Positions 1 through 64,000 of a DNA stretch of 64,000 bases are shown in pieces. This DNA comes from Fimbriimonadaceae bacterium. GTDB taxonomy: Bacteria; Armatimonadota; Fimbriimonadia; Fimbriimonadales; Fimbriimonadaceae. The notes under the pieces are model-generated. The model had not been told where the DNA came from and ran no database searches. It worked only from the letters and a program-made list of their open reading frames with translations. The position numbers and the translations under genes are program-made. The stretch spans positions 124,001 to 188,000 of the forward strand of contig JALHNM010000003.1 in the NCBI GenBank assembly GCA_022843485.1. Reading direction: 5' to 3'. Position 1 is the first letter of the stretch. Each line of letters starts with the position of its first letter.

Positions 1-1
1 G

Positions 2-1126
2 CTCTGGCTACCGAAGGGGGCGACGCTGCGCAACGTCCTCTGCGACTTCCTCCAGGCCGAGCAGCTCAAGCGGGGCTACCAGCCCGTCGTCACGCCCAAC
101 ATCGCGAGCATCCGGCTCTACGAGAAGAGCGGCCACATCCTGACTTACCGCGACAAGATGTTCCCCTTCATGGAGGACGAGGAGAAGGAGACGTTCGTGC
201 TCAAGCCGATGAACTGCCCCTTCCACATCGAGATCTATGCCTCGAGCCTTCGGAGCTACCGCGAGCTGCCGGTCCGGTACGCCGAGTTCGGAACGGTCTA
301 CCGGTACGAGCAGAGCGGCGAGCTCGCAGGGATGCTCCGGGTGCGGGGGTTCACCCAGGACGACGCCCACCTCTTCGTCCGGCCGGACCAGTTGCTCGAC
401 GAGTTCAAGGGCGTCGTCGATCTGATGCTCACCGTGCTCAAGAAGCTTGGGCTGAGCGAGTACCGCGTTCGGGTCGGCACCCGCGACCCGGGGGAGACCA
501 AGTACGTCGGCCACGACGAGAACTGGGAGTTGAGCGAGTCGGCGATCAAGCAGGCCTGCGAACAGTTGGGTCTCGAGTACGAGCTCTCGCCTGGGGACGC
601 CGCGTTCTACGGCCCGAAGCTGGACCTGATCATCAAGGACGCCCTCGGTCGCGAGTGGCAGATGGGTACGGTGCAGGTCGACTACAACCTTCCGGAGCGG
701 TTCGAGCTCGAGTACATCGGGGAGGACAGTAAGCCTCACCGGCCGATCATGATCCACCGGGCCCCGTTCGGGTCGCTGGAGCGGATGATCGGGCTCCTCA
801 CCGAGCAGTACGCCGGGGCGTTCCCGCTCTGGATGGCGCCGGTGCAGGTAGCCGTACTGCCGATCGCGGACCGCCACAACGACGCGGCCGAGGCCCTCGC
901 GGCCCGGTTGCGGGGGCAGGGGCTGCGAGTGGAGGTCGACGACCGACGCGAGACCCTCGGCAAGAAGATCCGCGAGAACCAGCGGCAGAAGCTGCCTTAC
1001 ATGCTCGTCCTTGGGGACCGGGACATCGAGGCGGGCACGGTCGGCGTCCGCTCGCGCACCGAGGACCTCGGGGCCATGGCCGTCGACGAGTTCGTCGTCA
1101 AGGTCACGGCCGAACTCGCGGGGTGA
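2..1126 (+). CDS. thrS: Threonyl-tRNA synthetase, C-terminal part (5' end outside window)
   Basis: This enzyme charges tRNA-Thr with threonine in the cytoplasm. The reading frame is open from the window edge, and 374 residues of the class II core and the anticodon-binding domain are visible. The start lies upstream, so the TGS and editing domains are not seen. Visible marks are WLPKGATLRN near the edge, the LYEKSGH segment, MNCPFH, the motif 2 stretch RVRGFTQDDAH and motif 3 GSLERMIGLL. These are followed by an HGTP-type anticodon-binding domain of about 100 residues. The gene ends at TGA 1124-1126 and is followed at once by a strong terminator. Identity is certain; only the N-terminal part is missing. 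Confidence 0.97.
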   Translation, partial: LWLPKGATLRNVLCDFLQAEQLKRGYQPVVTPNIASIRLYEKSGHILTYRDKMFPFMEDEEKETFVLKPMNCPFHIEIYASSLRSYRELPVRYAEFGTVYRYEQSGELAGMLRVRGFTQDDAHLFVRPDQLLDEFKGVVDLMLTVLKKLGLSEYRVRVGTRDPGETKYVGHDENWELSESAIKQACEQLGLEYELSPGDAAFYGPKLDLIIKDALGREWQMGTVQVDYNLPERFELEYIGEDSKPHRPIMIHRAPFGSLERMIGLLTEQYAGAFPLWMAPVQVAVLPIADRHNDAAEALAARLRGQGLRVEVDDRRETLGKKIRENQRQKLPYMLVLGDRDIEAGTVGVRSRTEDLGAMAVDEFVVKVTAELAG

Positions 1127-1160
1127 GGGCTGGGGGCCGGGTTGGGTAGGTGAAAGAGCA

Positions 1161-1185
1161 ACGGCCCCCCGGATTGGGGGGCCGT
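1161..1185 (+). terminator. Bidirectional intrinsic terminator after thrS
   Basis: A perfect 10-base-pair stem (ACGGCCCCCC with GGGGGGCCGT) encloses the 5-base loop GGATT and is followed by TTTCG. It sits between the convergent thrS and the secreted-protein gene on the other strand and can serve both. Confidence 0.85.
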
Positions 1186-1211
1186 TTTCGTTCGGTGGGC
1201 TTCGGTCGGTT

Positions 1212-2642
1212 TTAGCTGCCGATCGTCCAGCGGACGAGGGTCGTTTCCTTGCAGACGTTCGGGTTCGGCACCGGGCCGACGATGCGGATCGTCTGCTTGG
1301 CGCGCAGGGCCCCGGCCGGGCCGACGAGCCGGCTCAGGGTGCCGGTGCCGTTCACGGTGCGGGTCGTGAGCGTCGTGTTGAGGTTGACCTGGTTGAAGTC
1401 GGTCGTGTCGAAGGCGTTGGTCTGGTAGTTGAAGACCTGGAGGGTCTGCTGGACCAGGCCGCCGACCGTCGAGCGGCTGCGGACGTCGAGCTTGAAGCTG
1501 CTCGGCGAGGCGACCGTGGTCGAGCCGAGGTAGTCGACCTCGATGATGCGGGCCGGGTCGTTCGGGACGATGAACCGGCACACGCGGAGCCGGTTGTTGT
1601 CGTCGCCGCGCAGGCTGTTCACGTCACCGGCGTCGACGCGGCCGCGGAGGCGGTTGAAGCTGGTCGGGAAGATCTCTTCGGCCGCCGGGCGCGGGATGAA
1701 GGAGAGGCCCCGGAACCGGGTGTTGGTCGCGGCAACGGCGACGACCGTCCACGCGGCGAACGAGGTGCCGCTGTCGGTCGTCTTCAGGAGGTCGACGCCG
1801 TTCGAGCGGGTCGCGTAGACGTCGTTGCCGACCACGGCCAGGCCGCCGACACCGATGCCGCCGAGCTGGTACTGGAGGTCGTACGCGCCGGTGCCCGCGT
1901 TGCGCCGGAGCTTCATGAGGCCCTGGGCGCCGGTCGAAGTGGCGAGGTACATAGTGTCGCCGATGACGACCCAGTTGCGGCTCGACGCCCCGTTCGGGGT
2001 GGCGAAGAGTTCGACCTGGTTCGTGCCGTCCCACGTCGCGAAGCCGTTCGAGCCGCCGAAGGCGTTCGAGCCGCTGAAGAGGATGACGCCGCCGACCTCG
2101 GCCACGAAGCGCGAGCTCACGAGGCTCGGGAGGACTTGGTTGACCGGGCCCGCGAAGGTGCCCTCGAGGAGACCGGCGTCGCCGCCCGTGGTCCAGAACT
2201 TATCGCCGTCCGGCGAATAGGTGCCCCGGATCCCGTCGCCCGCGAGCGGGACGAAGGTGTTCGAGAGCTCGATCGCCTTGGTCTGGACGTTGACACGGCC
2301 CACGACGCGCGGGGTGTTGAAGACGTCGAACGAAATGTCGCGGGGCGCGATGTCGTAGCCCGAGACGATCAGGAACCGACCGTCGCGGCTGAGCGACATG
2401 TTGGCCTCGCTCGTCTCGCCGTAGGGGTTCGAGACGTTGCGACCGCCCGGCAGGTTGTTGAGGCTCAGATCGCTGCCGACCTGCGTGCCGGTCACGGTGT
2501 ACTCGCGAAGCGAGGTGGCCTGGGCGCCGGTCGTGTCCGCGCCACCATCACCGACGATGCGAACGACGAGGTTGCCCGGGGTGAACTGGGCGAAAGCGAA
2601 GGTGCCGGCGCAGAGCGCGGCAAGGGTAAGGACTCTCCTCAT
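1212..2642 (-). CDS. Secreted protein of unknown function with lineage-type C-terminal domain
   Basis: The protein has 476 residues and a Sec signal peptide (MRRVLTLAALCAGTFAFA, cleavage before Q). No enzyme motif was recognised. The middle part has repeated short beta-strand-like stretches of WD/NHL flavour, for example LSRDGRFLIVSG and TYSPDGDKFWTTGG, so a beta-propeller is possible. The last 120 residues start at SLRGDDNNRLRVCRFIVPN; I associate this segment with the ends of secreted Armatimonadota proteins, but only from memory. The ATG at 2642 was chosen because GGAG lies 6 bases before it and the signal peptide starts there; an in-frame ATG at 2678 would add 12 unlikely residues. A 16-base palindrome lies just upstream. 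Confidence 0.75.
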   Translation of the reverse strand: MRRVLTLAALCAGTFAFAQFTPGNLVVRIVGDGGADTTGAQATSLREYTVTGTQVGSDLSLNNLPGGRNVSNPYGETSEANMSLSRDGRFLIVSGYDIAPRDISFDVFNTPRVVGRVNVQTKAIELSNTFVPLAGDGIRGTYSPDGDKFWTTGGDAGLLEGTFAGPVNQVLPSLVSSRFVAEVGGVILFSGSNAFGGSNGFATWDGTNQVELFATPNGASSRNWVVIGDTMYLATSTGAQGLMKLRRNAGTGAYDLQYQLGGIGVGGLAVVGNDVYATRSNGVDLLKTTDSGTSFAAWTVVAVAATNTRFRGLSFIPRPAAEEIFPTSFNRLRGRVDAGDVNSLRGDDNNRLRVCRFIVPNDPARIIEVDYLGSTTVASPSSFKLDVRSRSTVGGLVQQTLQVFNYQTNAFDTTDFNQVNLNTTLTTRTVNGTGTLSRLVGPAGALRAKQTIRIVGPVPNPNVCKETTLVRWTIGS

Positions 2643-2652
2643 ACTCATCTCC

Positions 2653-2668
2653 AGGTACACGTGTACCT
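2653..2668. promoter_or_regulatory. 16-base perfect palindrome in leader of secreted-protein gene
   Basis: AGGTACAC/GTGTACCT is a perfect inverted repeat without a spacer. It sits 11 bases before the chosen ATG at 2642 and directly abuts the GGAG ribosome binding site. It could be an operator for a dimeric regulator or an mRNA hairpin that masks the ribosome site. No regulator was identified. Confidence 0.4.
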
Positions 2669-2770
2669 TCGCGTGCATTTTTGGGCTGGAATGTTAAGGG
2701 ATGGTTAATGTGCGGGCCCTTATGACCTGGTAATCGTGCCCTGTTGTGGGCGATGTGGAAAGGGACTCGT

Positions 2771-3091
2771 ATGGTCGGCAGGCATCGCGGCTTCACCTTG
2801 GTCGAGGTCATGGTCGTGGTCCTCATCCTCAGCGTCCTCGCCACGATCGGGGCGATGGGCTGGCGGAACGCCCAGGAGCGGGCCAAGACGACCGCCTGCG
2901 TGGAGAACCGCTGGCAGATCGAACGGGCCAAGCAGGTCTGGGCGATGGAGAACAGCAAGCGGCCGGACGACGAGGCGACCTTGGACGACGTACACCCGTC
3001 GCAGCTCAAGACCCTGCCCACCTGCCCCCGTGGGGGGAACTACACGATCGGTTCGCTCAACGAGCCGTCTCGCTGCACCGCGTGCCCTTAG
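2771..3091 (+). CDS. Small type IV pilin / pseudopilin-like protein
   Basis: The 106-residue product has a class III prepilin leader, MVGRHRG|FTLVEVMVVV, with Gly at -1, Phe at +1 and Glu at +5, followed by a hydrophobic helix of about 20 residues. After cleavage and N-methylation by a prepilin peptidase (not in the window) it would sit in the inner membrane or join a pilus or type II secretion pseudopilus. The C-terminal half has four cysteines, including CP.GGNY and a terminal CTACP, a common ending of small GspG/PilE-like proteins that fold a short globular head. The start at 2771 was chosen because AAGGGA lies 5 bases before it; upstream in-frame ATGs at 2744 and 2753 would give an over-long leader. 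It is convergent with the lipoprotein gene at 3234. Confidence 0.85.
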   Translation: MVGRHRGFTLVEVMVVVLILSVLATIGAMGWRNAQERAKTTACVENRWQIERAKQVWAMENSKRPDDEATLDDVHPSQLKTLPTCPRGGNYTIGSLNEPSRCTACP

Positions 3092-3194
3092 CCAGGTTGG
3101 GCCTAGGCACCGGGTTGCCCAGGGTATCGGGTGGCCCGCTAGGCGGGCATCATGGAGCCGGAAGCCTCGTCCCGACTCACCTTGAGGAAGAGCG

Positions 3195-3228
3195 GAGGGG
3201 CCCCGGACGGTTCGTCTCGGGGCCCCTC
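3195..3228. terminator. Hairpin between convergent genes
   Basis: An 11-base-pair perfect stem (GAGGGGCCCCG with its complement) encloses a 12-base loop between the convergent pilin-like gene (ends 3091) and the lipoprotein gene (ends 3234). No T-run follows on either side, so termination efficiency is uncertain. Confidence 0.55.
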
Positions 3229-3233
3229 TGGGC

Positions 3234-3407
3234 TCAGTCTTGCATGATGCCGGGCGGCGGGACCCCTCCGCCCTGCTTTCCGCCCGGAACGGTCGCCGGT
3301 CCCTCGCGCTGCGGAGGTGCCGGGGGCTCAGGTTCCGGTGCCGGCTGGCACCCGGACACAAGTACCGCCAGGCCGAGCAGGAGGAGGGCGGAGGCTCCTC
3401 GGGTCAC
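3234..3407 (-). CDS. Tiny Pro/Gly-rich lipoprotein paired with a prepilin-like gene
   Basis: The 57-residue product has a lipoprotein signal ending in LVSG|C20, then a short tail dominated by Pro, Glu, Gly and Gln ([12 protein letters not shown]). It should be lipidated at Cys20 and anchored outside the cytoplasmic membrane; no catalytic motif exists. Translation starts at GTG 3407, whose GTGA overlaps the stop of the upstream prepilin-like gene, so translational coupling is likely. The long reading frame that continues upstream is antisense shadow. Two more prepilin-like genes in this window (18669, 14031) are followed by the same kind of small lipoprotein gene. Confidence 0.72.
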
Positions 3408-4330
3408 TGATCGTACCGCCGCTGAGTCCCGGAATCGTAGCGCGGATCCCATTGGTAGAGCGCGTAGTCCGTCACGTAGTTCATGGTCGTGCACGTGATG
3501 TCCTTGTTCCAGGCCGTGCCTCGAGCCGCGCTTCCCGTCTTGAGCCACTTCGCGCTCGTGTCGACTCGGACGACGTTTCCGCCATCGCCGTACCGCGGGG
3601 CGAACCCGTCGAAGTCCCCGAACTTGCCCCGGGCGCCGGCGAAGGTCGAGTAGTACGTCTTGCAGTTCTTGCCCCAGCCGACTTCCCCGCCTCCGGGGCC
3701 GAAGAAGTAGCGCTCGCTCGGCCATGCGTCCGGAGCGTTCACGGCCGAGCCCATCGGGTCCGGCGAGGTGAGCGATCGGCCCGAGTTGTCCACGAACATG
3801 ATCGTCTCCGAGGGCCGTCCGATCCCCGACTGGGACTCGCCGATGAAGAACAGCCGGGCGCGAGGGATGCCTGGGTCTTGCGCAGGACAACCAAGCCTGG
3901 TCTGGGAGTAACTGTCGTTGCGCACGCAAAGCTTACTCATGTAAGCGTAGTTGTAGCCGTAGCTGATGTTGAACGCATCGGTACGGTCGTCGTTCGCCTT
4001 CGAGTCGCCGGGGGCGACGAACAGGTCCCAGCTCTTGAGGTACGGGGCCATATGGAACTGCCACATGGAACGGTAGCGGCCGCAGTTCCTCGGGTTGTTC
4101 GGGAGGCAGATGTCTCCGTCCAGGACCGCGTAGAAGATCGGCAAGACGTCGTTCTGATCGCCCATGTAGAGCTGCGACCCGAGCGCGACTTGCTTCGTGT
4201 TGGAGAGCGACTGCGTCTTCTTCGCCGCCTCTTTCGCCTGGGCGAAGACGGGGAAGAGGATCGCGGCCAAGATCGCGATGATCGCGATCACGACGAGGAG
4301 TTCGATGAGTGTAAAGGCAGTCTTACGCAT
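3404..4330 (-). CDS. Prepilin-type leader protein (DUF1559-like)
   Basis: The 308-residue protein starts with a prepilin leader ([23 protein letters not shown]) and continues into [14 protein letters not shown]. This is the standard opening of the large DUF1559/H-X9-DG pseudopilin family of Planctomycetes and Armatimonadota. The rest is a globular domain rich in aromatic residues and Asn, ending with an [11 protein letters not shown] element that resembles the family's C-terminal strand. The function of these proteins is unknown; a role as minor pilin or surface-exposed pseudopilin is inference. AAGGAG lies 8 bases before the ATG at 4330; an in-frame ATG 33 bases upstream is rejected because the leader would be too long. 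The gene is coupled to the lipoprotein gene at 3234. Confidence 0.85.
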
Positions 4331-4351
4331 AGGATGACTCCTTGGACAGTC

Positions 4352-4380
4352 ATCGTAGCGCAACTGAAGGCTGCAGACAA
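4352..4380 (-). promoter_or_regulatory. Candidate sigma-70-type promoter for prepilin-like gene
   Basis: On the minus strand TTGTCT is separated by 17 bases from TACGAT, each matching 4 of 6 consensus positions. Predicted initiation would leave a leader of roughly 15 bases carrying the AAGGAG site. The match is suggestive only. Confidence 0.35.
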
Positions 4381-4419
4381 CACTCTGACGGAATTATCAG
4401 CGGACTCTTATCTCAGCCC

Positions 4420-5631
4420 CTACTCGTTCCGAAGCGAGACCACGGGATCTTGCGACGCCGCGCGCAAGGCGGGGATGAGCCCGAACACGCTCCCCACGCC
4501 CACGCCCATCGCGAAGGCCAGGGCCACCGTCTCGGCCGTCAAGAGCGGCTTGATCTTTGTGTTCTCGGCCAGCCACCAGCACACGACCGCGCTGACCACG
4601 AGCCCGACGAGTACTCCGAGCACCCCGATGAGCGCGCTCTCGACGAGGAACTGCCAGAACACGTCCCTTCTGCGGGCGCCCATGGCCTTGCGAACGCCGA
4701 TCTCCTTGCGGCGCTCGTTCACCGCCATCAGCATCACGGTCATGATCCCGACGCCGCCCACGAAGAGCGCGATGCTCGTGAGGCCGACCACAAGCGTCCC
4801 CAGGATGCCGATGACCTGGTAGATCAGTCCCAGGAGGTCTTCCTGGGTGAGGACGCTGAACTGGGATCGATCCAGGCGCCCGGCGAGGGTCTCGTCGAGG
4901 GCCTTCACGAGTGCCTTGGGCTCGGCCTCGGGGTCGGTCAGCACCATGAAACGGTCGATCTGGGCGCTCGGGGAGGCCCTGCGGAGGCTCGCGAACGGGA
5001 TGTACGCCACGTTCTGGAACCCCTGCATCGCGAAGAGGCTCTCCTCGCTGTTGCGGTCCTTCGTGACGCCGATCACGGTGTGCTCGAGCTTGTTCACGGT
5101 CACCCGCTTGCCGAGCGCGGGTTCGTCGCCGAACAGTTGCTTCGCCGCGATCGAGCCGAGGACGACGACGGGCTCCCCGGCGTCCTCGTCCGTGAAAAGC
5201 CGGCCTGACCCCACCTGGACTCGGTGCATGACGAACCAGTCAGGCGTCGTCGCGACCATGAACGGGTAAGCGTCGAGGTCGCCGTAACGGATCCCACCGC
5301 CGGCAAAGCTGAGCGTCGCCACCCTCGCGACCCCGGGGACCTGGCGGAGGGCATCGCCGTCGGACTCCTTGAACCAGCTCTGGCCGCCCAGGTTCGGGTT
5401 GAACCCGCCGGACATCTGCACCCGCCCAGGGACGACCACGACGACGTTCGCCCCGAGGTCCTCGACCTGGCCGCGGACGTCCTTCTGGACACCAAGGCCG
5501 ATGCTGACGAGGAGGATGATCGCGACGGAGGCGACCATGACGCCGATCGCGCTCAGGACCGTCCGCTGCCAGCTCTCGACCAGGCTCCGCAGGGCGGCTT
5601 GGAGGTTGCGCACTCTCCGTATCAACGGCAT
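4420..5631 (-). CDS. MacB/FtsX-type ABC transporter permease
   Basis: The 403-residue protein has the MacB layout. It has one N-terminal membrane helix (LSAIGVMVASVAIILLVSIGLG, about residues 26-48) followed by a periplasmic MacB_PCD domain of about 220 residues. Three C-terminal helices follow, with the FtsX signature VNERRKEIGVRKAMGA between the first and second. Such permeases act as mechanotransmitters with a LolD/MacB-type ATPase for lipoprotein, peptide or antibiotic handling. No matching ATPase gene lies next to it, so the partner must be elsewhere. ATG 5631 is preferred because it begins directly before the amphipathic start MPLIRRVRNLQ; the frame is open 34 codons farther upstream. 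It is downstream of a helicase gene, 114 bases away. Confidence 0.88.
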   Translation of the reverse strand: MPLIRRVRNLQAALRSLVESWQRTVLSAIGVMVASVAIILLVSIGLGVQKDVRGQVEDLGANVVVVVPGRVQMSGGFNPNLGGQSWFKESDGDALRQVPGVARVATLSFAGGGIRYGDLDAYPFMVATTPDWFVMHRVQVGSGRLFTDEDAGEPVVVLGSIAAKQLFGDEPALGKRVTVNKLEHTVIGVTKDRNSEESLFAMQGFQNVAYIPFASLRRASPSAQIDRFMVLTDPEAEPKALVKALDETLAGRLDRSQFSVLTQEDLLGLIYQVIGILGTLVVGLTSIALFVGGVGIMTVMLMAVNERRKEIGVRKAMGARRRDVFWQFLVESALIGVLGVLVGLVVSAVVCWWLAENTKIKPLLTAETVALAFAMGVGVGSVFGLIPALRAASQDPVVSLRNE

Positions 5632-5697
5632 CCCGAGTCCCGGCCTCCCACCCGCTAGGGCCTTCGTGCTCCGGAGCGAGGAGCTCCCGCTCCGCAC

Positions 5698-5725
5698 GGC
5701 CCTTCCCCCCCTCCGAGGAAGGGCC
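5698..5725 (-). terminator. Hairpin after helicase gene
   Basis: GGCCCTTCC and GGAAGGGCC form a 9-base-pair stem with a 10-base loop just downstream of the helicase stop codon (minus strand). No T-run follows, so this may be a weak terminator or an RNA end-stabilising hairpin. Confidence 0.4.
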
Positions 5726-5745
5726 CTGCCCAAGCGCCTCCGCCC

Positions 5746-7086
5746 TCAAGCCAGGCCGGCGAGGCGTTCGAACTCGCCGACGCGGGGGTTGACGACGAGG
5801 TCCGACGGGTCGATCCGGCGCACCAGGGAGAGGCCCTCCAGCGACCGGCACCGGGAGAGGGCGACGTAGACCTGGCCATGGGCGAACGCCCGCCGGTCCA
5901 TCTCCACCACGACCCGGTCCAAGGTCAGCCCCTGCGACTTGTGCACCGTGACCGCCCACGCGAGTCGCAACGGCAGTTGGACGTAGCTCCCCACGACCTC
6001 CTTGCCGATCCGGCTCGCGGCCCCGTCCCAGGTGTAGCGGGTCTTCTCCCACTTCTCGACCCCGACGGTCACGACCTCGCCGCCCGCCAGGGCGACGCGG
6101 ACCTCCCCCTCCTCGACCCCTTCGACCCGACCGATCGTGCCGTTCGCCCACTCCTTGCCGTTCTTGACGAACATGACCTGGGCCCCGACCTTGAGCCGCA
6201 ACAGGCGGTCCGCCGGGAAGGCCTCGCCGAAACTCCCCTCGACCTCGCCCTTGAAGAGCTGGCCGGGGCCAGGCAGGGCGGCCAGGCGCTGGGCGTTGAT
6301 CGCGTCGGCCCGAGCGTTCGTGGCGGTAAGGGTGACGGTCCCTTCCCCCTCGATCGCGGCTCCGACCCGGTCGTTGAAGACGCTCAGTTCGCTCGCGTCC
6401 CCACGGCGGAGCTTGTTCAGGGCGAAGAGGAGGTGGGGGTCGCTCTGGCGGTGGACAGTCGCGAGGTGTTCGACGTGCAGACCGGTCCGCCGGACCACCT
6501 CGGCGTCGAAAAAGAAGGGCGACGCGAACCGATCCTGGATCATTTCGGCGTCCGCGCCCCCCTGGACGACCGGTTCGAGTTGCCAGACGTCCCCGAAGGC
6601 GACCACCCGACACCCGCCGAACGCTTCGTCGCGTTCCCGGTTGCGCCGGAGCGAGTAGTCGATCGCGTCGAGCACGTCCGCCCGTACCATCGAGACCTCG
6701 TCGAGGACCAAGCAGTCGAGGCGTTCGATGAGCCTCCGCTTCGCCCCGCCCGACCGGAACTGAGGGATCGCGTCCGGGTCCTGAGCCAGGGGCCCGAGCG
6801 GGAAGTTGAAGAAGCTATGGACGGTCTGCCCGCCCACCTGGATCGCGGCGAGTCCCGTGGGCGCGAGGACGACGGTGCGGAGCCGGGTGCCGGTCACGAA
6901 CTCGCGGAGGAGCGTGGACTTCCCCGTCCCCGCCTCGCCGGTGACGAACACGAACGCGCCGGGCATCGCCGTCTCGAGCCGGTGCAGGACCGCGTGTTGC
7001 TCTTGGCTGAGCGGGGGCGTCGGCGCGACCCGGGCGAGCGGATCGACCGTGGCCCAGGCCCGGGTCGGCTGTGACCAACGATCCAT
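5746..7086 (-). CDS. Pif1/RecD-like superfamily 1 DNA helicase
   Basis: The 446-residue ATPase has Walker A GEAGTGKST (about residues 50-58), Walker B LVLDEVSMVRADVLDAID and, near the C-terminus, the 1B-family motif VTVHKSQGLTLDRVVVEM followed by YVALSRCRSLEGL. This combination is typical of bacterial Pif1-like 5'-3' helicases that unwind forks, R-loops or G-quadruplexes. The length fits a stand-alone Pif1 core without RecD N-terminal domains. The ATG at 7086 is 75 bases from the mature end of tRNA-Arg on the same strand. The physiological substrate cannot be told from the sequence. Confidence 0.9.
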   Translation of the reverse strand: MDRWSQPTRAWATVDPLARVAPTPPLSQEQHAVLHRLETAMPGAFVFVTGEAGTGKSTLLREFVTGTRLRTVVLAPTGLAAIQVGGQTVHSFFNFPLGPLAQDPDAIPQFRSGGAKRRLIERLDCLVLDEVSMVRADVLDAIDYSLRRNRERDEAFGGCRVVAFGDVWQLEPVVQGGADAEMIQDRFASPFFFDAEVVRRTGLHVEHLATVHRQSDPHLLFALNKLRRGDASELSVFNDRVGAAIEGEGTVTLTATNARADAINAQRLAALPGPGQLFKGEVEGSFGEAFPADRLLRLKVGAQVMFVKNGKEWANGTIGRVEGVEEGEVRVALAGGEVVTVGVEKWEKTRYTWDGAASRIGKEVVGSYVQLPLRLAWAVTVHKSQGLTLDRVVVEMDRRAFAHGQVYVALSRCRSLEGLSLVRRIDPSDLVVNPRVGEFERLAGLA

Positions 7087-7160
7087 GCCCTCAGGTTACT
7101 CGCCCTGCTACCCGTCCCGCGAGGATCGGCGGGCGCGGCCCAAAAGTAGGGGAGGGGGCT

Positions 7161-7236
7161 TGGCCCGGACGAGAGGACTCGAACCTCCGACTTCTTCCTC
7201 CGGAGGGAAGCGCTCTATCCACTGAGCTACGTCCGG
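7161..7236 (-). tRNA. tRNA-Arg (anticodon CCG)
   Basis: The minus strand folds into a full cloverleaf: acceptor CCGGACG/CGTCCGG, T8-A9, D-arm GCTC...GAGC, anticodon stem CTTCC/GGAAG with loop CTCCGGA (anticodon CCG, reads CGG), variable loop AAGTC and T-arm with TTCGAGT. The discriminator is G and the 3' CCA is encoded (7161-7163). CGG is a heavily used codon in this GC-rich DNA. Confidence 0.96.
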
Positions 7237-7361
7237 GCTGTGCCCGTCATTATGCCCCACCCGGACAAGCACCCATCCGCCCGTAGCCCAGATCCCGCGA
7301 AGCTGGGTCAGACCCTCGGCGTTCGTGGCGGGTTGCGCCGGTCAGACGTCTGAATCCGTAG

Positions 7362-8879
7362 ATGCTCCTCGCCATCGCCTCCGTCTGCCTGCTCGCCACG
7401 GTACAGGACCGCGCCGTCACGTTCGCTAGCTTCGACGACCTCCGAAGCGCCCGACCACCGGCCGACGGCGCCCAGGCGATGGTCGCCGCTTACTACCCAC
7501 GCGGCCAACGGGGGGGAGGCACCTTCGTCTTCGACGCGACTGCGACCGACCCCGACGACGCCGGGGTCTTCGTCCGCCCAGCGACCACGCCGGAGGCGCG
7601 CCCGGGCCGTTGGAAGCGCACCTTCAACGGCCCCGTCGACCTCGATTTCTATGGCCTCCGCGAGGAACGTGACCTGATCGTCGCCCGCGAAAACGACCGC
7701 CGGATCGCCGCCGCCTACCGCACGGCGCTTCGCCTCAAGCCGAAGTGGTCCTACTCGGTGACGTTCAGTCTTGGATCGGGCGGGATGGCGTCGGTCAGCG
7801 ACACGGTCGTCTTCTACCAACAGGACCAGGCCACCGACCTCGACCTCGTCGGGACGCTCTTCTTAAGTCCGGTCGATATCGACTGGTCCGGCCGGGCCGT
7901 CGTCCATTTCAAGGGCATCGACGCGAGTCAGACCACCGGCCACCTCGGGGTCCAAAACCGGGTCCCCAAGAAGGTCGGTTACCCGGCCTGTGCCTTCGCG
8001 GTCACTCGAAACGAGAAGGGCGACCACCACACGTGGGCTCACTTCAACGGGCTCTGGGCCGACGGGGGCTACACCCTGGCCACCCTCGTCCACGCCGCCG
8101 GTGAGCTGTGCCTGTACGAGCACCTCGTGCTCTCGAACGAGGGCCCGGGAGCGGTGGTGTACATCGGGAACCGACTTCGCGACGGGTTCTCCCCCAAGGG
8201 CTCTTTGGTGGGGCTCTCCGGCCAAAGCACGACCCGGGTCACGGTCGCCGACAGTTCTCTGATGCAGGCCGACCGTGCCCAAGACCCGGACCTCGGCAAC
8301 GAAGACCGCAGCGTCGTGCTCGTCCAAGGGGGCGTCGCCGACATCACGTTCCGAGACTGCTACACGGCCATCGGGCGGGGGACCGTGTTCGACATCGTCT
8401 CCGGTCGGAGCGGCGACGCGCGGAACTTCGTCGTGACCGGCTCGACCCGCCATGAGAGCTACGTCTGGACGACGGGGGCACCGAGGCGGGACGGAGCCAA
8501 GTCGACCGACCGCTTCTTCCGCGCAGTCGGCGTCCCGACGCCCGACCTTCGACTCGAAGGGTTGAACGCGAGCGAAAGGTTCGAGACGCTCGTCGAGCTC
8601 CGCGACGTCGGGCGAGTCCCCGGTGTGCGCATCTCGAACCTGACGTCGGAGACGACCTCGGCCTCGGTCCAACTTCTCCTCGCTGGCTTGACGACCCTCG
8701 CCGAGGGCTCCGACCTCAACCTCGGCGCTGGGTTCCTCCAGATCGATGGGCCTCAGGCCCGGGCCCAAGGGGTGCGTGCGTTCTCGACCTCTCCGGCAGG
8801 ACCGCTCCGCTTGACGGGCGGTGCGCAGGCCGCCCAGGCTCTCGCGCCTGACCTGCGGAACCAGATCGAGGGGCCCTGA
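7362..8879 (+). CDS. Secreted right-handed beta-helix protein (pectate lyase-like fold)
   Basis: The 505-residue protein has a short signal peptide (MLLAIASVCLLATVQ). An N-terminal region then matches the start of the Pectate_lyase_3 / tailspike-like family, with GGGTFVFDA, GRWKR and VDLDFYGLREERD. The rest consists of many short beta-strand repeats separated by turns, as in parallel beta-helices. These proteins are usually polysaccharide lyases, hydrolases or carbohydrate-binding surface proteins; no catalytic residues can be assigned by eye. The gene stands alone downstream of divergently transcribed tRNA-Arg. The ATG at 7362 gives the complete signal peptide. Confidence 0.72.
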   Translation: MLLAIASVCLLATVQDRAVTFASFDDLRSARPPADGAQAMVAAYYPRGQRGGGTFVFDATATDPDDAGVFVRPATTPEARPGRWKRTFNGPVDLDFYGLREERDLIVARENDRRIAAAYRTALRLKPKWSYSVTFSLGSGGMASVSDTVVFYQQDQATDLDLVGTLFLSPVDIDWSGRAVVHFKGIDASQTTGHLGVQNRVPKKVGYPACAFAVTRNEKGDHHTWAHFNGLWADGGYTLATLVHAAGELCLYEHLVLSNEGPGAVVYIGNRLRDGFSPKGSLVGLSGQSTTRVTVADSSLMQADRAQDPDLGNEDRSVVLVQGGVADITFRDCYTAIGRGTVFDIVSGRSGDARNFVVTGSTRHESYVWTTGAPRRDGAKSTDRFFRAVGVPTPDLRLEGLNASERFETLVELRDVGRVPGVRISNLTSETTSASVQLLLAGLTTLAEGSDLNLGAGFLQIDGPQARAQGVRAFSTSPAGPLRLTGGAQAAQALAPDLRNQIEGP

Positions 8880-8954
8880 CAGCCTGCGGCTGGGACCAAG
8901 GGGCCGTCGCGAAGAAAGTCGGAACCGTCTTGGGCGCCGCGCATTGCCAGGGTC

Positions 8955-9839
8955 ATGAGCAACCTCAAAAAGCTCGCCCTGATCGCCGCTGTGCCCGTCG
9001 CCGTCGTTGGCTGGGCCCTCTTCCGCCCCGAGCTCCTCTTCGTCCACCAGCGGGTGGACGAGAAGGCCCCCGTCTCCGCCGCCAGCAGCACGCTCGCTGA
9101 GGGCACCTTCGTCTCCTATGCCCACGAGACCAAGGGCCAGGCGACCGTCCTCAAGGACGGGGCCAAGACGTACCTCCGACTCTCCGAATTCACCACCTCG
9201 AACGGCCCGGACGTCAGGGTCTACCTGGTGAAAGGGTCCGACCCCTCCGGTGCCGGGGTGGGCAAAAACGGGTTCATCGACCTCGGCGAGCTGAAGGGCA
9301 ACCTCGGGGACCAGAACTACGAACTCCCCGCTGGGACGGACCTCAGCCAGTTCGGGTCGGTCGCGATCTGGTGCCGCCGGTTCGCGGTCGGCTTCGGGGG
9401 AGCCGCGCTCGGGGGGCTTCAAGGCTTCAGCGCGACTCCGAGCCTGCGAACCGTGTCGTTCGAGTCTGAAATCACGGTGACGAGCGGGCGGTTCACGTCG
9501 GCGACACCCACCCTAAGGGGCTCGGCAGAGCTCGTCGAGGCGAACGACAAGCGTTTCCTTCGGCTCCGGAACGTGACCGCCGCTGGGAAATCGCTCCGAG
9601 TCGTCCTCGTCAAGGCCGAGACGATCGCCAACGACGGCACCGTGACGTCGAGCGAAAAACTCGACCTCGGCGCCCTGACCGGGCAACGCGAACAGCGGTT
9701 CGCCGTGCCGAAGTCGATCGACCTGTGGCTTTACCGATCGGTGTCCATCTGGGACGCCGCCAAGAAGCGAGGCGCGGCGAAGGCCGACCTCCGATCCGAC
9801 CAGGAGCGAGCCAAAGGCTCTTCCTCGTCGCTGATCTGA
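8955..9839 (+). CDS. Membrane-anchored protein with two DM13 domains
   Basis: The 294-residue protein has an N-terminal membrane anchor (about residues 6-23) and two DM13-type repeats. The first (about 48-155) is complete: LAEGTF, HETKGQA, LRLSEFTTSNGPDVRVYL, IDLGELKGN and SVAIWC140RRFAVGF, including the near-invariant Cys. The second (about 175-285) keeps the frame (VTSGRF, LRLRNV, LDLGAL, SVSIW) but has Asp where Cys is expected. DM13 domains are thought to be extracytoplasmic redox or electron-transfer modules linked to cytochrome b561/DOMON-like proteins. The gene leads a series with a second DM13 gene, an ECF sigma factor and an anti-sigma gene. GGAACC, reminiscent of an ECF -35 element, occurs at 8921. 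Confidence 0.85.
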   Translation: MSNLKKLALIAAVPVAVVGWALFRPELLFVHQRVDEKAPVSAASSTLAEGTFVSYAHETKGQATVLKDGAKTYLRLSEFTTSNGPDVRVYLVKGSDPSGAGVGKNGFIDLGELKGNLGDQNYELPAGTDLSQFGSVAIWCRRFAVGFGGAALGGLQGFSATPSLRTVSFESEITVTSGRFTSATPTLRGSAELVEANDKRFLRLRNVTAAGKSLRVVLVKAETIANDGTVTSSEKLDLGALTGQREQRFAVPKSIDLWLYRSVSIWDAAKKRGAAKADLRSDQERAKGSSSSLI

Positions 9840-9957
9840 CCTCGACACTCCCGCCGGCGGGATCGCTGCGTCCAGCAGTTCGCCCCTCGCCCGGCTACGA
9901 CCGAACCCTCTCCGACTGTCCTGAAAAGACCCCAAACATCGAAAGGAACCAACACTC

Positions 9958-10422
9958 ATGACCAACCTCAACCGAACCCGAACCCTCGTCACCCGCACGG
10001 CCGCTCTCATGGCCCTCACCGTCAGTGCCTTCGCCGTCTCCCCGGCCCTTGCCCAGGACAGCCCGATGCGGGCCCAGGGCACGATGGCCTCGCGCTCCGT
10101 CGAGCACCGCACGGGCGTCTTCAGGGGCGTGGAGGTCAACAAAGGCACCGTCGTCCACATGGTGATGAACGGGAAGAACGTCCTCAAGCTCAGCGACGAC
10201 TTCGTGATCCCGAAGGCCCCCGCTCCGAGCTGGCAGATCATCGATTCGAGCGGCAACGTCTTCCTGCTCAACCAACTCACGATCGCGGGGGGCAAGACGA
10301 ACCGACAGCTCACCCTCCCGAGCTACATCAAGGACGTGAGAAAGGTTCAGATCTGGTGCTCCTTCGCCGAAGTCAACCTGGGTGAGGCCAGCTTCGCCAC
10401 CCCCGTCTCGATGGCCCGCTAA
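9958..10422 (+). CDS. Secreted single-domain DM13-like protein
   Basis: The 154-residue product has a Sec signal peptide ending at SPALA|Q (about residue 32). One DM13-like domain follows: GVFRGVEVN, LKLSDDFVIPKAPAPSWQII, LPSYIKDVRKVQIWC134SFAEVNLGEASF. The conserved Trp-Cys pair and following F..V.LG..SF match DM13 closely, although the GPD(V/L)xVYL segment is altered to APSWQII, which is closer to the variant found in Bacteroidetes-type DM13 proteins. It should act outside the cytoplasm, perhaps with the double-domain protein encoded just upstream. AAGGA stands ahead of the ATG. A 10-base-pair hairpin separates the gene from the sigma factor gene. Confidence 0.78.
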   Translation: MTNLNRTRTLVTRTAALMALTVSAFAVSPALAQDSPMRAQGTMASRSVEHRTGVFRGVEVNKGTVVHMVMNGKNVLKLSDDFVIPKAPAPSWQIIDSSGNVFLLNQLTIAGGKTNRQLTLPSYIKDVRKVQIWCSFAEVNLGEASFATPVSMAR

Positions 10423-10433
10423 GTCCGATACGT

Positions 10434-10465
10434 CGAGGGCCGCCGCTCCCCGCGCGCGGCCCTCG
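10434..10465 (+). terminator. Intercistronic hairpin between DM13 gene and sigma gene
   Basis: CGAGGGCCGC and GCGGCCCTCG form a 10-base-pair stem around a 12-base loop, 11 bases after the DM13 stop codon and 26 bases before the sigma factor start. There is no T-run. It may act as a partial terminator or as a 3' stabiliser that lets DM13 mRNA exceed the regulator mRNA. Confidence 0.5.
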
Positions 10466-10491
10466 TCATCGCCGGCACAAGGAGCACACCG

Positions 10492-11001
10492 ATGACTCGC
10501 CCCCCCCTCGAAGAGACCGTCCAGCGGAAGATCCCCGTGCTGTACCGGGTCGCTAAACGGCTCGCCCGGACCGCGGCGGACGCGGAAGACCTCGTCGCGA
10601 AAACCCTCGTGCAGGTCGTCACCCACTGGAACCGCTTCGACGGAGCGTTCCCGAGGAGTTGGATGATCCGGATCCTCCGGAACGAACACCTCCAGGACGC
10701 CCGCCGGAGGAAGGCGCAACCGACCGTCCAGATGACGGAGGTCTCCGAGCCCGCGATGGACGATTTCTGGAAGGACGTCGACTGGACGCTCGTCGGAGGC
10801 CAGCTCGGCGACGCCCTAGACGCGATCCCCGAGGAGTTCCGACTCCCGATCGTGCTGTGCGACGTCGAAGAATTGACGTATGAGGAAGCAGCGGCCGCAC
10901 TCGATTGCCCGGTGGGGACTATCCGCTCCCGGATTTTCCGCGGTCGGAAGCTCCTCCGAGCCAAGCTCTACCACCTGACCCAAGAGGCTACGGGGGCCTG
11001 A
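10492..11001 (+). CDS. ECF-family RNA polymerase sigma factor
   Basis: The 169-residue protein has region 2 (about residues 12-80: DAEDLVAKTLVQV, FDGAFPRSWMIRILRNEHLQDARR) and region 4 (about 105-160: ALDAIPEEFRLPIVLCDVEELTYEEAAAALDCPVGTIRSRIFRGRKLLR), the two-domain plan of extracytoplasmic function sigma factors. It would direct RNA polymerase to promoters of an envelope-linked regulon, probably including the DM13 genes upstream. AAGGAG lies 8 bases before the ATG. The next gene, 19 bases downstream, encodes a small zinc-motif protein that fits an anti-sigma factor. Confidence 0.93.
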   Translation: MTRPPLEETVQRKIPVLYRVAKRLARTAADAEDLVAKTLVQVVTHWNRFDGAFPRSWMIRILRNEHLQDARRRKAQPTVQMTEVSEPAMDDFWKDVDWTLVGGQLGDALDAIPEEFRLPIVLCDVEELTYEEAAAALDCPVGTIRSRIFRGRKLLRAKLYHLTQEATGA

Positions 11002-11020
11002 ACCCCGAACACGTGCACCC

Positions 11021-11302
11021 ATGAGACCCCTCCACCACGACGAACCCGGCCCGCCCTGCAAGCACATGGAAGGCCACCTCCAGCGCACCGCCGACGGAAG
11101 CGCGGGCATGTTCTCCCGCTGGTACGCGCTCGCCCACTCAGCAGGCTGCCCCCGATGCGCGACCTTCCTCGACCGGCTGCGAGAGACGCTCGGCCGCCTA
11201 CGAAGGATGAAGGCCGACACCACGACCGACGACCAGGGGGCCCTGACCCGACTCGCCTCGGGCTCCTGGCGCGAAGCCGGGTCGCCACGCGACGAACGCT
11301 AG
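11021..11302 (+). CDS. Small zinc-motif anti-sigma factor candidate
   Basis: The 93-residue soluble protein carries His39-x3-Cys43-x2-Cys46 (HSAGCPRC), the signature of ZAS-type anti-sigma factors. Upstream, Cys13, His15 and His19 could supply the fourth zinc ligand. A basic helix, FLDRLRETLGRLRRMKAD, follows the motif. There is no membrane segment, so if it binds the sigma factor encoded 19 bases upstream it would be a cytoplasmic, possibly redox-sensitive, regulator. The assignment rests on the motif and the position next to the sigma gene. It is convergent with nuoF, with an 18-base gap. Confidence 0.7.
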   Translation: MRPLHHDEPGPPCKHMEGHLQRTADGSAGMFSRWYALAHSAGCPRCATFLDRLRETLGRLRRMKADTTTDDQGALTRLASGSWREAGSPRDER

Positions 11303-11319
11303 TCCGCTAGAGCCTGGGC

Positions 11320-12648
11320 CTAGACGCCGACCGTCTGGGCCCAGCGCGGCGCGAGGGCTCGGGCCTGGGGCGTGTCGATCATCGACCGGCCGTGCTTGAT
11401 GAAGTACTCGAACTCCTCGGGGAAGACCTTGAGCGCGGCCGCGACCGGCCAGGCCGCCGCATCGCCAAGCCCGCAGAACGACCGGCCGTCGATCTGTTTC
11501 GTGATCTCCATGAGGAGATCCATGTCTCCGGGCTGCCCGTTCCCTCGGACGATGCGCTCCATGATCTGGAGCATCCACTTCGTCCCCTCCCGGCAGGGCG
11601 TGCACTTCCCGCAGGACTCCATCGCGTAGAACTGGGCCGTGCGCCAGATGAAGCTCACGATGCAGGTGTGCTCGTTGAGGACCATGCAGCCGCCGGAGCC
11701 GACCATCGAGCCGGCCTCCCACATCTCCTCGTAGCCGATCACGGCGTCGCGGAGCCCATCGCCCCGGAGGATCTGGACGCTGGAGCCGCCTGGCACGCAC
11801 GCCTTGAGGGCCCCGCCCTTGACGCCGCCCGCGAGGTCGATGAGTTCGCCGAGCGTGGTCCCGAACTCGATCTCATAGTTGCCGGGCCGATTGAGGTGGC
11901 CGCTCACGGAGAAGATCTTCGTTCCGCGGGAGTTCTTGGTCGAGGCCCCGAGGGTGGCGTACCAATCGCCCCCACGCTCGACGATGAACGGGGCGCAGGC
12001 ATAGGTCTCGACGTTGTTGATGACGGTCGGCCGGTCCCAGAGCCCGGCGACGGTGGGGAGCGGGGCGTGGGGGAACTTGAGCCGGGGCATCCCGCGCTCG
12101 CCCATGAGGCTACTCATGAGCGCGCTCTCCTCGCCGCACTCGTAACTGCCGGCGCCGAGGTGGATGTCGAGGTCGAAGTCCCAGCCCGTGCCGAGGATGT
12201 CTTTGCCGAGAAGCCCGGCGGCGTATGCCTCGTCGATGGCCTGGCGCACGGCCTTGGCCGCGTCGCAGAACTCTGCCCGAATGTAGACGTACCCGTGGTC
12301 GCCCTGGGTGGCCCACCCTGCGATCGTCATCCCTTCGACCATGAGGAACGGCACCGTCTCCATGATCTGCTTGTCCTTGAAGGTGCCGGGCTCGCCCTCG
12401 TCGGCGTTGCAGAGGATGTAGTGGGGGGCGGTCTTCTCCTTCTCGATGCCGTTCCACTTGATCCAGGTCGGGAAGCCTGCCCCGCCCCGGCCCCGGAGGC
12501 CGCTCTTCTTGACCTCGTCGATCACGGCCTGGCGGTCCATGCCGACCGCCTTGCGGAGGGCCTGGTACCCACCCTTCGCCTGGTAGCCCGCCAGGGTGCG
12601 GTACGCCGGGTCGTCGGCGTGCTCGAGGAGAAGCTTGTACTCGGCCAT
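11320..12648 (-). CDS. nuoF: NADH-quinone oxidoreductase subunit F
   Basis: This is the NADH- and FMN-binding subunit of respiratory complex I, on the peripheral arm. The 442 residues include the NADH-site loop GLRGRGGAGFPTWIKW and the FMN region GAGSYECGEESALMSSLMGERG. The C-terminal [4Fe-4S] ligands are ESCGKCTPCREGT plus a distal FCGLGDAAAWP. Its partner subunit E is encoded 2.5 kb upstream on the same strand rather than adjacent, with two prepilin-like genes and a lipoprotein gene between. GGAGA lies 5 bases before the ATG. Length and motifs fit an intact enzyme. Confidence 0.97.
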   Translation of the reverse strand: MAEYKLLLEHADDPAYRTLAGYQAKGGYQALRKAVGMDRQAVIDEVKKSGLRGRGGAGFPTWIKWNGIEKEKTAPHYILCNADEGEPGTFKDKQIMETVPFLMVEGMTIAGWATQGDHGYVYIRAEFCDAAKAVRQAIDEAYAAGLLGKDILGTGWDFDLDIHLGAGSYECGEESALMSSLMGERGMPRLKFPHAPLPTVAGLWDRPTVINNVETYACAPFIVERGGDWYATLGASTKNSRGTKIFSVSGHLNRPGNYEIEFGTTLGELIDLAGGVKGGALKACVPGGSSVQILRGDGLRDAVIGYEEMWEAGSMVGSGGCMVLNEHTCIVSFIWRTAQFYAMESCGKCTPCREGTKWMLQIMERIVRGNGQPGDMDLLMEITKQIDGRSFCGLGDAAAWPVAAALKVFPEEFEYFIKHGRSMIDTPQARALAPRWAQTVGV

Positions 12649-12722
12649 AGGCTCTCCGCATTCTACTGGAGCGCCGGGCCGGGTGTCAGCCGGGGGCCAG
12701 GTCGGCCCGCGGGGTTACGGGC

Positions 12723-13697
12723 CTACCCGCCGTAATCGATCTCGCTGTCCTTCCAGTTGAACGAGCTGTCCGGGCGGAAGAACGCGGGGTAGCGGGTGAG
12801 CGGCGGGTCGGACTTGTCGCTGCCCGGGGCGACCGACTTTGACATCCAGAAAGGCTCCCCAGGCTCGTTCGGGTTGAGGCTGCTCCAGGGGTAGAACTGG
12901 GCGCTCTTCGAGACCCGCGGCCAGTCCGGGATGAGCAACGGGATCGCCGTGGCGTTGCCGCCCACAGTCACGTACGGCCAGCGGTTCCCGTAGATGAAGA
13001 CCCGCTGGTCTCCACCGGTGTTCCACCAGGCGAAGCCCCACACCCTCCCGCCGTTCCTGGCCGGCGGCCGGTCCGGATTGAACCGGCACGGGTTCTCAGT
13101 GCCGCAGTCTAGGGCAGGGTTCGAGACCGTGAACCCGAGGACGTTCTGCCGGTAGTGCATCGCGCTGAACAGCGGCAGGTTGTCCGGGCGCGTGATCGCC
13201 GTCGTCGGCCAGTAGTGAAGCATCCCGTTGAACACCAGGCCCACCCGTTGCGGCTGACGGTTCACGTTCGTGTAGTCGACGTTCTGGAGGCGGCGCTCGT
13301 CGATCGCGGCGAGCGCGTAAGTGTCCAGGCCCGGGTTCTGGATGTAGAACCGCAGTGCGTTCGCCCACATGTGCCCGTCGTCCGAGATCTCGGGCTCCCG
13401 GTCGCGCAAGCCTCGGCGCCACCCTTCCGGGACGACGGTCCAAAACTGCCAGCGCGGGCGGCTGGGGACCGACGCGCTCTCTGATGCGAAGGCGGCCGGG
13501 TAGGTGTCGTCGTAGTCTGCGGAGTAGACCGTGGCCGCGGTCCACAGGGCCTTCATCCTCTGGATCGTCACATCGCGGTCGGATTGTTGGCTCGGGGAGA
13601 GGACCGGCACCAGGGCCGTTCCGAAAAGAAGGATCACCGCCAAGGACGCTGAGAACTCTCGCCCAGTGAAGCGGCGTTGGGGCTTCGTATCGTACAT
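12723..13697 (-). CDS. Diverged prepilin-like paralogue with remodelled leader
   Basis: The 324-residue protein is a clear paralogue of the prepilin-like protein at 14031. The two share [41 protein letters not shown], and a closing FFRPDS.F.W. Its N-terminus differs: the canonical [18 protein letters not shown] is replaced by RRFTGREFSASLAVILLFGTALVPVL. Phe and Glu keep the +1/+5 spacing, but Arg precedes Phe, charged and small residues break the leader, and the [11 protein letters not shown] spine is lost. Prepilin peptidase cleavage is therefore doubtful, and it may be simply membrane-anchored. AAGGAG lies 6 bases before ATG 13697. A canonical terminator ends 16 bases upstream of the start codon. 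Confidence 0.8.
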   Translation of the reverse strand: MYDTKPQRRFTGREFSASLAVILLFGTALVPVLSPSQQSDRDVTIQRMKALWTAATVYSADYDDTYPAAFASESASVPSRPRWQFWTVVPEGWRRGLRDREPEISDDGHMWANALRFYIQNPGLDTYALAAIDERRLQNVDYTNVNRQPQRVGLVFNGMLHYWPTTAITRPDNLPLFSAMHYRQNVLGFTVSNPALDCGTENPCRFNPDRPPARNGGRVWGFAWWNTGGDQRVFIYGNRWPYVTVGGNATAIPLLIPDWPRVSKSAQFYPWSSLNPNEPGEPFWMSKSVAPGSDKSDPPLTRYPAFFRPDSSFNWKDSEIDYGG

Positions 13698-13713
13698 CTC
13701 TGTCTCCTTCAGT

Positions 13714-13748
13714 AAAAAAACGGGGCGAACTAGCACCGACGTTCGCCC
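13714..13748 (-). terminator. Intrinsic terminator in the leader of the diverged prepilin paralogue
   Basis: On the minus strand GGGCGAAC and GTTCGCCC form a perfect 8-base-pair stem with a 10-base loop, followed by C, G and seven T residues. The T-run ends 16 bases before the ATG at 13697 and abuts the ribosome binding site. Its form is textbook. Its place directly before an open gene suggests either a transcription barrier or an attenuator. Confidence 0.8.
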
Positions 13749-13788
13749 AAACGGGGGCACGCTGGCGGAGGCGGCATACGAAAAGACG

Positions 13789-13818
13789 AAGCCCCACGGA
13801 CAAGAGTCCGTGGGGCTT
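13789..13818 (-). terminator. Intrinsic terminator after small lipoprotein gene
   Basis: A perfect 13-base-pair stem (AAGCCCCACGGAC with its complement) has a 4-base loop, followed on the minus strand by CGTCTTTTCG. It lies 22 bases after the lipoprotein stop codon at 13841. Confidence 0.85.
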
Positions 13819-13840
13819 GACGTACGAGCCTGGCTCGAAC

Positions 13841-14020
13841 TTAGTCGTTGATGCCGGCGGTCGGCACGGGTCGGCCCTTGCCTTCCGGACCGGCTTCCTT
13901 GGTCGCGGCGGAGTTCATATCCGCCTTGACCGTTTCCGAGCTAGTGTCTCCACAGCCCGTGACCGCAAGAACGGTGAGGCCGAGGACGACGATGCCGAGG
14001 ATCGTTCGGAGAGTCTTCAT
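13841..14020 (-). CDS. Tiny lipoprotein paired with a prepilin-like gene
   Basis: The 59-residue product has the signal sequence MKTLRTILGIVVLGLTVLAVTG|C23, a lipobox VTGC, and a 36-residue tail rich in Lys, Gly, Pro and Asp ending in VPTAGIND. It should be a lipid-anchored envelope protein. No known family was recognised. It begins 10 bases after the stop of the prepilin-like gene at 14031, with AAGG 8 bases before its ATG, and is closed by a strong terminator. Together these make a two-gene transcription unit like those at 3234/3404 and 18460/18669. Confidence 0.78.
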   Translation of the reverse strand: MKTLRTILGIVVLGLTVLAVTGCGDTSSETVKADMNSAATKEAGPEGKGRPVPTAGIND

Positions 14021-14030
14021 GTGTTTCGCC

Positions 14031-14990
14031 TTATCGGAGAGCGTACTCGCCAGCGGCCCACGCGAAGGTGCTGTCCGGTCGGAAGAAGCACGGGTAGAGC
14101 GTCTGACCGGCGAGCCGCGTGCCCGGAGTCGAGCAGTCGGTCATCCAGTATGGCTCACCGCGGCTTCCGGTCGCCGGGTCGAACGAGCTCCACGGGCTGT
14201 CGTTGACGTTGTCAGCGACGTTCGGCCAGTTCGGGGCGCGGAAGGTGTAGAACCGAGCCGACGTGTCGGCGCGGACCATGTGGTGACCGTTGCCGAACGA
14301 CCAGATGCTGGCGTCGAACGCGGCACCGAGGTACCACCAGGCGTAGCCGTAGTCGCGAGCACCGTTCGGGCCCGCGGGGCCACCCGGGTTGAAGCGGCAC
14401 GGGTTAGCGGTGCCGCAGTTCAGGGCCGGGTTCGAGATGGCGAACCCATCGACGTTGTTGCGGTAGTGGCCGAGCCAGAAGACGGGGAGCTTCGACGGCT
14501 CGGTGATCGCGCCGCCGTTCCAAGCGTGCAGCATGCCGTTGTAGTTCATGCCGACCTTGAACGGGGCCCGGTTCCGGTTGTTGTAGTCGACGCCGTTCAG
14601 CTGGACCGTTCGGCCCGAGCTGATCGTGTAGATCTCAGCGCTCTTGATGTAGCCGAACATCGAGGTGACCCACATCTGAGCGTTCTCGCTCAGGCGCGGC
14701 TCGGTGTCCTGGACGCCACGGCGCCAACCCGAGGGAGCGACGTGCCAGAAGTTCCAGCGAGGGGCGCTGGGGTTTCGGGACCCGTCCGAACCGAACGCGA
14801 GCGGCATGTTGTCGTCGCTGTCCGTGAGGTAGAGCTGGAGGGCGATGCCCGCCTGCTTGAAGTTGTTGAGGGCGGTGGTCTTCTTCGCCGCTTCCTTCGC
14901 CTGGGCGAAGACCGGGAAGAGGATCGCCGCCAGGATCGCGATGATCGCGATGACGACCAGGAGTTCGATGAGTGTGAATGCGCGTTTCAT
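14031..14990 (-). CDS. Prepilin-type leader protein (DUF1559-like)
   Basis: The 319-residue protein opens with [22 protein letters not shown] and [14 protein letters not shown], a canonical class III prepilin leader plus the hydrophobic spine that packs pilin cores. The C-terminal domain is the paralogue of that at 12723 and ends in an [11 protein letters not shown] element close to the family's H-X9-DG end region. It probably enters the membrane via the prepilin peptidase route. Whether it polymerises is unknown. A short direct repeat (TACGGTAGC twice) lies 23-41 bases upstream of the ATG. The gene pair sits between nuoE and nuoF. Confidence 0.87.
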
Positions 14991-15012
14991 CTATGATGCC
15001 TCGCTTCGAGGG

Positions 15013-15031
15013 TACGGTAGCTTACGGTAGC
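15013..15031. repeat. Direct repeat in the leader/promoter of prepilin-like gene
   Basis: TACGGTAGC occurs at 15013-15021 and again at 15023-15031, a 10-base period close to one helical turn. It lies just upstream of the start codon at 14990 and may be a regulator binding site. No -10/-35 pair could be assigned confidently here. Confidence 0.35.
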
Positions 15032-15206
15032 CGAACCCGCACTTCGAGATTCCCCGGTCAAGGAAGGGACTATATACCTACAAGGTAGGAATGCAGCCTC
15101 CCCTGGCTGAGTGCTCCATTAGACGCCCCGACGGGGGTCGGATGTTCGCCGAAGTTCCCTTTTTTCGGAAAGAAATTCCGCTCGGGGAATCGAACGAGGG
15201 GTCGCC

Positions 15207-15848
15207 TCAGCGCTCGGTCGCCCGAACGTGAACCTGGACGACCGTGTCTGCGAGCCGCACGGAGCTCGGCTCGGGCCGGGAACGGAGGTCGTCGATCAGC
15301 CGGTCCACCCACGCCCTCATCTTCGCCTCCCCGCCTTCGTCCTGCAGAGTGGCTTGGGGGTCCAGGTAGTCGGGCCCGACCTGGATGACCGGCGCACGGT
15401 CGCAGGCGTCCAGGCACTCGACCTCGTGGAGGGTGAAGACGCCGTCCTCGGTGGTCTCGCCCATCTTCACCCCGAGCTTCTCCTCCAGGATGTCCGCGAG
15501 CCGGTACGCCCCGCACATGTGGCAGCTCAGGCAGGTGCAGACCTCGATCATGTGCCGCCCCGGGGCGTGGGCCGTGTTGTACATCGAGTAGAACGTCGCC
15601 ACCCCTTCGATCTCGGCGTACGTCCGCTGGAGCCGGGCCGCCACTTCGGCGATCCCCTCGGGCGGCAGGTGCCCACCGTACTCGCGCTGGCTGATCCAAA
15701 GGGCGGGCAGGATGAGCGACTTGAGGTCCGGGTAGTGGCCCTTGAGCGCCTCGAGTTCCTCGACGGCCCGCTCGCTCCACCGAAGGGTCAGGTCCTGCGG
15801 CTGGGGCGCCTTGGGCCGGGCCGCCCCGATCTGGATCAGTTCGCTCAT
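15207..15848 (-). CDS. nuoE: NADH-quinone oxidoreductase subunit E
   Basis: This is the 24-kDa-type [2Fe-2S] subunit of complex I that pairs with NuoF. The 213 residues contain the thioredoxin-like ferredoxin fold with ligands CTCLSC in the first loop and CLDAC in the second (C-x4-C and C-x3-C spacing). The preceding segment GVATFYSMYNTAHAPGRHMIEVCT is typical. A C-terminal tail of about 40 residues beyond the core is lineage-specific. The gene is isolated: upstream is the plus-strand small-protein gene, and downstream (358 bases before, on the minus strand) nuoF is separated by the prepilin modules. Confidence 0.95.
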   Translation of the reverse strand: MSELIQIGAARPKAPQPQDLTLRWSERAVEELEALKGHYPDLKSLILPALWISQREYGGHLPPEGIAEVAARLQRTYAEIEGVATFYSMYNTAHAPGRHMIEVCTCLSCHMCGAYRLADILEEKLGVKMGETTEDGVFTLHEVECLDACDRAPVIQVGPDYLDPQATLQDEGGEAKMRAWVDRLIDDLRSRPEPSSVRLADTVVQVHVRATER

Positions 15849-15972
15849 CGCTGAGCTGAGTCTACCGCCGGTCGATCCCGATCGTCGGCGGCCCCGGGGA
15901 CGGCGAGCCTACCGGGCCCGCCGGTACCCGGGCCGGAAGGGCCACAATGCACGGTCGATAGGAGACAACCCC

Positions 15973-16095
15973 ATGCCCAGGAAGTCCGGCCCCAAACTCG
16001 TCCGCCGCAAGAAGCTGATCTTTAGCGCCAAGCGCGTCAAGCGCAAGACCCGCGCCCTGGCCCGGGGCCGCACGCCCGACCTTCGCAAGCACTAG
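15973..16095 (+). CDS. 40-residue very basic protein
   Basis: The reading frame encodes MPRKSGPKLVRRKKLIFSAK and 20 more residues, about 40% Arg plus Lys, with only one acidic residue. GGAG lies 8 bases before the ATG and a strong terminator begins 15 bases after the stop, so it looks like a genuine monocistronic small gene. The composition suggests a nucleic-acid or ribosome-associated protein, but it does not match L34, L36 or THX by eye. It lies alone on the plus strand among minus-strand genes, starting 124 bases from the nuoE start codon. Not recognised as a named family. Confidence 0.65.
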   Translation: MPRKSGPKLVRRKKLIFSAKRVKRKTRALARGRTPDLRKH

Positions 16096-16110
16096 GTCCC
16101 CTTGAACTGA

Positions 16111-16144
16111 AAAGGCCCGCCCCCATGACCGAGGGCGGGCCTTT
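16111..16144. terminator. Bidirectional intrinsic terminator
   Basis: A perfect 12-base-pair stem (AAAGGCCCGCCC with GGGCGGGCCTTT) encloses a 10-base loop between the convergent small basic protein gene and htpX. The A/T ends of the stem give U-tracts in both directions. Confidence 0.88.
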
Positions 16145-16162
16145 GTCGTATCCGGGTGCCGC

Positions 16163-17038
16163 TTAGCGAGCGTTCTCGAGGGCGGCGATGCGCTCCTCGA
16201 GCGGCGGGTGGCTGGAGAAGAGCTTGAGGAAGTTCTGGCCCCCGCTGATCTTCATGGTCGCCAGAGCGGGCTGGTTGTCCGGCTCGGCGTGCTGGCCTTG
16301 CAGCCGGCGCAGCGCCGCGATCATCTTGTCCTTCCCGGCCAGCTCGGCCGCCCCGGCGTCGGCCTTGAACTCGCGGTGGCGACTGAACGCCATGACGACG
16401 AGGCTGCCAAGGATCGAGAAGACGATCTGGAACACGAGGATGCAGACGAACTGGACGATCCACACCAGGTCCTGGTTCACGAACCTCGAGACCGCCCACG
16501 CCGCGATCCGGCTGAGGAAGATCACGAAGGTGTTGATCACACCCTGGAGCAGGGTCATCGTGACCATGTCCCCGTTCGCGATGTGCGCCACCTCGTGGGC
16601 GAGCACGCCCTCGACCTCGCGCTCGTCCATACCGTGCATCAAGCCGCTCGAGACCGCCACGAGGGAGTTCGACTTCGACGGGCCGGTCGCGAAGGCGTTC
16701 ACCTCCGGCGAATCGTAGACGCCGACCTCGGGCATCTTCGTCAGCCCCGCCTTGCGGGAGAGGTCGTGGACCCGCTCGACCAGCCACCGCTCCTCTCGGC
16801 CCGTGGCCCGGGCCGGGTCGATGATCTGGACCCCGTAGGCCACCTTCGCCATCCACTTCGAGATCGCCAGCGAGATGAAGGCGCCGCCGAACCCGAGCAC
16901 GGCCGCGAAGATCAGCAGCGAAGTGAGGTTCAGGCCCCCGTTAGCGAGGTACGGCCGGATCCCGAAAACCTGGACGACGATGGCGAGCATCGTCAGGATC
17001 AGGATGTTTGTGAGGACGAACAGGAGGATGCGTTTCAT
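16163..17038 (-). CDS. htpX: HtpX-type membrane zinc metalloprotease
   Basis: HtpX is a heat-shock-type M48 protease of the cytoplasmic membrane that degrades misfolded membrane proteins alongside FtsH. The 291 residues include two N-terminal helices (about 5-24 and 38-58), the [26 protein letters not shown] segment and the zinc motif H148-E-V-A-H152. A pair of further helices follows, then the third ligand region [21 protein letters not shown] lies 7 bases before the ATG. It separates nuoD from nuoE, an unusual place, and shares its terminator with the convergent small gene. Confidence 0.95.
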
Positions 17039-17107
17039 TGGAAGCTTCCCACTTGAGTATACGTTGCCGGGGCCCGAGGGGCTCCGGGGCCCAAGCCTGC
17101 ACCGGGA

Positions 17108-18328
17108 CTAGCGGTCGATCTCGCCGAGCACGATATCGACGGAGCCGATGATCGCGATGAGGTCGGCGATGAGGCGGCCAGGGGCGAGAACCTCGAGGGT
17201 CTTGAGGTTCATGAACGACGACGGCCGCTCGTGCCACCGGTAGGGCCGGTTCGACCCGTCGCTGACGACGTAGAACCCGAGCTCGCCCTTCGACCCTTCG
17301 ATCCCGGCGTAGGCCTCGCCCACCGGGGGGCGGTACCCCTCGGTCCAGAGCTTGAAGTGGTGGATGACCGCCTCCATCGAGTTGTCCAGCTCGTGCCGTT
17401 CGGGCGGGGCGACCTTCTTGTCGGTCGTGTTCCAGGGCCCTTCCGGCAGTCCGTCGATCGCCTGCTGCAGGATCCGGCAGGACTCCTTCATCTCTGCGAT
17501 CCGGACGAGGAAGCGGTCGTAGACGTCCCCCACTTCGCCGACCGGGATCTCGAAGTCGAACTCCTCGTAGCACGAGTACGGGTTGCTCTTGCGCAGGTCC
17601 CACGCCACGCCGCTCGCCCGCGCGATCGGCCCGCTGCACCCGAGTTCGAGCGCCTCCTTCCCGGTGAGGACGCCGACGTCTTGCGTCCGCTCCTTCCAGA
17701 TCGGGTTCTCGACGAGGAGGTCCTCGACGACCTGCAGCTTCGTCGGGAAGTCGGCCAGGAACGCCCGGAGCTTGACTTCGAACCCCTCCGGGATGTCGCC
17801 CCTAAGGCCGCCGGGGACGATCCAGGACGGCATCATGCGCACGCCCGAGAACATCTCGAACATGTCGAGCACCTCCTCGCGCTCCTGCATGATGTAGAAG
17901 AACGGCGTCATCGCCCCGAGGTCGAGGGCGTGGGTGCCCAGCCAGACGCAGTGGCTCGCCACCCGGCTCAGCTCCGTGAGGATCACCCGCAGGTATGCCC
18001 CCCGCCGCGGCACCTCGACGCCCAGGAGCTTCTCCACCGCCAGGGCGTGGGCGAGGTTGTTGCCGTTGGCGTTGAGGTAGTCCATGCGGTCGGTCATGAC
18101 CACGCACTTCTGGTAGGTCTGGCTCTCGGCCTCCTTCTCCATCCCCGTGTGCAGATAGCCGATCACGCACTTGGCCCGCACGATGGTCTCGCCCTCGAGC
18201 TCGCAGATCACGCGCAGGACGCCGTGGGTGCTGGGGTGCTGCGGCCCCATGTTCACGATCATCGTGTTCTCGCCGGTCTTCTGGAAGACCGTCTCGGTGG
18301 TGGGCATGAAGGGGCTGTGTACGTCCAT
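17108..18328 (-). CDS. nuoD: NADH-quinone oxidoreductase subunit D
   Basis: This is the 49-kDa-type subunit of complex I that lines the quinone-binding cavity together with NuoB. The 406 residues show the diagnostic N-terminal strand MIVNMGPQHPSTHGVLRV, RTGMEKEAESQTY-like helix IGYLHTGMEKEAE, TDRMDYLNANGNN, and the C-terminal DIVLGEIDR. The protein is not fused to NuoC. No good ribosome site precedes ATG 18328; an ATG 21 bases farther in (MPTTETV) is an alternative. A lipoprotein/prepilin pair lies directly upstream where nuoC would be expected. Confidence 0.96.
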   Translation of the reverse strand: MDVHSPFMPTTETVFQKTGENTMIVNMGPQHPSTHGVLRVICELEGETIVRAKCVIGYLHTGMEKEAESQTYQKCVVMTDRMDYLNANGNNLAHALAVEKLLGVEVPRRGAYLRVILTELSRVASHCVWLGTHALDLGAMTPFFYIMQEREEVLDMFEMFSGVRMMPSWIVPGGLRGDIPEGFEVKLRAFLADFPTKLQVVEDLLVENPIWKERTQDVGVLTGKEALELGCSGPIARASGVAWDLRKSNPYSCYEEFDFEIPVGEVGDVYDRFLVRIAEMKESCRILQQAIDGLPEGPWNTTDKKVAPPERHELDNSMEAVIHHFKLWTEGYRPPVGEAYAGIEGSKGELGFYVVSDGSNRPYRWHERPSSFMNLKTLEVLAPGRLIADLIAIIGSVDIVLGEIDR

Positions 18329-18405
18329 GGGCGACCGGGGTCAGGATACCCCTGAGCGGACTCTACGGCGGCCGTGCACCGGTCGTGGGCGACGTCCCCA
18401 CAAAC

Positions 18406-18443
18406 GACGAGACGCCAGGGTCGATCGACCCTGGCGCCTCGTC
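18406..18443 (-). terminator. Long hairpin after small lipoprotein gene
   Basis: An inverted repeat of 6 + 12 base pairs is interrupted by one A/C mismatch (GACGAG-A-CGCCAGGGTCGA and complement), centred at 18424/18425. On the minus strand it is followed by GTCGTTTG. It closes the lipoprotein/prepilin unit and separates it from nuoD. Confidence 0.75.
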
Positions 18444-18459
18444 CCCTAACCGCTCCCGA

Positions 18460-18672
18460 CTACTTGACGGGGTCGGCGGGCGGGGTACCGCCCTCGGTGG
18501 GGGCGGTCTGGATGTTCGGGGTGCCGCCGGACTGGGTCGAGGGGTCTCCCCCGACCTTCATCTTCCCGACGCCTTCCGGCACCTTCTCCTCTGCGGGGTC
18601 GGTCTCGGCCGCACCGCAACCAGCAACGACGACCACGGCGAGGAGGCCGAGCGCGATCAGAACCCGCTTCAC
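18460..18672 (-). CDS. Tiny Pro/Gly/Thr-rich lipoprotein paired with a prepilin-like gene
   Basis: The 70-residue product starts at GTG 18672 ([19 protein letters not shown]19), giving a short, clean lipoprotein signal with lipobox VAGC. The tail is low-complexity: acidic at first ([16 protein letters not shown]), then Gly, Thr and Pro ([17 protein letters not shown]). The GTGA overlaps the stop of the prepilin-like gene, exactly as at 3404-3407. No known domain was recognised. The length, composition and genetic linkage match the lipoprotein genes at 3234 and 13841, and a long hairpin terminator follows. Confidence 0.78.
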
Positions 18673-19565
18673 GAACCGGTCACCCGGTAGGGCGAGTGCG
18701 CGACCGAGTAGCAGCAACCCGTGTTGCAGTCGGCCTGGTCGATCCAATAGCTCTCAAGTCGGCCCGTCTGAGGGTTGACCTCGGCGTTCGGGCTGTTCGG
18801 CGACCCGTTCCGCACGAACCGGGCGTGGCCGTCGCCACGCACGACGTTCATGCCGTCGTTGAACATCCGCATGTCCGATCTCGTGTACAGGTCGGGTTGA
18901 GCGTTCGTCCAACCTCCGCCGAACACGCCGTACCCGGCCGTGCACTCCGCGCCGCTCCGCTGGAACTTGTACGGCGGGTTGCGGAGACCCCGGAGCCAGT
19001 TGGTCCCGGGCAGGAACATGAGCGGATAGCTAAAGCTCTGACCGACCACGTGGGCCTTACCCGTGCCGGGCCAGAACATGATCACGTCCGCCGGGGACGT
19101 GAACTCGGTCTGGCTGAACAGGTTCAGGTAGCTGTTCATGTGGTAGCCGAGCGAGAACCCGGTGGGGTTCGGGAGCCCGGGGCCCGGGTCGCCGGGGCGC
19201 TGGAACTCGAGGGTCTGCTCCGGGCCCTTCCAGATCGCCCAGTTCTTCATGTAGCCGGACATGGAGTTGGCGTACATGGCGCGGCGGGCGTCCATGGACC
19301 GCTCGGCGGCTTGCCAGCGGTCGGCCGGGGTGACGAACATCCCGACTTGGACACCGTAGGGGTGCGACATCGGCAGCATGTCGTCGTGGTCGCCCGCGTA
19401 CATGATGGCGGCCAGCCCGAGCTGCTTGAGGTTCGAGACGTCCTGCGTCTTCTTCGCCGCTTCCTTCGCCTGGGCGAAGACCGGGAAGAGGATCGCAGCG
19501 AGGATCGCGATGATCGCGATCACGACGAGGAGTTCAATGAGGGTGAATGCGCTTCGGCGCGACAT
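18669..19565 (-). CDS. Prepilin-type leader protein (DUF1559-like)
   Basis: The 298-residue protein begins [24 protein letters not shown] and [14 protein letters not shown]. The globular part has paired cysteines at its end (DCNTGCCY) and a [14 protein letters not shown] segment that is the best match among these paralogues to the H-X9-DG family end motif. It would be processed by a prepilin peptidase and remain in the envelope. Its sequence is only distantly similar to the pair at 12723/14031. A TATAAT box and a 5' hairpin lie upstream at 19621-19649. It is inserted between nuoC and nuoD. Confidence 0.86.
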
Positions 19566-19620
19566 GATGGTCTCCGGATGATGGGGACGCTTGGCAGAAC
19601 GCTTTTGTTCAGCCCGCGCC

Positions 19621-19649
19621 AGCCCCCGTGGGGGGCTAGCTCAATTATA
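19621..19649 (-). promoter_or_regulatory. -10 box plus 5' hairpin ahead of prepilin-like gene
   Basis: The minus strand has a perfect TATAAT at 19649-19644. Seven bases later comes a 7-base-pair hairpin (AGCCCCC/GGGGGCT, loop of 3) at 19637-19621, which would form the very 5' end of the transcript. No convincing -35 element was seen. It implies that the prepilin/lipoprotein pair is transcribed on its own rather than from the nuoA-nuoC promoter. Confidence 0.45.
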
Positions 19650-19668
19650 CGCACTTTGTCCGGATTCG

Positions 19669-20277
19669 TTACCGTCCGCTGACGTCTTCGGTGCCGGTCT
19701 TCCCCTCGAAACTCTCACCCGCGTGCGGAGCGGCCACGTCCTCCACCGCCGGACCTGTGGTGCCGAGCGCAAAAACGACGTCCTCGCCCCCGAGCGGGAA
19801 CTCCTTGCGCAGCGGGAAGCCCACCCAATCGTCCGGCAAGAGGAACCGCTCGCCCGGCACCGCCTCGTTCCCTTCGAAGACCACCCCGAAGAGGTCCTGC
19901 ACCTCGCGTTCTGGGTATTCCGCCCCAAGGAAAAGGTGCTTGAGGCTCGGCACCGATTGCCCGTCGTCCACCGCCACCTTCACGAACACCCGGCTCATGT
20001 GCCGCAACGACATGAGGTTGTAGACGACCTCGAACCGACCTGGAAGGTCGCGCTCGTGCTTCCACGCGCTGTAGTCCACCCCGACGCACTCGCTGAAGTA
20101 GCCGTAGTCGAGTTCGGGGTCGTCCTTCAAGAACCCGACCACCTCGGGGAGTCGGCCGGTCTCGACGCAAAGGAACGTCTCCCCACGATCCTCCTTGACC
20201 TTGACCAACGAGGGCCCGAACCGCTCCCGCACCTTGCGGACGTCCAGCCGCTCGCCCTCGACGACCGGGATCGGCAC
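19669..20277 (-). CDS. nuoC: NADH-quinone oxidoreductase subunit C
   Basis: This is the 30-kDa-type peripheral-arm subunit of complex I. The 202 residues carry the family core: ECVGVDYSAW, RFEVVYNLMSL, RVFVKVAVDD and the signature YPEREVQDLFGVVFEGN followed by LLPDDWVGFPLRKEFPL. A C-terminal extension of about 35 residues (AAPHAGESFEGKTGTEDVSGR) is poorly conserved. Translation starts at GTG 20277, which directly abuts the TAA of nuoA, so the two are co-translated. The next nuo gene downstream (nuoD) is 1.3 kb away, behind the prepilin/lipoprotein module. Confidence 0.95.
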   Translation of the reverse strand: MPIPVVEGERLDVRKVRERFGPSLVKVKEDRGETFLCVETGRLPEVVGFLKDDPELDYGYFSECVGVDYSAWKHERDLPGRFEVVYNLMSLRHMSRVFVKVAVDDGQSVPSLKHLFLGAEYPEREVQDLFGVVFEGNEAVPGERFLLPDDWVGFPLRKEFPLGGEDVVFALGTTGPAVEDVAAPHAGESFEGKTGTEDVSGR

Positions 20278-20742
20278 TTAGAGGCCCCCCTGTCGCACCG
20301 GCACCGGGGCGGGCAAGGCGGCCCGGGCCGCCTCGGCGTCGGCCAGGAGCTTCTCCGGCGCGAGGCTCGTCGCTTCGTCCCAATCGAGCGCCCCGATCTT
20401 CATCACGTAGGCGTCGCCGATGATCCAGAGGATCATGTACACGCCGACGACGGCCCCGCTGAAGAGCTTGAAGTCGAGGGGCGCGTCCTTGAACACCGTG
20501 ATCCAGCTCCAGAGGAACACGACCTCGATGTCGAACAGGACGAACAGGATCGCGACCAGATAGAACTTGATCGGGAACCGCTCCTTCGCGTCGCCCTGGG
20601 GGGCCACGCCGCACTCGTAGGGCGAGGACTTGTAGGGCGTGGTCTTCTTCGGCCCGAGGACCCAACTCAGGGTCACCATCGCGGCGCAGATCACGGCCGA
20701 GACGGTCATGAGCACCAAGATCGGGAGGAACTCGCTCGCCAT
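20278..20742 (-). CDS. nuoA: NADH-quinone oxidoreductase subunit A
   Basis: This is a small membrane subunit of complex I near the quinone site. The 154 residues have three membrane helices (about 5-29, 63-86 and 92-113) and the conserved loop YECGVAPQGDAKERFPIKFYLVAILFVLFDIEVVFLWSW. The C-terminal tail of about 40 residues is longer than in Escherichia coli. It is the first nuo gene on the minus strand and is followed without a gap by nuoC; nuoB, normally between them, is on the plus strand at 23443. It is divergent from trpD. Confidence 0.95.
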   Translation of the reverse strand: MASEFLPILVLMTVSAVICAAMVTLSWVLGPKKTTPYKSSPYECGVAPQGDAKERFPIKFYLVAILFVLFDIEVVFLWSWITVFKDAPLDFKLFSGAVVGVYMILWIIGDAYVMKIGALDWDEATSLAPEKLLADAEAARAALPAPVPVRQGGL

Positions 20743-20866
20743 CGACGCGATTCTACTCTCCCGTCAGCCCACCGTCACCGTCGGCCCAATCCCCAGCGGC
20801 CGGGCCGCACCGCCCGAAGGCCGACACCCGAACCCCGTCCCGGCCCCACCCAGTACACTGACGCCG

Positions 20867-21877
20867 ATGAGCCTTTCGCACGTGCTCGAGACCCTGATCG
20901 CGGGGGCTTCGCTCAGCCGAGGACAGGCAACGGACGTGATGCGGGCCCTCATCGCCGGCGAGACCCCGGAGCCGCAAGTCGCGGGCTTCCTCGTCGCCCT
21001 CCAGGTCAAGGGCGCGACGGCCGAGGAACTCGCCGGGTTCGCGGACGTGCTCCGGGAGAACGCCCTCGCCCTCGCGACCGACGTCCCCCTCTTGGTCGAT
21101 ACCTGCGGAACCGGGGGCGGGCGGCTCAGCTTCAACGTCTCGACCGGCGCCGCCATCCTCGCCGCCGCGGCCGGGGCGAAAGTCGCCAAGCACGGGAACC
21201 GCAGCGTGACCTCCCACTGCGGGAGCGCCGACGTGCTCGAGGCCCTCGGCGTCTCGCTGCACGCCGACACCGAGCGGCTCGGGCACCTCCTGCGGACCTT
21301 AGGGATCGCGTTCCTCTTCGCCCCGAACCACCACCCCGCCCTCGCCAGGGTCGGCCATGTGCGAAAGGCGCTGGGGGTGCGGACTGTCTTCAACCAACTC
21401 GGCCCGCTAGCTAACCCCGCTGGGGCCCGCCGCCAGATCGTGGGCGTTTACGACCGCACCCTCGTCGGACCGATGGCGGACGCCCTCGCTCTCCTGGGCA
21501 CCGAATGGGCGTTCGTGGTCCACGGGGAGGACGGCCTCGACGAGGCCTCGCCCGTCGCTCCGACCGTCTACGCCGAGGTGCGGAGCGGCCAGGTCTCCTC
21601 CGGGCGGTTCCTGCCCGCCGACTTCGGGCTGCCGCCCCTCGACGAGGACGTCCTCCTCCCCGGGTCGAGCGTGGCCGAGAACGCGGACGTGCTCCGGGCC
21701 GCCCTCGGCGGGACAGACCCGCACGCCCACGCCCTCCTCCCGACCGCCGCCCTGGCGCTCCTCCTCTCGGAACGGGCGGGCTCGGTCGCCGACGCCGCCC
21801 GGCTCGCTCGCGAGACGCTCGATTCAGGCGCGGCGAGCCACAAGCTCAACGAACTCGTCGAGGCGTCGGGCGAGTGA
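20867..21877 (+). CDS. trpD: Anthranilate phosphoribosyltransferase
   Basis: TrpD transfers phosphoribose from PRPP to anthranilate, the second step of tryptophan synthesis, in the cytoplasm. The 336 residues show the PRPP site DTCGTGGG, the FNVSTGAAILAAAAGAKVAKHGNRSVTSHCGSADVLEALG block and the VFNQLGPLANPAG segment. ATG 20867 opens at MSLSHVLETLIAG, typical of the family; the open frame runs farther upstream but without homology. Its stop overlaps the trpC start by GTGA. No trpE, trpG, trpA or trpB lies in the window. Confidence 0.96.
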   Translation: MSLSHVLETLIAGASLSRGQATDVMRALIAGETPEPQVAGFLVALQVKGATAEELAGFADVLRENALALATDVPLLVDTCGTGGGRLSFNVSTGAAILAAAAGAKVAKHGNRSVTSHCGSADVLEALGVSLHADTERLGHLLRTLGIAFLFAPNHHPALARVGHVRKALGVRTVFNQLGPLANPAGARRQIVGVYDRTLVGPMADALALLGTEWAFVVHGEDGLDEASPVAPTVYAEVRSGQVSSGRFLPADFGLPPLDEDVLLPGSSVAENADVLRAALGGTDPHAHALLPTAALALLLSERAGSVADAARLARETLDSGAASHKLNELVEASGE

Positions 21878-22653
21878 ACGTGCTCGACCGGATCTTTGCC
21901 GCCAAGCGCGAGGCCGCGGCGGCGCTCACCGCCGCCGACCGGTCGGACGCCCGAGCCAGGGCCGCGGACGCCCCCGGCCCCCTCGGCTTCCGGAGAGCGC
22001 TGGAGAGTAGCCCCCACCCGGTCTCGCTCATCGCCGAGGTCAAGAAGGCGAGCCCGGTTAAGGGTGTGATCCGCGAGGACTTCGACCCCGTCGCCATCGC
22101 CATGGCTTACTCAGGCGCGGGCGCCGACGCCCTGAGCGTCCTTACCGACGTGGCCTTCTTCCAGGGGGCGCCGACGTACCTGACCGCCTGCCGCGAGGCC
22201 ACCGGTCTGCCCTGCCTGCGCAAGGACTTCACCGTGGGGGAGCACGACGTCTGGGAGGCCCGGGCGCTTGGGGCCGACGCCGTGCTCCTGATCGTCTACG
22301 GCCTCGACCGGGCAGAGTTGACGGGTCTGCGGGAGTTGGCCGAGTCGCTCGGTATGGACGCCCTCGTAGAGGCCCACACCGGGGACGAGGCCGAGACGGC
22401 GCTGGCGACGGGGGCCACGTTCCTGGGAGTCAATAACCGAGACCTGCGGACGTTCGCCACGACGACGGACACAGCGTGCGAGGTCATCCCGAGTCTGGTC
22501 GGCCGGGCGACGGTCGTGAGCGAGAGCGCCCTGCACAGTCCGGCTGACGTCGGGAAGGTGGCGGCGGCGGGGGCCCGAGCCGTCCTCATCGGAACCGCCT
22601 TCTGCGCCGCCCCCGAACCAGGGGCAAAGGTGCGGGAGGTCATGGGGTGGTGA
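21874..22653 (+). CDS. trpC: Indole-3-glycerol phosphate synthase
   Basis: TrpC is a TIM-barrel enzyme that closes the indole ring to give indole-3-glycerol phosphate. The 259 residues include the catalytic EVKKASPVKG strand, LRKDF, the LVEAHTGDE segment, FLGVNNRDLRTF and VVSESAL. The GTG at 21874 was chosen because it begins VNVLDRIFAAKRE, the normal N-terminus, and overlaps the trpD stop by four bases. It ends at 22653, 12 bases before a cluster of three hairpins that leads into trpF. Confidence 0.95.
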   Translation: MNVLDRIFAAKREAAAALTAADRSDARARAADAPGPLGFRRALESSPHPVSLIAEVKKASPVKGVIREDFDPVAIAMAYSGAGADALSVLTDVAFFQGAPTYLTACREATGLPCLRKDFTVGEHDVWEARALGADAVLLIVYGLDRAELTGLRELAESLGMDALVEAHTGDEAETALATGATFLGVNNRDLRTFATTTDTACEVIPSLVGRATVVSESALHSPADVGKVAAAGARAVLIGTAFCAAPEPGAKVREVMGW

Positions 22654-22664
22654 CCGCGCCCGCA

Positions 22665-22734
22665 CCATCGGCTTCCAGCCGATGGGCCGTAGCATCGGCT
22701 TCCAGCCGATGGTGTCCGAGGCTTCCAGCCTCGG
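22665..22734. repeat. REP-like cluster of three hairpins with TTCCA loops
   Basis: Three perfect 7-base-pair hairpins share the loop TTCCA: CATCGGC-TTCCA-GCCGATG at 22666-22684 and again at 22693-22711, and CCGAGGC-TTCCA-GCCTCGG at 22716-22734. The first two are identical, while the third keeps loop and geometry with a different stem. The cluster lies between trpC and trpF and provides the candidate ATG codons of trpF. The pattern resembles dispersed extragenic palindromes. Confidence 0.8.
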
Positions 22735-23368
22735 TCCCTCCCCCGGAGGCCCCCGTCTGACCTGGGTCAAAGTCTGCGGCCTTACCCGCCCGACTGACGT
22801 CGAGACCGCGGTCGCGTCGGGGGTGGACGCCGTCGGCTTCGTCCTCGCCCCCGAAAGCCCCCGTCGCGTCACGCCCGACCTCCTGCCGCGGCTGGCGGCG
22901 GCGGTGCCCGATCCGGTGTGGCGGGTCGCCGTACTAGCCCGCCTAGACCCCCATACCCCCCTCGACGGCGCTGACACCCTCCAAGCCTTCTGGCCGTTCC
23001 CTTTGCCGGACGACCCGTCGGCCCCCGCTCGCCGTGCGCTTGCGGTCCTTCGCGACGGATCCGACCTCGGCACCCTCCTCGGTCTCGCTCCGACCGAGGG
23101 CGTATCGGCGGTCGTCCTCGACGCCCACCATCCGGCCCTCGGGGGCGGCACGGGACGGCTCGTCGACCTCGGTCTAGCCGCCGAGCTGAGGGCCCGCCTC
23201 TCCCTGCCCCTCGTCGTGGCCGGGGGCCTCACCCCGGAGAACGTGGCCGACGTTATCCGGCGGGTCCGGCCCTGGGGGGTCGACGTGAGCAGCGGGGTCG
23301 AGTCCGCCCCCGGCGAAAAGGACCCCGACCGAGTCCGCGCCTTCGTCCAGGCCGCCAAAGGGGCCTGA
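22682..23368 (+). CDS. trpF: Phosphoribosylanthranilate isomerase
   Basis: TrpF performs the Amadori rearrangement of phosphoribosylanthranilate, between the TrpD and TrpC steps. The homologous part starts at [14 protein letters not shown] (catalytic Cys in VCGLT) and runs through GVDAVGFV, a barrel with [14 protein letters not shown] (catalytic Asp is in the VVLDAHHP region), and ends [24 protein letters not shown]. The first 27 residues come from the hairpin cluster and have no counterpart in the family. ATG 22682, ATG 22709 and GTG 22712 are all possible, and none has a clear ribosome site. Coupling to trpC is likely. Confidence 0.92.
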
Positions 23369-23442
23369 CTGGTCCATCCCGCCGCCGGGCCGGGCTCAAC
23401 CTTCGTAGCAAGAACAGGGAAGGTACACTCCCCGGAGCCGCC

Positions 23443-24014
<572 letters not shown>

Positions 24015-24018
<4 letters not shown>

Positions 24019-24464
24019 GCTTCGAGGTCTTCCGCGACGTCGCCCAGCCGATCATCGCCGGCTTCGGCATCACGGCCCGCCGCCTCGCCGAACAGAAGGT
24101 GACGGTGCAGTACCCTGACGACCGGCGCGAACAGTTCCCCCGCACCCGCTGGCGCCACGTACTCACCCGCTACGACTCCGGCCTCGAGCGGTGCATCGGC
24201 TGCTCGCTCTGCGCCGGGGCCTGCCCGGCCCGGTGCATCTACGTCGAGGCGTCCGAGAACACCGACCAAGAGCGGTACTCCCCCGGCGAGCGGTACGCCA
24301 AGCGTTACGAGATCAACATGCTCCGGTGCATCTTCTGCGGCTACTGCCAAGAAGCGTGCCCGACAGGTGCGATCGTCCTCCGCAAGGACTTCGAGCTGGC
24401 CAACTACGAGCGCGAGGACTTCGTCTACACGAAAGAAATGCTGCTCGAGCCGATCCGGGGCTAG
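24015..24464 (+). CDS. nuoI: NADH-quinone oxidoreductase subunit I
   Basis: This is the ferredoxin-like subunit with clusters N6a and N6b of complex I. The 149 residues have two complete 8-iron ferredoxin motifs, [16 protein letters not shown] and [16 protein letters not shown], and an N-terminal amphipathic segment. The start is GTG 24015, overlapping the nuoB stop, with GGAGGAG nearby. Earlier in-frame starts would overlap nuoB extensively and are rejected. A nuoB-nuoI pairing without nuoC-H between them is unusual. Confidence 0.95.
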
Positions 24465-24485
24465 GCCGGTTCGGGGGCCCGGTCA

Positions 24486-24539
24486 GACCTGTAAGTCCTA
24501 TAGTGCCTATATGTCTTATAGGCCCTATAAGTCGTATGG
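24486..24539 (+). repeat. Six tandem 9-base AT-rich repeats
   Basis: Six degenerate 9-base units follow one another: GACCTGTAA, GTCCTATAG, TGCCTATAT, GTCTTATAG, GCCCTATAA, GTCGTATGG. The block is much richer in A and T than its surroundings and lies between nuoI and the ABC importer genes. There are no spacers, so it is not a CRISPR array. It may be a mobile or slippage-prone repeat, or regulatory. Confidence 0.75.
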
Positions 24540-24600
24540 CCCGACACACCTTTCCGCTGTGCCGACGGGAGCGTCCCCCTGCCGCGTAGAATGCGGGGTC

Positions 24601-25608
24601 ATGACCAAAGGCTTCCTCTGGTTCACTGTCCTCGCGCTCGCCCTTGTCGGATGCACCGGCGGCGGAGGCGGAAGCACGACCACGTCCTCCCCCGCCGCCC
24701 AGCCGGCCGACGCCGGGTTCAAGGTCGCCCTCCTCACCCCCGGGCCGGTGAGCGACGCCGGGTGGAGCGCGATGGCCTACCGCGGCCTCCAGGCGATCGA
24801 GAAGGAGCTCGGGGCAGAGGTCAACAACCAGCAGGCCACCGACGCCCAGATTCGCGACGCCATGCGTAGCTACGCGCAGAAGGGGTACCGCCTGGTGATC
24901 GGCCACGGGTTCGAGTACAACGGTCCGGGCGTCGAGGTGGCCAAGGACTTCCCGAACACCGTGTTCGTCAGCAGTTCGGGCGCCGGGAGCTCGGCCAACG
25001 CCGGCGCGATCCGGTTCGGGCTCGAAGAAGGCTTCTACCTCGCCGGGATGGCCGCCGCCCTGACTTCGAAGACGGGCCGACTCGCGATGATCGGCGGCCC
25101 GGACGTCCCCTCGATCCGCTCCACCTTCAAGGCCTTCAAGGCCGGAGCCGAGGCGGCGAAGCCCGGGATTCAAGTGAGCGATAGCTTCACCGGCAAGAAC
25201 GACGACATCGCCGCCGCCCGCCAGGCGACTCTTGCCGCCCTCGGGCAGGGGGCCGACGTCGTCATCCACCAGGCCAACGCCGCCGCGCAGGGGGTCTTCG
25301 ACGCGGCCAAGGAGAAGGGGGCCCTCGCCTTCGGGGCCAACCTGGACCAGAACGACAACCCGAGCGGGGTCGTCCTGGCGAGCGCGGTCATCGTCGCCGA
25401 GCCCGCGTTCGTCGCGCTCGCCCGGTCGGTGAAGGACGGGAGCTACAAAGGCGGCGTCCAGCTCATGGCGATGAAGGACGGGGCGATCGACTTCGTCTGG
25501 AACCCCGCGCTCGCCTCTCGGGTCCCGCCCGGAGTGGCCGCTCGGATCGACCAGGCCAAGGCCGACATCAAGGCGGGCAAGCTCGCCGTCCCGATGGATC
25601 AGTTCTGA
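24601..25608 (+). CDS. BMP-family substrate-binding lipoprotein of ABC importer
   Basis: The 335-residue protein has a lipoprotein signal (MTKGFLWFTVLALALVG|C18), a Gly/Thr/Ser-rich linker and a BMP/Med family periplasmic-binding domain: FKVALLTPGPVSDAGWSAMAYRGL, VIGHGFEY, GFYLAGMAAALTSKTGRLAMIGG, VIHQANAAAQGVFDAAKEKG. Known BMP proteins bind nucleosides (PnrA, BmpA) or related ligands. It starts a four-gene import operon. ATG 24601 was chosen because the lipoprotein signal begins there. Substrate is not certain; the downstream pterin/deazapurine-type enzyme points to a purine-like compound. Confidence 0.92.
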   Translation: MTKGFLWFTVLALALVGCTGGGGGSTTTSSPAAQPADAGFKVALLTPGPVSDAGWSAMAYRGLQAIEKELGAEVNNQQATDAQIRDAMRSYAQKGYRLVIGHGFEYNGPGVEVAKDFPNTVFVSSSGAGSSANAGAIRFGLEEGFYLAGMAAALTSKTGRLAMIGGPDVPSIRSTFKAFKAGAEAAKPGIQVSDSFTGKNDDIAAARQATLAALGQGADVVIHQANAAAQGVFDAAKEKGALAFGANLDQNDNPSGVVLASAVIVAEPAFVALARSVKDGSYKGGVQLMAMKDGAIDFVWNPALASRVPPGVAARIDQAKADIKAGKLAVPMDQF

Positions 25609-25624
25609 CGTCCTTTCGGTCGCC

Positions 25625-27073
25625 ATGGCCTCGCTCTCCGTCCGGTCCGTCAGCAAGCGCTACGGGCCGGTGCGCGCCCTGACTGACGTGTCCCTCGAGA
25701 TCAGGCCAGGGCGCGTCCACGCCATCGTCGGCGAGAACGGAGCCGGGAAGTCGACCCTCGTCGGCGTCCTCGCTGGGTTCGTCACTCCGGACTCGGGGAC
25801 GGTGGAGCTCGACGGGCGGGCGCTCCCCCTCGGGCAGCCGGTCGCGATCCGTGAGGCGGGCGTGGACATGGTGCACCAGCACTTCATGCTCGTACCCGCG
25901 TTCACGGTCGAGGAGAACCTCGCGCTCGTGCGGCTAGGGGGCCTTGGGGGTCGGCTCGACGCTCCGGAACTCGCCCGTGAGGCGGTGGAGACGGCGGCAC
26001 GGTTAGGATGGTCCATCGACCCGAAGGCCCCCACCGGGGGTCTGCCCGTCGGGTCGCAGCAGCGCGTCGAGATTCTGAAGGCGCTCGCGGGCGACAAGCG
26101 GGTCGTGATCTTCGACGAGCCGTCGGCGGTACTCGCCCCGGACGAGGTCGAGGACCTGCTCAAGGTGCTCCGGCGGCTCGCCGATGAGGGCAAGGCAGTG
26201 GTGCTCATCGCCCACAAGCTCAGCGAGGTGCTCGCGGTGGCGGACGAGGTCACCGTGCTCCGCCATGGCCGTGTCGCGCTCTCGACCGAGCGGGCCCAGA
26301 CCGACGCCGAGGCCCTTGCGACCGCGATGGTCGGCGACTCCCCGGGCCAGCGCCACGCCCCTCCCGCGAGCGGCGCCACAACCCTGCCCGACCGCGCGGA
26401 CCGTCCGTCCCTGACCGTGAGCGGACTCTGCGCGAAAGGCGACCGTGGCAACACCGCGCTCGACGGCTTGGACTTCACCGTCCGAGCGGGAGAGGTACTC
26501 GGGGTCGGAGGGGTCGACGGCAACGGCCAAGTCGAGCTCGCCGAGGTGCTCGCTGGCGTCCGCCCGTTCACCGGCCGCGCCGATTGGACCCCCGGCCGGC
26601 CCCGCGTCGGCTACATCCCGCAAGACCGCCAATCCGACGGTCTCGCTCTCTCGATGTCCGTATTCGACAACGCCCTCATCGCCGGCCTGGACGACCCTAG
26701 CCTCACCCGAGGGCCGTTCCTGCGGCTCGGCGCGCTGCGGGCCTGGGCCCAGGGCTTGGTCGACCGCTTCCAGGTGAAGACCCCGAACCTGGCCCAGCCC
26801 GTCGGGGGCCTCAGCGGTGGAAACCAACAGAAGGTTGTCGTCGCCCGGACCCTGGCTACCCGGCCCGACCTGCTCGTCGCCGTGAACCCGACCCGTGGAC
26901 TGGACCTCAAGGCCAGCGCGTTCGTCCACGACCAGATCGCAGCCGCGGCCGAAGCCGGGGCCGCCGTCGTCCTCGTCAGCACGGACATGGACGAACTCGC
27001 CGCCCTTGCTCACCGGACCGTCTACCTGAGCCGCGGGCGCTTCGTCGACCGGCTCGTCGGAGCTGACGCGTGA
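25625..27073 (+). CDS. Double-domain ATPase of BMP-type ABC importer
   Basis: The 482-residue protein has two ABC domains, as in sugar- and nucleoside-type importers (YufO/NupO class). Domain 1 has Walker A GENGAGKST and VVIFDEPSAVLAPDE. Its signature is GLPVGSQQRVEILKAL, the weak form usual in this class. Domain 2 has GVDGNGQVELAEVL in place of a true Walker A and the signature LSGGNQQKVVVARTL with LVAVNPTRGLD. It energises the two permeases encoded next. Translation of the first permease starts within the stop codon. Confidence 0.95.
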   Translation: MASLSVRSVSKRYGPVRALTDVSLEIRPGRVHAIVGENGAGKSTLVGVLAGFVTPDSGTVELDGRALPLGQPVAIREAGVDMVHQHFMLVPAFTVEENLALVRLGGLGGRLDAPELAREAVETAARLGWSIDPKAPTGGLPVGSQQRVEILKALAGDKRVVIFDEPSAVLAPDEVEDLLKVLRRLADEGKAVVLIAHKLSEVLAVADEVTVLRHGRVALSTERAQTDAEALATAMVGDSPGQRHAPPASGATTLPDRADRPSLTVSGLCAKGDRGNTALDGLDFTVRAGEVLGVGGVDGNGQVELAEVLAGVRPFTGRADWTPGRPRVGYIPQDRQSDGLALSMSVFDNALIAGLDDPSLTRGPFLRLGALRAWAQGLVDRFQVKTPNLAQPVGGLSGGNQQKVVVARTLATRPDLLVAVNPTRGLDLKASAFVHDQIAAAAEAGAAVVLVSTDMDELAALAHRTVYLSRGRFVDRLVGADA

Positions 27074-28080
27074 AGCGGGCGCTCGTCACGGTCGCGGGGC
27101 TCTTGCTCGCGCTCGTGCTCACGCTCGCCGTGTTCGGGGTCGATGTGAGACAGGGCCTGTCCTTGATCGCCGAAGGGGCGTTCGGCGATAAGTTCGGCGT
27201 GGCCCGCACGTTGGTCCGCGCGACGCCCCTCGTCCTCTGCGGCCTGGGGATGGCGATCGCCTGGCGAGCGGGGATGTACAACATCGGGGGCGAGGGCCAG
27301 TACGTGCTCGGTGGCCTCGCCGGGGCATGGGTGGCGAAGGCGCTCGTCGGACCCGCCCCCGGGCTCGCGAACCCGGCTGTCCTCATCGCGGCGGCTCTCG
27401 GCGGGGCTCTGTTCGCCGGGCTCGCGGGTTGGCTCCAAGTCCGGCGCGGCGTCCAGGTCGTGATCAGCACGATCCTCCTCAACTTCACCGCCCTTCAGGC
27501 CCTCAGCTGGGCGGTGCGAGGGCCCCTTCAGGAGCCGAAGGGGCAACTGCCGCTCACGGAACGGCTGCCGGACACGGTCATGTTCCAAAGGTTCGACCCG
27601 CAGACGGACCTCCATGCTGGCGTGTTCGTGGCCGTCGCCGCAGTCGTGCTCACCGCGTTGCTGCTTTGGGCGACGAAGGCGGGGTACCTCTTGCGCCTGG
27701 TCGGCCAGAACCCTCGGGTCGCCCGCGCGAACCGGGTCGACGTCGGCCGGGCCCAGATCGGGGCGATGCTGGTCTCTGGCGGACTTTGCGGGCTCGCGGG
27801 CGGCGTCGATTATCTGGGACTCATCGGCCAGGTAGGCGATGGGTTCAGCCAAAACTGGGGGTTCCTCGCCATCCCCGTCGCGCTCCTCGGCGGGCTCGAC
27901 CCGCTCGGCGTGCTCGCGAGCGGCCTCTACTTCGGGGCGCTGATGGCCGGGGGTGAGGGGCTGGCTCGGTTCAACCAGCTTGGCCCGACCCTGGTTTACG
28001 TCATCCAAGCCGTAGCCGTTCTCGGGTTGGTGGCCCTGAACGCCCGCTCGCGGCCGAAACCTGTGGTGGACGATGATTGA
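27070..28080 (+). CDS. Inner-membrane permease 1 of BMP-type ABC importer
   Basis: The 336-residue polytopic protein belongs to the BPD_transp_2 family (YufP/NupP-like). Recognisable segments are GLGMAIAWRAGMYNIGGEGQYVLGGLAGAW, the STILLNFTALQAL loop, and the coupling region LLWATKAGYLLRLVGQNPRVARANRVDVGRAQIGAML. About 8-9 hydrophobic segments are visible. It starts at GTG 27070, overlapping the ATPase stop by four bases, and overlaps the second permease by eight bases. Confidence 0.94.
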   Translation: MKRALVTVAGLLLALVLTLAVFGVDVRQGLSLIAEGAFGDKFGVARTLVRATPLVLCGLGMAIAWRAGMYNIGGEGQYVLGGLAGAWVAKALVGPAPGLANPAVLIAAALGGALFAGLAGWLQVRRGVQVVISTILLNFTALQALSWAVRGPLQEPKGQLPLTERLPDTVMFQRFDPQTDLHAGVFVAVAAVVLTALLLWATKAGYLLRLVGQNPRVARANRVDVGRAQIGAMLVSGGLCGLAGGVDYLGLIGQVGDGFSQNWGFLAIPVALLGGLDPLGVLASGLYFGALMAGGEGLARFNQLGPTLVYVIQAVAVLGLVALNARSRPKPVVDDD

Positions 28081-28942
28081 GGCGCTGGTCGGGCTGTTGC
28101 GCTTTGCCGCGCCGGTCGCGTTCGCAGCCACGGGGGAGACGGTCGGGCAGCGAGCCGGGGTCATCAACATCGGCCTCGAGGGCATGATGCTGGGGGCGGC
28201 CTACTTCGCGATGCTCGGGAGCCTCACGACGGGCTCTCCGGCGGTCGGCCTCCTGTGCGGGGTCGGCGTAGCCCTCACGTTGGGGGCGGTCCAAGCCTAC
28301 TTCACGCTCCGGCTCGCCGTCGACCAGATCGTCGTCGGCACTGCCCTGAACCTGTTCGCACTTGGGTTGACGTCGACCCTTTACCGGGCCCGCTTCGGCG
28401 GCTCTGGTCAGCTCATCAGCGTGCCTCGGCTGCCGCAGTTCGGCCCGGGGCTCGACGCGGCCTTGGTGGCCCTGCCCGTGCTGGTGGTCGCGGCGGCGTG
28501 GGGGCTCTTTCGCACGAAGTGGGGCCTGGCGCTTCGGGGCGTCGGGGAGTACCCGGCCGCGGTCGAGGCGGCGGGCTACGGGGTGGCGCGCCTTCGGTTC
28601 CAGGCGACAGTTGTGGGCTCGGCTCTCGCGGGGCTCGGCGGGGGCTACCTCGCTCTGGGGGTCACGGGGAGCTTCGCCGAGAACATGACGGCCGGGCGCG
28701 GGTTCGTCGCGATCGCGATGGTCACATTCGGTCGGTGGCGTCCGGCGTGGGTCCTCGCCGCGTGCTTACTGGTCGGGTGGGTCGACTCGTTGCAGTACGA
28801 GCTTCAGGCCCGCGGGTTGGGGATCCCCGCCCAGATCCTGATCGCGCTGCCGTACGTGCTCGCCCTCGTCGTCCTGGTCGCAGTGGGCAAAGGGACCGCC
28901 GCACCGGCCGCCCTGGCTGTGCCGTACCGTAGAGAACGGTGA
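28073..28942 (+). CDS. Inner-membrane permease 2 of BMP-type ABC importer
   Basis: The 289-residue polytopic protein has the BPD_transp_2 signature of the YufQ/NupQ class: FAATGETVGQRAGVINIGLEGMMLGAAYFAM, VDQIVVGTALNLFALGLTS, and the coupling loop TKWGLALRGVGEYPAAVEAAGYGVARLRFQA. It heterodimerises with the preceding permease. The ATGATTGA overlap with the upstream gene and the GTGA overlap with the downstream gene show one translational unit. Confidence 0.94.
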   Translation: MIEALVGLLRFAAPVAFAATGETVGQRAGVINIGLEGMMLGAAYFAMLGSLTTGSPAVGLLCGVGVALTLGAVQAYFTLRLAVDQIVVGTALNLFALGLTSTLYRARFGGSGQLISVPRLPQFGPGLDAALVALPVLVVAAAWGLFRTKWGLALRGVGEYPAAVEAAGYGVARLRFQATVVGSALAGLGGGYLALGVTGSFAENMTAGRGFVAIAMVTFGRWRPAWVLAACLLVGWVDSLQYELQARGLGIPAQILIALPYVLALVVLVAVGKGTAAPAALAVPYRRER

Positions 28943-29856
28943 TGTCTGGAGCGCCCGAGTCTCTCCCCCCGACCCGCCACTCAGTTTCGGAGGGCACGAA
29001 CCATCCCCCCGAGGCCGAGGGGGGGGCTCCGGACTCTGCCATCGTCACCCTAACCCGTCGGATAGCCTTCTCGAGCGGTCACCGGTACTGGCTCCCCTCC
29101 CTTGGGCCTGATGGGAACAGGGCCCTTTTCGGCCGGTGGGCGAGCCCGTTCAACCATGGTCACAACTACGTCCTCTGGGTGAGCGCCGCTGGGCCGGTCG
29201 ACCCTGAGAACGGGATGGTCGTCAACATCAAGTGGATCGACGACGTCCTGAAGGAGCGGGTGCTCGCCCGGTTCGACCAGCGCTCGATCAACGACGAGGT
29301 CCCCGAGTTCGCGGACCGAGCCCCTTCCCTCGAGAACCTGCTGCACCACTTTCGGGACACGCTCGCCGACCTCCCGGGCGGCGTCCGGCTCACCGCCCTC
29401 AAGCTCGAAGAGACCCCCCTCCTCTACGGAGAATGGACCGCCGAACCAGCCATGACCACGATCACCCGCACCTACGAGTTCGCCGCCTCCCATCGCCTCC
29501 ACGTCCCTTCGCTGCCGACTGACGAGAACCTCCGCCTGTTCGGGAAGTGCAACAACGCCAACGGGCACGGCCACAACTACGTGCTCGAGGTCACCGTGAC
29601 CGGGGAGTTGGACCCTCGGACGGGGATGTCGGTCGATCTGGACGCCCTCGACAGGGTCGTCCACGCCGAGGTCGTCGACCGCTACGACCACCGGAACCTA
29701 GACCTCGACGTGCCCGAGCTCGCCGGGCGGAACACGACGAGCGAGGTCGTGGCCCGGGCCGTGTTCGAGAGGCTTGCGCCGGCCGTACCGGGCACGCTCG
29801 TTCGCGTCCGCCTCTTCGAGACGGCCAGGAACGTCTTCGAAGTCTCCGCGCCCTAG
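28939..29856 (+). CDS. Tandem-domain 6-pyruvoyltetrahydropterin synthase / QueD-like protein
   Basis: The 305-residue protein contains two PTPS domains. The second (about 172-305) is complete: zinc ligands H185, H210 and H212, catalytic Cys204 in FGKCNNANGHGHNY, TSEVV and the closing RLFETARN. The first (about 35-165) keeps the three His ligands (H48, H73, H75), SLENL and LEETP, but has Trp67 at the catalytic Cys position (FGRWASPFNHGHNY), so it is probably inactive or altered. The family makes tetrahydropterin or queuosine/deazapurine precursors from dihydroneopterin triphosphate. Domain 2 begins with its own Met172, a likely fusion trace. The start (GTG 28939 or ATG 28942) is uncertain because the first 35 residues are not conserved. 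Confidence 0.88.
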   Translation: MMSGAPESLPPTRHSVSEGTNHPPEAEGGAPDSAIVTLTRRIAFSSGHRYWLPSLGPDGNRALFGRWASPFNHGHNYVLWVSAAGPVDPENGMVVNIKWIDDVLKERVLARFDQRSINDEVPEFADRAPSLENLLHHFRDTLADLPGGVRLTALKLEETPLLYGEWTAEPAMTTITRTYEFAASHRLHVPSLPTDENLRLFGKCNNANGHGHNYVLEVTVTGELDPRTGMSVDLDALDRVVHAEVVDRYDHRNLDLDVPELAGRNTTSEVVARAVFERLAPAVPGTLVRVRLFETARNVFEVSAP

Positions 29857-30617
29857 TCGGCGTCCTCTCGCGGCGAGTACTCGTAGCGGCTGAACCACCA
29901 GGCACAAAGCGCCCACAGGAACGCCCCGGACCCTATCAGCGCCACCCATGACACCGCCGGAGCCGCCGTCTGCGGGCTCATCGACCCCGCCAAGACCGTG
30001 AGCAGCGAAGGGTCGGTCTCCGGTTGCGGGTGGAGCGAGAGGGATCGCAGGTACGTCATGACGGACAGGTAGTACATATCGCCCGGCATGTTCGGCACGA
30101 ACGTCTCCCAGCCGAACGCGAACAACAGGCTCCAGATCATCGACTTGGCGATGATCAAGCTCAGGAAGGTGAACAGCCCGATATAGACGAACGCGCCGAG
30201 TCCGTGGAGCAGGAGGTCCATCCAGAACGCCCTGGACCCGAGCGCCCCCGGCCCGACCACGGTCACGGCCGCCGCCACTTCGGCGAGGACACCGATCGAA
30301 ACCACCACCACCAACGCGGCGAGCATGCGGGCCAGAAGGAGCTGCCAGCGGGCGATCGGGCGGGTCAGCAGGTAGGTCACCGTCTTCTGCTCGACCTCCT
30401 GGCTGAGGACCATCGTCGCGAACACAGCCGAGGCGAGGGCGGTGACGCGGAAGACGAGCACGGGCACGATCTGGCCGAAGGCTTCCGGCTGGCTCATCCC
30501 CGGTACGAGCCGTACCCAGACCGAACCGATGAACCCGACCACGAATGTGACGAGCAGCCAGACCGCCACTCGTTGTGGGCGGACGAAATCACTGAGGGCG
30601 CAGGTGAAGGGGGTCAC
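29853..30617 (-). CDS. ABC-2 type permease
   Basis: The 254-residue protein has about six membrane helices. The segment VLSQEVEQKTVTYLLTRPIARWQLLLARMLAA is the classic ABC-2 permease element (E....T...L..PI.R...L..K) between helices 2 and 3. It is the downstream membrane partner of the ATPase at 30614 and starts at GTG 30617 inside that gene's stop. Its last bases overlap the end of the convergent PTPS-like gene. Such NatB/CcmB-like exporters move proteins, lipids or drugs; the substrate is unknown. Confidence 0.88.
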   Translation of the reverse strand: MTPFTCALSDFVRPQRVAVWLLVTFVVGFIGSVWVRLVPGMSQPEAFGQIVPVLVFRVTALASAVFATMVLSQEVEQKTVTYLLTRPIARWQLLLARMLAALVVVVSIGVLAEVAAAVTVVGPGALGSRAFWMDLLLHGLGAFVYIGLFTFLSLIIAKSMIWSLLFAFGWETFVPNMPGDMYYLSVMTYLRSLSLHPQPETDPSLLTVLAGSMSPQTAAPAVSWVALIGSGAFLWALCAWWFSRYEYSPREDAD

Positions 30618-31540
30618 AGGTCCCTCCCCCCGACCAGGTACGAGTACACGGCCTCCATGTTGTTGTCCGGGCTCTCGAACGAAAGGATCGGGATGCCCTC
30701 GTCCAGGGCCAGACGGGGCAGTTCGCCGTAGAACCGGTCCGGTTCACGAGTCTCGACCTCGAGGGAGCGGCCACTCGGATCGATCCGACAGAGCAGCACG
30801 TAGCCGAGGGCCATCGCGTGGGAGGCGAGTCGTGCAGGCTCGGGGGTCTCGACCCGCACGCGGTGGGGGTGCCGGTCGATGAAGGCCCGGACCTCGCTCA
30901 CGTCCCCGCTCGCCAGCACGCGACCCCGGTGGAGCAACAGGATCGACCGGGTCATCTGCTCGACCTCGAAGAGGACGTGCGAACTCACAACGATCGCCTT
31001 TCCTGCCTGGGCGAGCCGGGCGAGGACGTCCATGAACTGCCGTCGGCCCACCGGGTCGAGCCCGTTGAGCGGCTCGTCGAGGAGCAGGAGGTCGGGGTCG
31101 TGGACGACGGCCTGGGCAAGCTTGATGCGCTGGCGCATGCCCTTGCTGTAGCCCTTGAGAGGCCGGTCGGCGCGGTCGGCCATCCCAACAAGGACGAGGG
31201 CCTCCTCGGTCCGCCGCCTCGCCTCGGGGTCGGCGAAGCCGCTGAGCCGCGCCATCCGCCGCACGAACTCGCGGCCGTCCAGGTGCTCGGGGAAGGCGTC
31301 GATGTCCGGGCAGAACCCGAGCCTGCGGTAGACGTCGGGGTTGGCGAACGGGTCCATCCCGAAGACGCGCACCGTGCCCGTCGTCGGTCGGAGCTGGCCG
31401 GTCACCAGGCGCATGAGCGTGCTCTTCCCCGCACCGTTCTGGCCGAGGAGCGCGGTAACCCCGGGGCCCATCGTCACGGTCACGTCGTTGACCCCGATGA
31501 CCTGGCCGTACCACCGGCTCGCCCCGACGAACTCGATCAC
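30614..31540 (-). CDS. ABC-2 type exporter ATPase
   Basis: The 308-residue ATPase has Walker A LLGQNGAGKSTLMRL, Q-loop FCPDIDAFPEHL, signature YSKGMRQRIKLAQAV, Walker B LLLLDEPLNGLDP and the switch SSHVLFEVEQM. A C-terminal region of about 90 residues follows, as in the CcmA/NatA family. Translation starts at GTG 31540, overlapping the stop of the permease gene upstream (GTGA), with GAGG 7 bases before. The longer reading frame upstream is not homologous. Confidence 0.93.
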   Translation of the reverse strand: MIEFVGASRWYGQVIGVNDVTVTMGPGVTALLGQNGAGKSTLMRLVTGQLRPTTGTVRVFGMDPFANPDVYRRLGFCPDIDAFPEHLDGREFVRRMARLSGFADPEARRRTEEALVLVGMADRADRPLKGYSKGMRQRIKLAQAVVHDPDLLLLDEPLNGLDPVGRRQFMDVLARLAQAGKAIVVSSHVLFEVEQMTRSILLLHRGRVLASGDVSEVRAFIDRHPHRVRVETPEPARLASHAMALGYVLLCRIDPSGRSLEVETREPDRFYGELPRLALDEGIPILSFESPDNNMEAVYSYLVGGRDL

Positions 31541-32490
31541 TTGACCACCTCGACGGCCCGGATCCGTCGCCAGGCGACGAAGACGGCCACAGCGGCCACC
31601 AGGACAACCCCGCCAAGCGCCATCCATGGGTCCGGGGCGGCGATCTGGGGCGTGCGGGCGGGGATCCCGAACGGCGGCGTGCCGTCGGTCGCGAGGAGGA
31701 CCTTAGCCAGCCCGGTCAGCAGGCCGTCCACCGAGAGGTAGAAGAACGTCTGAGCCTGCCCGCTGCCCATCTGCTCGAGCGGGGTGGCCGTGGCCCGGAG
31801 GAAGATGATGAGCATCAGCTGGCTAAAGAACCCGGAGATGAAGTAGAGCCCGGCGTAGGCCGCACCCGCGAGACGGCCCTGGTTGAAGAGCGAGCTGATG
31901 CCGATGACGATCGAGGTGTGGAAGGCGGCCGCCATCGGGACGAGCACGAGCACCCTCCCGAGCAGGAGCGGGTCATCGTCGAAGAAGCCTCGCTCGCGGA
32001 AGTTCAGCACGCAGTACGCGAAGAACACGAGCATCGGTAACCCCATCGCCACGCACAACGGCACGAACACCCCGAGCCACTTGCCGAACAGGTAATCGAC
32101 CTTGCGGCAGGGCTTGCTCAGGTAGACGAGGAGGGCGTTAGCCCGGTTGTCATTGGCGATCGCCCCCGCCCCGAGGAGCAAGGCGATCGAGAGCCAGACG
32201 AGGTGGGAGAACGCGAACCCGTGCAGGAACTGGTCGCGCCAGACGATTCGGCCGAAGAACTCGCTCGCCAGCCGGGACGTCTCGTCGGCCAGGTTCGCCT
32301 GCTCGATGAAGTAGAGGATGGCGAGGAGGATCAGGTAGTACCACCCGCCCACCACGGTGAGCACCCAGAACGCCCTCTTCGAGAAGGCGGAGCGCCAACC
32401 CATGCGGGCGAGCACGAGCCATCCCGGCGAGCCCGGCCCACCCCCCGCCTCGACGTCGCGGTAGCTCAGGTCGGCGACTGGGCTAGCCAC
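31537..32490 (-). CDS. ABC-2 type permease
   Basis: The 317-residue polytopic protein has an N-terminal cytoplasmic stretch, the LARMGWRSAFSKRAFWVLTVVGGWYYL first helix, and the loop GAIANDNRANALLVYLSKPCRKVDYLFGKWLGV that marks ABC-2 permeases. About six to seven helices are visible, the last before a short basic tail (AWRRIRAVEVVK). GTG 32490 was chosen because it overlaps the stop of the upstream ATPase gene by eight bases. The sequence before it is the antisense-free end of that gene and shows no homology. Confidence 0.87.
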   Translation of the reverse strand: MASPVADLSYRDVEAGGGPGSPGWLVLARMGWRSAFSKRAFWVLTVVGGWYYLILLAILYFIEQANLADETSRLASEFFGRIVWRDQFLHGFAFSHLVWLSIALLLGAGAIANDNRANALLVYLSKPCRKVDYLFGKWLGVFVPLCVAMGLPMLVFFAYCVLNFRERGFFDDDPLLLGRVLVLVPMAAAFHTSIVIGISSLFNQGRLAGAAYAGLYFISGFFSQLMLIIFLRATATPLEQMGSGQAQTFFYLSVDGLLTGLAKVLLATDGTPPFGIPARTPQIAAPDPWMALGGVVLVAAVAVFVAWRRIRAVEVVK

Positions 32491-33400
32491 TGATCGCCTC
32501 CAAGAACGCGTCCTCGAGTGACCGCACGGCGGGGACGGCCCGTCGGACCTGCACGCCCGCCGACCGAGCCGCCCGGAACGCTCGGGCCACAGTGTCCTCG
32601 GGGGCACCGTCCCCCCGAAGCCGGTAGACGGCGTGTTCGGCCCCGAGCACCTGCAGCCCCTCCTCGGCGGCGCAGCGGACGAACGCCCCGCTCGCCTCGC
32701 GCAGCTCGATCTCGTACGGCGCCCCCTCGACCCTCTTCAGGTCGTCGATGCGGCCCTGGGCGCGGAGGCGGCCCTGGAACAGGACGATGGCCTCGTCGCA
32801 GGTCCGCTCGATGTCCGGCAACAGGTGGCTGCTCACGAGCACGTTGACGTTCTTCTCGTGGCTGATGGACCGCACGAGTTGGAGCATCTCCTCGCGGCCG
32901 ATGGGGTCGAGGCCGTTCGTCGGTTCGTCGAGCAACAGCAGCCGTGGCCCGTGGACGAGGGCCTGGGCAAGCTTGATGCGCTGCTTCATGCCGGTCGAGT
33001 AGGTCTCGACCATGCGGTACCGGGCCTCCCCGAGACCGCAGTACTCGAGGACCTCGTGGGCGCGACGCACCGCCTGAGCCTTCGAGAGCCCTCCGAGTTC
33101 CCCCGCCAGGGCAACGTACTGAACGGCGCTGAGTCCGGGGATGTGGCAGTCTTGCTCCGGCATGTAGCCGACAGCGCGCCGTATGGCGAGGTCGTCGCGA
33201 CCGACTTCATGCCCCAGCACCGTCCCCCGGCCAGCCGCGGGCTGCACGAAGCCAAGAAGAGTGCGGATGAACGTACTCTTCCCCGCCCCGTTCGGGCCCA
33301 AGAGCCCGACGCAACCCCCCGGGACGACGGCCGTGAACGACTCCAGGGCCGTGAACCGACCATAGCGGACGGTCAAGCCTTGGATCTCAGCGACGTCCAT
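32483..33400 (-). CDS. ABC-2 type exporter ATPase
   Basis: The 305-residue ATPase has Walker A LLGPNGAGKSTFIRT, Q-loop MPEQDCHIPGL, signature YSTGMKQRIKLAQAL, Walker B LLLLDEPTNGLDP, and the switch SSHLLPDIERT. A C-terminal domain of about 90 residues follows. It is the first gene of a four-gene set ATPase-permease-ATPase-permease, all coupled by 4-8 base overlaps. The two pairs probably form one heteromeric or two related exporters. No substrate-specific gene accompanies them. Confidence 0.93.
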   Translation of the reverse strand: MDVAEIQGLTVRYGRFTALESFTAVVPGGCVGLLGPNGAGKSTFIRTLLGFVQPAAGRGTVLGHEVGRDDLAIRRAVGYMPEQDCHIPGLSAVQYVALAGELGGLSKAQAVRRAHEVLEYCGLGEARYRMVETYSTGMKQRIKLAQALVHGPRLLLLDEPTNGLDPIGREEMLQLVRSISHEKNVNVLVSSHLLPDIERTCDEAIVLFQGRLRAQGRIDDLKRVEGAPYEIELREASGAFVRCAAEEGLQVLGAEHAVYRLRGDGAPEDTVARAFRAARSAGVQVRRAVPAVRSLEDAFLEAISG

Positions 33401-33469
33401 TGGAGGGATAGCGTACCGGCGACCGGCAAGGTTCCATCGGGCGGGACCAGCGAACGCCCGGCCCCGGGC

Positions 33470-34156
33470 CTATTCGAGCCTGGTCCCGTTGGCCTGGAGA
33501 ATGAACCGGTAGCCGAATAACGCCGCGGAGGTCCTGCACATGACCATCCGGCTCAGGAAGATCTCGAAGAACTCCATGACGCTGGCGAAGTCGGTGTCGA
33601 TCTCGAGCACGAGGGCGACGGTCTTCGCCTCCGTGTCCATTTCGACCCGGCTCTTCGTCACCGCGTAGTTCACGCGGTCGTGGATGTCGAAGGTCTCAAG
33701 GATCGGGTTCTGGACGCGGGAGCGGTGGACGTCGCTCTTGTCGGCGATCACAAGGGCGGCGGTGATGAGGCTCACGGGCGAGCCGACGAGCTCTTCGTGG
33801 TTGCCGATCGCCCCCAGGATCGGGACGACCTCGTCCGGCGGCATCCCCATCTCGTTGAGGAGGGTGAAGGCGACGTTCGCCCCGGAGATCGGGTGGTCGA
33901 CGCGGTTGATGACGTTGCCGATGTCGTGGAGGTAGGCGGCGATCATCGCGAGCTCCACCGTCCGCTCGGGTGTCTCGAGCTTCTCGAGGATATAGCGGGT
34001 GATGCTCGAGACGACCCCGACGTGCCGGTGGCCGTGCTCGGTGTAGCCCATCGAACGGAGCAGTTCGTTGGCGCCGTCGATGAGCACCCGCACCTTGGGG
34101 TTGGCCTTGACGTCCTTGAGCGTGATGGGCCGGGGGGTCGTAGTGGTCTCTGGCAT
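33470..34156 (-). CDS. HD-domain phosphohydrolase-like protein
   Basis: The 228-residue protein has an HD-type metal-binding core: H44 in HGHRHVGVVSS, the HD pair in AAYLHDIGNVINRVDHP and a distal IADKSDVHRSR that could supply the last Asp. HD domains hydrolyse nucleotides or cyclic dinucleotides; the length and helical pattern fit a stand-alone regulator rather than a tRNA nucleotidyltransferase. The C-terminal 60 residues (VEMDTEAKTVALVLEID.DFASVMEFFEIFLSRMVMC) form a separate small domain. It is six bases downstream of the polysaccharide deacetylase gene in the same unit. Confidence 0.83.
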   Translation of the reverse strand: MPETTTTPRPITLKDVKANPKVRVLIDGANELLRSMGYTEHGHRHVGVVSSITRYILEKLETPERTVELAMIAAYLHDIGNVINRVDHPISGANVAFTLLNEMGMPPDEVVPILGAIGNHEELVGSPVSLITAALVIADKSDVHRSRVQNPILETFDIHDRVNYAVTKSRVEMDTEAKTVALVLEIDTDFASVMEFFEIFLSRMVMCRTSAALFGYRFILQANGTRLE

Positions 34157-34162
34157 GTGTGG

Positions 34163-35056
34163 TCAGTCGGTGACGAACGGCTTCGTCTGGCCTCGCTCGA
34201 CCCGGTCGAGCCACCAGCCGATGCCGTAGACACCCTCGTAGGCCCAGACGCGGGGGAGGAGCTTCAAGTTCCGGTCGGGGTTGAGCGGCGACGGGGCAGG
34301 TGCCGACCCTGCAACGACGACCGCCTCGTACGCGTATCGCTCGCCCTGGTAGGTGAACCCGTGGAGGAGCCGACGGTTCTTGGGGACGTTGCCGTACGGC
34401 AGGGCCAGAGTGCGGGCCGCTCGTCCGGTCAGGCGCTTGACGTACCGCATGGACTCCGCCATCTCCCGCTTCACGTCCTGATCCGGGATCGCGTTGAGGG
34501 GCCGGTGGGTCATGGTGTGGGCGGCGATCTCGCTGCCCCAGTCCACGAGCACCCGGGCCTTCTTGCGCCCCAGCCCGCGTTGCTGCCAGGGGCCGTTCGG
34601 CAGGACGAACCAGGTCGCCTTGATCGGGAAGTCCGGGTTCTCGGCGGCGAAGTCCCGCCAGATCCCGACCGCTGACGCCGGGTCGGCCGTCCCGTCCTTG
34701 CGCAGACGGAACTGGGTGACGTCGCTGTCGTCGAACGTGATCACGACCGGCGAGGCCCCCGGCGGGAGGTCGAACTCGCCGTCCACGTACTCGGCCAGGG
34801 TCACCGGCCGGAACCCGAGCCGGTGGAGCCGCTCGAGGTCACGGCGGAAGTTCTTCGCGCTCCGCACCATGTACTTCTCCTTCGGGCCGATCCGGTGGTA
34901 CATCAGGATCGGTACGCGACCCTTGGGATTCGGCGGGCGGGCCGTCACCGGCGGGGGGCCGACCGAAGAATGGACGGCGAGCCCCGGCCTCGGTACGTCG
35001 AGGGGGGCGGGCCGCGCCTGGGGCGCGAGGGCGAGGGCGAGCAGACTCCCGATCAC
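34163..35056 (-). CDS. Polysaccharide deacetylase family protein
   Basis: The 297-residue protein has a short N-terminal hydrophobic stretch and a NodB-type barrel. The motifs are VPILMYHRI, motif 1 VVITFDDSD (the usual TFDDG with Ser-Asp), motif 2 HTMTHRPL and the later LALPYGN. Such enzymes remove acetyl groups from chitin-like or peptidoglycan sugars outside the cytoplasm. Between motif 1 and motif 2 is an insert, typical of Armatimonadota/Planctomycetes members. It starts at GTG 35056, overlapping the stop of the sugar nucleotide enzyme gene, which suggests a role in cell-surface polysaccharide. Confidence 0.85.
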
Positions 35057-37566
35057 GAGTGGGTGCCGAACCCACGTATTTTGTCGGCATATCCGCTCAC
35101 AAGACTACGGCTGGCCTCAAGATCGGGGCTCTCGGCGAATACGTGGAGGACGGGCTCGAAGCTGTCGGGCCGGATCAGGATCCAGGCGTCCTCCGTGTAG
35201 ACCTTGATCCCGTCCACGAGCTCGACCCGCTCCTCTTGCCGGTGCTCCTCGGCCAGGCGGCGCATCACGGTGCCCTTCGTTTCCCACGGGCACTCGACCT
35301 TCTCGTAGGCGAGGTGGAAGTCGGGAAGTGCGTCGACGACTTCGCTCAGCCGGAGCCGGGTGGCCTCGAGCATGGCGACGAGGTTGCCGAGGGCGAAGAG
35401 GGCGTCGAACCCCGGGCCCAACGACGGGAAGATGAACCCGCCACCCTCCTCTCCGGCGAAGGCCACGCCTTCGCCTCCAGCGGCGGCCATGAGGTCCCGA
35501 ACGTTCGACCTGGAGCGCACGACCTCGGCCCCCTCGCGCCGCAAGAGGTCCTCTAGGCGACTGGGTGCGGTCACCGTCATGACGATCTTCGGGTGCGGCC
35601 GAGTCCGGGCGGTAAGGAGGCAGAGCGCGGCGAAGAGCGTGTGGCCCATCAGCGGCCTACCCCGGTCGTCCACCACGAACAGGCTCTCGCCCTCGTTCGC
35701 GAAGAGGACACCCATGGCGTAGTCGAGCGAGCCGACGATATGGCCGAGGTTCTTGAGGTGGCCCTCGATCTCCTCCGGACTACGGGGGGAGCGGCGGGCG
35801 TCGTTGTAGGCGTTGAGGCTGATCGCCTGGACGCCCAGGCCCTGGAGGATCGGGGGCAGGATCGGACTGATCGAACTGTAGCCGTAGTCGACCGCGATCC
35901 GTCGCCGGCGCCCGGTGGCGGTCGCGTTGAGCTGGCGGAAGAAGTCGGCCCGGTAGGCCTCGACGCTGTTGTGGACGACGTCGATGACCCCGAGCTCGTC
36001 CGAGTCGATCCGCTGGAACTCCTCGCGGTAGAAGACGGACTCGACCTTCCGCTCCATCGCCTGTTCGATGTAGTGGCCCGCGCCGTTGAAGGTCTCGAGC
36101 AGCGTGAGGCGGGCGTTGCCCGGGAGTTTGCGGGTGTTGATGGCCGCCACCGCGTCACTCCCCCGCACGAAGTGCCGGATCACGGGCAGCGGCGTCCCCC
36201 GCATGTCGAGCACGTTGCACCCGGTGCTCAGGAGGCTCGCGATGACGGACCTCTTGATCATGCGCGAGCTTCGGGCCGAGTCCCGGCTCGTGACGACACG
36301 GCTGTACTGGGGCAGCACCGTCCCGAGGGCGAGCCCGTACCGGGTGGCGAACTCAGGCGTGATCTCGATGTTGCTGAGCCCAGCCACGCCGAGGTCACGG
36401 AAAAGCGACCCCCGCCACTTGTTCCCCCAAACGAGGGACATGGTCAGAGTCGAGCCACGCTCGATGAGCTTATCGGGCCAGACCTTGATTCGGGGCCGGA
36501 TCGTGCACCCGACGTCGATGAGGCACCGGTCTCCCACAACCGCGTCCTCCATGACCTTGGTGTCGCGCTTGATCGTCACCCGCGACCCGATCACGGCCGA
36601 CCGCACCGACACGTCCAGGCCCAGGTAGGACGAGTCCCAGACCACGCTGCGCTCGATCGTCGCCCCCTCTTCGACCAACGTGCTGTCGCCGAGCACCGTG
36701 TAGGGCCCGACTTGGCTGTTCCGCTTGACCCTGCTGTTCCGGCCAATGCAGACCGGGGGCACGATCTGGGCTGAGTCGTCGATCACCGTCCCCTCTCCGA
36801 CCCAGACGCCAGGCCGCACCTCCTGGCCCGTCGGCCGCAAGACCGTCTCGCCGGAAAGGACGTGGTGCTGGGCCTCCATGTACTGCGGGATCGTGCCCAC
36901 GTCGCACCAATACTCGTCCATCACGTAGCCGTAGAGGGGCGCTCCCTCGGAAAGCAGCCGCGGGAAAATGTCCCGACTCCAGTCGTAGGGGCGGCCCTGG
37001 GTCATCGACTTCAGTATCTCGGGCTCGAGGATGTAGATGCCCGTGTTGACGGTGTCGCTGAAGACCTCTGACCAGCCCGGTTTCTCAAGGAAGCGCTCGA
37101 CCCGCCCGTCCTCCCCTGTGATCACGATGCCGAACTCGAGCGGGTTCGGGACCCGGGTCAGGACGAGGGTCGCAAGGGCCCCTTTCTCCCGGTGGAAGGC
37201 AAGGGCTTTGGTGAGGTCGCAGTCCGTGAGCGCATCACCGCTGACGATGAAGAACGTACCGTCCTTGAGCTCGTCCTCGGCGAGCTTGACGCTCCCGGCT
37301 GTGCCCAGCGGGGAGTCCTCGATCGTGTACGTCATCCGCACGCCGAACTCGGAACCGTCGCCGAAGAAGTTCTGGATCTCGTCCGGCAGGTAGAAGAGGG
37401 TCGAGACGACGTCCGTGACCCCGTGCCGCACGAGCAGGTCGAGGATGTGGGCCATGATCGGCCGGTTGACGACCGGCACCATCGGCTTGGGGCGGTTCGT
37501 CGTGATCGGGCGCAACCGCGTCCCTTCCCCTCCCGCCATGACGACCGCCTTGAGTTTGGTGCTCAC
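35053..37566 (-). CDS. Mannose-1-phosphate guanylyltransferase-like fusion with degenerate phosphomannomutase domain
   Basis: The 837-residue protein has three parts. Residues 5-240 are a nucleotidyltransferase with [41 protein letters not shown] and FLEKPGW. Residues 255-375 are a left-handed beta-helix of hexapeptide repeats. Residues 380-837 have the overall fold of the phosphohexomutase family. In the last part the active-site phosphoserine loop (TASHNP in active enzymes) reads INTRKLPGN at 476-484. The metal loop (DGDGDR) reads ANEGES at 623-628, so mutase activity is unlikely. The N-terminal domain probably makes an NDP-sugar for surface polysaccharide. GTG 37566 has AAGGG 8 bases upstream. 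Confidence 0.9.
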
Positions 37567-37625
37567 CGTTGCGCCCTTCTCGGATTATCGCACCGGGCGA
37601 GGTCAGGGGCTGGCCACGTCGGGAT

Positions 37626-38381
37626 TCAGCGCCGCCCAGCCTTCTCGCGCAGGAATTCGGCGAGGTCGGCCAGGCGGTCGGTGTTGATGAGGTCGACCCC
37701 CTGGTCGTAGAGGACGGTGAACGCGTTCCGGTTCTGGGGCGCCGCCCAGAACCGCACCTTCCGGCCGCGAGCATGGGCAAGCGTCACAAAGTCGCGGATC
37801 CGGAGCCTGGTGTCTTGGGGCACGGGCCCGATGCCGCGCCAGTCGAAGAGGCCCTTCCAGTCCTCGCTCACGAGTGGGATGCGGTACGAGGGGAGCTCGC
37901 TGTAGAGGTCGGCCCGGCGCCCGTCGAGCCCCATCAGGGCGTCAGGGTCGCGAAGGATCGCCCGCCGGGCCCGGTCGCCGCTGACGATGACCCGGACCGC
38001 ACCGGGCTTGTCGGTGGCCAGCATCTCCCGGCGCTCGTCGAGCAACACGCGGAGGCGCTTGTAGACCGCCTCCCCGTTCTCCTTCACGTCCACGAGGAGG
38101 GTGAACTCCGGGCCGTTCGGGTAGACCCGTCCCCCGTTCGCCCGGACTCGCTCCCGCAAGGGGTCCAGGTAGAGCGCCTCGAGCGTCCGCCCGGGCTTGA
38201 GCTCGTCCTTGCTGTGCCCGACGAGCAGGTCGCTCCCGACCAAGAACACGTCCGCTTCCACGCTACAGAACCCTTGCTCCAGGGCGTCGAGCAAGGGTCG
38301 CGGCCGCCAGTAGTCGTTGTGCGAGTGGGCCCGTTCGAGCGGGGTCACCTGGAGGGCGAGGGCAAGGGTCAGGGCGAGCAC
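37626..38381 (-). CDS. Glycerophosphodiester phosphodiesterase-like (PI-PLC-fold) protein
   Basis: The 251-residue protein has a hydrophobic N-terminus (possible signal, LALTLALALQ). A PI-PLC-like TIM barrel follows: AHSHNDYWRPRPLLDAL with catalytic His, GFCSVEADVFLVGSDLLVGHSKDEL with metal-binding Glu/Asp and second His, LLVDVKENG, and the closing DLINTDRLADLAEFL. This pattern matches the AIM6/GDPD-related group found in many bacteria. The substrate is probably an extracellular phosphodiester. Translation appears to start at GTG 38381. It lies 59 bases upstream of the nucleotidyltransferase fusion and is divergent from hisS. Confidence 0.82.
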   Translation of the reverse strand: MLALTLALALQVTPLERAHSHNDYWRPRPLLDALEQGFCSVEADVFLVGSDLLVGHSKDELKPGRTLEALYLDPLRERVRANGGRVYPNGPEFTLLVDVKENGEAVYKRLRVLLDERREMLATDKPGAVRVIVSGDRARRAILRDPDALMGLDGRRADLYSELPSYRIPLVSEDWKGLFDWRGIGPVPQDTRLRIRDFVTLAHARGRKVRFWAAPQNRNAFTVLYDQGVDLINTDRLADLAEFLREKAGRR

Positions 38382-38424
38382 GTACAGGTTGTACCCACCG
38401 CCGTACCCGGCCGCACTGGGCTGT

Positions 38425-38468
38425 GTCCTTGCGGTGTCCGTGCGGTGTCCGTGCGGTGTCCGTGCGCT
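38425..38468 (+). repeat. Four tandem 11-base repeats upstream of hisS
   Basis: Four units of 11 bases are arrayed head to tail: GTCCTTGCGGT, GTCCGTGCGGT, GTCCGTGCGGT, GTCCGTGCGCT. They lie in the divergent intergenic region between the phosphodiesterase gene and hisS, 120 bases before the hisS ATG. The 11-base period is about one DNA turn, so a regulator array is possible, as is simple slippage. Confidence 0.8.
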
Positions 38469-38587
38469 CGACCGCTCGGAGACCCCGGGTACGAACCCCG
38501 GCGAGGGGAAGGTGACACGGCAGTGAAGCCGGGGTTGGCCCTCGCTCGCCCGGCGCGACCCCGGGGCGAGCGGGCAGAATAGGGCGC

Positions 38588-39841
38588 ATGAAGTTCCAGG
38601 GCCCCCGCGGCGCAGACGACGTCCTTCCGAACGCGATCCCCGTCTGGCGGCACATTGAGGACACCTGGCGCAGGCTGGTCACCCAGTACGGATACCTTGA
38701 GGTGCGACCGCCGATGTTCGAATCGTACGACCTCTTCGTCCGGTCGAGCGGCGAGACGAGCGACATCGTCAGCAAGGAGATGTACGACTTCACGGACAAG
38801 GGGGGTCGGCACATGGCGCTGCGCCCGGAGCTTACGGCGAGCGTCGTCCGGGCCTACCTCGAGCACTCGTTGGGGGCGGCGGGCGGGCCGGTCCGGCTCT
38901 GGTACTGCGGGCCGATCTTCCGCTACGGGAGGCCGGGGAAGGGGCGCTACCGTCAGTTCCACCAGGTCGGGCTCGAGGTGCTCGGTTCGCCCAGCCCCGC
39001 GGCCGACGCGGAGGTCATGGAGGTCGCCTACCGGTTCTACACAGCGCTCGGCCTGCGCCGGGCGAAGCTCCTGGTCAACAACATCGGTCGCTTCGACGCC
39101 CGGGAGCGGTTCGGCGAGGCGGTCCTTGCCCACGTGGCTGCGTGGCTCGCCGACCAGACCGAGGAGGATCGAGCGAGGGCCCACAAGAACCCGATGCGCC
39201 TGCTCGACTCGAAGGACGCCGACCTCCAAGCCCTGCTGAAGGACGGCCCCCGGATCGCCGACTGCCTGGGCGACGAGAGCCGCGCCCACGGGGAAGCGGT
39301 CCTCGAGCGGCTCGCCGAGGCGGGGGTGCCGTTCGAGGTCGACCCGGGGATCGTCCGGGGCCTCGACTACTACACGGACACCGTGTTCGAGGTCGCCGCG
39401 GAGGGACTGGGCACGAGCCTCTCCCTCTGCGGTGGGGGCCGGTACGACACGCTCGTCTCCGAACTCGGAGGGCAGCCGACACCCGCGGTGGGGGTCGCGC
39501 CAGGGCTCGAGCGAGCGATCCTCGCAATGGAACTCGAGGGGGTCGAAGTGCCGAACCCCGCCTTGGACGCCTACCTCGTCGCCGCGACCGAGGGGGCGAG
39601 GGCCACGATCGGGGAGCTGGCGGGCGAGGTCCGGGCGGCCGGGTTCGCATGTTTGCGCGACCTCGACGGCAAGAGCCTGAAGGCTCAGTTCAAGCAGGCC
39701 GACCGGAGCGGGGCCCGCCTGGCTCTGATCGTCGGCGACGACGAGCTCGCGGCGGGCACGGTGACCGTCCGCGACCTAGCGACCGGCGAGCAAGGTTCGG
39801 TGCCACGCAGCGAGGCGGTAGCCCGTCTGAAAGGGTTGTGA
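38588..39841 (+). CDS. hisS: Histidyl-tRNA synthetase
   Basis: This enzyme charges tRNA-His. The 417 residues begin KFQGPRGADDVLP and show motif 1 (VRPPMFESYDLF), motif 2 (RPGKGRYRQFHQVGLEVLG), the histidine-A loop RGLDYYTDTVFEV and motif 3 (GGGRYDTLVSELGGQPTPAVGVAPGLERAI). A C-terminal HGTP anticodon-binding domain of about 90 residues follows. The gene is complete and leads a four-gene unit; the next gene starts at GTG inside its stop codon. Confidence 0.97.
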   Translation: MKFQGPRGADDVLPNAIPVWRHIEDTWRRLVTQYGYLEVRPPMFESYDLFVRSSGETSDIVSKEMYDFTDKGGRHMALRPELTASVVRAYLEHSLGAAGGPVRLWYCGPIFRYGRPGKGRYRQFHQVGLEVLGSPSPAADAEVMEVAYRFYTALGLRRAKLLVNNIGRFDARERFGEAVLAHVAAWLADQTEEDRARAHKNPMRLLDSKDADLQALLKDGPRIADCLGDESRAHGEAVLERLAEAGVPFEVDPGIVRGLDYYTDTVFEVAAEGLGTSLSLCGGGRYDTLVSELGGQPTPAVGVAPGLERAILAMELEGVEVPNPALDAYLVAATEGARATIGELAGEVRAAGFACLRDLDGKSLKAQFKQADRSGARLALIVGDDELAAGTVTVRDLATGEQGSVPRSEAVARLKGL

Positions 39842-40716
39842 ACCGGGCCCTCGCCCTTCTCGCCCCACTCGCGTTGACGGGCGCGAGCTTCGCCCAAGCC
39901 CCCGACATCGCGGCCTTCGTCGAACTCCGCCCGACCTGGCAGGTGCGGAGCGGGGCCAAGAACGTGTTCCGATACTACGACCCGCTCGTACGGTACAGCC
40001 TGGTCGGGTTGCGGCTCGGGCTGGAGCCGGGCCTTCGGGGGTACGTCGCCCAGCGACTGGAGAAGGCCCCGGGCGACGGAGACCCGGAAGGGATCGACGA
40101 GGCCTGGGTCGAAGACCCAGGAGTATGGCGGATCGGCAAGCAATACCTTCCCTTCGGCCGGCAGGGGCTCTTGCGGGAGACCGTGAACGCCGTCCGGTTC
40201 GATACCCGGCTCGTCTTCGAGGACGTCCCGATCGCGATGGCGGCCTGTGACGGGGGTCCAGGACGCCCGCGGGGGGTCGCGGGGCGGATCGGCCGGTCGG
40301 CTGGCCTGAGCTTCGCCGTCGGCGACCACTTTGGGGTGCAGCAGACTGCCTTCGCCGCGTTCCGCGACCCCGAAGAGGCCCCGGGGAAGGGTGGGGGGCA
40401 CCGGCTCGTCCTCGGCTTGGACGCTGAGCGCTCGTTCGGCCCCACTCTCGCGACCGTCGAATGGTCGGCCCTGCGCGAAGCGAACCGGGTGGCCGACCCC
40501 GACCGGGACTTCAGCGAAGTCCGCGTCCAATGGGTGACCCGCGGGACTCGCTACCCGATCACGGCCTCATGGGGCCGCGAATGGCGGTCGCGAAGGGACG
40601 TCTACCGGATCGAGGCCCAACTCGGCCAAAAGGGGGCGGTCGTCTACGTCCCTGCGATCCGGACGGAACGGCTGAGGTTCCGTGACTTCTCGCTGACGGC
40701 AGTGGTGCGGCTGTGA
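39838..40716 (+). CDS. Secreted or outer-membrane beta-rich protein of unknown function
   Basis: The 292-residue protein starts at GTG 39838 (overlap with hisS) with a signal peptide (VNRALALLAPLALTGASFAQ). Alternating polar/aromatic strands follow: FVELRPTWQVR, YSLVGLRLGLEPGLRGYVAQRLE, WRIGKQYLPFGRQGLLRETVNAVRF, LSFAVGDHFGVQQTAFAAF, RVQWVTRGTRYPITASWGREWRS. It ends in a strand (DFSLTAVVRL) with C-terminal Leu. This pattern suggests a beta-barrel, such as a phosphate-selective porin O/P-like protein with its LPFG motif, but no firm family can be given. A gene of this type behind hisS is unexpected. Confidence 0.72.
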   Translation: MNRALALLAPLALTGASFAQAPDIAAFVELRPTWQVRSGAKNVFRYYDPLVRYSLVGLRLGLEPGLRGYVAQRLEKAPGDGDPEGIDEAWVEDPGVWRIGKQYLPFGRQGLLRETVNAVRFDTRLVFEDVPIAMAACDGGPGRPRGVAGRIGRSAGLSFAVGDHFGVQQTAFAAFRDPEEAPGKGGGHRLVLGLDAERSFGPTLATVEWSALREANRVADPDRDFSEVRVQWVTRGTRYPITASWGREWRSRRDVYRIEAQLGQKGAVVYVPAIRTERLRFRDFSLTAVVRL

Positions 40717-41420
40717 GGGGCGTGCTCCGTCGGCCAGGAGTTTGGCTCGGCCTGGCGCTGGCGGCGGTGGGGCTCGTGATCGGCCAGCCTCTCCTGGCGC
40801 TCGGCGGGGTTGCGGTCGCGCTTGGGTCGGCGGCGTTCGGAGCCCTCAGGCGGGCGGAAGTGGACACCCCGGAGGCTGGCGAGCTCGGGGCCGAGGGCCG
40901 GTCGCTCGTCCGTCCTCTGAGGGACGCCCAGCGCCGGCTTTCGGAGCTCGCCGCCCAGAACGCAGGGCGACCGGAGGTGGCGGTCGTGGCCACGGAGGCG
41001 GCGGCCGAGGCAGAGACCGTCGTCGCCCGGGCTACCGAGATCGCCCTCGCCCGTCAGCGACTGAAGGAGACGATCCGCGGGCGGGGGCTCGCCGAGACTG
41101 AGCTTGGGCGGGCCGAGCGGCTTCTCACCGAGGCTAAGTCCGACGCCGAGCGGCAAGCCCTCGAGGCCGCTCGGGCCAGCCGGACCGAGCAACTCAAACG
41201 CCTGGACGAGGCCCAAGCGACGGTCGACGCGCTCTCCGCCCGGCTCCGCCAAGCCGAGGCCGTCCTGGGGGAGCTGACGGCGTCGGTCACCGCGGCGAGC
41301 GTCTCCGCCCAAGCCCAAGCGATCGACCGCGAGGCGCTCGACTCGGCCCTTACCGGGCTGCGCTCGTTCGGGACGTCCCTGGACGAAGCGGCGGCGATGT
41401 TGGAGGATCGGCAACGATGA
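40713..41420 (+). CDS. Membrane-anchored coiled-coil protein, unknown
   Basis: The 235-residue protein has one or two N-terminal membrane helices (about residues 9-43: VWLGLALAAVGLVIGQPLLALGGVAVALGSAAFGAL). A long, Ala/Glu/Leu/Arg-rich helix follows, predicted as coiled coil from about 60 to 200. No known domain was recognised. The GTG at 40713 overlaps the preceding stop by four bases and its own stop overlaps the next ATG (ATGA). Its role could be to present a cytoplasmic scaffold to the J-domain-like protein encoded next; this is inference from linkage only. Confidence 0.75.
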   Translation: MRGVLRRPGVWLGLALAAVGLVIGQPLLALGGVAVALGSAAFGALRRAEVDTPEAGELGAEGRSLVRPLRDAQRRLSELAAQNAGRPEVAVVATEAAAEAETVVARATEIALARQRLKETIRGRGLAETELGRAERLLTEAKSDAERQALEAARASRTEQLKRLDEAQATVDALSARLRQAEAVLGELTASVTAASVSAQAQAIDREALDSALTGLRSFGTSLDEAAAMLEDRQR

Positions 41421-41845
41421 GCGAGTTCCGTAGGGCGTACGACCTTCTCCGCGGCTACGTCAACCGGGAGGCCGACCGCATCCGCGGGATCGATCTCCAC
41501 AAGGCCTGGGAGGAGCTCCAAGAAGGGCTCGCGGCCCCAACCTCCGCCTCCGACCCGCCTCTCGAATCGGTGACCGAAACGGCCCGGGTGGACGAGTTGA
41601 GCGACGAGCAGCGCGAACAGGCAGCCCGACAGATCCTTGGGGTGGACGAGTCGGCCGGGTTCGAGGAGATCCGCCGCGCCTTCGAGAAACTGAACCGGCG
41701 CAGCCAACCGGCCAACTTCCCGGAAGGGTCCGCCGAAGCCGAGAACGCCCGCGCGATCCACCTCCGCGTGAACTGGGCGTACCGCGAGTTGACGAAAGGC
41801 ACAAGCGAGATGGAGAAGCGGTTCCGCTCGCTCGAAATCGAATAA
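41417..41845 (+). CDS. J-domain-like protein without HPD motif
   Basis: The 142-residue soluble protein has a C-terminal region (about 68-130) that looks like a DnaJ domain: ARQILGVDESAGFEEIRRAFEKLNRRSQPANF, then NARAIHLRVNWAYRELTKG. The helix II to helix III turn, where HPD would activate DnaK, reads RRSQPANF. It therefore resembles the degenerate J-like proteins of cyanobacteria and Armatimonadota and is unlikely to stimulate Hsp70. The N-terminal helix EFRRAYDLLRGYVNREADRI is amphipathic. It is the last gene of the hisS unit. Confidence 0.7.
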   Translation: MSEFRRAYDLLRGYVNREADRIRGIDLHKAWEELQEGLAAPTSASDPPLESVTETARVDELSDEQREQAARQILGVDESAGFEEIRRAFEKLNRRSQPANFPEGSAEAENARAIHLRVNWAYRELTKGTSEMEKRFRSLEIE

Positions 41846-42147
41846 GGCCTTGGCAGAGGTATTCCGCATCTAGGGGATCGGTCTTGGCGAACTGGAGACC
41901 GAGTCTTGGCCCCGGCGAGACTGGCCCATCGAAGACGTTAACTTACGTCGTACCTGCGACGGGGCCGAATTCAAAAGGAACGCGAAACGAAGCGGGGCGA
42001 AGAGACTAGCGCTGTTTCTATCTTTGGGTTATTGGGGTTCGTAAGCGTCCCCTTTTTCCGGAAAAGTTCTCCCGAAGCCTTGCCCTCGGTCTTGACGAGG
42101 GGCTAGACTCGGCCAGCGTCGCAGGATGGCGACGGGAAAGCAACGAC
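41846..42147. other. Intergenic region before PEP-CTERM gene
   Basis: The 302 bases contain no convincing gene. Visible elements are a hairpin CGTCG-TACCTG-CGACG at 41946-41961 and a perfect 12-base palindrome TTTTCCGGAAAA at 42054-42065. A TTGACG at 42092 has no good -10 partner. The region is less GC-rich than its surroundings and probably holds the promoter of the PEP-CTERM gene. Confidence 0.5.
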
Positions 42148-42729
42148 ATGAAGCGAATCCTTCTCACCTTCACCCTAGGGGCTGCCTTCTGCCCTGCCTT
42201 CGCGCTCCAGCTCCTCGCCAACGGGGACTTCGAGTCGGGCGTCCTTACTCCGTGGGCGCAGACGATCGACCTCGGCGGCCCAGAGAACTGGAGCGTCACT
42301 CGAAACGACAAGGCTAACGGCACCTTCAGTGCCACCGCCCGGGGCAACAAGATGCTCTACCAGAGCGTCGCACCGATCTCGGCCCGATTCATCGTCTCGT
42401 CCCGCGTGACCCTGAAGAACTCCGACGCGACCTTCAACGCGTACCGTTGGTACTACACGGACAACACGTACACCGAGAACTACCTTCAGACTCCCAACTC
42501 CGCCTGGAACACGTACAGCCTCCTGCCGGGACTCAATCGGTCCAAGACGGTGGCCGGCCTCGGCATCTTCGGCGTAAACGGCGGGATCACGTTCCGCACA
42601 TGGATCGACGACGTGAGCGTGATCGGTGTCCGCTCGGGCGGGGCGAACCTGAACCCGGTGCCCGAGCCGGCGACCCTCGCCGCGTTCGGCGCGCTGATCG
42701 CCTTGGTCGCCCGTCGCCGCAAAGCCTAA
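42148..42729 (+). CDS. PEP-CTERM sorted surface protein
   Basis: The 193-residue protein has a signal peptide (MKRILLTFTLGAAFCPAFA) and a jelly-roll-like domain typical of carbohydrate-binding surface proteins: LLANGDFESGVLTPWAQ, ENWSV, TFRTWIDDVSVIG. At the end is the PEP-CTERM sorting tag VPEPATLAAFGALIALVARRRKA, a Pro-Glu-Pro motif followed by a helix and a basic tail. Such proteins are processed by an exosortase, which is not encoded in this window. GGAAAG lies ahead of the ATG, and a 12-base-pair terminator follows. The gene stands alone. Confidence 0.92.
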   Translation: MKRILLTFTLGAAFCPAFALQLLANGDFESGVLTPWAQTIDLGGPENWSVTRNDKANGTFSATARGNKMLYQSVAPISARFIVSSRVTLKNSDATFNAYRWYYTDNTYTENYLQTPNSAWNTYSLLPGLNRSKTVAGLGIFGVNGGITFRTWIDDVSVIGVRSGGANLNPVPEPATLAAFGALIALVARRRKA

Positions 42730-42757
42730 GTCGTCCTCCCATACCTTCCCAGATCGT

Positions 42758-42787
42758 AGGGCCAGGGTGTATCGCCACCCTGGCCCT
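42758..42787 (+). terminator. Terminator between PEP-CTERM gene and E2 gene
   Basis: AGGGCCAGGGTG and CACCCTGGCCCT form a perfect 12-base-pair stem with a 6-base loop, followed by CGGCGTTT. It can serve both convergent genes. Confidence 0.82.
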
Positions 42788-42801
42788 CGGCGTTTGCCGG
42801 G

Positions 42802-44055
42802 CTAGGAAAGGAGCCGGCTCGGGTTCTCGAGGTAGGACCGGACGACGCCCATGAACTGGGCCCCCACCGCCCCGTCCACGACGCGGTGGTCGAAGGAGCC
42901 GGTCACGTTCATCCGCCACCGGATCTCGAGTTCGTCGTCTCCGCTCACGACCGGCTTGCGACGGGCGGAGCTCACGGCGAGGATCGCGGCGTTCGGGGTG
43001 TTGATGATCGCAGCGAACACGTCGACGTCCAGCATCCCCATGTTCGAGACGCTAAAGGTGCTCCCGGAGAGCTCGTCGAGCCCAAGGCGGTTCTCCCGGG
43101 CCCGGACGGCGAGGTCCTTGCTCGCGGCAGCGATCTGGCGGAGCGTCATCTGGTCGGCGTGCCGCAGGACGGGCACCGTAAGGCCGTCGTCCAGGGCTAC
43201 TGCCATCCCGATGTTCACGGCCCCGTGGAGCAGGACGTGGTCCCCGGCGAAGCTCCCATTGACCGCGGGTACCTCGCGCAACGCCCGGGCGCACGCTCCC
43301 ACCACGAAGTCGTTGACGCTGATCCCCGCCGCCCCTTCCGCCTTGAATATATCGCGCAACTGCATGATGCGGTCGACGTCGACCTCGACGGTCACGTAGA
43401 AGTGCGGCGCCTCGAGCTTGCTCTGCAGCGTCCGCTTCGCCGTGATGGCCCGGATGGGGGTCAGCGGTACCTTCTGATCCTGGCCGTTCGGGGCAGGGAC
43501 GAACGCGGGGGCGACCGGGCGAGGCGCCGCTGGGGCTGGGCTCGCCACTACGGGCGGAGCGGCCACGGGGCCGGAGGCGAGGGCCGCCTTGACGTCCTTC
43601 TCGACGATTCGCCCGCCCGGGCCAGACCCGGCGACTCGAGCGAGGTCGAGCCCGGCTTCGGCGGCGATCTTGCGGGCGAGGGGGCTCGCCTTGACGCGGG
43701 AGTCAGACTCGCTGATCTGCTCGATAATGGGTGGCGCGACGGTAGAGGCACCCTCCTCGGCGGGCACGGCAGCGGCGGGAGTCCCTCCCCCGCTTCCCCA
43801 CCCTTCGGGCAGGGTCTCCCCATCCTTGAGGATCGCCGCGATCGGCACGCCGACGGGCACGGTGACGCCGATCTGGATCAAGAACCCGGTGAGGATCCCG
43901 CTCCCCGGCGCCTCGAGCTCCAGAGTGGCCTTGTCAGTCTGGATGGTCCCGATGACCTCGCCGGTCTTGACCTTGTCCCCGTCCTTCTTGAGCCACTCGA
44001 GGAGCGTGCCCTCTTCCATCCCGTCGCCCATCTTGGGCATGATCACTTCGGTCAT
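42802..44055 (-). CDS. Dihydrolipoyl acyltransferase (E2) of a 2-oxo acid dehydrogenase complex
   Basis: The 417-residue enzyme has the full E2 plan. A lipoyl domain comes first (residues 1-78, lipoyl-Lys42 in QTDKATLELEAP). An Ala/Pro linker and a peripheral subunit-binding domain follow (about 120-155, KASPLARKIAAEAGLDLARVAGSGPGGRIVEKDV), then a second linker. The catalytic domain runs from about 200 to the end, with GSFDHRVVDGAVGAQFM at the active site. It passes acyl groups from E1 to CoA. No E1 or E3 gene is in the window, so the substrate (pyruvate or branched-chain) is open. ATG 44055, with AGGGGA upstream, overlaps the preceding stop (ATGA). Confidence 0.93.
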   Translation of the reverse strand: MTEVIMPKMGDGMEEGTLLEWLKKDGDKVKTGEVIGTIQTDKATLELEAPGSGILTGFLIQIGVTVPVGVPIAAILKDGETLPEGWGSGGGTPAAAVPAEEGASTVAPPIIEQISESDSRVKASPLARKIAAEAGLDLARVAGSGPGGRIVEKDVKAALASGPVAAPPVVASPAPAAPRPVAPAFVPAPNGQDQKVPLTPIRAITAKRTLQSKLEAPHFYVTVEVDVDRIMQLRDIFKAEGAAGISVNDFVVGACARALREVPAVNGSFAGDHVLLHGAVNIGMAVALDDGLTVPVLRHADQMTLRQIAAASKDLAVRARENRLGLDELSGSTFSVSNMGMLDVDVFAAIINTPNAAILAVSSARRKPVVSGDDELEIRWRMNVTGSFDHRVVDGAVGAQFMGVVRSYLENPSRLLS

Positions 44056-44270
44056 CGCGATTCCCCTTCCTCTACCGGCGGGGCGACCACGTCGTCGCTC
44101 GGCCCGGTGTAGATTACCGCCGGTGGCAGAGGCCTCTCGGTCGCAGTCCCTTGGTCGGGTTCGCCGTCCAGCCCCTCGAACGAGTACAGGAGGAGCCTCC
44201 GGCCCCCGGAGACCTCCGCCTCTTCGACCGTCATCGAAACTGGGTCGGGCCCGTCGCCGGTGTGGGTCAC
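44052..44270 (-). CDS. Small acidic protein encoded between ROK kinase and E2
   Basis: The 72-residue reading frame begins at GTG 44270, overlapping the ROK stop (GTGA), and its stop overlaps the E2 start (ATGA), a double coupling that argues for real translation. The sequence has a strand-like core, MTVEEAEVSGGRRLLLYSFEG, and an acidic, Pro-rich end. It is not recognised as a known family. Being directly upstream of E2 and linked to it, it might be an accessory protein of the acyltransferase complex; that is inference. Confidence 0.55.
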   Translation of the reverse strand: MTHTGDGPDPVSMTVEEAEVSGGRRLLLYSFEGLDGEPDQGTATERPLPPAVIYTGPSDDVVAPPVEEGESR

Positions 44271-45289
44271 ACGGCCCCCCAAGCCAGGGCGGCGGCCCCG
44301 AGAAGCCCGGCGTCGTCCGTCTGCTCGGCCAGCCCGATCGTGCAGTCGGCGAAGAGGGCCGGGATCGCCACGTTCCGGGCCTCGGCAATGGCCGGGTCGA
44401 GCAGCCAGCGCCCCGCCTTGCTGATCTGCCCCCCGATCGCGAGGACGTCCGGGGCGAAGACGTTGATGAAGTTGCCGATCCCGACGCCGAGGACCTCCCC
44501 GACTTCGCGCCAGACCTCGATCGCCAGTTCGTCCCCCCGGTCCGCGGCCAACCCCAGGGCCTGGGGGGTGACGCCCGCGATGTCCTCCACGATCTCGAGC
44601 ACCGCGCTCGGCCGACCTCGTCGCAGCTTGTGCTGGGCTCTGGCCACGATGGCGTCTCGTTGACAGTAGCCCTCGAGCGCGCCGTAGGAGCCGGCGTTAC
44701 AGTCCAACCCGCCGCGCTGGACGACGACGTGGCCGAGTTCGGCCCCGCCATGGTTGCCGCCGAGCAGCAGGAGCGGGCCGGTCGCCTGGCCGTGGACGGC
44801 CCGGGGGGCCATCACCACGCCCCCGCCGATCCCCGTCCCGAGCGTCAGGAGCACGAGGCAGTTGGCGCTGCCCCGCCCGCTCCCGTAGCGGTATTCGCCG
44901 AGGGCGGCGCAGTTCGCGTCGTTGCCCATGACCACGGGCAGGCCGAGCCGGTCCGAGAGCGGGGCGGCGAGGGGGACGTCCCGCCAGTAGTGGAAGACGC
45001 CCGCGTGCTCCTCGCCGAAGTTCGGCGCCCACCGGACGACGCCGGCCTCGGAGTCGATGAACCCCGGCACCGCCATGCCGACGGCGAGCACGGGTGTCTT
45101 CGCCGAGGCCACCGCTTGGCGCACCGCCCCCGCGACCGCCTCGATCGTCCGCTCGAAGCCGTCTTGGGCGTGGGACAGGTGTTCGTACCGGTCACCTGCG
45201 GGGGCCCCGCCCGCGTCCAACGCCTGAGCCCGGACGTTCGTCCCACCGAGGTCCACCCCGACGACGCACCCTTGTCGCTCCATCGGCAT
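44267..45289 (-). CDS. ROK-family sugar kinase (glucokinase-like)
   Basis: The 340-residue kinase has the phosphate-binding loop VGVDLGGTNVRAQAL, the catalytic region GMAVPGFID and VVMGNDANCAALGEY (general base Asp), the GTGIGGGVV strand and HGGAELGHVVV. In the ROK zinc motif (CxCGxxGCxE) only one Cys remains (DCNAGSYGALEGY), so the structural zinc site is lost, as in a minority of ROK proteins. It would phosphorylate glucose or a related hexose in the cytoplasm. TATAAT lies two bases before ATG 45289; the ATG at 45283 is an alternative start. Confidence 0.9.
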   Translation of the reverse strand: MPMERQGCVVGVDLGGTNVRAQALDAGGAPAGDRYEHLSHAQDGFERTIEAVAGAVRQAVASAKTPVLAVGMAVPGFIDSEAGVVRWAPNFGEEHAGVFHYWRDVPLAAPLSDRLGLPVVMGNDANCAALGEYRYGSGRGSANCLVLLTLGTGIGGGVVMAPRAVHGQATGPLLLLGGNHGGAELGHVVVQRGGLDCNAGSYGALEGYCQRDAIVARAQHKLRRGRPSAVLEIVEDIAGVTPQALGLAADRGDELAIEVWREVGEVLGVGIGNFINVFAPDVLAIGGQISKAGRWLLDPAIAEARNVAIPALFADCTIGLAEQTDDAGLLGAAALAWGAV

Positions 45290-45291
45290 GG

Positions 45292-45297
45292 ATTATA
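45292..45297 (-). promoter_or_regulatory. TATAAT -10 box abutting the ROK start codon
   Basis: The minus strand reads TATAAT-CC-ATG. Transcription from this box would begin at about the third codon, which suggests leaderless initiation at the second Met (ATG 45283). A good -35 element was not seen. Confidence 0.35.
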
Positions 45298-45424
45298 GAG
45301 TCGGACGCGAACCGGCGACCGACCCGGCTCCGACTGACGTAGTGACCGAGGAAGGTCCAGGAACCGAGGCGGGCCGGGAAGGGTTGCCGGGTGGTAGGGT
45401 CTCTTCGAGGAAGGAAGGCACAGA

Positions 45425-46375
45425 GTGACCGTCAACGACATCTCCCAACTCGCCCAGTCCGTCATTGCCGAGGTCGAGCGCGTCATCGTGGGCAAGCGCG
45501 AGACCGTCGAGTCGGCGGTCCTCACGATGCTGTGCGAGGGGCACCTCCTCATCGAGGACGTGCCTGGCGTCGGAAAGACGACCCTGGCCAAGGCGCTGAG
45601 CCGGAGCATCGGGGGGGAGTTCCGGCGGATCCAGTTCACGCCCGACCTCCTGCCGAGCGACATCACCGGCTCGAGCATCTTCAACCAGGACACCCGGGAC
45701 TTCGAGTTCCGGCCCGGCCCCCTGTTCGCGAACGTCGTCCTCGTCGACGAGGTCAACCGGGCGACGCCCAAGACCCAGTCGGCGCTCCTCGAGGCGATGG
45801 AGGAGCGCCAGGTCTCGAGCGAGGGCGTCTCGCGGGGCCTGCCTCGGCCGTTCTTCGTGGTCGCGACCCAGAACAACATCGAGATGACGGGCACCTACCC
45901 GTTGCCGGAAGCCCAGATGGATCGGTTCTTCGCCCAGGTGCGCCTGGGCTACCCGGGGCGGGCGGACGAGGCCGAGATGCTGATCCAGCAGCAGGTCGCG
46001 AGCCCGCTCGAAGAAGTGCGGCCCGTCGTGGCGCTCGAGAGGCTCGTCGAGGCCCAGGCCGCGGTCCGGCGGATCCATGTGGACTCGAAGGTGCGGGAGT
46101 ACGTGGTCGACATCGTCCGCGCGACCCGGGAGTCGAGCCTCGTCCACCTTGGGTCTTCGCCGCGCGGGTCGCTCTACCTGCTCCACTCGGCCCAGGCGAG
46201 GGCGGCGATGATGGGTGCTGAGTTCGTACGGCCTGACGACGTGAAGGCCTGCGCGCCGATGGTGCTGGGCCACCGCCTCATCGTCCGGGGCGAGGTCCGG
46301 GCACGGGGCACGCTCGGCGAGGACATCGTGCGACAAGCGGTGGACGCGATCCCGGCGCCCATCCCGGTGGCGTGA
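45425..46375 (+). CDS. MoxR-type AAA+ ATPase
   Basis: The 316-residue ATPase has Walker A EDVPGVGKTTLAKAL, the MoxR-specific RIQFTPDLLPSDITG and FEFRPGPLFANVVLVDEVNRA (Walker B), sensor VVATQNNIEMTGTYPLPEAQMDRF, and the C-terminal lid domain. MoxR proteins act as chaperones for metal or cofactor insertion or for envelope protein complexes. Next to DUF58 and transglutaminase-domain proteins it forms a very widespread gene set of unclear cellular role. GTG 45425 has GGAAGG upstream. It is divergent from the ROK gene. Confidence 0.95.
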   Translation: MTVNDISQLAQSVIAEVERVIVGKRETVESAVLTMLCEGHLLIEDVPGVGKTTLAKALSRSIGGEFRRIQFTPDLLPSDITGSSIFNQDTRDFEFRPGPLFANVVLVDEVNRATPKTQSALLEAMEERQVSSEGVSRGLPRPFFVVATQNNIEMTGTYPLPEAQMDRFFAQVRLGYPGRADEAEMLIQQQVASPLEEVRPVVALERLVEAQAAVRRIHVDSKVREYVVDIVRATRESSLVHLGSSPRGSLYLLHSAQARAAMMGAEFVRPDDVKACAPMVLGHRLIVRGEVRARGTLGEDIVRQAVDAIPAPIPVA

Positions 46376-46379
46376 CGCC

Positions 46380-47582
46380 ATGATGAACCGGCTCGTCTCG
46401 ATCGCGCTGTCGGTGGCCGCGATGTTCCTGGTCGTGATGGCGATCCTCGTCAACTCACCGCCGCTGTTCTACATGACCACGGCCGTGCTCGCGCTGCTGG
46501 GTGCGGCACGACTTCAGGCGTGGCTCGCGGTGCGGGGTCTTCGGTTCGACCGAGAAGCGCCACCGTCGGTGAGCGTCGGCGAACAGGTCACCGTCGAACT
46601 CGCCGTGACGGCGGACAGCAAGGTGCGGCGCCCGCTCCTGACGATCGTCGACCACCTGCCGCCCGGCCTCCGCGCGCTCGACCGCACCCCGTCGCTCCCG
46701 GTGGCCCCCGCGTTCGGGCAGCGGCTGCGGACTCGCTACTCGTTCCGCCCGATGCGGCGTGGCCGGTTCAGCTGGCGCCAGGTCACCGTCCACGGGAGCG
46801 ACGCCCTCGGCGTCATCTCGATGGAGAAGGTGTACACGACTGAGGCCGCCCATCTCACCGTGCACCCAGTCGCGATCCCGATCGGGGTCGAACTCCGACC
46901 GGAGGCCGGCTGGGGGCTCAGCGACCTCGAGACCGGCCGGACGAAGGGTTCGGGGCTGGAGCCGCAGGGAGTACGCGAGTACGTCTTCGGGGATCCCCAG
47001 CGGTTCGTCCACTGGAGATCGACCGCTCGGACAGGGCGGCTCATGGTCAAGGAGTTCGAGTCCGGGTCGGGGGTCACCCTCGCCTTGGTCTTGCAGCGAA
47101 AGCAGGGGACGGACATCGGTGGGGCGGGCCTCTCGACGTTCGAGGCCATGTGCGGCCACGCCCTCTTCATCGCGGAGCAGTTCCTCAAGAAGGGAGCCAC
47201 CGTCTTGTTCCCGGTGGTCGAGGGGCCAGACGCCCTTCTCGGCCACCCCGATGCGAGGATGCGGGCCGTCCGCGAGGTGCTCACGGACCTGCAACCGGAG
47301 ATGGCAGCCTCGCTCGCCGACGACACGTCCAAGCTCCGGCTGCCCACGGGCGCGACGCTCGTCCTGTTCCTGGCCGTCCAGGACGCCCTCCTCCCCGACG
47401 TGCTCGCCGGGATGTCGGACGTCAGACGGATCGCGCTGGTCTACGACGCGGCCGCCTATGCGCCCACCGGGGGCCTCCCCCGGACGGTCGCGAACGCTGC
47501 CGACCCGACCTACCTCGCCCGGCTCGAAGCGGCGGGCGTCGAGGTCCACGTGACCGAGCCTGTCCTCGGGGGGCCCGCGTGA
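46380..47582 (+). CDS. DUF58 domain membrane protein
   Basis: The 400-residue protein has two N-terminal membrane helices (about 5-26 and 28-46). An extracytoplasmic-like immunoglobulin-type region follows, then the DUF58 core GVREYVFGDPQRFVHWRSTARTGRLMVKEFES and a von Willebrand A-like fold. DUF58 proteins are partners of MoxR ATPases and transglutaminase-domain proteins. It starts four bases after the moxR stop and overlaps the next gene by GTGA. Confidence 0.93.
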   Translation: MMNRLVSIALSVAAMFLVVMAILVNSPPLFYMTTAVLALLGAARLQAWLAVRGLRFDREAPPSVSVGEQVTVELAVTADSKVRRPLLTIVDHLPPGLRALDRTPSLPVAPAFGQRLRTRYSFRPMRRGRFSWRQVTVHGSDALGVISMEKVYTTEAAHLTVHPVAIPIGVELRPEAGWGLSDLETGRTKGSGLEPQGVREYVFGDPQRFVHWRSTARTGRLMVKEFESGSGVTLALVLQRKQGTDIGGAGLSTFEAMCGHALFIAEQFLKKGATVLFPVVEGPDALLGHPDARMRAVREVLTDLQPEMAASLADDTSKLRLPTGATLVLFLAVQDALLPDVLAGMSDVRRIALVYDAAAYAPTGGLPRTVANAADPTYLARLEAAGVEVHVTEPVLGGPA

Positions 47583-49690
47583 AGGTCGGCACCGAACGGT
47601 CGTTCTTCGACACCGCGCTCGTGATGGTGGGGTGCGGGATGGCGGTGTTCGCCATCGGCATGAGCCTGAGCAAGCCGAACCTTTCGCTTCTCTTGACCCT
47701 CGGAGTCGTGCTCAGTCTCGCGCTGGGGTACTGGCTCTCCCGGGCCGCCGACCGCCACGGGTTGGCGGCGGCGGACGGCTACCTGTGGACTGTCCTAGCC
47801 ATCGTGTCGATCGCTACGATCTGGCCGCTGAACCAGATCCTCCCGGAGGAAGGGTTCCCCTTCCAGCTCATCGTCGGCGGGTGGTTGTGCTGGATGATCC
47901 TGCTCTGTGGGGCCGTCTCGTGGCGCGACCAGACCCTACTCTTCCTGAACCTCCCGTGCCTCGCCATCTTCGGGTTGGTCGGCGTGTTCGACACCTTCCC
48001 CCCCGCCACGATCATGTTCTTCGGGTTCCTGGCGACCTCGACCTTGCTCTACGCGCGGATCCACCACCGGTCGATGGTCAGGCGGGCCCAAGCCGCGGGG
48101 GCGGCAGACGTCGGGCTGCTGCGGCGAGACGCCTGGCGCTGGATGGCGGGGCCCGAATGGGCACTCGTCGCCGCCGCGGCCATCGTCCTCTTCTCGGTCG
48201 TGGGGGCCCCCTTGCTCCAGTTCTCGCTCCGGAACGTGAGCGGGGCAGTGGCGGTGCAGCTTCCGGCGACCCAGAACCGAGCGGCGACCTCGGCGGCCCG
48301 GGTCTCGGCCGACAGCCCGATCGGCCGGGGACCGCTCTCGCCGTCGGACCGGCCCGTGTTCCAGGTTCGCGGCAACAACCCCGGCTACCTGCGCCTCGAC
48401 GCCTACGTGAGCTACAACGGCGGCGGCTGGAACCTCGGTCGGGGTCGCTCCGGCATGGTGCCTCTGCTCGACGGCGAGCCCAACCCCATCCAGGATTCGA
48501 CCTACTACTCTCCCGAAGCCCAGACCCCGTCCGGCGAAGTGCTGGGCTGGCCGGGCGGCGCCCCCGAGGAGGGGCCGGTCACGGGTGACACCGAGACCCT
48601 GGAGATCAGGCCGTTCGAAACCTCGCTGGGGTTCCTCTCCGCCCCCGGCCAGATCGTGGCCGTCGTCGGGATCGACCCGGACCTCCTCCAGTTCCGGTCC
48701 GACGGGGGTGTGGTCCACCGGGCCGGCCTCCGGGCAGGCACCACCGCGACCGTGCGCTACCAGGCGCCGCGCCTGCCGCAGGGCGAAGAGCCAGCGGGCC
48801 TGCCTGCCCCGTTCGAAAGTTCGAGGGGCACGTTCCTGACCCGTGCGTCCATCCCGCCTGAGGTCGCCGGCCTGGCCCGCCTCATCGTCCCGGCCGAGGG
48901 CAGCGACTACGACAAGGCACTCGCGATTCGCAACGCGATCGGTCAACGGGCGAAGTACAACCTTCGTGCCCCCGTGACTCCCGCGGGTCAGGACCCGGTC
49001 GAGTACTTCCTGTTCGAGTCGAAGCAGGGGTACTGCGACCTCTTCGCCAGCTCGATGGTGCTGATGGCCCGGGCGGTAGGCATCCCGGCTCGGTACGCGG
49101 TCGGCTATGCCGTCACCGACCCCACCCGCGACGCCGACGGGTTCCTGACGGTCCGCGAGCGCGACGCCCACGCCTGGGCCGAGATCTACTTCGAAGGCGT
49201 CGGCTGGGTCCCGTTCGACCCGACCGAAGTCGCCGAGCAGGTGCCGGGCGGCGAGCGGGGCACCTCTCCGCCGCCGGAGCGCCCGTGGTTCACGGCCCAG
49301 GCCGGCCAGATCGCGGTCTACGTCTTCATGGGCCTGGCGGTGGTGGGCGCGGTGCTCTCGTTCTACGGGTCGCGGCGGGGGGGGGCCGGGTTCGCGGTCT
49401 CGGGGCAGCTGGCAGCGGTCGCTCGGGCCTACACCCAGTTCCAGAAGTCCGTCGAAGGGCGTATCGGTCGACCGCGGCGCCTGAGCGAGACCTCCCACGA
49501 GTTCGTCGAGGCAGCCGCGCCGACGCTCGGCGAGGCGCTCCCGGCTGCCCGGGCACTCGAGGGCCGGTTCTCGGACGCGCTCTACGGCCCGAGCGAGGTC
49601 ACGGCCGAGTCCGCGACCGCCCTCGCCGTGGCGGTCAAGGAGTTCAGGGCCTCGGTGGCGAAGTTGCCCCGGGACGGTGGAGAGGCGTGA
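47579..49690 (+). CDS. Membrane-bound transglutaminase-domain protein (TgpA-like)
   Basis: The 703-residue protein begins at GTG 47579 with six or seven membrane helices (about 10-220). A periplasmic region follows, and then a transglutaminase-like core with the triad Cys in GYCDLFASSMVLMARAVGIPARYAVGY, His in ERDAHAWAEIYF and Asp in VPFDPT. One more helix (about 580-600) and a C-terminal DUF4129-like tail end the chain. It is the third member of the moxR-DUF58-transglutaminase set and may remodel or crosslink envelope proteins. It overlaps holA by GTGA. Confidence 0.93.
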   Translation: MKVGTERSFFDTALVMVGCGMAVFAIGMSLSKPNLSLLLTLGVVLSLALGYWLSRAADRHGLAAADGYLWTVLAIVSIATIWPLNQILPEEGFPFQLIVGGWLCWMILLCGAVSWRDQTLLFLNLPCLAIFGLVGVFDTFPPATIMFFGFLATSTLLYARIHHRSMVRRAQAAGAADVGLLRRDAWRWMAGPEWALVAAAAIVLFSVVGAPLLQFSLRNVSGAVAVQLPATQNRAATSAARVSADSPIGRGPLSPSDRPVFQVRGNNPGYLRLDAYVSYNGGGWNLGRGRSGMVPLLDGEPNPIQDSTYYSPEAQTPSGEVLGWPGGAPEEGPVTGDTETLEIRPFETSLGFLSAPGQIVAVVGIDPDLLQFRSDGGVVHRAGLRAGTTATVRYQAPRLPQGEEPAGLPAPFESSRGTFLTRASIPPEVAGLARLIVPAEGSDYDKALAIRNAIGQRAKYNLRAPVTPAGQDPVEYFLFESKQGYCDLFASSMVLMARAVGIPARYAVGYAVTDPTRDADGFLTVRERDAHAWAEIYFEGVGWVPFDPTEVAEQVPGGERGTSPPPERPWFTAQAGQIAVYVFMGLAVVGAVLSFYGSRRGGAGFAVSGQLAAVARAYTQFQKSVEGRIGRPRRLSETSHEFVEAAAPTLGEALPAARALEGRFSDALYGPSEVTAESATALAVAVKEFRASVAKLPRDGGEA

Positions 49691-50799
49691 AGTTCGACGC
49701 CGGAAAGGCCGCCACCCACCAAGCGCTCGTCCTGACCGGGGACGACCCCGACGCCCGGGCCAAGGCCCTCTCCGCCGTGCTCGAAGCCTCTGGGATCGAC
49801 GACCTGGACGTCGAGCAGACGGTCGGCGACGCGATGGGCCCGAACGATTGGCTGGCGACCGTCTCGACCGCTCCGTTCCTGAGCGAGCGCCGCGCCCTCA
49901 TCGTCCGATCCGTGGGCCGGTGCGACCCAAAGCGCACGCTCGGCGATGGCAAGCCGGGCCCCGCCCATCCGTGGGTAAAGGCCGCCGGTGCCCTTCCTCC
50001 GACCTCCCTGCTCGTGCTGGTCGTCGACGACGAGACGGGCGACCAAGACCGCCAGCGGCGCACGAAGGCGAACGGAGACGCTTGGGCGAGGTTGGTGAAG
50101 GCGGCAGGGGGCGGGGTCTACGACCTCACGGTCGATGCGGCCGCCGTGCCCGGCCTCGTGCGCGAACGGGCCCAGGCGAGTGGCAAGCAGATCAGCCCGG
50201 TCGCGGCGAAGCTCCTCGCCGAGATGGTCTCCGGGCGCGCGACCCTCGCCCTCGCCGAGACCGACAAGCTCTGCCTGTACGTGGGGGACGAGCCGCAGAT
50301 CACGGAGCGCGACGTGCGGGCGCTCGTCTCACCGGAGCAGGACTACAACGTCTTCCAACTCGCCGACGCCGTGCTCGGAGGGGACGCCGGGGGGGCGATG
50401 CGCCAGTTGCGCACGCTCTCGGCCAGGACGGCCCGGATCGACGAGGCGATCATCGTGCAGATCCTGCCCCGCCTCACCGCGAACGTGCGCATGGTATGGC
50501 AAGCCCGCTACCTGATCGACGAGCGGGCAGACCTCGCCGACCCGCCGGACCGCGTGCGACCCTGGCTGCCGGACCGGTCGATCGCGGACGAGCCCGACTG
50601 GAAGAGGCGGCGGTTCGTCGCGATGGCCCAGCGGGCGTCGCTCGACCAGCTTCGCGGGTGCCTGACCGAGCTTGTGGACCTTGAGGCCCGGCTCAAGGGC
50701 GCTCGGCCGCTGACGACCCCGCTCGACGCTCTGGAGCAGGCCCTGCTCCGGATGTGCGGGCTGACCGGCCCGGGTGTGGCGCGGACGGGCGGGCGCTGA
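49687..50799 (+). CDS. holA: DNA polymerase III subunit delta
   Basis: HolA is the clamp-loader subunit that opens the sliding clamp. The 370 residues show the HolA course: an N-terminal ATPase-like domain without Walker motifs (HQALVLTGDDPDARAKAL...), a middle domain with APFLSERRALIVRSV, the AVPGLVRERAQASGKQISPVAAKLLAEMV segment and the C-terminal collar helices (VFQLADAVLGGDAGGAMRQL). Divergence is high, as usual. GTG 49687 is coupled to the transglutaminase gene; the combination is not functionally related by any obvious logic. Confidence 0.85.
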   Translation: MKFDAGKAATHQALVLTGDDPDARAKALSAVLEASGIDDLDVEQTVGDAMGPNDWLATVSTAPFLSERRALIVRSVGRCDPKRTLGDGKPGPAHPWVKAAGALPPTSLLVLVVDDETGDQDRQRRTKANGDAWARLVKAAGGGVYDLTVDAAAVPGLVRERAQASGKQISPVAAKLLAEMVSGRATLALAETDKLCLYVGDEPQITERDVRALVSPEQDYNVFQLADAVLGGDAGGAMRQLRTLSARTARIDEAIIVQILPRLTANVRMVWQARYLIDERADLADPPDRVRPWLPDRSIADEPDWKRRRFVAMAQRASLDQLRGCLTELVDLEARLKGARPLTTPLDALEQALLRMCGLTGPGVARTGGR

Positions 50800-50813
50800 C
50801 GTAGAAGAGGCAG

Positions 50814-51335
50814 ATGCTCACGCCGATGCTCGCCGCAATGGCCCTCACTCCTTCGACGATCTACAGCTTCACGTTACCGGATATCGATGGCAAGCCGGTG
50901 GCGCTCTCGACGTATAAGGGCAAGGTGCTCCTCGTCGTCAACGTGGCGAGCAAGTGCGGGCTCACCCCGCAGTACGAGGCCCTCGAAAAGCTCTACCTGG
51001 CCCATAAGGGTCAGGGGTTCGTCGTCCTCGTGTTCCCGGCGAACGACTTCGGCGAACAAGAGCCGGGCACGAACGAGGAGATCAAGGAGTTCTGCACGAG
51101 CAAGTTCTCGGTGAGCTTCCCGATGTTCGCGAAGATCAGCGTCAAGGGCGACTCCCAGCACCCGCTCTACCAGTGGCTCATCGCCGAGGGCCCCACGAAG
51201 ACCGACATCGAGTGGAACTTCACCAAGTTCCTCATCGGGCGCGACGGGATGGTCGCCGATCGGTTCTCACCCCGGACCGCGCCGGACGACGATGCGATCC
51301 TCGCCGCCGTCCGACGCGAACTCGCCAAGGATTGA
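50814..51335 (+). CDS. Glutathione peroxidase-family protein (Cys type)
   Basis: The 173-residue protein has the thioredoxin-like GPx fold with catalytic Cys48 in NVASKCGLTPQY, the Gln motif FPANDFGEQEPG and WNFTKF with the catalytic Trp and Asn. Cys replaces selenocysteine, and a second Cys (in EEIKEFC) fits the thioredoxin-dependent 2-Cys type. The N-terminus MLTPMLAAMAL is hydrophobic, but too short to be a clear signal peptide. It reduces peroxides. It lies 14 bases after holA and is convergent with dnaB. Confidence 0.92.
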   Translation: MLTPMLAAMALTPSTIYSFTLPDIDGKPVALSTYKGKVLLVVNVASKCGLTPQYEALEKLYLAHKGQGFVVLVFPANDFGEQEPGTNEEIKEFCTSKFSVSFPMFAKISVKGDSQHPLYQWLIAEGPTKTDIEWNFTKFLIGRDGMVADRFSPRTAPDDDAILAAVRRELAKD

Positions 51336-51343
51336 CGGCGGGC

Positions 51344-52768
51344 TCACTCCTCGCTGCCCTGGTTCTTAAGCCGGCGCAGGTACTCACCTTTTGTCCCCTC
51401 GTCGAGGTTCGAGAACCGGGTGTAGGCGGGCTGGAAGGCGAGGAGCACGGTTCCCGTCGGGCCGTTCCGGTGCTTGCCGATGATCAACTCGGCGACCTCC
51501 GCGTTGTCGGGGTTCCATGCGGCGTCAGGGGGGGCTTCCTTGCGCCGATAGTACTCGTCCCGATAGATGAACATGACCATATCCGCCTCGGCTTCGATCG
51601 AGCCGGACTCCCGGATGTCGCTCAGCATCGGTCGCTTATCGGGACGGCTCTCGACGCCTCGGTTGAGCTGGCTCAGAGCGATCACGGGGACGTCGAGGTC
51701 TTTCGAGATCGCCTTGAGGCTCCGCGCGATCTCGCTGATCTCTTGGGTGCGGTTCTCCGTCCGGCGGCTTCCGCGCAGGAGCTGAAGGTAGTCGACGATG
51801 ATCAGCGCTAACCCACCGTCTGCCTTCAACCTTCGGCACTTCCCACGAATCTCCATCGGCGACACGTCCGACGAGTCATCGATCATGATCGGGAGCTCGT
51901 AAAGCTCGCTGCACGCGTCGGTGAGACGGTGGAAGTTCTCCGTGGAAAGGTTCGGCTTTTTCAGCGCACCCATAGGGACACGGGCCAACGTCGAGACCAT
52001 ACGTCTCAGCAGCTGCTCACCTTTCATTTCGAGCGAGAAGACCGCGACGTTACCCACGTTCGCCTTGGCCACAGAGAGTGCCATATTGAGCACTAACGAC
52101 GTCTTCCCCATCGCCGGACGCGCCGCGACGATCACGAAGTCCCCCGGGTAGAACCCCGTCGTCAAGTTATCGAGATCGACGTAACCCGCCTGGAGCCCAA
52201 GGATCGGCTCTTTGGTCTCGAACAGGTGGTCTACGTCCTTGAAGAACTCGGTCGCCAGGCTCCGGACCGACTGGAAGTACTTCCCGAGCCGCTTCTGGCC
52301 GACGCGGAACACGGAGTCCTCCGCGATATCGACCTTCTCGTCCGCGTCGAGGTCGGGCTGCTGGACGAGGTCGACGATCTCGCGCCCCGCCTCCTCGAGC
52401 CGTCGCAGGGTCGCGAGGTCCTGCACGATCCCGGCGTAGTACTCGGCGTTCGTCGCGCTCGGGACCGCCTCGCCGATCTGGATCAGGTACTCGACCCCGC
52501 CGACCGAGTCGAGCGACTCGCGCAACACGAGCTCATTGCGGAGGGTCACGAGGTCGACCGCCTTCCCGCTCCGACTCAGCTGCTCGATGGCCAAGAACAC
52601 CTCGCGGTGGGCGGGGACGTAGAAGTCGTCCGGCGTGAGAATGCCGAGCACGTCGACCAAGGCACGCTCGCTCAGGATCATCGACCCGAGCGTGGACATC
52701 TCCGCCTCGTAATTATGCGGGGGGACACGTTGTTCGGGTGTGCTCCCGAACCGAGATGAGACAGCCAT
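51344..52768 (-). CDS. dnaB: Replicative DNA helicase
   Basis: DnaB unwinds DNA at the replication fork. The 474 residues have the N-terminal domain VPPHNYEAEMSTLGSMILSERALVDVLGILTPDDFYVPAHREVFLAI. The RecA-like domain has Walker A AARPAMGKTSLVLNMA, Walker B LIIVDYLQLLRGS, and the DIRESGSIEAEADMVMFIYRDEYY box. ATG 52768 was chosen because the frame upstream (45 codons) lacks homology. No intein is present. The gene is convergent with the glutathione peroxidase gene, eight bases apart. Confidence 0.96.
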   Translation of the reverse strand: MAVSSRFGSTPEQRVPPHNYEAEMSTLGSMILSERALVDVLGILTPDDFYVPAHREVFLAIEQLSRSGKAVDLVTLRNELVLRESLDSVGGVEYLIQIGEAVPSATNAEYYAGIVQDLATLRRLEEAGREIVDLVQQPDLDADEKVDIAEDSVFRVGQKRLGKYFQSVRSLATEFFKDVDHLFETKEPILGLQAGYVDLDNLTTGFYPGDFVIVAARPAMGKTSLVLNMALSVAKANVGNVAVFSLEMKGEQLLRRMVSTLARVPMGALKKPNLSTENFHRLTDACSELYELPIMIDDSSDVSPMEIRGKCRRLKADGGLALIIVDYLQLLRGSRRTENRTQEISEIARSLKAISKDLDVPVIALSQLNRGVESRPDKRPMLSDIRESGSIEAEADMVMFIYRDEYYRRKEAPPDAAWNPDNAEVAELIIGKHRNGPTGTVLLAFQPAYTRFSNLDEGTKGEYLRRLKNQGSEE

Positions 52769-52918
52769 GACCCTGGACTCTACTGGACGGACGGGGGGTG
52801 CGGAACGGCGTTCGGCACCACGACGACCCGATGTGGAAACCTCCGTCGGCCCGGCATGCGCGGTTTCCCACGGCCTATCCACCAGCGACCCTTCGCGGCT
52901 CACCCTAGTTCGAAAGGC

Positions 52919-53506
52919 CTAGCGGAACGCCTCGAGCCGTTCGAGGAGCCGGGCCTTCGCGGCGGGCCACTCGGCCTCGAGGATGCTGAAGTACGCCGTC
53001 TCGCGGCGATGGCCGTCCGGGAGGATGACGTTGTGCCGGAGCGTCCCTTCGTAGACCGCCCCCAGCTTCTTGATGCCGTTGAAGCTGCGTAGGTTGCGAG
53101 CGTCGCACTTGAGCTGCACCCGGATCGCCCCGAGGGTCTCGAAGGCGTGCCGGAGCAGCAGCAGCTTCATCTCCGGGTTGGCCGGGCCGCCGCGCAGGTC
53201 GGCGCGGAGCCAGGAGTAGCCCACCTCGAGCCCGCGGTGCTCCGGCCGGACGTCGAACACGGTCGTGCTCCCGACGACCCTCCCCTCCGCCCGAGACACG
53301 ACGGCCGAGCCCCAGGAACCCGGCTCGGTGCGCTCCTGGATCCACCGTTCGAACTGTTCCACTCGCTCCGGGACGAACGGGGCGGTGAAGTGACGGAACA
53401 CCTCCGGGTCGCTCGCCTCGAGCAGTCCGGGGGCATGGTGGAGCCGGAGCGGCTCAAGCCGCACCCACTCGCCTTCCAAGACCACCGGCTCGACCCAGGG
53501 GCGCAT
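52919..53506 (-). CDS. GNAT-family N-acetyltransferase (RimJ/RimL type)
   Basis: The 195-residue protein opens with LEGEWVRLEPLRLHHAPGLLEA, the RimJ/RimL start, and has the VVGSTTVFDVRPEHRGLEVGYSWLR and KLLLLRHAFETLGAIRVQLKCDARNLRSFNGIKKLGAVYEGTLR segments, the latter containing the acetyl-CoA-binding loop region. It may acetylate a protein N-terminus, an amino acid or a drug. It stands alone, 47 bases downstream of the enoyl-CoA hydratase start-strand neighbour on the same strand. Confidence 0.88.
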   Translation of the reverse strand: MRPWVEPVVLEGEWVRLEPLRLHHAPGLLEASDPEVFRHFTAPFVPERVEQFERWIQERTEPGSWGSAVVSRAEGRVVGSTTVFDVRPEHRGLEVGYSWLRADLRGGPANPEMKLLLLRHAFETLGAIRVQLKCDARNLRSFNGIKKLGAVYEGTLRHNVILPDGHRRETAYFSILEAEWPAAKARLLERLEAFR

Positions 53507-53552
53507 CCCGTGAGCATGCCCGAGTGGCCGGTGACGCCCGGGACCCCTTCGG

Positions 53553-54311
53553 TCAGGGGCGCTCGACTACGAACGATGCGGGGCGCTTGTCGAGGAAGGC
53601 GGCGACGCCCTCACGGCCCTCCTCGCTGGAGCGGGCTCGGGCCAGGAGCCGAGCCAGGTGATCCATCGGCATCGGAAGGTCGAGCACCAGACGCTTCGCG
53701 GCGGCGACGGCCTGGGGGCCGTTCTTGAGGACGGTGGCCACCTTCGCCTCGACCGCCTCGTCGAGCCCGTCCGGGGGCGTCACGCCGTGGACGAGCCCGA
53801 TCCGGAGGGCATGGGCAGCGTCGAAGGCCTCGCCGGTCGCGAAGAGCGCCCGGGCGTGCCCCGCCCCGATCTTCGGCACGACGAAGGCCGAGATCGTGGC
53901 CGGGATAAGCCCAAGCCGGACTTCGGAGAAGGCGAAGAGGGTGCCCTCGGCGGCCACGGCGACGTCGCTCGCCGCGACCAGCCCGCACCCCCCGCCAAAG
54001 GCTGCCCCGTGGACGCGCGCCACGACGAGCGCCGGGCAGGTGGCGATCGCCTCGAACAAGCGCCCGAGCCGGATGGCGTCCTCGGCGTTCTGCTCCTCGG
54101 TGTAGGCCGCCGCCCGGCGCATCCACTCGAGGTCCCCGCCCGCGCTGAACGCCTTGCCCTCACCTGAGAGCACCACCACCCTCGTCTCCGGCCCAAGACC
54201 CACGAAGGACTCGGTCAAGGCAGCGATGAGGTCGTCGTTGAACGCGTTTCGGACGTCGGGCCGGTCGAGGGCGAGGCGGAGTACGGGGCCGTCTTGTTGG
54301 GCGCGGAGCAT
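53553..54311 (-). CDS. Enoyl-CoA hydratase/isomerase family protein
   Basis: The 252-residue crotonase-fold enzyme has LALDRPDVRNAFNDDLIAAL, the oxyanion loop SGEGKAFSAGGDLEWM, and HGAAFGGGCGLVAASDVAVAAEGTLFAFSEVRLGLIPATISAFVV. The catalytic Glu of FSEVRLGLIP is present, while the other Glu position carries Gly (FGGGCGL), so it is a methylglutaconyl-CoA hydratase-like or isomerase-type member rather than certain hydratase. ATG 54311 starts MLRAQQDGPVLRLALDRP. The frame upstream is not homologous. No other fatty-acid genes are near. Confidence 0.88.
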   Translation of the reverse strand: MLRAQQDGPVLRLALDRPDVRNAFNDDLIAALTESFVGLGPETRVVVLSGEGKAFSAGGDLEWMRRAAAYTEEQNAEDAIRLGRLFEAIATCPALVVARVHGAAFGGGCGLVAASDVAVAAEGTLFAFSEVRLGLIPATISAFVVPKIGAGHARALFATGEAFDAAHALRIGLVHGVTPPDGLDEAVEAKVATVLKNGPQAVAAAKRLVLDLPMPMDHLARLLARARSSEEGREGVAAFLDKRPASFVVERP

Positions 54312-54463
54312 CGGCCCCAGTATGGCTGGGCACAGGGGCTCTCCGGCCGGGAGGAACCGAGCGACAGGTCTCTCACCCGCCGGTCGGTGCTCGCACCGGA
54401 ACCCGAGCCCGCCCCGCTCGAGCCCCCGGACACCGTGTCGGCCAGACCATCGCTGCACGCTTT

Positions 54464-54496
54464 GTCCATCGGTCGTCCATCGGCCGTCCATCGATG
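54464..54496 (+). repeat. Three tandem 11-base repeats
   Basis: GTCCATCGGTC, GTCCATCGGCC and GTCCATCGATG follow each other without gaps. The period and the GTCC opening resemble the 11-base array at 38425-38468. Confidence 0.7.
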
Positions 54497-54590
54497 AGGA
54501 TCGAAGGAGCATGGTCGGACAACGGATGGGAGACCCACGGTACATCGGTGCTGAACATGGGCGCCCAAGCCGTGCTCCTGCCTTCCGAGG

Positions 54591-54634
54591 CGGGTGGCCC
54601 GGCCTGACCCGAAGGGCAGGCCGGGGAGCCGAGC
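54591..54634 (+). repeat. Direct repeat with hairpin, copy 1
   Basis: This copy begins CGGGTGGCCCGGCCTGACCC and ends GCCGAGC. Inside it CGGCCTG and CAGGCCG can form a 7-base-pair stem, extended by CCC/GGG. It is nearly identical to the copy 158 bases downstream. Confidence 0.72.
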
Positions 54635-54748
54635 CTCGGGCACGGGGCACGGCCGTTCGCGGCCAGCGGCAGTTGCCGGTCACGATCGAAGACCTTGGGG
54701 CGGGACGCCCCAAGGACCACGCCCGGGACGGACGTGCCACGCAGGGCC

Positions 54749-54791
54749 CGGGTGGCCCGGCCTGACCCGGAGGGCGGGCCGGGGGCCGAGC
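54749..54791 (+). repeat. Direct repeat with hairpin, copy 2
   Basis: The 43 bases match copy 1 at 54591 except for three changed or missing positions, and end 21 bases before the ATG of the GH20-like gene. The pattern suggests a dispersed extragenic palindrome family. Confidence 0.72.
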
Positions 54792-54812
54792 GGAAGGGTG
54801 TCAGAATCGGGC

Positions 54813-56324
54813 ATGCCCCTCCGTCTCTGGATGTACGACCTCGCCCGTGAGCAGGCCCCGACCCTCGACCACCTCATGGGGCTCGCGGCGGTCAGCCTCG
54901 ACGCGGGTTACGACGGCATCGGCCTGTACCTTGAGCACCGGTTCGCCTACCCGGGCCTGCCCTGGGCGCGGGGCACCCAAGCGTTGACCCCGGACACGGT
55001 CCGCCGCGTGCGCAGTGAGTTCCCGAGCCTCCAAGTCGTCCCGTTCGTGAACCTGCTCAGCCACGTCGAGGGCTTCCTCTACTCGCAAGGGGGCCAGGGG
55101 CTTCGCGAGGGGGCCGGCCACGGGATGCAGGCCTGCCCGAGCCGCCCGGAGACCACCGCCTTCGCCCAAAAGGTCCTCGACGACACGCTGGCCGTGTTCG
55201 ACTCCGAGATCGTCCACATCGGCGGCGACGAGACGTGGCAACTGGGCGACTGCCCGGAGTGCCGGGCCCGGGCCGAGGCTTCGACCGAGGACGGGAAGGC
55301 CGACCTCTTCGCAGCCCACTACGCCCCGCTCGCGCAACGGGTCGTAGCAGCGGGACGCCGTCCGGCGGTCTGGGGCGACATGATCCTCGCCCACCCTGCC
55401 GCGGGTGCCGCTTTCCCGAAGGAGACGTTGATCTTCGACTGGCAGTACTTCGGGGGCGTGGCCGAGACCGCGCCCCGGCTCGCGGCCCACGGCCACGAGG
55501 TCGTCGCGTGCCCGACCCTCCACGTCTACGACGCGGCGTGGATGCACACCGGCCCGAGCGAGGAGAACGTCCGGCGGGTGAGCCGCGACGCCCTGGACCT
55601 CGGTCTCGCTGGGGTCTGCCTCACGACTTGGGAGGCGGGCCTGTTCGGGGCCTACGACACCGTGCTCCCGGCGGTGGCCTGGGCTCGGACGGCGATGGAC
55701 GACCCGGACGGGGCCCCGTCGATGCTGGAGGCGTACGGCGAGTCAGCCGAGTGGGCCCGGCTGATGGGCGAGGGGCTTGCCGAGCTGGGCGGTGTGTTCG
55801 CGCACGACGGGCACCGGTCGCGGCTCAAGTCCCGGTTCCTGCTGTTCGCCGACCCGTTCTCGCTCTGGCGGCACCATGGGGCCGAGCTCGCGGGCGAAGC
55901 GGGGCGGGCTGCGGTGGCCCTCTGCGAGAAGGCCGCCTTCTTCGCCACCGATGAGGCACAGCGAGGCGTCACCGCGTTCGTCCGGGGGGCGGTCGAGTTC
56001 TGCCAACTCACCGACCGGGCAGCCGTCCACTATGCCGAGGGCCGGCCGGAAAAGGCCCTCGCCGCCCTCGCCCCGCTCCGACACCTCTTCGACACGCTCG
56101 AGCGGGTGGCCCGGGACACCCACCGTCGGATCGGGGGCAGTCTGGCGGACGGGGAGCGCTGCGGTCGGGCCCGGGAACGGCTGGAGGAGGTCATGCGGCG
56201 GGTCCAGAAGTACGGCCGGGGCGAGTTGGGCTACTTGCCCGCTTTCGACGTGCTCACCCACCCCCGTTGGGTGCCGTACGACCAAGCCTGCTGGTGGCTC
56301 GTGAACCGTTGGGGCTGCGAATGA
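54813..56324 (+). CDS. GH20-like glycoside hydrolase (beta-N-acetylhexosaminidase family)
   Basis: The 503-residue protein has the family-20 TIM-barrel core without signal peptide: LDAGYDGIGLYLEHRFAYP, VVPFVNLLSHVEGFL, the catalytic pair in VHIGGD139E140TW, GDMILAH, WQYFGG and LTTWEAGLFGAY. Asp-Glu of HIGGDE is the polarising Asp and acid Glu of GH20 enzymes. A C-terminal helical domain of about 180 residues follows. It would remove terminal N-acetylhexosamines, probably inside the cell. ATG 54813 begins MPLRLWMYDL; the frame farther upstream runs through repeats and is rejected. It is convergent with the kinase gene, one base apart. Confidence 0.88.
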   Translation: MPLRLWMYDLAREQAPTLDHLMGLAAVSLDAGYDGIGLYLEHRFAYPGLPWARGTQALTPDTVRRVRSEFPSLQVVPFVNLLSHVEGFLYSQGGQGLREGAGHGMQACPSRPETTAFAQKVLDDTLAVFDSEIVHIGGDETWQLGDCPECRARAEASTEDGKADLFAAHYAPLAQRVVAAGRRPAVWGDMILAHPAAGAAFPKETLIFDWQYFGGVAETAPRLAAHGHEVVACPTLHVYDAAWMHTGPSEENVRRVSRDALDLGLAGVCLTTWEAGLFGAYDTVLPAVAWARTAMDDPDGAPSMLEAYGESAEWARLMGEGLAELGGVFAHDGHRSRLKSRFLLFADPFSLWRHHGAELAGEAGRAAVALCEKAAFFATDEAQRGVTAFVRGAVEFCQLTDRAAVHYAEGRPEKALAALAPLRHLFDTLERVARDTHRRIGGSLADGERCGRARERLEEVMRRVQKYGRGELGYLPAFDVLTHPRWVPYDQACWWLVNRWGCE

Positions 56325-56325
56325 C

Positions 56326-58041
56326 CTACCCACCCAGGGCAGCCCGCCAGTCCGCTACGGCTTGTTCGAGGGCTTGGTCGCCCCCGGCAAAGCCCTCGGC
56401 TTGGTAGACAGCCTCCCTCGCCCGGTCGTTCCTCTCAGCGAGCACGGCCGTGTCCGCCGCGGACAGGAACGACGAGACCGCTTCTCGTCGGGCCGACCGT
56501 TCGTCGGGGCTGAGGCCGATCACAGTGACCCACGCGCTCGCGGCACGCCCCCACAGGGCCCGGCGGCGGCTGGGATCGAACTCCTCGACGGCTTGGCTCA
56601 CGAGGTCCGTCGCGGCCCGGCGGGCTTGGTCGAGGGTCAGGGCGGACCGGCTGGCCCGTGGTTCCGCCGAGCCTTGGGCCGGCGCCGCGGGGCTCGAGGA
56701 CGGCGAGACGGTTTGAGGTGACCCCGGCACGGTGGCGTCGCGCAACGCGGTCGAGAGGGCCTGGATGCCGAAGTACACGAGCGCAGCCAGGGCGAGGATC
56801 ACCGAGGCGGTCCCCGTCAGCCGCCCGAGGAAGAGCCGCGTCGCGGCCGAGACCATCGGCGCACGCGGGGGCGGTGGGTAGTAGACGGGGAACTGGGGGT
56901 ACCCCTGGCCGGGCGGCACGTAAGGCTGGCCCCCTGGTGCGCCGTAGGGCTGGCCGTAGGGGTGGCTGTACACTTGCCCGTAGGGCGGGGCGGGCGGCTG
57001 GCCTACCGGGGCGCCATAAGGCTGCCCATGGGCGGGGCTCTGCCCCTGGTAGGGGGCGCCGTACCCTGCGGGGGGGTGGCCGTAGGGGGCCTGCGTGACC
57101 TGGCCTGGCATAGGTGTGCCGTACGGGGTCATTCCCGGCCCGTAGGGGCTCGCGAGCGGTGGCGGGGCCGGGGGTGCGACCGGCGGAGTGGCGGCCCGGG
57201 GATCGACCACGACCTGGTCGAAAGTCGCCGCCACGGCCCGCAGCGTGGAGGCCATCTCCCTAGCGCTCGCGAAGCGCAGTTGAGGGCTCTTGTCCAGCGC
57301 CTTGGAGATCGCCTGCCACAGGGCGTGGTTGCACTGACCCGGTGGCGCGGGATCCTTGTTCATGATGGCGTAGGTGATCGAGACCACACTATCACCGGGG
57401 AACGGCTTCTGGCCGGTCACGCACTCGTACAGGATGACCCCGAGGCTGAACAGGTCGCTCCGGGCGTCGATCTCCCGCCCGTTGATCTGCTCCGGCGACA
57501 TGTAGCTCGGCGTGCCGAAGACCTGCCCGTCCATCGTCAGGTTCGGCTCGAAGGTCAGCCGGGCGATCCCGAAGTCCGTGATCTTCACGTCCCCGCTCTC
57601 GAGGATCTGGATGTTGTCCGGCTTGATGTCCCGGTGGACGACGCCCTTTGAGTGGGCGAACTCAAGCCCCTCCAGCACCTTCAGCGCGATGGCGACGGCC
57701 CGTTTGGGCTCGACCAGACCGTTCGTGTCGAGGAGGTTCCTCAGGTTCTGGCCGTCCAGGTACTCCATGGCGATGTACCGGCGCCCGGCGTCCTCGGCGA
57801 CCTCGTAGACGGTGACGATGTTTGGGTGGACGAGCGAGCCCGCCGCACGGGCCTCGCGAAGGAACCGGGCCACCCGGTCGTCGCGTTGCTGCTGGGTCGC
57901 CCCACCCGGCATCGCGAGCTCCTTGACCGCGACACGACGGCCCATCAGCGGGTCGTACGCCTCGTAGACGATGTCGTTCGAGCGGGCGATCTCGCGAATG
58001 ATCTGGTACTTGCCGAGCGTTTGGGGCGGGCTCTGGCTCAT
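56326..58041 (-). CDS. Membrane-anchored Ser/Thr protein kinase with glycine-free nucleotide loop
   Basis: The 571-residue protein has an N-terminal Hanks-type kinase domain (about 11-270) with the catalytic Lys40 in VAVKEL, H136-R-D138 in VVHRDIKPDN and D156-F-G in ITDFGIA, plus GTPSYMSPEQ. The nucleotide loop reads EIARSNDIVYEAYD, without the usual glycines. A linker of about 130 residues rich in Pro, Tyr and Gly (repeats such as PYGQPYGAP) follows, then one membrane helix (about 405-428) and an extracytoplasmic helical domain of about 140 residues. It likely senses an envelope signal. It lies at the end of the tilS-ftsH-TPR unit. Confidence 0.92.
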   Translation of the reverse strand: MSQSPPQTLGKYQIIREIARSNDIVYEAYDPLMGRRVAVKELAMPGGATQQQRDDRVARFLREARAAGSLVHPNIVTVYEVAEDAGRRYIAMEYLDGQNLRNLLDTNGLVEPKRAVAIALKVLEGLEFAHSKGVVHRDIKPDNIQILESGDVKITDFGIARLTFEPNLTMDGQVFGTPSYMSPEQINGREIDARSDLFSLGVILYECVTGQKPFPGDSVVSITYAIMNKDPAPPGQCNHALWQAISKALDKSPQLRFASAREMASTLRAVAATFDQVVVDPRAATPPVAPPAPPPLASPYGPGMTPYGTPMPGQVTQAPYGHPPAGYGAPYQGQSPAHGQPYGAPVGQPPAPPYGQVYSHPYGQPYGAPGGQPYVPPGQGYPQFPVYYPPPPRAPMVSAATRLFLGRLTGTASVILALAALVYFGIQALSTALRDATVPGSPQTVSPSSSPAAPAQGSAEPRASRSALTLDQARRAATDLVSQAVEEFDPSRRRALWGRAASAWVTVIGLSPDERSARREAVSSFLSAADTAVLAERNDRAREAVYQAEGFAGGDQALEQAVADWRAALGG

Positions 58042-58107
58042 GCGCCACTCTCTATGACGCTGTTCTCGGCTCCATCGGCGGCGGGGTTTAGGCCTCGTGG
58101 GGCGAAG

Positions 58108-58452
58108 CTAGCAATAGACGCTCTGTCGCCGGGCGTTCTCGTGGGTCGGGTCCATCATGAGGACGGCTTGGAATTCGGCGCAGGCCTCCTCGACGAACCC
58201 CAGCATCATGTAGGTCATCGCGAGGTCGTTGCGGATGTCGAGGTCAGCAGGGTGCTCGAACGCCAGGGACTGGAGCGAGGCCAGCGAGCCGTCGAAGTCG
58301 CCCTCAAACCCCTGGATAAGGGCGAGTTGCCAGAGGCTCTTCGTGTGCCCCGGACTGCGAGCGAGGACGTCTTCGAAGGCTGCCTTCGCTTCGGCATACC
58401 GGCCCTCCGCCCTATAGCCGAAGCCCTGTTCGTATCGCTCGTCGATGGTCAT
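58108..58452 (-). CDS. Small TPR-repeat protein
   Basis: The 114-residue protein has about three tetratricopeptide-like helix pairs: GYRAEGRYAEAKAAFEDVLARSPGHTKSLWQLALIQGFEGDFDGSLASLQSLAFEHP and LDIRNDLAMTYMMLGFVEEACAEFQAVLMMDP. It ends NARRQSVYC. TPR proteins mediate contacts with other proteins. ATG 58452 starts MTIDERYEQGFGY; the frame upstream is antisense of the intergenic hairpin. It lies between ftsH and the kinase gene, so a link to envelope quality control or signalling is possible. Confidence 0.8.
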   Translation of the reverse strand: MTIDERYEQGFGYRAEGRYAEAKAAFEDVLARSPGHTKSLWQLALIQGFEGDFDGSLASLQSLAFEHPADLDIRNDLAMTYMMLGFVEEACAEFQAVLMMDPTHENARRQSVYC

Positions 58453-58514
58453 TCGCGCCCGAACCCGATCCTCCGGAGCATACCGGACTCGGGCCGGTGA
58501 GTTGCGGGGGCCGC

Positions 58515-58537
58515 AGGGACACGCCGTGCGTGTCCCT
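58515..58537. repeat. GGGACACGC hairpin between ftsH and TPR gene
   Basis: AGGGACACGC and GCGTGTCCCT form a perfect 10-base-pair stem around a 3-base loop (CGT), flanked by TACA. It looks like a dispersed REP-type palindrome and lies just after the ftsH stop codon. Confidence 0.65.
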
Positions 58538-58550
58538 ACAGCCCGATGGC

Positions 58551-60488
<1,938 letters not shown>

Positions 60489-60528
60489 TCTTTCACCGTG
60501 CCCGGACGACCGGGCGTCTCAGGGATAC

Positions 60529-61947
60529 CTACGCTCCACCGGGGAGTCCCGTTCCTGGGGTCAGGTCAACGGGAGCCTCCAGCGGGCCGAACGTGAGCCT
60601 CAGGGCCCGCACCGTCTCTTCTCGGAGTCGTACCCGGTCCGAGACCACCAGCCCCGGCACCCACACCGGCCCCACCATGTCGAACACGACGGGCAGGAGC
60701 CGCCGGGCCGATTCGGTGAGCCTCGCTTCTTGGAAGACGTCTGACAGCTTCTTGGTTCCACCGAGTCCTAGCGGGTCGATCCGGTCGCCCGGCTCAGCGG
60801 GGCGGAAGAAGAGGTTCCCTTGAACCTGCGAAGCGTCGATGACGGCCACCATCGGGTCCGGGGGGTCGGGCAGGTTCGGGGGGGCCCCTTCGGCCCGGAA
60901 CTGCCAGCCGAACTCCAGGCTCTCGGTCTCGCCGGGGACAGCAAGCGCGTAGCGGAACGGGACGGTCGCCACCTTCCTCGCGACGTGGAGGCGCCCTTGA
61001 TCCCACTCGAACACGACCACACCGCCGGGGGCGGTCAGAGAGCCCAGGCCCCCCTCTCGCACGGCGTCGACGAGATGGGCCGTGCCCCGATGGTCGAGCT
61101 CGGCCCCGAGCATGGCCGCCGCGAGCCGGACCCCTCGGGCGACCAAGACCGCCGGCTCCGCCCTCAGGGCACGGAGGTCGAACGCCACTTCCGAGTCGAG
61201 CGTGAGGAACCGCAAGTGCCCGTTGAGCGGGGTCTCCGTCCGCTCCAGGGCGGCGGCGGCCATGCCGTTCAGGAAACGGTCCTCTTCGTCGGCCATCCCC
61301 GCCAGGCGTTGGACGGCCGCGACGAACCCCGGGTTGACGGCCTCGAGTTCGGGGACGACTCGATGGCGCACCCGGGCCCGGCTGAAGGAAAGGTCGACGT
61401 TCGCGGGGTCGTCGTGGAAGCCCAGGCCGTGCTCCTGACAATACGCCCTCGTCTGCGCCCGTCGGGCCCAGAGTAGCGGGCGCACGATCGGGCCCCGCTC
61501 GGCCGGGATGCCCGCGAGCCCGCCCAACCCTGTCCCGCGGGCGATGTGGAGGAGCACGGTCTCGACATGGTCGTCGAGCGTGTGGGCCGTCGCGAGCCGG
61601 TGGGCTCCGACCTGCCGCCGAGCCCGTTCGAGGAACTCGTACCGCGCCTCCCGACCCGCCTCTTCGAGGCCGATCCCAAGGTCGCGGGCGATCCGGGGCA
61701 CGTCGGCTCGACCCGAGACGAACGGCACACCCAGCGAGTCCGCGAAGGCAGCACAGGCCGCCTCCTCCACGTCCGCCTCGGCCCGCTGGCCATGGTGGAG
61801 GTGAGCGGCCAGTACGTCCACTCCCGCTCGGTGGAGCAGGTGGAGCAGGCAGGTCGAGTCGGCGCCCCCGCTAAAGCCCACCAAGACCGTCTGACCCGGG
61901 GCGATCAGTCCGGAGGCGGCCAGGTGGGCCTGGAACTCGGCGAGCAT
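60529..61947 (-). CDS. tilS: tRNA(Ile)-lysidine synthase
   Basis: TilS converts C34 of tRNA-Ile(CAU) to lysidine so that it reads AUA. The 472 residues have the PP-loop VGFSGGADSTCLLHLL, the AHLHHGQRAEADVEEA and ATAHTLDDHVETVLLHIARGTGLGGLAGI motifs, and a C-terminal TilS_C-type domain (FFRPAEPGDRIDPLGLGGTKKLSDVFQEARL...). It is the first gene of the tilS-ftsH-TPR-kinase unit and is divergent from mgtE, with only 57 bases between. Confidence 0.95.
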   Translation of the reverse strand: MLAEFQAHLAASGLIAPGQTVLVGFSGGADSTCLLHLLHRAGVDVLAAHLHHGQRAEADVEEAACAAFADSLGVPFVSGRADVPRIARDLGIGLEEAGREARYEFLERARRQVGAHRLATAHTLDDHVETVLLHIARGTGLGGLAGIPAERGPIVRPLLWARRAQTRAYCQEHGLGFHDDPANVDLSFSRARVRHRVVPELEAVNPGFVAAVQRLAGMADEEDRFLNGMAAAALERTETPLNGHLRFLTLDSEVAFDLRALRAEPAVLVARGVRLAAAMLGAELDHRGTAHLVDAVREGGLGSLTAPGGVVVFEWDQGRLHVARKVATVPFRYALAVPGETESLEFGWQFRAEGAPPNLPDPPDPMVAVIDASQVQGNLFFRPAEPGDRIDPLGLGGTKKLSDVFQEARLTESARRLLPVVFDMVGPVWVPGLVVSDRVRLREETVRALRLTFGPLEAPVDLTPGTGLPGGA

Positions 61948-62004
61948 CGAGGCCAGGATACCGGCCCCACGGACCGGTCAAACTGCGTGGGCGGGAGGGA
62001 CGGC

Positions 62005-63384
62005 ATGAACGAGCTGACGGCACTGACCGAGACGTTGCGAAGGCTCGTCGACGAACCGGACCCGGCGATGGTCCGCGAGGCTCTGGACGGTGAGCGGGTC
62101 GAGGACCTCGCCGCCGCCCTCGAGCGACTTCCCACGGACGAGGGCCTCGCGATCCTGCGCCAGCTCGACGAGGTCCTTGCCGCCGACCTGATGGTCGAGC
62201 TCCCCACCGAGGTGGTCCGCCAGTACGCCCGCGAGCTCCCCGACCAGGTCCTCGCCGCCTACCTCGATGTCCTGCCGATGGACGACGCGATCGACCTGCA
62301 GGAGGAGCTCGGCGAGGAGCGGTTCGAGGGACTGCTCGAGCTTATCCCGGAACACGACGCGAGCGAGATCCGCCGCCTCCTCCGCTACGAGCCCGGCCAA
62401 GTGGGGCGCCTCGTCACCGAGCGCTTCTTCCACGTGCGTCCAGCGGACACGATGGAGACGATCCTCCACGACCTGCGCCTGGCGAGCGAGGACAAGTACG
62501 AGACGGTCAATGACCTCTACGTCCTGGACGAGAAGGGCTTCCTGCACGGGGTCTTCAGCCTGCGCAAGGCCCTCCGGGTGGAGCCGGAGACGCGGGCCGA
62601 GCAGGTGATGAACGAGGACGTCGTCACCGCCCAGGCCACCGAGACCGACGAGGAAGCGGCCCGGCGGATGGCCAAGTACGGCTTCTACGCCCTCCCGGTG
62701 CTCGACGAGCGGGGCCGGATGATTGGGATCTTCACCGGCGACGACGCCCAGACGATCCTGCGCGAGGCGGAATCGGAGGACGTGCTCGCGCTCGGCGCCG
62801 TGTCGGGCGCGGCCACGTCGTACCTTTCGCTGAGCCCCTGGCAGCTCTTCGCCCGCCGGGCCCCGTGGCTGATGGTGCTGTTCGTCGCCGAGACCCTGAC
62901 CGGGGCCGTGATGCGGCACTACGCCCTCGGCGACGACACGGCAGGGCAGGTCGGGATGCTCGCCCTGATGCCGTTCGTCCCGCTCATCATCGGGGCAGGC
63001 GGGAACTCTGGGTCCCAGGTCACGACCACCATCACTCGCGCCCTGGCCCTGGGCGAGGTCGACACGTACGACGCCGCCGTCGTGTTCTTCCGGGAGCTCT
63101 TCGTCGCGGTGCTCATCGGGCTCGCCTTGGGGGCGGTCGGCTACGCCCGGGCTGCGTTGGGCTGGAACAGCGGCCCGGTGCTCAGCCTCATCGTCGGGCT
63201 CGCCTTGCCTGCCGTCGTGGTGTGGGCGGCCATGGTCGGCTCGCTGCTCCCGCTGGCGGCGAAACGGCTCGGCATCGACCCCGCCGTAATGAGCGCCCCG
63301 TTCATCACGACGTTCGTCGACGCCACCGGTCTGATCATCTTCTTCGAGATCGCCCTGAGGTTGATGCGAGCCGGAGGCCTCTGA
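62005..63384 (+). CDS. mgtE: Magnesium transporter MgtE
   Basis: MgtE is a Mg2+-gated channel. The 459 residues have the N-terminal superhelical domain (DLAAALERLPTDEGLAILRQLDEVLAADLMVELP). A CBS pair follows (LVTERFFHVRPADTMETIL... and NEDVVTAQATETDEEAARRMAKYGFYALPVLDERGRMIGI), then five membrane helices with the pore signature GAGGNSGSQVTTTITRALALGE. GGGAGGGA lies 4 bases before ATG 62005. The upstream gap is too short for a full M-box riboswitch. Confidence 0.96.
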   Translation: MNELTALTETLRRLVDEPDPAMVREALDGERVEDLAAALERLPTDEGLAILRQLDEVLAADLMVELPTEVVRQYARELPDQVLAAYLDVLPMDDAIDLQEELGEERFEGLLELIPEHDASEIRRLLRYEPGQVGRLVTERFFHVRPADTMETILHDLRLASEDKYETVNDLYVLDEKGFLHGVFSLRKALRVEPETRAEQVMNEDVVTAQATETDEEAARRMAKYGFYALPVLDERGRMIGIFTGDDAQTILREAESEDVLALGAVSGAATSYLSLSPWQLFARRAPWLMVLFVAETLTGAVMRHYALGDDTAGQVGMLALMPFVPLIIGAGGNSGSQVTTTITRALALGEVDTYDAAVVFFRELFVAVLIGLALGAVGYARAALGWNSGPVLSLIVGLALPAVVVWAAMVGSLLPLAAKRLGIDPAVMSAPFITTFVDATGLIIFFEIALRLMRAGGL

Positions 63385-63491
63385 CTCTGGGCGGAACCGG
63401 CAAGACTGACAGCCTATTCGGGCACCCAGACGACCGATAGGGACGTAGAGCTGGACAGCGGGTGTCGTCCCGACCGGCCCGCCAAGACCCC

Positions 63492-64000
63492 ATGAACGCC
63501 CTCGTCCGCCCCCTGGTCGCAGTCCTCCTCTCGGCCCTGGCCCTGCCCCTCCTCGCCCAACCCGAGGCGAGCCGTAAGCCGATCACGGCGGAGCAGAAGG
63601 CCGAGGTGCTCGCCGACATCGAGTCGATCGTGACCAAAGACGCCTTCGTCCCCGGCGTCGACTTCGGCAAGTGGCCCGACATGATCCAGGACAACCTGAC
63701 CGCGATCAACGAGGCCGGTACCGAGGTCGAGTTCGCCCAGCGCGTCAACCAGGCGCTCGGCAAGTTTGGGTTCAGCCACATCGTCCTCTACTCGCCCGCC
63801 GCTGCGACCGCCCGGACGTCGAGGCGCATGGTCGGGATCGGCGTGCGCATCCAGATCGAGGCGACCGGCATCCGGATCACCGGGATCTTCCCGAACAGCC
63901 CGGCCAGCGACTCCGGCCTCGCCGAGGGCGACCTCATCATCGCCGCCGACGGCAAGCCTGTCCGCACCCCGGCCGACCTCGCCGGCGAGGACGGGAGCAA
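63492..64000 (+). CDS. Secreted S41/Ctp-type protease with PDZ domain, N-terminal part (runs past window)
   Basis: A reading frame opens at ATG 63492 and is still open at the window end (169 codons seen). It starts with a signal peptide (MNALVRPLVAVLLSALALPLLAQP). A helical segment of about 90 residues follows, then the start of a PDZ domain: MVGIGVRIQIEATGIRITGIFPNSPASDSGLAEGDLIIAADGKPV. This order fits carboxyl-terminal processing proteases (S41), whose catalytic Ser/Lys lie beyond the window. A PDZ-only protein cannot be excluded. Confidence 0.75.
   Translation, partial: MNALVRPLVAVLLSALALPLLAQPEASRKPITAEQKAEVLADIESIVTKDAFVPGVDFGKWPDMIQDNLTAINEAGTEVEFAQRVNQALGKFGFSHIVLYSPAAATARTSRRMVGIGVRIQIEATGIRITGIFPNSPASDSGLAEGDLIIAADGKPVRTPADLAGEDGS

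Follow-up and report, generated by a model that had tools for sequence, protein, structure and literature searches.

A terminator-like hairpin ahead of a diverged pilin paralogue in a complex I gene cluster

How is a gene expressed when its reading frame is intact and its ribosome site is strong, and a hairpin resembling an intrinsic terminator ends just before that ribosome site? This question is raised by the ORF at positions 12723–13697 (minus strand; 324 aa, QRRFTGREFSASLAV...) of the window, that is, the whole stretch of 64,000 nt analysed here (C3:124001–188000, in a genome of 2.96 Mb and 20 contigs). The original prediction was that the gene is transcribed only by antitermination or is effectively silenced and decaying, with regulation being favoured. 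For comparison, we used a sample of 364 kb of the 2.96 Mb (the window and 15 further stretches; 68% GC), in which genes were called with a home-made caller, with some small false genes among the calls.

The ORF lies in a complex I (nuo) gene cluster with embedded pilin-like genes, all on the minus strand. Read along that strand, the cluster contains a pilin gene (18669–19565) with a small partner ORF (18460–18672), nuoD (17108–18328), an HtpX-like gene (16163–17038), nuoE (15207–15848, by Pfam), a second pilin gene with an intact N-terminal motif (14031–14990, hereafter pilin 14031) and its partner gene for a lipoprotein-like protein of 59 aa (13841–14020, MKTLRTILGIVVLGLTVLAVTGCGD...), the ORF in question, and nuoF (11320–12648, by Pfam). 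The genes that we take to be nuoC, nuoD, and HtpX were named from the look of their sequences. Small genes resembling 13841–14020 were found behind the pilins of many relatives. The other pilin/small-ORF pair is closed by a 15-bp hairpin (ΔG −31) at 18408–18441, 79 nt before nuoD.

The paralogue and its N-terminus

The product of 12723–13697 aligned with pilin 14031 over the full length (approximately 42% identity, E = 9.4e-78), which makes it a homologue of prepilins in its globular part. The two genes had been described as tandem paralogues; they are homologous but not adjacent, because the lipoprotein-like ORF 13841–14020 lies between them. The description of the product as a prepilin had to be abandoned, since its N-terminus is not a prepilin signal: no Pfam or NCBIfam match to the prepilin N-terminal cleavage/methylation motif was found in 12723–13697, unlike in pilins 14031 and 18669, and 37 sites elsewhere in the genome passed the N_methyl cut-off. 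Prepilin cleavage needs G or A at position −1. Although 12723–13697 shares with type IV prepilins of the N_methyl type (PF07963, TIGR02532) its whole-length homology to a motif-bearing pilin, it has R rather than A or G at −1 and GR rather than LI at positions 3–4. The residues of RRFTGREFSASLAVILLFGTALVPVL suggest a membrane anchor or a signal peptide and not a prepilin leader that could be cleaved, and the product is probably uncleaved.

The loss is concentrated at the N-terminus. When compared with 18 motif-bearing relatives, the protein kept eight of the 25 invariant positions in its first 36 residues and 23 of the 32 conserved C-terminal positions thereafter, whereas pilin 14031 kept 25 of 25 and 28 of 32, respectively; the near-invariance of the motif in these rows is partly by construction, because a prepilin-motif search supplied the sequences for the tree and for alignments A1 and A2, and this search missed the motif-less and start-less copies of G053, the one further genome from the same genus. 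In the tree, the branch of 12723 was 1.77 long, as against 0.66 for pilin 14031, and their pairing had a support of 90/64. A PDB sequence search with A1 hit pilins in their N-terminal part only and was uninformative on the motif-less protein, and an AlphaFold2 model (9 rows) was discarded at a pLDDT of 34.

The predicted intact frame was confirmed (324 codons), with a GC3 of 0.90. When neutral change to 42% identity was simulated with substitutions only, without indels, two of 200 runs remained free of stop codons. Because the frame is intact, GC3 is high, the conserved C-terminal residues are kept, and stop-free simulations are rare, the gene appears to be changing fast and does not look like a product of neutral decay; the same grounds argue against a pseudogene with a broken frame or lost constraint. 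Silent donor cassettes of the pilS kind have long DNA identity with the expressed copy. No 12-mer is shared between 12723 and 14031, and cassette recombination was rejected.

Two hairpins before the start codon

What had been predicted about the hairpin nearest the gene (T2, 13714–13748, minus strand) was confirmed. It consists of GGGCGAAC-10 nt-GTTCGCCC at 13748–13723, a perfect 8-bp stem (six GC pairs) with a loop of 10 nt and ΔG −13.7, followed after CG by seven Ts (13720–13714), ACT, the Shine–Dalgarno (SD) sequence GAAGGAG (13710–13704, 6 nt before the start codon), and the ATG at 13697. The last T of the tail is 16 nt from the ATG, and the stem and the T-run, which begins after 2 nt, are those of an intrinsic terminator. 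A second terminator was predicted 41 nt farther upstream, and a 13-bp hairpin (T1, 13789–13818, ΔG −26.9) does stand there, at the end of the pilin–lipoprotein unit; however, the gap between the stems is 40 nt, and its T tail (CGTCTTTT; the weaker tail is given as CGTCTTTTCG) is poorer than that of T2, although T1 is the more stable hairpin.

The T-run distinguishes T2 more than the hairpin does. Runs of at least six Ts occurred eight times on both strands of the 364 kb, and only two of these were of length 7; both directly follow a stem of 8–9 bp. When the 60 nt upstream of the T7 run were shuffled, a stem of the quality of T2 arose before it in 1.1% of 20,000 shuffles. The hairpin alone is unremarkable in a 68% GC genome (z = −0.96 for a 63-nt fold), and a hairpin of ΔG −12 or lower lay within 80 nt of the start in 38 of 156 sampled genes; only two of these 156 had such a hairpin followed by at least five Ts, 12723–13697 being one. 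Among 52 terminator-like sites with ΔG −9 or lower, 29 were intergenic and four were followed within 40 nt by a start on their own strand. T2 was missed by a consensus terminator scanner because the scanner's loop limit is 8. In the genome itself, the DNA from T1 through T2 and the leader matched only itself and four weak sites (E = 0.49 to 3.2), none spanning the whole of T2. T2 is therefore a real-looking terminator as far as its sequence goes, and we infer that it terminates transcription in vivo. Another inverted repeat, GCGAAC-N6-14-GTTCGC, occurred at 17 places in the genome, compared with three for a reversed control.

Routes of transcription into the gene

The strength of the ribosome site, which had been predicted from AAGGAG, was borne out: with a score of 6, GAAGGAG is among the strongest sampled, and a score of 5 was reached by only 38 of 264 genes. 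No −10-like TANNNT was found within 110 nt of the ATG of 12723–13697, whereas 96 of 156 comparable sampled genes had one within about 85 nt of the start. Between T1 and the ATG, no sequence scored above 3.6 bits as a sigma-70-like promoter (the 90% point of random 120-mers is 6.3), and no sigma-54 site was found between 13698 and 13840, the matches to that pattern in the window being fewer than in shuffles. The missing −10 is weak, suggestive evidence, because eight of 17 strong-SD genes (SD 5 or more) also lacked TANNNT in the upstream window. A near-leaderless TANNNT, 4–13 nt before the start, was present in none of the 17 strong-SD genes; it was present in 41 of the 103 SD-poor genes whose upstream gap is at least 60 nt and in seven of 79 genes whose gap is below 30 nt. 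The SD of 12723–13697 therefore implies a transcript that includes the T2 region. A −10-like TATAGT lies 78 nt before the ATG of pilin 14031 and is presumed to be the source of upstream transcription, which would also serve 12723–13697.

Since the terminator looks real, no promoter-like site intervenes, and the ORF appears maintained, any expression of 12723–13697 is most simply explained by read-through. We tentatively favour, at somewhat under an even chance, the reading that T2 works as an intrinsic terminator and, as a simple attenuator, throttles the gene behind it, which is reached by leaky read-through from the pilin–lipoprotein unit. Transcripts would start at the promoter-like site before pilin 14031 and run through the pilin and lipoprotein genes; most would stop at T1 and nearly all of the remainder at T2, and the few that get past both would be translated efficiently from GAAGGAG, so that the diverged, probably uncleaved paralogue would be kept low relative to the abundant pilin. 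The leak would presumably be constitutive rather than switched. This reading is supported by T7 runs that occur only behind stems in the sampled genome (2/2), the absence of a near −10, the strong SD, the maintained ORF, and terminator-like hairpins between pilins and downstream genes in three relatives (G066, G045 with two, and G083). Against it, the CG between the T2 stem and its T-run is not ideal, strong-SD genes equally without TANNNT are common in the sample (the eight of 17 above), and, T1 being strong, little transcript may reach T2. If T2 works, the locus shows how dosage can be held low while the copy of an abundant filament subunit changes its function: the paralogue has lost its assembly signal but not its outer domain, and its transcription is throttled.

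The alternatives differ in where they place the promoter and in whether the gene is expressed. It is rather unlikely that 12723–13697 has a promoter of its own that our models missed, for another sigma factor or as a weak near-leaderless site overlapping T2, with T2 serving only to insulate the gene from upstream transcription. Near-leaderless promoters are common in this genome and conserved, as before nuoF; there is one precedent of a terminator overlapping such a promoter (L098, gene 16520, TAGACT 6 nt before GTG); and a score of 3.6 in a near-leaderless position was reached by 6.7% of random stretches. However, the candidate −10, TTTACT (13716–13711), lacks the A at position 2 seen in strong examples, a start there would remove the strong SD, and the region has no sigma-54-like site. 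The gene might instead be effectively silent under relaxed constraint, its promoter lost at duplication and two terminators completing the silencing, which we regard as unlikely. The long branch, the lost prepilin motif, the lack of a partner lipoprotein gene and of a visible promoter, and broken pilin copies in the genome of the same genus all fit this explanation, but the intact 324-codon frame, the GC3, the conserved C-terminal residues, and the strong SD do not, nor does the observation that the motif was seemingly lost twice, both times with open frames.

Regulated opening of T2 was considered separately. An Rfam search of 12500–15500 yielded no usable element (two matches at E = 3.7 and 4.7, far below the gathering scores and outside the leader). 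Folding revealed T2 and weak base pairing between the SD region and the tail of T1 (GUCUUUU), with no strong structure competing with T2; the 91-nt leader fold was not beyond shuffles (z = −1.08). A hypothetical leader ORF (MPPPPACPRLGERRC, ATG to TAG, 13777–13730, 15 codons, proline-rich) ends with its stop codon (13732–13730) at the border of the loop and the 3′ arm of T2. A ribosome halted at this stop would sit over the hairpin; translation of the ORF to its end would thereby keep T2 open, and the gene would be expressed only then. The same logic has been demonstrated for Pil1 of Streptococcus gallolyticus, in which translation of a short leader ORF opens an intrinsic terminator upstream of a pilus gene (PMC3894217). 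That system has a leader ribosome-binding site, GCAGA repeats, a mapped promoter, and a sortase-type pilus (PMC3894217), whereas at 12723 no leader ribosome-binding site, repeats, or promoter were seen and the gene is type IV pilin-like. Inspection of the leader ORF found neither an SD nor a −10 before its ATG, and with the hairpin held fixed, an ATG leader of this kind arose in 5.6% of shuffles and one with any start codon in 48%. We consider leader-peptide attenuation improbable, and very improbable the specific version in which ribosome-dependent antitermination by the MPPPPACPRLGERRC leader couples a non-cleaved pilin paralogue in a complex I cluster to polyproline translation. The regulation originally proposed is partly supported, by the real-looking terminator, the lack of a promoter-like site between it and the gene, and the apparently maintained ORF, but no dedicated antiterminator was found by Rfam, folding, or inspection of the leader ORF.

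Downstream of the gene, nuoF has a promoter-like GTAGAAT with its start codon at 12646–12666. GTAGAAT-N6-12-ATG occurred three times in the window, against an expectation of 0.04; the other sites are at 20740–20756 and 24586–24603, and one of the three precedes the ORF 20278–20742. Of the 78 genomes in which nuoF was matched, 30 were surveyed; a near-leaderless TAGAAT (GTAGAAT, 6–14 nt before the ATG) was present before nuoF at 25 of the 30 family loci (L217–L246), with TAGACT in one genome; at the five loci without TAGAAT, nuoE lies 11–14 nt upstream of nuoF. With its own conserved promoter-like site, nuoF is therefore independent of T1 and T2.

Homologues in related genomes

Matches at E = 1e-10 were found in 62 of 85 family genomes, including the genome itself, and the homologues in other genomes were at most about 37% identical. 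The best match kept the prepilin motif in all 19 of the other genomes inspected at its N-terminus (L009–L027). A scan of named genomes with the 12723 protein gave no relative; in a second scan, with alignment A2, all 80 loci were scanned with tblastn and only L106–L108 were used further, the nearest named relative being a Fimbriimonadales MAG (L106), which makes membership of that order probable for this organism. Searches of an open-access collection, judged by titles and the beginnings of abstracts, gave no paper on this locus; work on it may be in print elsewhere.

G053 carries two tandem motif-less homologues in its nuo cluster, upstream of nuoD (L079:14382–16299; MSPRLSYAEVFF... and MLNFTSKDFAVC...). 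The hypothesis that the three motif-less genes share one origin was rejected (p-AU = 0.016 for the full length and 0.0017 for the C-terminal part), with the caveats that the branches are long and that the group was named after being seen; from these sequences, the prepilin signal appears to have been lost independently in G053 and in 12723. No T2-like hairpin was found before the two G053 genes, and T2 therefore does not consistently accompany the loss of the motif. In the nuoE–nuoF interval of G053, gaps of 190–228 nt lie between the tandem pilins; two of the three gaps contain a terminator whose stem ends 136–146 nt before the next start, leaving room for a promoter that the gap from T2 to the ATG does not offer. 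The same cluster holds a pilin frame that opens just after an in-frame TGA and has no start codon before the motif (L079:11978–12955) and a fragmentary pilin remnant (L079:17314–17957), both apparently decaying copies.

Terminator-like hairpins between a pilin and the lipoprotein gene immediately behind it, at L075, L077, and L080, are possible subunit-ratio attenuators. The hairpins between pilin and lipoprotein genes in G066, G045, and G083 resemble T2 in being terminator-like and in lying between a pilin and a downstream gene; however, they directly follow the pilin stop codon, whereas T2 comes after both the lipoprotein gene and another terminator. With pilin cassettes, often self-terminated, inside or beside the complex I cluster of many family genomes, and with nuoF under its own conserved promoter-like site, the setting is a natural case of insulation inside a gene cluster. 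In many genomes of the family, pilin genes stand among or beside nuo genes, frequently together with a terminator and a small gene for a lipoprotein (window 11320–20742; L073, L077, L079, L080, L083, L084, L085, L088, and L107), and a prepilin motif was found within 1.5 kb upstream of nuoF at 10 of 30 loci and downstream of it at six of 30.
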